From an uncultured Opitutia bacterium (GTDB lineage Bacteria > Verrucomicrobiota > Verrucomicrobiia > Opitutales > Opitutaceae): a DNA stretch of 32,098 bases. Position 1 is the first letter of the stretch. Each line of letters opens with the position of its first letter. The DNA is taken from NCBI GenBank assembly GCA_903869665.1, contig CAIPZZ010000119.1, positions 1 through 32,098 on the forward strand. The letters are read 5' to 3'. Positions 1 through 32,098 of this stretch are shown here, one piece after another. A program made the translations under genes and the position numbers. The notes under the pieces were generated by a model. It ran no database searches, had not been told where the DNA came from, and saw nothing but the letters and a program-made list of their open reading frames with translations.

Positions 1-1
1 C

Positions 2-802
2 GGCCCGCCCGCGCCCGTGCCGCCGGCGGTCGCCATGGCCCGCCCGACCGAAGCCGAGCTGGTGCAACTCAACGACGCGGTGAAGCGTTTCGTCGCCTCG
101 AACCCAATCGCGACCAAATATCCGTCGCTCGTCACCGTGACTCCCCCGCGCGCCAACCCAGCCGCTTCCTACAGCCGCAGCGGCGTGCGCAATGACCAAC
201 GGCACAACGCGTTCGTCGAATTGGCGAAGAAGGGCGACATCGACATATTATTCCACGGCGACTCGATTACCGACTGGTGGCAGCAGGCCGGCGCGCAGGG
301 CGGCAAAGAGGTCTTCGACAAGTATTTTGGCGGCCAGAAAATCGCCAACTTCGCCATCGCGGGCGACACCACCCAGGGCCTGCTTTGGGGCCTGAAAAAC
401 GGCGAGGGCGAAGGCTTCTCGCCCAAGGCCATCATGCTGATGATCGGCACCAACAATACCGGCGGCAACACCGGCCCCGAGATCGCCGAGGGCGTGGGTG
501 CGGTGGTGCAGGAATTGCGGACCCGCTTCCCGTCAGCCAAAATACTCCTGCTGGCCATCTTTCCGCGCGGCGCCGGTCCGACCGACGCCAACCGTCTGAA
601 AAACGACGAGGCCAACAAGATCATCGCCAAGCTGCATGACAACCGGAACGTGTTCTTCATGGATCTCGCGCCGAAGTTTCTCGACGACAAGGGCGTGATC
701 CTACCCGGCCTGTTCCGTAACGACAACCTCCACCCCGCCGCCCCCGGCTACGAAGTCTGGGCGCAGGCCGTGAAGGACAAACTCGCCGAACTGATGAAAT
801 AA
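2..802 (+). CDS. GDSL/SGNH-family hydrolase (5'-truncated at window edge)
   Basis: HGDSITDWW, GDTTQG, GTNN and DNLHPAAPGY blocks. The frame is open to the left edge (GPPAPVPPAVAMARPTEAEL) and matches the linker of the downstream paralog, so the GTG at 17 is probably not the true start. Confidence 0.88.
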   Translation, partial: GPPAPVPPAVAMARPTEAELVQLNDAVKRFVASNPIATKYPSLVTVTPPRANPAASYSRSGVRNDQRHNAFVELAKKGDIDILFHGDSITDWWQQAGAQGGKEVFDKYFGGQKIANFAIAGDTTQGLLWGLKNGEGEGFSPKAIMLMIGTNNTGGNTGPEIAEGVGAVVQELRTRFPSAKILLLAIFPRGAGPTDANRLKNDEANKIIAKLHDNRNVFFMDLAPKFLDDKGVILPGLFRNDNLHPAAPGYEVWAQAVKDKLAELMK

Positions 803-951
803 TCCCGTCCCACCAGAAACATCCCAGCATTCCCAACCTAGCAACAAACCATCCTTCCGCGCGAAAATTGCTTTTTGCCTTGCCGGAAACGAGGGCGCAA
901 TGTCACCACCCGTTTAGCTTAGCTTCTCATCCATCCCCAACCCACCCTGCC

Positions 952-2001
952 ATGAAAACTGTCCGCTCCCTCCCTGCGCGCCCGCTTGTCCGGGCGCTTT
1001 GCGCCCTGGCCCTCGCCGGGGCTGTCGTCATTCCCTCCAGCGCCCAGCCCGGTGGCGCGCCCGGTCAACCCGGCCAGCCGCCCGCTGGCGGCGCTGGATT
1101 TCCAGGCGGTAACGCGGGCGGATTTCCGGGCGGTGCCGGCGGTGCCCGTGGCGGCGCTCCTGGCGGCCCCGGCGGTGCTCGGGGCGGTCGCGGCGGACAA
1201 ATTCCGACCGGCCCGGCCGCGCCCGTGCCCGCCGAGGTTACCATCCCTCGCCCGACCGAGGCTGAACTGGCGCAGCTCAACAGCGCCGTGAACCAGTTCG
1301 TCGCCTCCAACCCGCTGGCGAAAAAATACGCGTCGCTGATCAGCGTCACGCCCCCGCGCGCGGTCAATCCCGCCGCCACCTTCACCCAAAGCAATGTGCG
1401 GAACGCCCAGCGGCACGACGCCTTCGTCGCGCTGGCGCAGAAGGGCGACATTGACCTGCTCTTCGACGGCGACTCGATCACCGACTTTTGGCAGAACGCC
1501 GGCAAGCCGGTCTTCGACAAATATTTTGGCGGCATGAAGGTGGCCAACTTCGCCGTCTCCGGCGACACCACCCAAGGCGTGCTCTGGGGCCTGAAGAACG
1601 GCGAGGGCCAGGGCTTCTCGCCCAAGGCCATCATGCTGATGATCGGCACCAACAACGCCACCCAAGGGAGCACCGGGCCAGAGATCGCCGAAGGCGTCGG
1701 CGCGATCGTGATGGAGATGCGGAAGGATTTCCCAAACGCGAAAATCCTGCTGCTCGCCATCTTCCCGCGCGGCGCAGGGCCCACCGATGCGAACCGCCTC
1801 AAAAACATCGAGGCGAACAAGCTCATCGCCAAGCTGCATGACAACAAGAACGTGTTCTACTTGGACATCGGCGACAAGTTCCTCCAGCCCGACGGCAGCA
1901 TCGCCCGTGAGATCATGGGCGACGCGCTGCACCCCACGGCTGCCGGTTACGAGATCTGGGCCGCCGCCGTGAAAGACAAGCTCGCCGAGCTGATGAAGTG
2001 A
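952..2001 (+). CDS. Secreted GDSL/SGNH-family hydrolase with Gly/Pro-rich linker
   Basis: DGDSITDFW, GDTTQG, GTNN, DALHPTAAGY. Likely start MKTVRSLPARP at 952 with a signal peptide, then a PGG/ARGG-rich linker. Close paralog of the preceding gene. Confidence 0.9.
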   Translation: MKTVRSLPARPLVRALCALALAGAVVIPSSAQPGGAPGQPGQPPAGGAGFPGGNAGGFPGGAGGARGGAPGGPGGARGGRGGQIPTGPAAPVPAEVTIPRPTEAELAQLNSAVNQFVASNPLAKKYASLISVTPPRAVNPAATFTQSNVRNAQRHDAFVALAQKGDIDLLFDGDSITDFWQNAGKPVFDKYFGGMKVANFAVSGDTTQGVLWGLKNGEGQGFSPKAIMLMIGTNNATQGSTGPEIAEGVGAIVMEMRKDFPNAKILLLAIFPRGAGPTDANRLKNIEANKLIAKLHDNKNVFYLDIGDKFLQPDGSIAREIMGDALHPTAAGYEIWAAAVKDKLAELMK

Positions 2002-2065
2002 GCCGCGAAACGCCCCCCAGGCCAAGCGCCGGGGACGTCGCGTTCCGCCTCAAAGCCAGACTTCG

Positions 2066-2098
2066 CCCGCCGCCGGTTTTCCGGCGGCGGGTTTTTTT
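2066..2098 (+). terminator. Rho-independent terminator
   Basis: Perfect 11-bp stem cccgccgccgg/ccggcggcggg, TTTT loop, followed by seven T residues, downstream of the GDSL gene. Confidence 0.9.
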
Positions 2099-2109
2099 AT
2101 CAGTCTGTT

Positions 2110-2197
2110 TGTCATGACGAGGAGTTCGCGACGCGAACGTCGAAGGCATCCATCAGGCTGGATTGCCACGCCCGGCTGCGCCGGTCTCGCAATGACA
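2110..2197. repeat. Nested palindromic intergenic element (TGTCATNNCGAG ... CTCGCAATGACA)
   Basis: Near-matching terminal inverted repeats (2110-2121 / 2186-2197, 10/12), central inverted ggcatcca/tggattgcc, and a small hairpin in each half (gttcgcg-a-cgcgaac; ccggc-tgc-gccgg). Confidence 0.65.
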
Positions 2198-2207
2198 AGG
2201 CGGCCGT

Positions 2208-2302
2208 TGCCACCGCCGGTTTTTGCCGGCGAAGGCGGTGGCACCGATGCGGACGGGCTGGGCCAGTCCACCTGAAGCAAGTCCGCGACGAGGGCGTCGC
2301 GG
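2208..2302. repeat. Additional inverted repeats in the pyrophosphatase leader (REP-like)
   Basis: tgccaccgcc (2208-2217)/ggcggtggca (2234-2243), and ccgcgacg (2283-2290)/cgtcgcgg (2295-2302). Confidence 0.5.
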
Positions 2303-2436
2303 CTCCAGCCGGCGCTATGCCCGCCGCTTATGGCCGGGCCGCAGGGTTTTCATGGCGAGCGGCGCAAACGCAGTTTTCGCTCGCCGCCGCCCAAGCGGTC
2401 TCGCAAGGTGCCCTGCCTCTCGGTTTTATCCTACCC

Positions 2437-4929
2437 GTGCCTTCCCTGACCCGTTTCCTTTCTTGGCGCAAATCCGCCGCTGTCGCCGCGCTTTCCCTGC
2501 TGTCGGCCCCGCTTGCACGCGCAAGCGAAGCGGACATCCGCATCCCCGATCTCTCCTCGGTGAGCTTCTTCGGCGGCGCGCTGAGCGGCGCGACGCTACT
2601 CGTGATCGGCCTCGGCGTGTGCGTGGCGGGCGTGATCTTCGGCTGGCTGCAATACTCGCAGACCAAGAGCCTGCCCGTCCACCCCGCGATGGCGGGCGTG
2701 GCGCAGCTTATCTGGGAGACGTGCAAGACCTACTTGTTCCAGCAGGGCAAATTTCTCGCCATCCTGTGGGTGATCGTGGCGGTGTGCATGGGCGCGTATT
2801 TCGGCGGTCTGATGAAGCTGCCGGCGGGCGAGGTGGCGCTGATCCTCGGCTCATCGGTGCTCGGGATGCTGGGCAGCTACGGCGTGGCGTGGTTCGGAAT
2901 CCGCATCAACACCGTGGCCAACGCGCGCACGGCGTTCTCCTCGCTGCGCGGCCGGCCGCTGGCCATGCTCTCCATCCCGCTGCGCTCGGGCATGAGTATC
3001 GGGCTGCTGCTCATCGCCACAGAGCTGTTTTTCATGATCTGCATCTTGCGCTTCGTGCCGGGCAACCTGGCGGGGCCGTGCTTCCTGGGCTTCGCTATCG
3101 GCGAGTCGCTCGGCGCGGCGTGCCTGCGCATCTGCGGCGGTATCTTCACGAAGATCGCCGACATCGGCGCGGACCTGATGAAGATCGTCTTCAACCTCCC
3201 TGAGGACGACCCACGCAACCCCGGCGTCATCGCCGACTGCACGGGCGACAACGCCGGCGACTCCGTCGGGCCTACGGCGGACGGCTTCGAGACCTACGGC
3301 GTGACGGGCGTGGCGTTGGTGACGTTCCTCGCGCTCACGTTTGCCGCGCCGGAGCAGCAGCCACTCTGCGCCCTGCTCATCGTGTGGCTGTTCGCCATGA
3401 GCATACTGATGGTGGTGTCGTCGTTCGTGAGCTATCTCGCCAACGAGGCGGTGAGCAAGGTGCTCTTCGGCGGCTCGAAGGACTTTAACTTTGAACAGCC
3501 GCTGACAAATCTGGTGTGGCTCACCTCGATCATCTCCATCGCTGTGACCTATCTCGCGAGCTGGCTGCTGCTGGCCGGACACCCGTTGCTAGTCGGCGCC
3601 CAGGCCGATCTCTGGTGGGTGCTCGCCACCATCATCTCGCTCGGCACGGCGGCCGGCGCGCTCATCCCGGAGATGACAAAGGTCTTCACGAGCACGGAGT
3701 CGCGCCATGTGAAGGAAGTCGTCACCTCCTCGCGGCAGGGCGGCGCGTCGCTCAACATCCTGAGCGGCCTCGTGGCGGGCAACTTCTCCGCGTTCTGGAC
3801 GGGGCTAGTCATCCTCGCGCTGATGTTTGGCGCGGCGCACTTCGCCTCGCTGGAGCCGCTGCACGGCGTGATGCCGAAGGAATTCGCGTTCGCCGCGCCG
3901 ATCCTCGCGTTCGGGCTGGTGGCGTTCGGCTTCCTCAGCATGGGGCCGGTCATCATCGCGGTGGACTCGTTCGGCCCCGTGACCGACAATGCCCAATCCA
4001 TCTACGAGCTCTCGCAGATCGAACGGCTCCCTGGCATCGCCGCCGAATTTGAGCGCGAGCATGGCTTCAAGCCCGACTTCGCCAACGCCAAGGAGCAGCT
4101 CGAGAAGGCCGACGGCGCGGGCAACACCTTCAAGGCCACCGCCAAGCCCGTGCTTATCGGCACCGCCGTGGTCGGCGCGACCACAATGGTCTTCGGCATC
4201 ATCATCATGCTGAAATCCATTCCCGAGTTTGCCGACACCATCGAGCGGCTCTCCCTCATCCGGCCGGAGCCGATTATGGGCCTGCTCATGGGCGGCGCGG
4301 TCATCTACTGGTTCACCGGCGCGAGCATGCAGGCCGTCGTCACCGGCGCATACCGCGCGGTGGTTTACATCAAGGAGAACATGAAGCTCGACGCCGCTGC
4401 GGCCACCACGGAGGCGTCCAAGGAAGTCGTCCACATCTGCACCCAATACGCGCAGCGCGGCATGGTAAACATCTTCATGGTTGTGTTCAGTCTCGCACTG
4501 GCACTCGCGCTCTTCGATCCGTTCTTCTTTATCGGCTACCTTGTCGGGCTGGCGTTCTTCGGGCTGTTCCAGGCCATCTTCATGGCCAACGCCGGCGGCG
4601 CGTGGGACAACGCGAAAAAAATCGTCGAGGTCGAGCTGAAGCAGAAGCACTCCCCGCTGCACGCCGCCACCGTCGTCGGCGACACGGTGGGCGACCCGTT
4701 CAAGGACACCTCGTCCGTCTCGCTCAACCCCGTCATCAAGTTCACCACGCTCTTCGGCCTGCTCGCCGTCGAAATCGCCGTGAAGATGCCGGTGGAGCTC
4801 AAACACACCCTGTCGGCGGTGTTTCTGGTCGTCGGCCTCGTGTTCGTCTGGCGCAGCTTCTACGCGATGCGAATTCCCGTGAAAGAGAAGGACGCCGCCG
4901 TCGTCGAGCACCAGATGGAGACGGACTGA
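2437..4929 (+). CDS. hppA: Membrane-bound proton/sodium-translocating pyrophosphatase, divergent subfamily
   Basis: PEDDPRNPGVIAD, GDNAGDSVGPTADGFETY, GDTVGDPFKDTS and multiple TM segments. Likely GTG start at 2437 (PSLTRFLSWRKSAAVAALSLLSAPLARA). Confidence 0.93.
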   Translation: MPSLTRFLSWRKSAAVAALSLLSAPLARASEADIRIPDLSSVSFFGGALSGATLLVIGLGVCVAGVIFGWLQYSQTKSLPVHPAMAGVAQLIWETCKTYLFQQGKFLAILWVIVAVCMGAYFGGLMKLPAGEVALILGSSVLGMLGSYGVAWFGIRINTVANARTAFSSLRGRPLAMLSIPLRSGMSIGLLLIATELFFMICILRFVPGNLAGPCFLGFAIGESLGAACLRICGGIFTKIADIGADLMKIVFNLPEDDPRNPGVIADCTGDNAGDSVGPTADGFETYGVTGVALVTFLALTFAAPEQQPLCALLIVWLFAMSILMVVSSFVSYLANEAVSKVLFGGSKDFNFEQPLTNLVWLTSIISIAVTYLASWLLLAGHPLLVGAQADLWWVLATIISLGTAAGALIPEMTKVFTSTESRHVKEVVTSSRQGGASLNILSGLVAGNFSAFWTGLVILALMFGAAHFASLEPLHGVMPKEFAFAAPILAFGLVAFGFLSMGPVIIAVDSFGPVTDNAQSIYELSQIERLPGIAAEFEREHGFKPDFANAKEQLEKADGAGNTFKATAKPVLIGTAVVGATTMVFGIIIMLKSIPEFADTIERLSLIRPEPIMGLLMGGAVIYWFTGASMQAVVTGAYRAVVYIKENMKLDAAAATTEASKEVVHICTQYAQRGMVNIFMVVFSLALALALFDPFFFIGYLVGLAFFGLFQAIFMANAGGAWDNAKKIVEVELKQKHSPLHAATVVGDTVGDPFKDTSSVSLNPVIKFTTLFGLLAVEIAVKMPVELKHTLSAVFLVVGLVFVWRSFYAMRIPVKEKDAAVVEHQMETD

Positions 4930-5010
4930 GGCGCGAGTTTCGGCAAAACGGGTATGGCCGGAAACCGCGCTTGCCACGGTGGCGTCTTTAGCCAAACCTG
5001 CCGCCACATT

Positions 5011-6729
5011 ATGCGCCTTCTTCCCCGCCCATCCCTCGTCCCTCGTCTCATCTGCGGCCTCGCCGTCGGCGTCGCCCTCAGCCTGTCCGGCCCGCTGGCC
5101 GCCCAGCAGTTCGGCGGTTTCGGCCAGCCCGCGCCGCTGCCTTCCGCCGCCGACCTCAAGACGGCCCTCACGCTTTCCGACACGCAGGTCGCCCAGATCA
5201 CACCGCTGCTCGACGCCATCAACCAGAGCCAACAGGCCGTGACGGCCGCCCAAACCAAGGCCACTGCGGCCACCACCACCGCTCTCGCCGCTGTCGCCGC
5301 CACGCTCAATCCCGCGCAACAGACGCAGCTCGCCGCCTTGTTTGCCGCCTCCCAGGCTCCGCGCGGCGGCGGACGCGGCGGACGCGGCAATGCCGGCCCC
5401 GCCGCCAACACCCTACCCTACCTCGTCCAGCCCGCGCTCGGCGGTCTGCGCTTCGACAAGCCCCTCGAAATCGTCACCGCGCCCGGTGAGCCGCGCAGCC
5501 TCTACATTCTTGAAAAGGAGGTCGGCCAGATCATCCGCATCGCCGACACAGCAAAGCCCGAAAAGAGCGTTTTCCTCAACATCTCCGAGGAGATCGGCAA
5601 CCTAGACAACGAGCGTGGCATCCTCGCCCTCGCGTTCCACCCCGATTACCAGCGCAACCATTTCATTTACATCTGGTTCACCGCCTCCAACGCCGACGGT
5701 TCCGATTCCTACGACCGCCTCTCGCGCTTCACCGTCGGCGCCGACGGCAAGGTTGACCCCAAGTCCGAGCAGAAGCTCATCTCGCAGTTCGACCGCGCCA
5801 ACAACCACAACGGGGGCCAGCTCGCGTTCGGCCCCGACGGCTACCTCTATCTCTCGATGGGCGACGAGGGCGGATTCAACGGCGAGTTCCAGAACACCCA
5901 GCTCGTGGACAAAAACTTCTTCTCCGGCATGCTTCGCCTGGACGTGGACAAAAAGCCCGGCTCGCTCCCGCCCAATCCCCACCCCGCCGTCCACCCCGGT
6001 GCCTACAATATCCCGCCTGATAACCCTTGGGTCGGCGCGACGACCTTCAACGGCCGCCCGGTGGATCCCACCAAGGTTCGCACTGAATACTGGGCCGTCG
6101 GCCTCCGCAACCCGTGGCGCTGGTCGTTTGACCCCGTGACCAAGTTGCTCTGGCTCGCCGACGTCGGCCAGGACCGCCAGGAGGAAATTGACCTCATCCG
6201 TGGCGGCGGCAACTACGGCTGGAACTTCCGCGAAGGCACCGACTCCTTCACCGAGCCACCCTACACCGGCCGCCGCACCCAGTTCGGTCCCTCCATCCCG
6301 CCCCGGCCCGATCCGGACCGCGTCAAACCCGAAGGCCTCAAGTTCGACGACCCCGTCTTCATCTACTACCACCCCGGCCTCGCCCCCGCTGGCGACCTTA
6401 ACACCGGCAATAGCGTCACTGGTGGTATCGTGTATCGCGGCGACGCGGTGCCCGCGCTCAAGGGCCGCTACCTCTTCGCCGACTACAATAGCGGCCTCAT
6501 CTGGGCGCTCGGCCCGGTGACGGCGGACAAAGATTTCAAGCTCACCGCCAAGCCGACGGTCGAAATCATCGCGCGCCGCACCGGCCTCGTGTCCTTTGGG
6601 CAGGATCCCGTCACGGGCGACTTGCTCGTGGCCAACTACAGCATGGGCACAATCGAGCGTCTCGTGCCCAACCCCAGCCCCGCGCCCGCGACACCAGCGG
6701 CCGCGCCCGCACCTCTCGGCAATCCCTGA
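5011..6729 (+). CDS. Secreted PQQ-dependent sugar dehydrogenase (glucose/sorbosone dehydrogenase family) with N-terminal helical domain
   Basis: LEIVTAPGEPRSLYILEKEVGQI, NNHNGGQLAFGPDGYLYLSMGDEGG, GLRNPWRWSFDPVTKLLWLADVGQDRQEEID, GNYGWN, GRYLFADY. Signal peptide ending LAAQQFGG. Confidence 0.9.
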   Translation: MRLLPRPSLVPRLICGLAVGVALSLSGPLAAQQFGGFGQPAPLPSAADLKTALTLSDTQVAQITPLLDAINQSQQAVTAAQTKATAATTTALAAVAATLNPAQQTQLAALFAASQAPRGGGRGGRGNAGPAANTLPYLVQPALGGLRFDKPLEIVTAPGEPRSLYILEKEVGQIIRIADTAKPEKSVFLNISEEIGNLDNERGILALAFHPDYQRNHFIYIWFTASNADGSDSYDRLSRFTVGADGKVDPKSEQKLISQFDRANNHNGGQLAFGPDGYLYLSMGDEGGFNGEFQNTQLVDKNFFSGMLRLDVDKKPGSLPPNPHPAVHPGAYNIPPDNPWVGATTFNGRPVDPTKVRTEYWAVGLRNPWRWSFDPVTKLLWLADVGQDRQEEIDLIRGGGNYGWNFREGTDSFTEPPYTGRRTQFGPSIPPRPDPDRVKPEGLKFDDPVFIYYHPGLAPAGDLNTGNSVTGGIVYRGDAVPALKGRYLFADYNSGLIWALGPVTADKDFKLTAKPTVEIIARRTGLVSFGQDPVTGDLLVANYSMGTIERLVPNPSPAPATPAAAPAPLGNP

Positions 6730-6744
6730 CGCGAGACTGAGAGT

Positions 6745-6802
6745 CCCTGCGCTTCGGCGCAGGGCTAAACCGCCTTTGTATCCCGCCGCACGAGCGGCGG
6801 GA
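6745..6802. repeat. Two tandem tetraloop hairpins between convergent genes (REP/BIME-like or bidirectional terminator)
   Basis: ccctgcgc-ttcg-gcgcaggg (6745-6764) and tcccgccgc-acga-gcggcggga (6781-6802); neither has a strong T tract. Confidence 0.65.
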
Positions 6803-6874
6803 CTGGGATTTATCGGCAACTTCAGGTTGTAAGTGCCGCACCGCCGGCCGGTGAAATATCGGGCGTCCTCGCGC

Positions 6875-7603
6875 CTACTTTTGCTCCCGCTTCCGCCGCC
6901 GCATTAACCACGGCCACAGTAGCACACCGGCCACGCACAGCGCCTCAAAAACGTGGATGCCGAACGGCGTGGGGGTGAGAAATTGCCTCACCAGCCCGTC
7001 GCCGGGGATCATCTCGCCACCCACGATTCCGAGGATGCCCGCGCCGACATAGACGATCACCGGCCAGCGGTTCATCCAGCCGGCGAGGAGATTGCTGGCA
7101 AACACCACTAGCGGGATACTCAGGATCAGGCCGAACCAGATGAGCGTCCCGCTGCCGTGCGACGCCCCTGCGACCGCGAGCACATTGTCGAGCGACATGA
7201 CGAGATCGGCCACCGAGATGAGCCAGACGGCATGCCAGAGACTGTTCGCCTCTTTGTGCTCCTTCGCGCTGTCCGTGTTTTCGCGCAGCAATTTGACGGC
7301 GATCCACAGGATGAGCGCGCCGCCCAAGAGCTTGATGGCCGGCACGCCGAGCAGTCGCGAGGCGAAGATCGTCAGTGCCACGCGCATCAGCACCGCCGCG
7401 CCGGAGCCGAGCAGGATACCCCAGAGCCGTTCCTTCTTTCCCAGCCGCCGCACCGCGAGCGCAATGACCACGGCGTTGTCGCCCGCCAGCACGATGTCAA
7501 TCAGCACGATCTTCACGACCGCGGCCCACCACACCGGGCTGAAAGCGGCAGGATCGGCGACGGCCGGAGCGGTTTCGGCGGCGGAGGCGAGGAAGGTCGT
7601 CAT
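6875..7603 (-). CDS. TerC family integral membrane protein
   Basis: VLIDIVLAGDNAVVIALAVRRL and DLVMSLDNVLAVAGASHG motifs, multiple TM helices. Confidence 0.92.
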   Translation of the reverse strand: MTTFLASAAETAPAVADPAAFSPVWWAAVVKIVLIDIVLAGDNAVVIALAVRRLGKKERLWGILLGSGAAVLMRVALTIFASRLLGVPAIKLLGGALILWIAVKLLRENTDSAKEHKEANSLWHAVWLISVADLVMSLDNVLAVAGASHGSGTLIWFGLILSIPLVVFASNLLAGWMNRWPVIVYVGAGILGIVGGEMIPGDGLVRQFLTPTPFGIHVFEALCVAGVLLWPWLMRRRKREQK

Positions 7604-7672
7604 GCGTGGAATAATCGTCCTCCGTATCGTCCGCGCCGCCCCACGCGCGTCAACGGCGAACCGCGCGCGCCC

Positions 7673-8062
7673 TCACAGCCGCCGCCAGACCAACCCGAGC
7701 AGCGAGACCATCATCCCGATGCGGATCGCACCCTCCAGCGTCAGCACCACCAAACACCAACGCAGCCCGAGCTGCCGCCGGGCCGACAGCCCCAGCACCG
7801 ACACCACGAGCATGCACGCCGCCTGCGCCCAGCTGAAACGTGACGAAACGAGCCCCACCATCCACAGCCACTGGCCCACAATGCCCAGGATCCAGCAGAA
7901 CGCCGTCCGCTCCCCCGGACCCAGCCCACGCGGGTCCTGCCCGCGCTCGATCTGCTTCACGCCCACGAGCCGCTCCGCCCTCACAAGCTGCCAGATCTCA
8001 AACGCCATAAACATCGGCGCGAGCCAGAGCAGCACGGGGACAGGGGTATTGGCGGATGGCAT
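7673..8062 (-). CDS. Hypothetical small membrane protein
   Basis: MPSANTPVPVLLWLAPMFMAFEIWQ..., about four hydrophobic segments; start chosen at internal Met (8062). Confidence 0.6.
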   Translation of the reverse strand: MPSANTPVPVLLWLAPMFMAFEIWQLVRAERLVGVKQIERGQDPRGLGPGERTAFCWILGIVGQWLWMVGLVSSRFSWAQAACMLVVSVLGLSARRQLGLRWCLVVLTLEGAIRIGMMVSLLGLVWRRL

Positions 8063-8269
8063 GGGACAATAGAACCGCCGGCCCTTCTCCCACCCATCCC
8101 CTCCCCCTGCAATCATGAAACTCCGCCAGCTTTTCCTCTGCTACGCTCAAACTGCTTACCCATTCTTCGCCCACCTGCTCCTGACGCTGTGATTTTTCCA
8201 TCTCCCATTCGCCCGCCGCCCACCCCTTTGCCTTTTGACACCGCCCCGCGTGCGACCATCATCGCGGCC

Positions 8270-8908
8270 ATGCAATTCGCCGACCTCCGCGCCGACTACG
8301 GCCTCGCCGCGCTCCTCGAGAAGGACCTCGCGCGCGACCCTTTCCGCCAGTTTGAGCAATGGTTTCAGGAGGCCGGCGCGGCGAAAATCCCTGAGCCCAA
8401 CGCCATGGTGCTCTCCACCGCCGGGGCTGACGGCCGCCCGTCCTCGCGCACCGTGCTGCTCAAAGGACTCGACGGTCGCGGCTTCGTCTTTTTCTCCGGC
8501 TATGAGAGCCGCAAGGGCCGCGATCTCGCGGCCAACCCGCGCGCCGGGCTCCTCTTTCCCTGGCTCGCACTTGAGCGGCAGGTGATCGTCGAGGGTGTCG
8601 TTGCGCGCGTGCCGCGCGAGGAGAGCGAGGCGTATTTCCATTCCCGCCCCCACGCCAGCCAGCTCGCCCCCTGGGCCGCCCCGCAGAGCACCGTGCTGGC
8701 CAACCGCGCCGCGCTCGACGCCGCCTATAAGGCGGTCGAGAAAAAGCACGCCGGCCAGCCCGTGCCACTCCCGCCGCACTGGGGCGGCTGGCGGCTCGCG
8801 CCCGAGACCGTTGAGTTCTGGCAGGGCCGCCGCAACCGCCTCCACGACCGCCTGCGCTACCGCCGCGAGGCCGACGGCGCCTGGGTGGTAGAGCGCCTCG
8901 CGCCATGA
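8270..8908 (+). CDS. pdxH: Pyridoxamine 5'-phosphate oxidase
   Basis: MVLSTAGADGRPSSRTVLLKGLDGRGFVFFSGYESRKGRDL, QVIVEGVVARV, SRPHASQLAPWAAPQS, GGWRLAPETVEFWQGRRNRLHDR. Confidence 0.95.
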   Translation: MQFADLRADYGLAALLEKDLARDPFRQFEQWFQEAGAAKIPEPNAMVLSTAGADGRPSSRTVLLKGLDGRGFVFFSGYESRKGRDLAANPRAGLLFPWLALERQVIVEGVVARVPREESEAYFHSRPHASQLAPWAAPQSTVLANRAALDAAYKAVEKKHAGQPVPLPPHWGGWRLAPETVEFWQGRRNRLHDRLRYRREADGAWVVERLAP

Positions 8909-10509
8909 AACGCCCCGTCGCGCGAAAAAAATCCTCCGCCCCGCGCCCGCCGGCTGCCCGGCTGCTCGCCGCCGCGCTCGGTGCGCTCGCCAAGGGCGTG
9001 CTGCTCGCCGAGCCGCGCTGGCGGCGCGACGGGCTGAAAATCATCTTCGCCAACGACAGCCTCTGCACCATGACCGGCCTCTCCGCCGCCATGCTCTGCC
9101 GCCAGTCGCATGGCACGCTCCACGCCGATCACGCGCATTTTCCCGCGCTGCGCCGGTGGCTCCGCCGCCCCCTGCCGGGTCACGCCCTCACCGGCGAGGG
9201 CTATCTCGCCCGCGCCGACGGCACACCCCTCTACGCCGCATGGACGTTCAACGCCGTCGCCGGCGCGCGTGGCCGCGTCACCCACATCGCCATCACCTAT
9301 CGGGACATGACGGCCAAGCGCCGGCTGCAGGAGGAGATCGTCCACGCGCAGCGGCTCGACGCGGTGGGCCGCCTCGCCGGCGGCGTCGCGCACGACTTTA
9401 ACAACCTCCTCTCCGTCATCAACGGCTACGCCGAGATCCTCGCCGCCCGCCCCTCCGTCCGCCGCCACGCCGCCCGCGAGATCGGCGAGATCCACCGTGC
9501 CGGCCGCCACGCCGCCGGCCTCGTCCGCCAGCTCCTCGCCTTTAGCCGCCGTCAGTCGCTCCACCCGCGCGTCCACAGCCTCAACCGCCTCGTCCGCGAC
9601 AACGCCGACATCCTCGCCAAACTCCTCCGCCCCGACAAAACCCTCGCTCTCGACCTCGCCGCCGAGCCCGACCGCGCCCGCGTGGACTCCGCGCAGCTCC
9701 AGCAGGTGCTCCTTAATCTCGTCCTCAACGCCCGCGATGCGCTCGCCACGGGCGGCGAGGCTGTCATCCGCACCCGCCACCGCGAGATCACTGTCGGCCG
9801 GAACCGCCGCCTCACCGACCTCCCGCCCGGCCGCTACGTGGTTCTCACCGTCAGCGACAATGGTGCCGGTATGGACGAATCCGCGCGCTCGCACCTCTTC
9901 GAGCCGTTTTTCACCACCAAGGAGCCCGGCAAGGGCACCGGCCTCGGCCTCGCGCTCGTCTATGGCGTCGTCCAGCAAAGCGGTGGCCATATCTTCGTCG
10001 AGAGTGCTCCCGGCCAGGGCACGACCTTCGAGATTTTTCTCCCCGCCGTGGACGCCCCCGCGCAAACCGCGGCCGCGCTCCCCATTGCGCTCCCCGTCAC
10101 CCGCGGCCGCGAGACCGTGCTCCTGGTCGAGGAAGACAATGTGGTCCGCAAGATGGTCGCCGGCATCCTCACCGCCGATGGCTACCGCGTGCTCGACGCC
10201 GTCCGCCCCGCCGAAGCGCTCCCCCTCGCCCGCCGCGCGGCCAAGCCCGTCGAGCTACTCATCGCCCCCATCTCCTCCCCTGGTGATGAAGCCGATAAAC
10301 TCGCCCGCGCTGTTCATGCCGCGCGCTCCGGCCTCCGCGTGCTCGCCATCGGCGGCCAGGATCCCATCCGCCTCGCCTGGCTCCCGCCCGAGGCCCAAGG
10401 CTCCCTGGCCAAGCCTTTCGCCCTCAGCGAGCTTCTCCGCGCCGTCCGCTCCCTCCTCGACGGCAAGGGCGTGCCCACCGCCCCGCCACACTTCCAGCCG
10501 CCCACGTGA
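8905..10509 (+). CDS. PAS-containing hybrid histidine kinase with C-terminal receiver-like domain
   Basis: [17 protein letters not shown] (H box), [10 protein letters not shown] (N box), [29 protein letters not shown]-terminal [13 protein letters not shown]...LAKPF receiver-like. 4-nt overlap with pdxH. Confidence 0.93.
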
Positions 10510-10567
10510 CCGTCAGCCTCGTTCTCTCCTTCCATAAATGTTCTCCATCCGTTTTCCGAACCAAACC

Positions 10568-10594
10568 GAGAATGAGCAGTAGAAAGAGAACGAT
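10568..10594 (+). repeat. Purine-rich 27-nt intergenic motif, copy 1
   Basis: gagaatgagcagtagaaagagaacgat; 23/27 ungapped match to 31200-31226. Confidence 0.5.
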
Positions 10595-10615
10595 TTTCCC
10601 TACCCCAATCCGAAA

Positions 10616-11107
10616 ATGCTCCTCCATCTTATCCGCCACGGCCACGCTCTGCCCGCCGATGAGGATGCCGCCCGCCCGCTCAGCCCACGCGGCCGCGCGG
10701 ACGTGACCGCCCTTGCCGCCCGCCTCCGCGCCGACGGCCTCGCTCCCGCCGCCATCTGGCACAGCCCGCTCCGCCGCGCCCGCGAGACCGCGGCCCTCCT
10801 CGCGCAGCACACCCAGCCCGCCGGCCAGCCGATCATGCTCGTGGGCAAATCCCACCTGCAGCCCGACGACGACCCCGCGAAAATCGCCCGCCTCCTCGCC
10901 GATCTGCCTCCGCGTGCCACCCTCGCCATCGTCGGCCACCAGCCGCACCTCGGCACGCTCGCCACCCTGCTCACCACCGGCCGCGCCGAGCCGGCGAAAT
11001 TCGCCTTCGAGACCGCCGGTCTCCTCACCCTCGCCCCCGCCGAGGGAAAACACGAGGCCAACGACCTCCCGCGTTGGGAGACAGTTGTCAGCACCAGCCT
11101 CACTTAG
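10616..11107 (+). CDS. sixA: SixA-like phosphohistidine phosphatase
   Basis: LLHLIRHGHA, LSPRGRADV, HSPLRRARETA, AIVGHQPHLG (histidine phosphatase superfamily). Confidence 0.88.
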   Translation: MLLHLIRHGHALPADEDAARPLSPRGRADVTALAARLRADGLAPAAIWHSPLRRARETAALLAQHTQPAGQPIMLVGKSHLQPDDDPAKIARLLADLPPRATLAIVGHQPHLGTLATLLTTGRAEPAKFAFETAGLLTLAPAEGKHEANDLPRWETVVSTSLT

Positions 11108-11156
11108 GCATTAGCTTAAATACTTGGCCAAAAATCTGTAACCGCGAAGTTATCGG

Positions 11157-12239
11157 TTAGTGAGCAGCGGAGACCGGCGCGGCGGCGGGCTTTTCGGCGG
11201 GCCAGGTGGCGAGGGCGGCCTTGAGCATGTCAGCCGTCCAGGCGGCGCGGCTGAGGACGAAGCGGTAGCGGAGATCCAGCTTTTCGCCGGCGGCGAGCTG
11301 GATGGGCTTGGGCCCGAGGATGGTCTGGTCGGCGAAATAGAACGGCGGGCGCTGCGTGGGGCCGTTGATGAGATACCAGTTGGAGCCGCTAGCGCTGGGG
11401 CCGATGTTATGAACGTCGTTGTTCAACGAGCTGAAGCCGCCACCGCTGGTGATGCCGTTATGTCTGTCACTCAGAAACGCGATGCCGCCCGCCGGCTTCC
11501 CGTCAGTGCCGAAATTGAAGCCCATCGCGGGCATGTCGGGGCGCGAGCGCTCGCCCGCGCGGGTTTGATCGGGCATGCCGTCGTAGGTGAACTGGGTGAT
11601 GGGTCCGCCGAGAGAAACATACGCGGGGCCAGTGGGCGCCATGCGGAGGCTCATGCCGGCGTAGCCGCCGTTGTAGGCACCGCGTGGTTCGCCGGGCATC
11701 GCCGTGCGGTCGAGGAGCGCGCCCTCAGGGCCGGCGACGAAGCGGGCCTTCCAGTCAATCGTGTAGCTGCCGTTGGCGTCGGGCGCGGAGACGGCGATCT
11801 CGCGGCTCTCGACCATGTCCACGCGGGGGATGTCGTGGTTGATATAGGTGAGAGCCATCTTGATGGTGGCGCTGCCGTCAGGCTGCGTGGCGATGACCGG
11901 GGCGGTCCACGCGGTCTTGCCGGCGGGCTGGCCGCTCACCTTGTCCTCCTCCCAATAATTTTTCCCGTTGATGTATTTCCAGGAGAACCAAAGCCCGTAG
12001 TGCCACGGGTGGTCGCTCGGGGCGCGCTCGGTGACGTTGGCCCCGCCCACCGCCCCGAGCGGGTGGAAGAACGGCTTGCCGCTCGACGCGGCGTCGAAGT
12101 TGAACTGCCAGACGACGGCGTCGCCGGCCTTCCAAGCGAGGGTGGTGTCGGTGCGCTGCCATTCCGCGCGCGCGGTGGCAGCGAAGGCGAGCAGAGCGAG
12201 GATCAGGATACGGAGCGAGGGGCGGAGGGAGAGGGGCAT
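11157..12239 (-). CDS. DUF6807 / PmoA-family secreted protein
   Basis: FFHPLGAVGGANVTERAPSDHPWHYGLWFSWKYINGKNYWEE, FLSDRHN..; signal peptide ARAEW. Confidence 0.8.
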   Translation of the reverse strand: MPLSLRPSLRILILALLAFAATARAEWQRTDTTLAWKAGDAVVWQFNFDAASSGKPFFHPLGAVGGANVTERAPSDHPWHYGLWFSWKYINGKNYWEEDKVSGQPAGKTAWTAPVIATQPDGSATIKMALTYINHDIPRVDMVESREIAVSAPDANGSYTIDWKARFVAGPEGALLDRTAMPGEPRGAYNGGYAGMSLRMAPTGPAYVSLGGPITQFTYDGMPDQTRAGERSRPDMPAMGFNFGTDGKPAGGIAFLSDRHNGITSGGGFSSLNNDVHNIGPSASGSNWYLINGPTQRPPFYFADQTILGPKPIQLAAGEKLDLRYRFVLSRAAWTADMLKAALATWPAEKPAAAPVSAAH

Positions 12240-12356
12240 GACGGGGAAAGTCTGGCGTGGCGGAGTTGAAATGGGAGAGAAATTTTCCGGCGGTCGGCAG
12301 CCCTATCAAGCTCGCATCCACGCCGGCAAGGGCGGGCAAAGGGGCGTGGGGCGCCT

Positions 12357-13397
12357 TCATTTGTTGCCACCACCCGCCGCCTCGGAGGCGCGTTTGGCGA
12401 GCTGGGTGCGGAGGTAGGTGTCGGTCGTGGCGTTTTTCCATGCGGTGAGCCACAGGCTCGCCAGCAGCTCGCCGCCGCGCAGGAGCTGCTCCTCGATGAA
12501 GGCGCGGCCCTCGGCGCTGTCGGCCGGGGTGTCGCCCTTGAGCTTGTTCGCCTGGTCGAGCGCGTAGAGCGGCTCGACGCGGGTATTCTGCGCGGCGATG
12601 TGCCGCAGCGCGGCGTCGAAGATCGCGTCGCGCGCGCCCGGCGCGGCGGCGGTGGGCAGCAGTTTAGCGACACGGGCGCGCGGGAGCACGTCGGCGGGCA
12701 ACAGGCCGACCTTGGCGATGAAGCCACCGTCTATCCACGAGTGGAATCCGCTCCACGTCGTGTAGCCCTTAGGGTTCGCGCCGGTCCAGCCATTGTGGCG
12801 GACAGTGGTGTGTAGCGGCTGAGCGCTGTCGCCGACGTAGTGGCCCATGACGCCCATCGTGTAGAGGATGTCGGCCTGAGCGTTGGCGATTTCGGTGGGC
12901 GTGCCGCCGAACTCCTGGAAAGTTTTTAGATAGGAAAACTCCGACCGCAATTTCGCGTAATGCTCAGTGATCGCCCAGGGCAGGAAACCCGGCCATTCCT
13001 GCGTGTGGTCGGCGTTCTTCGCGGGGTCAATCGCGGGAAATTTTTTCGGGTGCGCCGCGCGGCCGGCGGCAAACTGCCCGGCAAACTCGTAGCGCAGCGG
13101 GCTGACGGTGGCCGGGTCGAGCCCGGCGGCGGCGAGCTGCTCGTAGTCGAGGTAGTGGTCGAGGCTGTTGGCCTGCTTGAGCGGGAGGTCGGGGACGTTG
13201 CGCCAGCGGTCGGGCTCGCCGGCGAGAAACGCGATCCGCTCGGCAGCCTCGGGCGCACGCACGAAGGCGGGAAACTCCGCCGGCAGCCCGGCGAGCGCGA
13301 GCTGGTTGACGAGGCGGTGGCCGGGGTAGTCCCACGCGCGGAGCGCGGGCGCGGCGGCGAGCAGCGCGGCGAGGACGGGCAGGAGGCGGGGGTGCAT
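12357..13397 (-). CDS. S1/P1-nuclease-like (zinc-dependent phospholipase C superfamily) secreted protein
   Basis: Predicted mature N-terminus WDYPGH, LDHYLDYEQ, and MGHYVGDSAQPLHTTVRHNGW (HxxxD...H). Likely start at 13397. Confidence 0.78.
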   Translation of the reverse strand: MHPRLLPVLAALLAAAPALRAWDYPGHRLVNQLALAGLPAEFPAFVRAPEAAERIAFLAGEPDRWRNVPDLPLKQANSLDHYLDYEQLAAAGLDPATVSPLRYEFAGQFAAGRAAHPKKFPAIDPAKNADHTQEWPGFLPWAITEHYAKLRSEFSYLKTFQEFGGTPTEIANAQADILYTMGVMGHYVGDSAQPLHTTVRHNGWTGANPKGYTTWSGFHSWIDGGFIAKVGLLPADVLPRARVAKLLPTAAAPGARDAIFDAALRHIAAQNTRVEPLYALDQANKLKGDTPADSAEGRAFIEEQLLRGGELLASLWLTAWKNATTDTYLRTQLAKRASEAAGGGNK

Positions 13398-13499
13398 GGG
13401 GGCGCGTGCGAGAACGCGGTCAGGCAAAGCGAAACCGGAGAAAGTTGCAACCCCGGCTCGCCATCCCGGTCGGAACCCCGCAGCCTGCGCCACTCCGCG

Positions 13500-15167
13500 A
13501 TGAAATCCCTCCCCACCTTGCTGCTGCTCGCCGGACTCGCGCTCGGCGCGGGCGCGGCGGCGCGGGCGGCGGACGGCCCGACGCGCGACGCCGACCTCGC
13601 AGCCCGGGTCGTCATCCTCGCCAACAGCGCCGACGCCGACTCGGTCGCGCTGGCACGCTACTACGCGGAGAAACGCGGCATCCCGGAGAAAAACATCGTC
13701 GCGCTCAAGCTGCCCGCGACGGAAATGATCTCACGGGAGGAGTTCGACACGCTGCTCTACCAACCGCTGCAGGACGAGCTTGTGCGCCGTAAGTGGCTCG
13801 ACGGCCTCGCCGTCGCCGCGCCCAACCCCGCGCCGCGCCGCCATTACTCCATTCTCGGCCATCGCCTCTCCTACCTCGTCGTCTGCCGCGGCGTGCCGCT
13901 CTACGTCGGCGGTTACGACGTGCCTGACGACAACCCGCAATACACCGCGCGCCAGGCCCAGCTCCGCAAGAGCGACGCCGCCGTGGACTCCGAGCTCGCG
14001 CTGCTCCCGCGCGAAGGCTGGCCGCTGATGGCGTTCGTGGCCAACCCTCTCTTCAACCGCGAGCGCCCACCTTCGCTCCTCGCGCAGCAGGTCGTGAAGG
14101 TCGCCCGGCTCGACGGTCCCACGCCCGCCGACGCGCGCGCGCTCGTGGACCACGCCCTGGCCGCCGAGACCTCCGGCCTGGTCGGCCGCGGCTACATTGA
14201 CCTCGGCGGCCCGCACGCCGACGGCGACCAATGGCTGGAGGACACCGCGCGGCAGCTCGCCGCGCTCGGCTTCGACACCGACACGGACCACGCCAAGGAG
14301 CCGCTCGGCCCTGCCGCGCGTTTCGACGCGGCCGCGCTCTACTTCGGTTGGTATTCGCAGACGGTGAACGGCCCCTTCGCGGCCGAGGACTTCCATTTCG
14401 CGCCCGGCGCAGTCGCGCTGCACATCTTCAGCTACTCCGCCTCGACGCTGCGCGACGCCCGCCACTCTTGGGCCGCCGCGCTCGTCGCGCGCGGTGCCAC
14501 CGCCACGTTCGGCAACGTCAGCGAGCCGTTCCTCCAGTTCACACACCAACCGCACCTCGTGCTGCGCGCGCTCGCGCGCGGCGACACGCTCGGCGACGCG
14601 GCCGCCTACGCCATCCCTTATTTTAGCTGGATGGGCGTGCTCATCGGCGACCCGCTCTACCGGCCGTTCAAGGTCACCTTCGACGAGCAATGGAAAAACC
14701 ACGCAAGCCTGCCCGCCGCCCAGCGGCCCTACGTCGTCATGCGGAAAATGCGCCTGCTGGACGCGGCGAAACAGCACACCGAGGCGGTCACGCTCGGACT
14801 GGAGGAGCTGAACGATAGTTTCAGCCTTCCAGTCGCGCTGACGCTGGCCGCGCTGTTTCACGATTCGGGCCACGACGCCGGCGCGGCGCGCGCGCTCGCG
14901 CCGTTGCTCACTCCGGTCTACCCGGCCACCCCCGCCGCCGCGCCGCTGATCGCCACCGCCGCCGGGCAGTTTTCCTCGCTCGGCGAGAAACCGTCCGCGC
15001 TGCTCGCGTGGCAACGGCTGCTCGCGCTGGAGAACCTGCGGCGCGAGCTGCGCGCGGCCTGGCTACCGCCCGCCGCCGCTGCCGCCCGCGCGGCGGGCGA
15101 CGAGGCCCAGGCCGCCCGCTGGGACGCAGAGGTAAAGGAACTGGCCGCCACAGAGCTGAAAAAATAG
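13500..15167 (+). CDS. TIGR03790-family protein, secreted
   Basis: VVILANSADADSVALARYYAEKRGIPEKNIVALKLP, YLVVCRGVPL, LFNRERPPSLL. Start at MKSLPTLLLLAGLALG rather than the longer ORF start at 12960. Confidence 0.82.
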   Translation: MKSLPTLLLLAGLALGAGAAARAADGPTRDADLAARVVILANSADADSVALARYYAEKRGIPEKNIVALKLPATEMISREEFDTLLYQPLQDELVRRKWLDGLAVAAPNPAPRRHYSILGHRLSYLVVCRGVPLYVGGYDVPDDNPQYTARQAQLRKSDAAVDSELALLPREGWPLMAFVANPLFNRERPPSLLAQQVVKVARLDGPTPADARALVDHALAAETSGLVGRGYIDLGGPHADGDQWLEDTARQLAALGFDTDTDHAKEPLGPAARFDAAALYFGWYSQTVNGPFAAEDFHFAPGAVALHIFSYSASTLRDARHSWAAALVARGATATFGNVSEPFLQFTHQPHLVLRALARGDTLGDAAAYAIPYFSWMGVLIGDPLYRPFKVTFDEQWKNHASLPAAQRPYVVMRKMRLLDAAKQHTEAVTLGLEELNDSFSLPVALTLAALFHDSGHDAGAARALAPLLTPVYPATPAAAPLIATAAGQFSSLGEKPSALLAWQRLLALENLRRELRAAWLPPAAAAARAAGDEAQAARWDAEVKELAATELKK

Positions 15168-15184
15168 CTCCGCGCGGGAAGCGC

Positions 15185-16153
15185 TTACGGCGCGGCGAAC
15201 TCCACGATGACCGGCAAATGGTCGGAGCCCACATCCGGCCCAATGGAACGACGGAAGACGCGCAGCTCAGGCGACAACAGGCATTGGTCAATCGGGATGC
15301 GGAGAAAAAACGGCGCGCTCGGCCAGCTTCCTTGATAACCGCGGCCCCGCGAGCTGTCCTCCAGGCCGGTGATCGCAAGCAGCCGCTGGAAGTGGCCGTT
15401 CCACGGCGTGGTGTTGAGATCGCCCAGCAAAATCTTCGGGCCGGGCTGCTGATTCAGGAACCTGCCCGCCGCGTCGAGCTGCTGGTTGCGGAGCCGCGAG
15501 TTTTCCCGGCCACCTGGGGGCAGCGGATGCGTGCCCAGCACCGAGAGCACCGTCCCGCCGACGGCAATCCGCGCGAAAACCGAGGGTGCCTCCGCGTCGC
15601 CGAGCCAAACCACCTTCGGCCCCACGAGCGGATGCCGGCTGACCAGCATGATGCCGAAATTGTCCTCGCGCGTCTCGGCGAGCACGTAAGGAAACAAATC
15701 CCGCAGCGGCTCCAGCTCGCGCCGCCACACCGCGTCAATCTCCTCCAGCACAGCAAAATCCGGCCGTGTCTCGCGGAGAAAATCGCGCACGCGGCCAAAC
15801 TGGCGGTTCTCGGTGCGGACGTTCAGCAGCACAGCGTGGACGGCCGGGCCGGAGCCGGCGGCGGTCGTCGGGGTAACCCAACCCATGTGCGGCAGGAGCA
15901 CGGCGGCGTTCACGGCCGCGAGCACCACCGCAAACCCGGCCCAACGCCATTGACGGCGAAACGCGTGGACCACGGCGATCACCAACGCGCCCGCGAGATA
16001 TTGCGCCCGAAAGTGCGACGTGAGATCGAACGCCCACCAAAACCAGCCGAGAAAGCCGGTCGCGGTGAACAGAGCCGTGAACGCCGCGATCAAAAACAGC
16101 AGGGCGGCCCAAGCCCCCCGCAGGCTAAAGGCGACCGGCCGACCGGCACTCAT
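15185..16153 (-). CDS. Endonuclease/exonuclease/phosphatase (EEP) family membrane-anchored protein
   Basis: N-terminal TM segments, then LLNVRTENRQFGRVRDFLRETRPDFAVLEEID, NFGIMLVSRHPL, LLGDLNTTPWNGHF, GSDHLPVIVEF. Confidence 0.88.
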   Translation of the reverse strand: MSAGRPVAFSLRGAWAALLFLIAAFTALFTATGFLGWFWWAFDLTSHFRAQYLAGALVIAVVHAFRRQWRWAGFAVVLAAVNAAVLLPHMGWVTPTTAAGSGPAVHAVLLNVRTENRQFGRVRDFLRETRPDFAVLEEIDAVWRRELEPLRDLFPYVLAETREDNFGIMLVSRHPLVGPKVVWLGDAEAPSVFARIAVGGTVLSVLGTHPLPPGGRENSRLRNQQLDAAGRFLNQQPGPKILLGDLNTTPWNGHFQRLLAITGLEDSSRGRGYQGSWPSAPFFLRIPIDQCLLSPELRVFRRSIGPDVGSDHLPVIVEFAAP

Positions 16154-17217
16154 GGACTGGCAGCGGGGCTTTTTTCCGCCGTCGGTGGCGCGGCTGGCGC
16201 GGGCGGCGGCGCGACGTAGAGCGCGGCGAGTTCGCGGAGGATGGGCTCGAGGGCGGCGTAGTAGCCGTCCTCGCTCAGGTTGGCTTTCTGGCCACGCAGC
16301 GCTTCGAGCCGGCGCTCCAGATCGGCGCGTTTTTCCAATTGGCCGGGCGTCATCGCGCGCTCGGCGTCGCTGGGCGCGAGCGTGACGAGTTTCGCGCGCG
16401 CGCCGTCCACCGCCGGGGCCGCGCCGCCGCCGCGCGGGGGCTGGGCCTTTTTCACGATGCGTGTGCCCTTGAAAAAATCCGCCTGCGTGCCGGTTTTGTC
16501 TCCGTTGTCGTCCACGGCAGCGTGCTCGGTCAGCAACCGGTCGGCGTCACGGTAGAACCCCTGCACGCGCTGGGCGGTGGTGACAAACGCCTCGAGCAGC
16601 GAGACCTGACCGTCCTGGTCAATGTCCGTGTCGGGGTCCGCCATCGCCTCGGCGAATCGCTCACCGAAGCGGGCGTAGTTGAGCTCATTGCCGCTGCGCG
16701 TGGCGGCGATGACAACGCGGTCGGGGCCAGAGAGAGCGGTGACAAACGGGTAGCCGGCCGAGCTGCCGTCAATCACGATCACCGGGCGGCGCAACGGTTG
16801 GAGCCAGGCGGCAAGATCGGCGGGCAGGATGTCGGGGCCACGTAGGTTCATGCGCGCGTCGCGGCCGTCGAACGTGCCGTGGCCGACGTAGGCGATCCAG
16901 ACGTGCGAGGTCGCGGTGGGGTCGAGCTTAGCGATCCAATCGCGCACGCGATCCTTGTCGGTGGGCGCGGCCTCGGCGTCCTTTTTCGGATCAAGGCCGA
17001 TGACCGTGCAGTTGGCACGCGCGCGGTCGCAGGCCGTCTGCCAGTTTTTCGCAGCGGCCGCGAAACCGTCAGCAAACGTGTCCTCGCCGGGCGCGCCGAT
17101 GATGACGAGCACCTCGTCGCGGGCGGTGGGGGCGGCGGGCTCCGCCGCCGCAAGAAGCTGGGAGCAGAGGGAAAGGAGCAGGGCGGCCAGTGCGGCGGCG
17201 CGAAAGATATTTTTCAT
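16150..17217 (-). CDS. Caspase-like fold protein with EF-hand loop, secreted
   Basis: DEVLVIIGAPGED..., WIAYVGHGTFDGRDARMNLRG, RPVIVIDGSSAGYPFVTALSGPDRVVIAATRSGNELNYARFGERFAEAMADPDTDIDQDGQVSLLEAF. Start at 17217 (MKNIFRAAALAALLLSL). Confidence 0.7.
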   Translation of the reverse strand: MKNIFRAAALAALLLSLCSQLLAAAEPAAPTARDEVLVIIGAPGEDTFADGFAAAAKNWQTACDRARANCTVIGLDPKKDAEAAPTDKDRVRDWIAKLDPTATSHVWIAYVGHGTFDGRDARMNLRGPDILPADLAAWLQPLRRPVIVIDGSSAGYPFVTALSGPDRVVIAATRSGNELNYARFGERFAEAMADPDTDIDQDGQVSLLEAFVTTAQRVQGFYRDADRLLTEHAAVDDNGDKTGTQADFFKGTRIVKKAQPPRGGGAAPAVDGARAKLVTLAPSDAERAMTPGQLEKRADLERRLEALRGQKANLSEDGYYAALEPILRELAALYVAPPPAPAAPPTAEKSPAASP

Positions 17218-19598
17218 GGCAATCCTTTCCAACGGCGCCAGCCCCACTCGGCGAGGAAGCAGGCGAGCACGGCAAGAAACACCGCGCTCTGCTGCCATAG
17301 CGGGAGCGTCCACTGCTCCGTGACAGGCGCGGGGGCCTGCGCCATTTTTTTGGCGAGGGCGTCGAGGCCAGACCATGCGACCACTTCGCCGCCGGTGCGG
17401 CGGGCGAGCTCCTCGAGCAGCGCGCGGTTGGGCGCGAGGGTGCGGAACTCGTCAGCGGCGGGATCGCTGATCCAGCCGGCCTGTGCCTTGCCGATGACCT
17501 GGCCGGCGCGGTCGGTGACGGCGACTTCGGCAAGATAGGCTCCGGCGTCACGCGGCGCAAAGGTGGCGGTGAACTGGCCCGGCGCGTCGGCGACCGGCTC
17601 GGCGGGCAACGTGACCTCGGTGAAAGCAGGCGCGGCGTCCTTTTTCGCCGGCTCGGTGCCGACGCGCTTCACGTTGATCTTGACGCTTGCGAGGTCGAGC
17701 GGGCGGAACTCCTGGTCGCGCGCGGTCACGCGCAGCGTCATGCCGCCGGCCTCCTCGGCGGCGGGCTCGGCGCGGATCTCGACGGGCGCGGGCACGTCGG
17801 TCACGAGCCAGCGGGCGAGTTGCCGCCAGAACCGCGCCATGTCGGCCATCTCGGCCTCGCCCTGCATGCCCCAGTCCCAGAGGTTGGCGAGGGTGAGCAC
17901 GGCGACGCGGCCCGCACCGTAGTGCTGCGCCACGAGCGCGGGCACGCTTAGCCCGGCCTCGTCGCGAACGGTGGAGAGCACGGTCGCGGCGGGCTTGACG
18001 CGGGTGACAAGGTTGGTCGCCCCGCCCCCGATTTTTTTCATCGCGTCGAGGCGCTTGCGCTCGTCGGCCTCGATCGCACGGACGCGCGTCCACGGCTCCA
18101 GCCAGCCCTCGCGCGTAAGATTCCACGCGAGATCGCCCTGGATGAGGGTGTTGGTTTTGCCGAGATAGACGGGCAGCGCGGAGGCGAGCGGGGTGTTGTC
18201 GTAGCCACCGGCCTCGAGCGACTCCTGTCCGCCGAGCATGAGCAGGCCGCCGCCGCGCTCGGCGGCGAAGCGCCGGAGCAGGCCGAGCTGGTCGGAGGTG
18301 AAGAACGAGGCTTCGACCTTGCCGAGGATGATGGCGTCATAGGTGAACAGCTCGGCGGCGCTCTTGGGAAAGCCGGCCTTGAGCTTCGCGGCCTCCTCGT
18401 CGTCCTTGGGGTTGACAGCCTCCAGCACGGGCTGGTCGTAGCGCTGGGTGTCGTCGGTCGCCGCGCCCGCGCCACGGAAGATGGGGTTGCTGGTCTCGCC
18501 GGCGCGGCCGAGAAACGTCATCTTCGGCTCGCGGTTGGCGATGCGGATGATACCGGGGAGCTGAAGCTGAGGGTCGTCGGCGAGGGCGCGGTTGAGGAAC
18601 TTGAACTCCCAGTCGGGCCGGCCAGCGACGTAGAGGATGCGATAGGCCGGGCGGCCGCGGTCCACGAGCACGGCGCGGCGGTTGTTGAGCGCCGTGGCCT
18701 CGGCGATGTTCTCCTTCGCCGTGGCGGTAACCTCGAAAAATTGCACGCCGCTGCCACCGGGCCGCCAACTGAACTCCGCCGCGGCCGCCAGCTCGCCGTC
18801 GGCCACCAGCCGCACCGACTGCGGCGCGGGCAGCTCGCCACTGGTGGCCCCGGCGAGCGGGCGGACGCTCACGAGATAATCGCTGCCGGCGAGGCCCTGC
18901 CCGGTGAGCTCAGCGCGCAGCGTGACGGGCGCGTCGTCAAACGAGGTCTGTCGCACCTCGACGCGCGCGATGCCCGCGTCGCGCAGGCCGTCGGCCGTGC
19001 CGAGGAGGACGGGATAGACGGGCGGCAGGCCGCCGGTGTCGCCGAGGCCATTGGGCAGGTCCGTGGCGTTGCCGTCGGTGAAGAGGATGATGCCGGCGAG
19101 CGGCTGGCCGGCGAGTCGCTCGCGGAGCTTTTTCAACGCGGAGCCGAGCGCAGTGCCGCCGCCTTTGAAGTCGAGCTCGCCGAAGTCGCGCACGCGCCGG
19201 AGGTCGCGGTCGAAGACATAGGGGCGGACCTGAAAGTCGCCGGCGATTTTTTCGAGCCACGGCTGGGCGGGGCTGGCGGCGAGCGCGGCACGGAGCTTGT
19301 CGCCGCGCGCGGCGGGGTCGCCGGCGTCGGCGACCTGGAGGCTCTGGCTGTTGTCGGCGAGGATGGCGACGAGGTTGGCGCCCTTTTTCGGACGCGTGGA
19401 GACCCACTGGGGGTCGAGCAGGCAGAGCAGCAGGAGCGCGATGCCAAGCGTGCGCAGGCCGAGGCCGATGGCGCGCGCGCCGGCCTGCGGGCCGGCGGGG
19501 CGCAGCGCGAGCCACGCGAGCGGCACGAGCACGGCGGCAGCGACGGCGGCGGCGGGCAGCCACGCGGTGTTGTCAAAGGTGAGCGCGGCCAGCGTCAT
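17214..19598 (-). CDS. Membrane protein with VWA and glutamine-amidotransferase-like regions
   Basis: N-terminal TM, ILADNSQSLQVAD (DxSxS MIDAS), IILFTDGNATDLP, RGGGLLMLGGQESLEAGGY, C-terminal TM. Confidence 0.8.
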   Translation of the reverse strand: MTLAALTFDNTAWLPAAAVAAAVLVPLAWLALRPAGPQAGARAIGLGLRTLGIALLLLCLLDPQWVSTRPKKGANLVAILADNSQSLQVADAGDPAARGDKLRAALAASPAQPWLEKIAGDFQVRPYVFDRDLRRVRDFGELDFKGGGTALGSALKKLRERLAGQPLAGIILFTDGNATDLPNGLGDTGGLPPVYPVLLGTADGLRDAGIARVEVRQTSFDDAPVTLRAELTGQGLAGSDYLVSVRPLAGATSGELPAPQSVRLVADGELAAAAEFSWRPGGSGVQFFEVTATAKENIAEATALNNRRAVLVDRGRPAYRILYVAGRPDWEFKFLNRALADDPQLQLPGIIRIANREPKMTFLGRAGETSNPIFRGAGAATDDTQRYDQPVLEAVNPKDDEEAAKLKAGFPKSAAELFTYDAIILGKVEASFFTSDQLGLLRRFAAERGGGLLMLGGQESLEAGGYDNTPLASALPVYLGKTNTLIQGDLAWNLTREGWLEPWTRVRAIEADERKRLDAMKKIGGGATNLVTRVKPAATVLSTVRDEAGLSVPALVAQHYGAGRVAVLTLANLWDWGMQGEAEMADMARFWRQLARWLVTDVPAPVEIRAEPAAEEAGGMTLRVTARDQEFRPLDLASVKINVKRVGTEPAKKDAAPAFTEVTLPAEPVADAPGQFTATFAPRDAGAYLAEVAVTDRAGQVIGKAQAGWISDPAADEFRTLAPNRALLEELARRTGGEVVAWSGLDALAKKMAQAPAPVTEQWTLPLWQQSAVFLAVLACFLAEWGWRRWKGLP

Positions 19599-19646
19599 GC
19601 GGCGCCTCCGGTGCGGACGGGGAAATTCAAGGGCATGGGGCGCGGG

Positions 19647-20828
19647 TTATTTTCCACCGAGGGCCTCGTAATAGCTGCGGACGGCGTCGGCGTATTTCTC
19701 GGGCACCGGGTCGCGGTCGGCGGGCTGGAGCGAGTCGGGCTGCGTGCGGCGGGCGAGCTCCTTGGCGAGCTCGGCGCGGACGGCGGTGAGGGGGGCGAGG
19801 ACGCTGCTCTGCACGTCGCCCCACTGCGGGGCCGTGCCGCGCTGGGTGTAGGCGCGGCGGAGGTCGTCGGCGTTGGCGCGGACGTTGGTGATCTGCTGGC
19901 GGAGGCTGGGATCGTCCACGAGCTGCTCGACGATGCGAAGGCGGTCCGCCCAATCCACGTAGTTGTCGCCGGTGATGGGGCCGGCCGGCAGGCCGTTGTT
20001 GTTCAAGAACGCGTCGGTGAGCGCGCCGAGGTTGTTGACGGCGTTGCCGGCAAACGCGCCGCCACCGTTGTTATTGAAATTACCGCCGCCGCCGGCCGCA
20101 CCGCTCTGGCGGTTGCCGCCATTCTGGGCGAGCTGGCCGCCATTGCCGCCGCGCTGACCCGGCTGGCCGGCGCGCTGACCGCCACCGCCACGCTGGCTGG
20201 GATCGCCGGGCTGATTGCCGCCGCCGCCACGGCCGGGCTGACTGGGGTCATTCTGAGCGAGGTCTCCTTGCTGGCCCGCGCCACCCTGCCCGCCACGCTG
20301 GCCGCCGCCACGCTGCCCACCACCGCGCTCGCCCGGCTGGCCCCCGGGTTGCTGTCCGCCACCGCGCCGGCCTTGGCCGCCCGGCTGGCCGCTGGGATCA
20401 TTTTGTGCGAGTTCACCGTCGCCGGGCTGTGCGCCGCCTGGCGCGCCCGCGCCACGCTGGCCGGGCTGCTGGGCACCACCGCGCTGACCTTCCCCACCCG
20501 GCTGCTGGTTGGGATCGTTTTGCGCGAGATTGCCGTCACCTGATTGCGCCCCGTTCCGCCCTCCAGACCCACGTTGACCGTCCAAACTTGGCCCGGCACC
20601 ACGGGCGGGGCTGAGCACCGAAGCCAGCGCGCGGGACAGTTCCGCTTCATTCAAAATGCCGTCATGGTTGGCATCAAAATTGGCCAGCAAATCTCGGGCC
20701 CCTTGCTCGGCTGACACGGCAGACGCGTCTGCCGGCGCCGCGCGCTGCGTCGGCTCGGCGGCAGGCTGTGCTTGGAGCAGGACCGCACCCGCCGACAGGA
20801 CGATGAAAGAAAAGAATGATGATTTCAT
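19647..20828 (-). CDS. Secreted EF-hand protein with long Gly/Gln/Asn-rich low-complexity region
   Basis: Signal peptide, EF-hand FDANHDGILNEAEL, then repeated LAQNDPxxQPGG/RGGG segments, then a globular helical C-terminus. Confidence 0.8.
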   Translation of the reverse strand: MKSSFFSFIVLSAGAVLLQAQPAAEPTQRAAPADASAVSAEQGARDLLANFDANHDGILNEAELSRALASVLSPARGAGPSLDGQRGSGGRNGAQSGDGNLAQNDPNQQPGGEGQRGGAQQPGQRGAGAPGGAQPGDGELAQNDPSGQPGGQGRRGGGQQPGGQPGERGGGQRGGGQRGGQGGAGQQGDLAQNDPSQPGRGGGGNQPGDPSQRGGGGQRAGQPGQRGGNGGQLAQNGGNRQSGAAGGGGNFNNNGGGAFAGNAVNNLGALTDAFLNNNGLPAGPITGDNYVDWADRLRIVEQLVDDPSLRQQITNVRANADDLRRAYTQRGTAPQWGDVQSSVLAPLTAVRAELAKELARRTQPDSLQPADRDPVPEKYADAVRSYYEALGGK

Positions 20829-20845
20829 GGGGGAGGGGTTCTGTG

Positions 20846-23800
20846 TCAGGGGGTGGCGACCCGGTTGAGCAGTGTGGTCAGGTCGGCCTGATCCAGACCA
20901 CCCTTGCCCGTCTGGTCATATTGCCGGATGAGCAAAGAAATCAAACTCGGCGGAACCGGTCGCCCACCCGCACCGCCTAAGTCGGAGCTAGCATCGCCGG
21001 CCAAAGCCGGGTTTCCGATCGGAGCCGCGGGATTGCCGGAAGCCGGCGCACCCGAACCGGCGAGACCCGAGGAGGCACCGACGGGGGAAGCATTTTGCGC
21101 CAGCGCGGGCTGCCCCGAAGCAGGAGCTTGGGGGGTGGCCCCAGACGCGGCGGAACCAGCCTCCGGATTGGGCGGCGTTTCCGGGCGGGCCTGCTGGAGC
21201 CGCCGAGCGAGCGCGTCCAATGTCCCCGTCGTTAGCTCGAGTTCGGGAGCGACATACGGGCCGGGCTGGCCGGCCTCGCCCGGAACGCCCGCACCGCGCT
21301 GGCCGTTCTGCGCGAGCTGCTGCTGGTTACCATCGCCGGGCTGCTGACCGTTCTGGCCGGGCTGGTTGCCGCCCTGGGCGGCCTGGCGATCCTGCTGGAG
21401 CTGGCGGGCGAGGTCGGCGAGCTCGTTCTGCGCGAACTGGAGGGCCTGTGTCTCGTCGCCGAGCACGGAGTCGGCGGCGCGCTCGACGCCGCGACGGAGC
21501 TGGTCGAGATTCTGGGCGACGCCGGCCTGGGCCTCGCGCGAGCGGTCGTTGAAGCCGCGGCGGAGCAGATCGGCGCCATCGCGCAACTGGTTGCCGGTGT
21601 TGGCGAGGTTTTGCGACTGCGTGCGGAGGAGATCGTAGAGCTGGTTGTGCAGGGCGGGCTCGGTGGTTTCGCTGGCGTCGGTGACGTCGCGGAGGTTGTT
21701 CATCAGGCCCTCGAGGCTCGCGCGCTGCTGGTCGAGATTCTGGGCGAGCGCCTGGCGCGGGCCGGAGTCGTCGAGCGGGCTCGCGCCAGTCTGAGCGGAC
21801 TGGGCGATCTGCTGCTCAAGCTGCCGCTGGCGGTCGGCGAGATCGCGGGCCTGCTGGCGGGCGGAGCGCATTTGGTCAGCAAACTGGCTGGAGGACTGGC
21901 GCTGGAGGTTGTTGCGGGCCTCGTCGAGTTGCTCCTGGGAGCGGGCCCCCGCAGCGAGGGCCTGCTGGACGTTGTTCTGGGCGAGTTGCTCGTTGGCGCG
22001 CTGCATGTCCTGCCGGGCCTGCTCCAGCTGGTCGCGGGCCTGCTGGGCCTGCTGCGCCTGGTCGGCGGACTGCTGGCCCTGAGCCTGAGCGTTGGCCTGC
22101 AGATTGTCGAGGCGCTGGCGGGCCTCGTCGAGGTCGGCGAGCATCTGGCGTTGCTCCTCCTCCAGGCGGCGAAGCTCGCGTTGGATCTGCTCGCGCTGCG
22201 GCTCGTCGCGGGCGGCGTTGAGGGCGGTCTGCAGCTCCTGCAGGCGCTGGTTCACATCGTTCTGCCGGCGAGAGAGCTCGTTGAGGCGGCTCTGGACGGC
22301 GAGCTGCTCGCGCTGCTCCTCGGTCGCAGGCTGCTGCGCGTCCTGCTGCTGCTGGTAGTTGTCCTGCTGCTGGTTGAGATCGAGCTGGTCGAGCTGGGAC
22401 TGGTTGCGGTTGCGCTGCTGCTGCTGGCCTTGTTGTCCGCGCTGCTGCTGAGCGACGCGGGTCTCGCGCGCCTGCAATTTCAGGAGCGCCTGGTAGGCGC
22501 CCTGCGCGCCGGTCCACGCCGGTGAGAGGGGGTCGAGGGATTTTTTGTCGCCGGCCTGAGCCAGATTGTCGGCGGACTGCTTCATGAAGCGCTCGGCCTG
22601 CTCGGCGGCGGCCTGCTGCCGGGCGCTGCTGAGGTCGGCCTTGGCCTCCTCAAGCAAATCCTGCGCACGCTTCTGCTCCTCGGCGAGAGTCTTGACGTCG
22701 TCGGCGTAGGTGGGGCCGGGCTCGGTCTGGCGGCGGAGGTTGAAGATGGCGGTGGAGATCTGGCGCTGGAGGTCGAGCAGCTCGTTGTCGGTCTGTGGCT
22801 GCTGGCCGCCCTGCTGGCGCTGCTGCTGCCGTTGCTGAAGGGCTTGGGCCTCCGCGGCGCTGGCCTGACGAAAAACCTCCTCGAAGGGTCGCACCTCGGC
22901 GAACGCGAGGTCGCTGGTGACACGGCGGGGCTTGCCGTCGGCACCAGCATCGTCCGCCCAAGCGAACCAAGTCACGAGGTCATCGGGCTTGATGCCCTTG
23001 GGCTCGAGGGCGAGCATCTGCTCGAAGGTCGTGCCGGCCGCCGCCGGGGTGCCCGCGCCCCGGGCCCCGGCACCGCGAGCACCGGCGCCACGGCCAGCCG
23101 GCGCGGCGGGCGTGACAGGGGCGGGCGGCGCGGTGCCCTTGAGTGAGATGTATTGCGGCTCCTGCTCGCCGATGCTGATGGCGAGGCCGTAGTCGAGCAG
23201 GCCGAAATCATCGCTAGCGCGCGCGGAGAGGCGCATCTCCTCCAACGAGGACACGCGCACGTCGCTGCGAGGAAACACCAAGGCGACGGTCGCGGGGCGG
23301 TTGGGGACGGCGGTGATGGTGATGTTGGTGCTGGCGGGATTGGGGCGCTGCTGGTCGTCCTTCAGGGCGAGCTGGTAGGTGTGGGTGGCCGAGATGGTGG
23401 TGGTCAGCGTGAACTTCGTGCGCGTGGCGTCGGCGGGCGTGAGCGCGATCTCGGCGCCGGTTTCGTCGCGGAGGACGGCACTGGCCAGAGGCTTGTTGAC
23501 GGTAAAATCGTATTTAAGCGCGGTGCCCTCGACGGCCTGGACGCGGCGGGTGTTAGGGATGGTCCGGTCGGGCAGGTTGGTGAACTTGGGATAGCTCAGC
23601 GCGGCGTCGGCGCGGACGAGCGCGGGCTGGTCGAAGACGGTGATGGTAAACTTCTCCGTCTCGCCCTGGTCATGGACCACGCGGTAGGTGAGGTCGGCGG
23701 CGAGACGCGGGAAACGCGCGACATAGACCGGGTCGCCAAGGTTGCGCTCCATCTGCACCCGGCCGGACTTGCCGTCGGAGGTCTGCCAGACGAGCTCGAC

Positions 23801-24451
23801 GCGGCGGGAGAACCGGCCGGTCACGCGCGCGTCAATCAGCACCGGCGCGCCGCGCTCACGCTCGGCGTTACCCGGCGTGACGGCGACCTTGATCTCGGGC
23901 TTGACCCATGGCGGGACGACCGGAGTGCGCTGGAACAGCAGGGCGGCGAGGGCGAGCGTAGCCGCGAGCGTCGCACCGTGGCCAAACCAGGCCCAGCGCG
24001 ACTCGCGCCGGGCGCGAAGCGTCCACGGATGCCGGCGGGCGTGGCGGAGTGACTCATCAATGAGCCGGCGCTGGAGAAAATCGAACCCCCCGCCCTCGGC
24101 CGGGGTCTGCTCGGCGGCGGTGCGGAGCGCGAGCCGCAGGTCGGGAAACTCGGCTTCGACGATCCGCGCGGCGGCGGCGAAATCGAGCGGGGTGCGGCGG
24201 GCGACGATGAAGCCGTGGACCAGCGCCCCGAAAAACACGACGGCGAGCGCTACCCCGCTGAAGGTGGTGAACTCCGCCTCCTTCCACGCGCGGAGCGAGA
24301 GCAGGCCGACAGCGACGGCGGTGACGGCGAGCCAGCGCCACATGGCGAGTCGGTGCAGGCGGTTGGCGCGCAGCCGCGCGGCGACTCCGCGCAGGTGCGC
24401 GGCCAGCTGGGGCTCCATGCGGGCGGGGTCCGGGGCGGGGCTGGGGCTCAT
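20846..24451 (-). CDS. DUF4175-like large membrane protein with Gln-rich coiled coil and C-terminal EF-hand
   Basis: Two N-terminal TM segments, Ig-like region (ALVRADAALSYPKFTNLPDRT), Q-rich coiled coil, C-terminal YDQTGKGGLDQADL. Confidence 0.78.
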   Translation of the reverse strand: MSPSPAPDPARMEPQLAAHLRGVAARLRANRLHRLAMWRWLAVTAVAVGLLSLRAWKEAEFTTFSGVALAVVFFGALVHGFIVARRTPLDFAAAARIVEAEFPDLRLALRTAAEQTPAEGGGFDFLQRRLIDESLRHARRHPWTLRARRESRWAWFGHGATLAATLALAALLFQRTPVVPPWVKPEIKVAVTPGNAERERGAPVLIDARVTGRFSRRVELVWQTSDGKSGRVQMERNLGDPVYVARFPRLAADLTYRVVHDQGETEKFTITVFDQPALVRADAALSYPKFTNLPDRTIPNTRRVQAVEGTALKYDFTVNKPLASAVLRDETGAEIALTPADATRTKFTLTTTISATHTYQLALKDDQQRPNPASTNITITAVPNRPATVALVFPRSDVRVSSLEEMRLSARASDDFGLLDYGLAISIGEQEPQYISLKGTAPPAPVTPAAPAGRGAGARGAGARGAGTPAAAGTTFEQMLALEPKGIKPDDLVTWFAWADDAGADGKPRRVTSDLAFAEVRPFEEVFRQASAAEAQALQQRQQQRQQGGQQPQTDNELLDLQRQISTAIFNLRRQTEPGPTYADDVKTLAEEQKRAQDLLEEAKADLSSARQQAAAEQAERFMKQSADNLAQAGDKKSLDPLSPAWTGAQGAYQALLKLQARETRVAQQQRGQQGQQQQRNRNQSQLDQLDLNQQQDNYQQQQDAQQPATEEQREQLAVQSRLNELSRRQNDVNQRLQELQTALNAARDEPQREQIQRELRRLEEEQRQMLADLDEARQRLDNLQANAQAQGQQSADQAQQAQQARDQLEQARQDMQRANEQLAQNNVQQALAAGARSQEQLDEARNNLQRQSSSQFADQMRSARQQARDLADRQRQLEQQIAQSAQTGASPLDDSGPRQALAQNLDQQRASLEGLMNNLRDVTDASETTEPALHNQLYDLLRTQSQNLANTGNQLRDGADLLRRGFNDRSREAQAGVAQNLDQLRRGVERAADSVLGDETQALQFAQNELADLARQLQQDRQAAQGGNQPGQNGQQPGDGNQQQLAQNGQRGAGVPGEAGQPGPYVAPELELTTGTLDALARRLQQARPETPPNPEAGSAASGATPQAPASGQPALAQNASPVGASSGLAGSGAPASGNPAAPIGNPALAGDASSDLGGAGGRPVPPSLISLLIRQYDQTGKGGLDQADLTTLLNRVATP

Positions 24452-24508
24452 GGGCGTGAAGGGTTGGGCGGCGCGGCGGGGCTTAAGACGTCAGGAAGGG
24501 GCGGGAGG

Positions 24509-26719
24509 TTAAGACGAAGTTGCGGCGGCGGGGACGGGGACGGCCTCGCGGCGGGCAATCAGATAGGAGAAGAGGCTCTCGAACGCAAGCAGCACAGCGG
24601 CCCCGGCCAGCAGCCAGCGCCAGAGCTTCTGGCGGCCTTCTAGCACGACGGCGGTCTGCGTGCCGGCGGCGGGCTTGGGGGCCTCGCCGGCGGCGAGCGC
24701 GCCGGGCGTGGGGGCGCGCAAGGGGACGCCGAGCTTCTCCAGATCGTCGAGCGGCAGCGGGGCGACGTTGCTCTCTGCGGCTGGAGCTTGCACGGCGACG
24801 AGTAGGGTCGTGCCGGCCTCGTTGAGCTCATAGACGCCGGGTTGCACCGGGGCAGTGTTGGCCAAGGTCGCGGTGCTGTCCAGCGCCGAGCGCCATTGCG
24901 CGGGGCCGGCGGTGACGAGCCGCGCGGTGTCGCCAACCTCCGCCACGGCCGGGCGCACGGCCCCGCCGGCGGCGCGCTCAAACAACGCCTGCAGCCACGG
25001 GACAAACTTGGTCGAGATCACCCACTGGCCGGCGGCGGTGGACCAGTCGCCACCCCACACCACGAGGCGGCCCTTGCCCACCGGAACTTCCAGCACGGCG
25101 GGCGTGCCGTCGTCAAAGCGAGCGGCGACGACGGCCTTGGTGCCGATGGGAAGCGCGACGGGCTGCGGCTTCCAGAAGCGGACGGCGGTGAAATTGCTGA
25201 AGCGCGGATCGGCGAATGGCGCGAACAACGGGTGCCGCAGGTCCACGCTGCCGAGCAGCGCGTCGGCCCGCGCGGCGGCCGCTGGTGCCCAGCCGGCCTC
25301 GCCGGCCAGCTCGGCGGCCGTGGCGACCATCGCGGGGTCGTTGAGCAGCACGACGGCGAACTCGCCGGCGGCGAGCCGGGCGCGGAGCGCGCGGGCGGCG
25401 TCAGTGGTGAGCGGCGCGGCGACGACGGAGAACTCGGAGGCGCTTTTCTCCGTCGCGCCAGCGCCGGACCGAGCGGCGGCGGTGGCGGGATCCGCACCTT
25501 GAGATTTGGGATCCGCGGACGCGCCCGTGGACGCGGCGGTGGCGACCGGCGAGAGACCTTCGGTGACGGCGCGGACTTTCACGACGGGGTCTTTCCAGCC
25601 GGCGGTGGCGCGCTCGAGATAGAAGCGCGCATGCTTCAGATCGTCGGCCGAGTCCGCGCCATAATAGGCGAGCGTGAGCGCGCGGGGCGCGGGGCGCACG
25701 AGCCAAAGCGTGTTGTCAAACGGCTCGGCGTCGCCCTCCAGGTCGAGCCGGAGCGGGCCATCGGGGGCGGAGCCGGGAACGGGCACGAGGGCGACGAGCG
25801 CGTCACCGGCGGGAACCGTGACGGCCTGCGGCGGGGCGAGGTCGCGGCCGGTGCGGGCGTCACGCAGGCGGAGGCGGAGCGGGCTGGCGGGAGCGGCGGC
25901 GCTTTGCACGACGCGCACGCGGGCCACGGCCTTGGGCGGAAACGGGTCGCCGGACGCGGCGGCAGCGGAGACATCGGGCGCCCAGCCGAGCCATTGGAGG
26001 CCGGCGTTGCCGGGCTGGCCGGGCTTGAGCTGCTCTAGGACGACCTCACAGTTCTTCGGCCAAGTGAGGCCAGCGAGGCCGGCGACGCGCGTGCCGGCGG
26101 CGAGGTCGGAGACAATGACGAGCTTTTTGCGCGCGGCGCTGTCGGTCGCCTCGGCCATCTGCTCCCACTGCAGCACGGCGGTCTCGACGGCGGTGTCGAG
26201 CTGCGTCGGCCCCCAGCCCGGCTCGCGGGCGGCGAGGACGGACTTCACGAAATTGGCACGGTCGGGCGCGGGCGTCTGCAGCCAACGCTCGCGGCTCACG
26301 AGCTCGGCGCCGGAGGTTGCGAAGAGGACGAACTGGTCGCCCTCCTTGAGGGAGGCGGCGAGGTCGGAGATTTTCTGCCGTGCGGCGGGCCAGAGGCCGG
26401 TGCGCCGCATCGAGGCGCTGTCGTCGAGGAGGGCGACGACGCTCTGCGGCGCGCCGGGCTGTAGCACGAGCGGCACGTCCTGCCGTAGAAACGGCCGCGC
26501 GAAGCCCGCCGCGAGCACGGCGACGATGAGGCAGCGGAGCAGGAGGAGCAACGGATGCTGGATGCGGCTGCGCTTGCTGAGGCGCGGCGGTGACTCGGAA
26601 AGGAAACGCATCGCGCTGAACTGCTGCCGCTCGCGCGTCACGCGCCGGATGAGGTGCGCGATGATCGGGCCGGCGATGAGCGCGAAACCCGCGAGGAACC
26701 AAGGAGAGAGAAAATTCAT
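24509..26719 (-). CDS. BatA-type (aerotolerance N-terminal domain) VWA membrane protein
   Basis: MNFLSPWFLAGFALIAGPIIAHLIRR, VVALLDDSASMRRTG (MIDAS), C-terminal TM. Confidence 0.88.
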   Translation of the reverse strand: MNFLSPWFLAGFALIAGPIIAHLIRRVTRERQQFSAMRFLSESPPRLSKRSRIQHPLLLLLRCLIVAVLAAGFARPFLRQDVPLVLQPGAPQSVVALLDDSASMRRTGLWPAARQKISDLAASLKEGDQFVLFATSGAELVSRERWLQTPAPDRANFVKSVLAAREPGWGPTQLDTAVETAVLQWEQMAEATDSAARKKLVIVSDLAAGTRVAGLAGLTWPKNCEVVLEQLKPGQPGNAGLQWLGWAPDVSAAAASGDPFPPKAVARVRVVQSAAAPASPLRLRLRDARTGRDLAPPQAVTVPAGDALVALVPVPGSAPDGPLRLDLEGDAEPFDNTLWLVRPAPRALTLAYYGADSADDLKHARFYLERATAGWKDPVVKVRAVTEGLSPVATAASTGASADPKSQGADPATAAARSGAGATEKSASEFSVVAAPLTTDAARALRARLAAGEFAVVLLNDPAMVATAAELAGEAGWAPAAAARADALLGSVDLRHPLFAPFADPRFSNFTAVRFWKPQPVALPIGTKAVVAARFDDGTPAVLEVPVGKGRLVVWGGDWSTAAGQWVISTKFVPWLQALFERAAGGAVRPAVAEVGDTARLVTAGPAQWRSALDSTATLANTAPVQPGVYELNEAGTTLLVAVQAPAAESNVAPLPLDDLEKLGVPLRAPTPGALAAGEAPKPAAGTQTAVVLEGRQKLWRWLLAGAAVLLAFESLFSYLIARREAVPVPAAATSS

Positions 26720-27021
26720 GGGGTGATTTCTTTGCTCTTGAGCCGTTCAACTCGATTTTTCCCAAGCCTTTTCATGAACCAGACGAGGAGATCGCCCGGA
26801 GCAATAATGACAATGTTCAAGCCTAGTGTCTTCCAAAGACCCCATTGAGAATCCCATTGAGAATAATAGATGAAACATATCCACATCGCGGGAACAATTC
26901 TGAGCGAATCGATCCAATTCATCGCCCTCGACTCATGAGCGAAAAACACGGCACAGCATCTTGCCGCCAAAAGCGTCACGTAAATGCAGAGTAGAAACAA
27001 TACTGTGGCTTGGTCGCTCAT
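26716..27021 (-). CDS. Small hypothetical membrane protein (101 aa)
   Basis: Hydrophobic segments, 4-nt overlaps with both neighbours, AT-richer than the surroundings. Confidence 0.65.
   Translation of the reverse strand: MSDQATVLFLLCIYVTLLAARCCAVFFAHESRAMNWIDSLRIVPAMWICFIYYSQWDSQWGLWKTLGLNIVIIAPGDLLVWFMKRLGKNRVERLKSKEITP
26841..26864. repeat. Perfect 12-bp tandem duplication, in frame
   Basis: cccattgagaat x2, encoding the repeated SQWD/SQWG in YYSQWDSQWGLW. Confidence 0.8.
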
Positions 27022-27950
27022 CGCTGGATCCTCCGGGTGGCGAAGCGCCGCGCCGCGCCGCGCGGCTGGATGAGCTCCAGCAGCGCAAAATCGAGCGGCT
27101 GGTCGGTTGTCACGACCTGGTGGGCCACACCGCGCTGATCAAACGCGGCGGCGACCTCGGTTTGGTGCGCGTTGAATTTTTCGAGGTAGCCCGCGCGCGC
27201 CTGCTGCGGATCCACATAGAGCTGGCGGCCCGTCTCCATGTCCTCCCAGTTGGCGGCGGTGCCGAACTCCAGCGTGCGCTCCGCCGGGTCGAGCACCTGC
27301 ACGACGCGCACGTCGTGGCGCGCGGCGGTCAGGTGGCCGAGCGCGGCCTCCCACTCGGCGACCGGCGACAGAAAATCCGAGAGGATGAAAATGAGGCTGC
27401 GCTTGCGCGTGAGCAGCGCGGCCTGCTCCAGCGCGTGGCCGAGGCGCGTGTCGCGGCCCGAGGGCTCGCGGTCGAGCGCGGCGACGAGGCGGCGGAAATG
27501 CCCCGGCCGGAAACGCGGCGGGATGTAGTCGGTGATCTCGTCGGCGAACATCGCCAGCCCGATCACGTCGCGCTGCTGGTGCAGGAACAGCGCAAACGTC
27601 GCCGCCAACGTGCGCGCGTAGTCGGCCTTGGTCCAGCCGCGCGAGCCGAAGAGCATGGAGCGGCTGGTGTCCACGAGGAAGAGACAGCGGAGATTAGTCT
27701 CTTCCTCGTATTTCTTGATAAACTCACGGTCGGTGCGGGCGGCGACTTTCCAGTCGAGGTGGCGCAGGTCGTCGCCGGGAGAGTATTGGCGGTATTCGGT
27801 GAACTCGACCGAGAACCCGCTGTAGGGTGAGCGGTGCAGGCCGCTCCACAGCCCCTCAACGACAACGCGCGCGCGCAGTTCCAGATCGCGGATGGCGAGC
27901 AGGGCCTGCGGGTCAATGCCGCGCGGGGGAGGAGTGGAGGTGGGGGTCAT
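27018..27950 (-). CDS. DUF58 domain (VWA-like) protein
   Basis: GLHRSPYSGFSVEFTEYRQYSPGDDLRHLDWKVAARTDREFIKKYEEETNLRCLFLVDTSRSM. Confidence 0.95.
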   Translation of the reverse strand: MTPTSTPPPRGIDPQALLAIRDLELRARVVVEGLWSGLHRSPYSGFSVEFTEYRQYSPGDDLRHLDWKVAARTDREFIKKYEEETNLRCLFLVDTSRSMLFGSRGWTKADYARTLAATFALFLHQQRDVIGLAMFADEITDYIPPRFRPGHFRRLVAALDREPSGRDTRLGHALEQAALLTRKRSLIFILSDFLSPVAEWEAALGHLTAARHDVRVVQVLDPAERTLEFGTAANWEDMETGRQLYVDPQQARAGYLEKFNAHQTEVAAAFDQRGVAHQVVTTDQPLDFALLELIQPRGAARRFATRRIQR

Positions 27951-28375
27951 TTTCTAAAGTTGTAGTCAGAGAGGCCGAGCAATGCGAGCAACTGAGCTTG
28001 AGCGGCGGTTGAAATTGAGCGCAGGCGCACGGTTCCACCATCGCCTCCGCCAAACCAGCCAGGGCCCATAAACAAGCTCAGGCCTAGGCCGCTAGCCGTG
28101 TGAAAATTCACGGTCAGTTGCGGCGTGGGATAGGTCGAGAGGCTAGGAACCTCCATCGGCCCATTCAGGCTGTTTAGATTATCAATTATTTGGCTGATGG
28201 TCGCCGGCTCGGAGATGGTCTTGAGCGGAAGCACATCGTGTCCGTTCACTGTGATCTGGGCCACCAACCCCTTGGCGGGAATGGAGAGTGGCGGGAGTGC
28301 CAGCGCCCCGGACAAACACGCGGACAAAACCAGCATGACCGCCGAGCTGAGAAAAATGGCGAGGCTGGATTTCAT
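27947..28375 (-). CDS. Hypothetical secreted protein (142 aa)
   Basis: Signal peptide MKSSLAIFLSSAVMLVLSACLSGALA, 4-nt overlaps on both sides. Confidence 0.65.
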   Translation of the reverse strand: MKSSLAIFLSSAVMLVLSACLSGALALPPLSIPAKGLVAQITVNGHDVLPLKTISEPATISQIIDNLNSLNGPMEVPSLSTYPTPQLTVNFHTASGLGLSLFMGPGWFGGGDGGTVRLRSISTAAQAQLLALLGLSDYNFRK

Positions 28376-29322
28376 GGATTCTGGAAAACCGGCGTGGGCT
28401 TGGGCAGGATACGCGCGGAAAGTTTTCCGCCGGGCTCGTCGTCAAGGATGAGGCCGGCCTGCTCGATGAGCGCGGAGCGGAGCGCGACGGCGGCCTCGCG
28501 CGCGGGGATGGCGGCGCGAATCTGGAAATTTATTTTCACGTCGGCGGCCAGCACCTCGGCGGGCGCGGAAATTTCCCAGCCACTGATCTCGCGAAGCGTA
28601 TCGAGCGCGGCGGCCACGGGCGCGGCAACGAGGTCGAGGGGGGCGACGGACTTGTCGGGCGGCGGGGGCGGACCCGGCAGACGGACGGGTGCGGCGGGGG
28701 CAGAAACCACCGGCGCGGGCGGGGCCACGACACGGAGGCGGAGCGTGCCGCGTGGCTGCTCGTCGAGCACCACCCCGCCCTGTTCGCGGAGCGTAGCGCG
28801 GAGCGCGGTGGCGGCGGCCGCAGGGGTCGCCGCGTTTTCGACCTTGGCCGTGATGGTGCGCGCGGCGGCGGCGAGCGCCTCGTCGTCCGTGCCGGGCGCG
28901 TAGGTTTTGCCCTCCAGGCCGGCGACGCGGCGCGCGACGATCTCGGCGGAGACGTTGCTCATCTCAAACGCCAGCGCGCCGTCACCCGCGCGTGCGCCAG
29001 CCGGGCGGGCGGCGGTTGGCACGCCAACGCGCGCGAGCAGCGAGCCATCGGGCTGGCTCTCGATGACGACCCCGGCGGCGTTGAGCGCGTAACGGAGGAA
29101 GCTGGCGGCCTGATCGCGCGGGACACCATCGAGGTTGAGCTTGACGGGACGGCGGCCCGTGGCGGTGTCGAGCTGGAGAGTGATTTTTTTACCCTCCAGC
29201 CGGGCGAGCTGCGCGGCGGCGTCCTTCGCCAGGGTGTTGTCAAAATGCAACGACACCAAGTCATCCGCCGCACGCAACGCGGGCGTGAGCAGGGCGAGGA
29301 GCAAGATGGCGAAAAGTTTCAT
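28372..29322 (-). CDS. Secreted protein with three tandem secretin-N-domain/STN-like modules
   Basis: Signal peptide ALRAAD; three ~80-aa units each ending in an AGVVIESQPDGSLLARV-type motif (residues about 22-99, 116-199, 227-305). Confidence 0.72.
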   Translation of the reverse strand: MKLFAILLLALLTPALRAADDLVSLHFDNTLAKDAAAQLARLEGKKITLQLDTATGRRPVKLNLDGVPRDQAASFLRYALNAAGVVIESQPDGSLLARVGVPTAARPAGARAGDGALAFEMSNVSAEIVARRVAGLEGKTYAPGTDDEALAAAARTITAKVENAATPAAAATALRATLREQGGVVLDEQPRGTLRLRVVAPPAPVVSAPAAPVRLPGPPPPPDKSVAPLDLVAAPVAAALDTLREISGWEISAPAEVLAADVKINFQIRAAIPAREAAVALRSALIEQAGLILDDEPGGKLSARILPKPTPVFQNP

Positions 29323-30053
29323 GGCTGCTTGGCGGCGGGCGCCGGGGCCGGGGCGGCGGGCTGTGCCGGTTTCGGGACGAGCCGCACGCGGTAGGAGCCG
29401 TCGGGCTGCTGGTAGAGGAGGACGCCGGCCTTCATCAGCGCCGTGCCTGCGGCGAAAAACATCTCGCTTGTCGTTTGTGGCGTGGTGCCGACATCAAGCA
29501 TAATCGGGGCGAGACCGGCCAGCGCGGCAGAGTCGAAACGGATTTCCTTGCCCGACCATGCGCGCATCCGGTGTAGCAGGATTTCGCCGGTGGCAGCATG
29601 GGCACGCCAAATAATCCGCACGTTCTTCATGTCGGCCGGCGGGATGCCTCCGTCCGCCTTCAGCCCGGCGAAATGCAGCACTCCGTCCGGCAGATCTTCC
29701 CACCCGACGCGGGCCTGTTCCTTAAAAGCGACGCGCAAAACTTTGACCACTTCCTCCACGGTGATCCCATACATCAGCGGAAGACTATAATGTGGGTGCT
29801 TCTCAAGCAATTCGGGATCAATCAGCACCTCATTGGAGCCGACCCATTCTGAAAGCCGATGCATGCCCATTAATATGGGCTCATTATCCATGCCAATGGT
29901 TGTTCTCCTAGTGAGAGCCGCCCGCGCGGCAGCGGCGGAGCCAGCCGGCCAAATGAGCTGGGCCTTGGTCGCTTCGGCAATATGCACAAACCCGAACGCG
30001 GCGAGAAGCAGCGCGAGAAGAAACCGACCGGGATTGGTGAGGGTGGCTTTCAT
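29319..30053 (-). CDS. Secreted protein with C-terminal module related to the downstream STN-like repeats
   Basis: Start MKATLTNPGRFLLALLLAAFG at 30053; C-terminal AGTALMKAGVLLYQQPDGSYRVRLVPKP resembles the repeat ends of 28372..29322. Confidence 0.68.
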   Translation of the reverse strand: MKATLTNPGRFLLALLLAAFGFVHIAEATKAQLIWPAGSAAAARAALTRRTTIGMDNEPILMGMHRLSEWVGSNEVLIDPELLEKHPHYSLPLMYGITVEEVVKVLRVAFKEQARVGWEDLPDGVLHFAGLKADGGIPPADMKNVRIIWRAHAATGEILLHRMRAWSGKEIRFDSAALAGLAPIMLDVGTTPQTTSEMFFAAGTALMKAGVLLYQQPDGSYRVRLVPKPAQPAAPAPAPAAKQP

Positions 30054-30111
30054 CAACTTGATGATCTCCGAGAGGGCAATGCTTTGGAAGTTTCCGCGAG
30101 ATTTCGCGCGC

Positions 30112-31140
30112 TCACGTCTCCTTCGGCACGGCGGCGATGAGCTTCTCAATGACCTGCTCGACGGAGATGCCGTCGGCTTCGGCGCGGTAGTTGAGGAGGA
30201 TGCGGTGGCGGAGCACCGGCGCGGCGAGGGCACGGATGTCGTCGCCGGTGACGTGGGCGCGGCCCTGCCAGAGGGCGCGGGCCTTGCCGCCGAGCACAAG
30301 GGCCTGCGCGGCGCGCGTGCCGGCGCCCCAGTTGACCCACTGGTTGATGAAGTCGGGCGCGCCGGCACGCTTGGGGCGCGTGGCGGCGGCGAGGCGCACG
30401 GCGTAGCGCACGACCGTCTCGGCCACGGGCACGCGGCGCACGAGCTCCTGGAACGCGAGCACATCCTCGGCGCTGAAGATGGCCTCGAGCGGGCCGCCCT
30501 GGCGCGCGGTGGTCTGCTGGACAACGGCGACCTCGTCGGACTCCGGCAGGTAATCAATGAGGACGTTGAAGAGAAAGCGGTCGAGCTGCGCCTCGGGAAG
30601 CTGGTAGGTGCCCTCCATCTCGACCGGGTTCTGCGTGGCGAGGACGAAGAACGGCTCGGCGAGGACGTGGCGCACACCGGCGGCGGTGACCTGGTGCTCC
30701 TGCATTGCCTCGAGCAGCGCGGCCTGGGTTTTCGGCGGGGTGCGATTGATCTCGTCGGCGAGGATGATGTTGGCGAAGACGGGGCCCTTGACGAAGGCGA
30801 GGCGGCGGCCTTCGGGCGTGTCGGTGAGGATCTCCGTGCCGGTGATGTCGGAGGGCATCAGGTCGGGCGTGAACTGGATGCGGCTGAATTTGAGGTGAAA
30901 AATCTGGCCAACGGATTTCACGAGCAGCGTCTTGGCGAGGCCGGGCGCGCCGGTGATGAGGCAGTGGCCGCCGGCGAGGAGCGCGAGCAGCAACTGCTCG
31001 ACAACGACGCGCTGGCCGACAACAGCCTTGGCGAGCTCGGCCTCGACCTTGGTGCGGTTGGCCTGTAGGCGCTCAAAGGCGGCCTGGTCGGCGGGCGTCG
31101 TGGGTTTCTGGGCGGGGGCGGTGGGTGCGGGGAGGGACAT
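30112..31140 (-). CDS. MoxR-family AAA+ ATPase
   Basis: AKAVVGQRVVVEQLLLALLAGGHCLITGAPGLAKTLLVKSVGQIF (Walker A), VFANIILADEINRTPPKTQAALLEAMQEHQVTA (Walker B), VLATQNPVEMEGTYQLPEAQLDRFLF. Confidence 0.96.
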   Translation of the reverse strand: MSLPAPTAPAQKPTTPADQAAFERLQANRTKVEAELAKAVVGQRVVVEQLLLALLAGGHCLITGAPGLAKTLLVKSVGQIFHLKFSRIQFTPDLMPSDITGTEILTDTPEGRRLAFVKGPVFANIILADEINRTPPKTQAALLEAMQEHQVTAAGVRHVLAEPFFVLATQNPVEMEGTYQLPEAQLDRFLFNVLIDYLPESDEVAVVQQTTARQGGPLEAIFSAEDVLAFQELVRRVPVAETVVRYAVRLAAATRPKRAGAPDFINQWVNWGAGTRAAQALVLGGKARALWQGRAHVTGDDIRALAAPVLRHRILLNYRAEADGISVEQVIEKLIAAVPKET

Positions 31141-31199
31141 GGGTGGGTTGAAGGGAGTTATGGAAAAGGGGAGACGGGAGGCGGGCGATGGGAGCAAGG

Positions 31200-31226
31200 G
31201 AGAATGAGAACGAGTAAGAGAACGAT
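31200..31226 (+). repeat. Purine-rich 27-nt intergenic motif, copy 2
   Basis: gagaatgagaacgagtaagagaacgat; 23/27 match to 10568-10594; lies between the moxR and DUF4159 genes. Confidence 0.5.
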
Positions 31227-31235
31227 AGGTCGGGC

Positions 31236-32096
31236 TCAGTGGGTCATGGCGTAGAAGAGGATGTTGATCATCATGGGATACGCCTCGGGTTCGGAGAAGC
31301 GCTTGAAATACTCAATGCTTTCCCCCTCGCGCTCCCAGCCGTCGCCAAAGTCGTTGTTGTGGGAGATAAACACCATCATGCGGCCCTTCTTGTCGAAGAT
31401 GCCCTTGAAATGAACATGGCTGGCATCGCCGGAATGGTTGGTCTCATAGGTGAGGCCGCTTCGCAAATAAACATCCTTAGCCGGCATCTGCGGCTTGGCC
31501 TTCAGGTCGAAGACTTGGTGGAAAATGGGATGCTCAATGGGCAGCTCGCGAAGATGGATGTCGCCGTCCAAGTTGGCGCCGGCGGTGTTTTGCCGGAGGC
31601 CGCGCGGCAGCTCGGGAAAGACCTCGGTCATGGCCTCGTAAAAGCCCGCCCACTCGCCCTCGCCCCAGAAGTCGTCGGCCATCATGAAACCTCCGTTGAG
31701 CAGGTATTTTCTCAGATCGGCGGCCTCCTGCCGGGAAAAAGAGAGATTCCCCGGCTCGACCATGTAGACGAACGGATAGCGCGCGAGCTGCGCTGGCGTG
31801 ATGTCCAGGAAATGCAGGCCGGGGGTGACCTTGAGGCTCGTCATCTGGTGGAGCCGGAAGGCTAGGTTCCAATCTGCTTGGGGCACGTCAGTGGACCAGC
31901 GTCCGCCGGCGTAGCGCAGCCGGGCAAAAGTAAAAACGTCGGCGCTGAACTTGGGGTCCACCGCCCAATCGAGGTCGGTGGGCGTGGGGCCGTAGCCGTA
32001 ATTGTTGCCATCGCCGCCCAAGGAACGCAGGCCCGCCCCACCACGCCCGCCCCGGCCGGCACCGCGCCCGCCGCCATTTTGAAATGGCTGCGCGAA
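31236..32096 (-). CDS. DUF4159 domain protein (5'-truncated at right window edge)
   Basis: FTFARLRYAGGRWSTDVPQADWNLAFRLHQMTSLKV, YPFVYMVEPGNLSFSRQEAADLRKYLLNGGFMMADDFWGE. Frame is open to the window end (FAQPFQNGGGRGAGRGGRGGAGLRSLGGDG); the TTG call at 32021 is probably an artefact. Confidence 0.88.
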   Translation of the reverse strand, partial: FAQPFQNGGGRGAGRGGRGGAGLRSLGGDGNNYGYGPTPTDLDWAVDPKFSADVFTFARLRYAGGRWSTDVPQADWNLAFRLHQMTSLKVTPGLHFLDITPAQLARYPFVYMVEPGNLSFSRQEAADLRKYLLNGGFMMADDFWGEGEWAGFYEAMTEVFPELPRGLRQNTAGANLDGDIHLRELPIEHPIFHQVFDLKAKPQMPAKDVYLRSGLTYETNHSGDASHVHFKGIFDKKGRMMVFISHNNDFGDGWEREGESIEYFKRFSEPEAYPMMINILFYAMTH

Positions 32097-32098
32097 GA

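Follow-up and report, generated by a model that had tools for sequence, protein, structure and literature searches.

Pore-less tandem arrays of secretin N0-type domains inserted between moxR and a DUF58 gene in an Opitutaceae operon

We found that an uncultured freshwater bacterium of the Opitutaceae carries two adjacent genes, here called A and B, whose products contain two and three tandem domains of about 80 residues that are almost certainly of the secretin N0/STN type, in proteins with no detectable secretin pore. Together with a third gene, C, they form a lineage-specific insert in a conserved MoxR-type operon; among the loci compared, inserts were confined to certain species of this genus and to one other genus. 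The N0 domain itself is known; its pore-less tandem array and this setting appear to be undescribed.

The window analysed is a stretch of 32,098 nucleotides (contig CAIPZZ010000119.1), in which the operon lies on the minus strand. Its upstream member encodes a DUF4159 protein (31236..32021; Pfam DUF4159, E 2.1e-46) and is followed by the MoxR AAA+ ATPase (30112..31140; AAA_3, E 8.6e-61), gene A (29319..30053, start ATG at 30053), gene B (28372..29322), gene C (27947..28375), a DUF58 (VWA-type) protein (27018..27950; DUF58, E 4.1e-55), a 101-aa membrane-like protein (26716-27021) and a BatA/VWA membrane protein (24509..26719; BatA, E 1e-19). The stop of gene A overlaps the start of gene B. The product of gene C, 142 aa long, has a lipobox-like signal (VLSAC) and is not an N0 module, and no Pfam or NCBIfam family names any of the three genes. 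The 101-aa protein has a low GC3 (0.54) and no counterpart in the five related loci searched, and is a second insert in the same operon. Elsewhere in the window, two adjoining plus-strand frames (17..802 and 868..2001) resemble a tandem pair of SGNH-type hydrolases, and a minus-strand frame aligned with the operon (16150-17376) resembles a caspase-like peptidase, both judged from the translations alone.

Gene B encodes a 316-aa protein. The original prediction had described this open reading frame, its strand unstated, as a signal peptide followed by three tandem modules, and the frame proved real, on the minus strand. Its N-terminus (residues 1-19, 29266..29322; MKLFAILLLALLTPALRA-AD) does read as signal-peptide-like. 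Three units of about 80 aa follow at residues ~23-101, 117-201 and 226-308, with flexible linkers between them. Their pairwise local alignment scores were 77, 66 and 89, none of which was matched in 2000 shuffles, and each unit matched a module profile, built with these modules included, at E 1e-22 to 1e-27 (module 1, 29020..29256, E 1.3e-24; module 2, 28720..28974, E 4.9e-23; module 3, 28399..28647, E 4.8e-27; all on the minus strand). The profile boundaries agreed with those proposed, and the repeat sequences quoted in support were exact. Gene A was found to hold two further modules (module 1, 29661..29894, E 2.8e-24; module 2, 29370..29615, E 6.9e-24; both minus strand), which had been overlooked, as had the lipoprotein-like gene C and the insert status of all three genes. 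The N-terminus of the gene A protein is hydrophobic and similar to that of gene B, and neither protein has a lipobox; from these N-termini, both are very probably exported.

The module profile was built from 15 modules of four species of the window's genus and of G028, a genome of another genus, and included no secretin. When it was searched over 200 genomes of the family, 70 matched at E 1e-4. The array modules made up one part of the matches; the weaker-scoring remainder was mostly a single open reading frame of ~700-800 aa per matching genome. Two of these long frames, one of them from the window's own genome, were identified by Pfam as GspD-type secretins (three PF03958 domains, PF00263, and PF21305 covering the matched stretch), and the stretch matched in both was the N0 domain. 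A pore-domain motif was present in 24 of the 31 loci checked; the seven without it include two non-secretin frames (L084, L085), and the fetched stretch cut some of them short. Aligning the modules by hhalign with the N0 domains of 14 Opitutaceae GspD-type secretins gave a probability of 97.9% (E 4.4e-13), with a score of 60.5; 60 column shuffles never exceeded 19.9, and the reversed profile reached 14.2.

Structure prediction pointed to the same domain. AlphaFold modelled module 1 of gene B, with no secretin in the alignment, at pLDDT 93.9 and pTM 0.82; the model has the beta-alpha-beta-beta-alpha-beta-beta order over ~80 residues that marks the N0/STN fold, and its top PDB match in Foldseek was the GspD N0 domain (4jtm, TM 0.74). 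Other high matches were FoxA, DotD, PulD, XcpQ, InvG, PilQ, PupR and gp44-type phage tail proteins, which correspond to the known set of N0-fold proteins (PMC3093366). The full-length model of gene B showed three N0-like domains, the same strand-helix order recurring in modules 2 and 3, with low-confidence linkers at 102-115 and 202-218 and a pTM of 0.32, as for beads on a string. It retrieved the same N0-containing proteins in Foldseek, but none at E < 0.001. Searching PDB sequences with the gene B protein (phmmer) or with the GspD N0 profile gave no match, and the module profile gave chance matches only, so the PDB support for the N0 identity is structural only.

Two of the 15 modules matched PF21305, both under the Pfam cut-off (best E 0.084), and the Opitutaceae secretin's own N0 likewise fell just short of it; none of the 15 matched PF07660. 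Neither Secretin_N (PF03958) nor the pore domain (PF00263) was matched in gene A or B by Pfam or NCBIfam, Pfam found no TonB receptor barrel, plug or FecR domain in the array proteins, and no FecR match was found in the window's genome. The modules are of the N0/STN type and not of the KH-like N1 type (PF03958), which gave no match. The original prediction had named both the STN and the secretin N families; the former assignment stands, on homology to the GspD N0 profile and the AlphaFold/PDB match, while the latter falls away. Its description of a free-standing array with neither secretin pore nor TonB receptor agreed with the domain searches. Neither a lack of internal repeats nor an unrelated fold was seen, as the repeats are significant and the predicted fold is N0.

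We then compared the region around the DUF58 gene in 40 Opitutales loci, not counting the window. No gene separated MoxR from DUF58 in 37 of the 40, where the gap was usually 17-170 nt, with one gap of 473 nt that held no listed frame. An insert was present in three: G005 has one 399-aa gene with four modules, G004 has one 253-aa gene with two, and G028 has a lipoprotein-like gene with a three-module gene. G001 and G002, which belong to the window's genus, have no insert at this site. Gene order and content vary between species, with N0 repeated two to four times per chain. Among 100 genomes of the family, homologues of gene C were found only in G028, in the same MoxR-DUF58 gap, and in G111, at another locus. 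The MoxR/BatA setting that had been proposed for gene B was confirmed by Pfam for the MoxR (AAA_3), DUF58 and BatA neighbours, but this ties the array to the operon less closely than had been implied, since it is an insert confined to certain lineages and no standard operon component.

Related sequences were also seen elsewhere. G002 carries a multi-module array outside the MoxR operon (G002:C3:126-1399; L003, L107), spread over two overlapping frames and hence frameshifted or misassembled. Isolated C-terminal half-modules occur in G004, where the half-module closes a repeat-containing open frame of 441 aa and is in frame with it (G004:C237:1210-1299; L108), and in G003, as a 40-aa fragment (G003:C338:449-568; L106). 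The named matches were Opitutae MAGs, mostly labelled Umea or Kiruna. In the phylum sample, only single N0-like matches were found outside the array carriers. They include small exported proteins with one N0-like module each in G097 (C6:104337-104567), where the gene adjoins a cation/proton-antiporter-like gene as read from its sequence, and in G064 (C2:157313-157540). They also include a short exported protein with one N0 domain and no secretin in G520 (C66:35456-35686; L111), from a distant family of the phylum, which matched PF21305 at E 8.7e-6, just under the cut-off. A PF07660 scan of 115 genomes gave no obvious tandem arrays, a weak negative since that model also misses the window's array.

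The insert differs sharply from its flanks in conservation. MoxR is 81-89% and DUF58 76-92% identical in close relatives; the two proteins are 88-92% identical between the window and G004 or G005 and 76-81% against G028, whereas the inserted genes align at only about 28-36% identity between the same loci, and single modules share 10-41% in pairwise comparison. This is a contrast and not proof of selection, because DUF4159, from the same operon, has also diverged (about 45-57% identical). In the module tree no orthology was resolved except that of gene A module 1 with G004 module 1, and some inserts may be independent arrivals. Conservation within the array modules is lower in the first half (beta1-alpha1-beta2) than in the remainder (0.17 versus 0.29, permutation p 0.0005), and in GspD N0 the trend is reversed and not significant (p 0.064). 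The low conservation of beta1-alpha1 in the arrays is as expected if a binding face had diversified.

Because N0 is the docking domain in the GspC-GspD and GspB-GspD complexes (PMC3169554; PMC9239104), the tandem N0 domains are best read as a multivalent periplasmic adaptor. Genes A and B would encode exported strings of two and three N0 (STN-type) domains that have a common origin with the GspD-type secretin N0 of the Opitutaceae; N1-N3 and the pore would have been lost or never acquired. The proteins would most likely be free in the periplasm as independent domains on flexible linkers. In the GspC complex, N0 uses beta1 and alpha1 to bind the HR domain by strand augmentation (PMC3169554; PMC9239104), and each N0 of the array may likewise expose its edge strand beta1 and helix alpha1 for pairing with a partner by beta-strand addition, making the protein a multivalent docking adaptor. 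Envelope proteins would be the likely partners. One candidate is the neighbouring MoxR-DUF58-BatA complex, through its periplasmic portion, and another is an HR-type (GspB/GspC/PilP-like) protein. Only a few lineages acquired array genes between moxR and the DUF58 gene, in some cases together with a lipoprotein gene; as the insert runs in the same direction as the operon, the two are probably expressed together. A related Rhizobium operon, RL3499-RL3502, reportedly affects envelope integrity. VWA proteins have been described as partners of MoxR (PMC12067865), and in Borrelia a BatA-like VWA protein faces the periplasm (PMC5700661). Since the operon lacks the insert in most relatives, the array is unlikely to play a core part in the MoxR complex. 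The adaptor reading is further weakened by the failure to find an HR-type protein in the window's genome, by an insert whose gene order and content change from species to species, and by modules that stay below the Pfam cut-off of every N0/STN family. Taken together, we believe in an exported, multivalent periplasmic N0 adaptor about as much as we doubt it, and slightly less in docking adaptors that are tied to this operon.

The insert could instead be cargo: a set of envelope genes that evolve fast, came to lie between moxR and the DUF58 gene, and depend on the operon for expression only, with no functional tie to MoxR. The 37 of 40 related loci with no gene at this junction fit such an origin, as do the frameshifted array at another locus in G002, the relative of gene C outside the operon in G111, and the GC3 of genes A (0.71) and C (0.68), which lies below that of the flanks (0.88-0.92), gene B being at 0.83. 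Two genera, however, have both an array gene and a lipoprotein gene at this same junction, and in the window the genes are tightly packed on one strand with overlapping stops and starts, leaving cargo without a tie to MoxR possible but rather unlikely. A further reading takes the array for a decaying remnant of a secretin duplication with no present function. The frameshifted G002 array and the stray half-modules in G004 and G003 do look like decay. In the window, on the other hand, the frames are intact and show the GC3 bias of coding sequence, the N-termini look like signals and all five modules score strongly, and the arrays in G005, G004 and G028 are intact as well, so that we regard decay as very improbable.

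Soluble N0 copies might also act as decoys for, or regulators of, the secretin or pilus machine of the same cell, by competing with its GspD N0 for the HR-type partner. The closest relatives of the modules are indeed GspD N0 domains, and candidate partners exist. A T2SSC match in G005, weak and under the cut-off (E 0.0047), pointed to an HR-like protein of 195 aa with one transmembrane-like segment and a GspB/GspC/PilP-type C-terminus (G005:C109:3299-3886; L124), which lies upstream of the array on the same contig. Each of the other five members of the genus had an HR-like match, the G004 copy being broken by stops. Competition of this kind nevertheless seems improbable, though less so than decay: conservation within the arrays is lowest in the beta1-alpha1 half, which makes the HR contact in known complexes; the window's own genome (89% complete) gave no HR-type protein; and the array does not lie near the secretin gene.

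The multivalent adaptor remains our preferred reading. In a bolder form of it, which we consider quite unlikely, pore-less tandem N0 arrays are envelope adaptors of a new class, and their module number and binding faces change fast at a fixed MoxR-DUF58 junction for species-specific docking to the same chaperone-type complex. The known role of N0 is at the docking end of secretion pores and receptors, usually with one copy in each chain. Pore-less strings of N0 would show that it can also serve as a docking unit repeated along a chain. Insertion at a single junction of a widespread and poorly understood MoxR operon also provides a natural with/without comparison among close relatives, which could ask what accessory proteins add to that operon.

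Several known systems share features with the array. Like other MoxR-DUF58-VWA (Bat-type) operons, the host operon here has MoxR, DUF58 and BatA, with DUF4159; the array differs from the usual content as an optional insert, absent in most relatives. Mu gp44 shares the N0 fold (PMC3093366), but a Pfam Gp44-like match was weak (E 0.11), and there was no sign of phage genes and no match among phage and plasmid records. PADLOC returned no anti-phage defence match and PHROGs nothing significant, and a thioviridamide RiPP match in the G005 protein (E 3e-5, under the cut-off) covered 26 residues inside a module and was judged to be chance. The STN signalling domain of TonB-dependent receptors (PF07660; FpvA, FoxA, PupB) and the C-terminal domain of FecR/PupR have the same small alpha/beta fold and serve periplasmic protein-protein docking; the array has neither receptor barrel nor anti-sigma part and no Pfam match above cut-off. 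VirB7 XAC2622 and DotD of type IV secretion are, like the array, exported N0 proteins outside a secretin and show that pore-less N0 proteins exist, but they are lipoproteins with one N0 per chain, not tandem, and form part of the T4SS ring (PMC3093366); no T4SS genes were recognised among the frames read around genes A and B. The closest sequence relative found is the N0 of GspD-type secretins in the same bacterial family (PF21305; PDB 4jtm, 3ezj), which the array resembles in predicted fold, strand order and profile homology, and from which it differs in lacking N1-N3 and the pore, in carrying two to four N0 domains per chain and in its poorly conserved beta1-alpha1 face.
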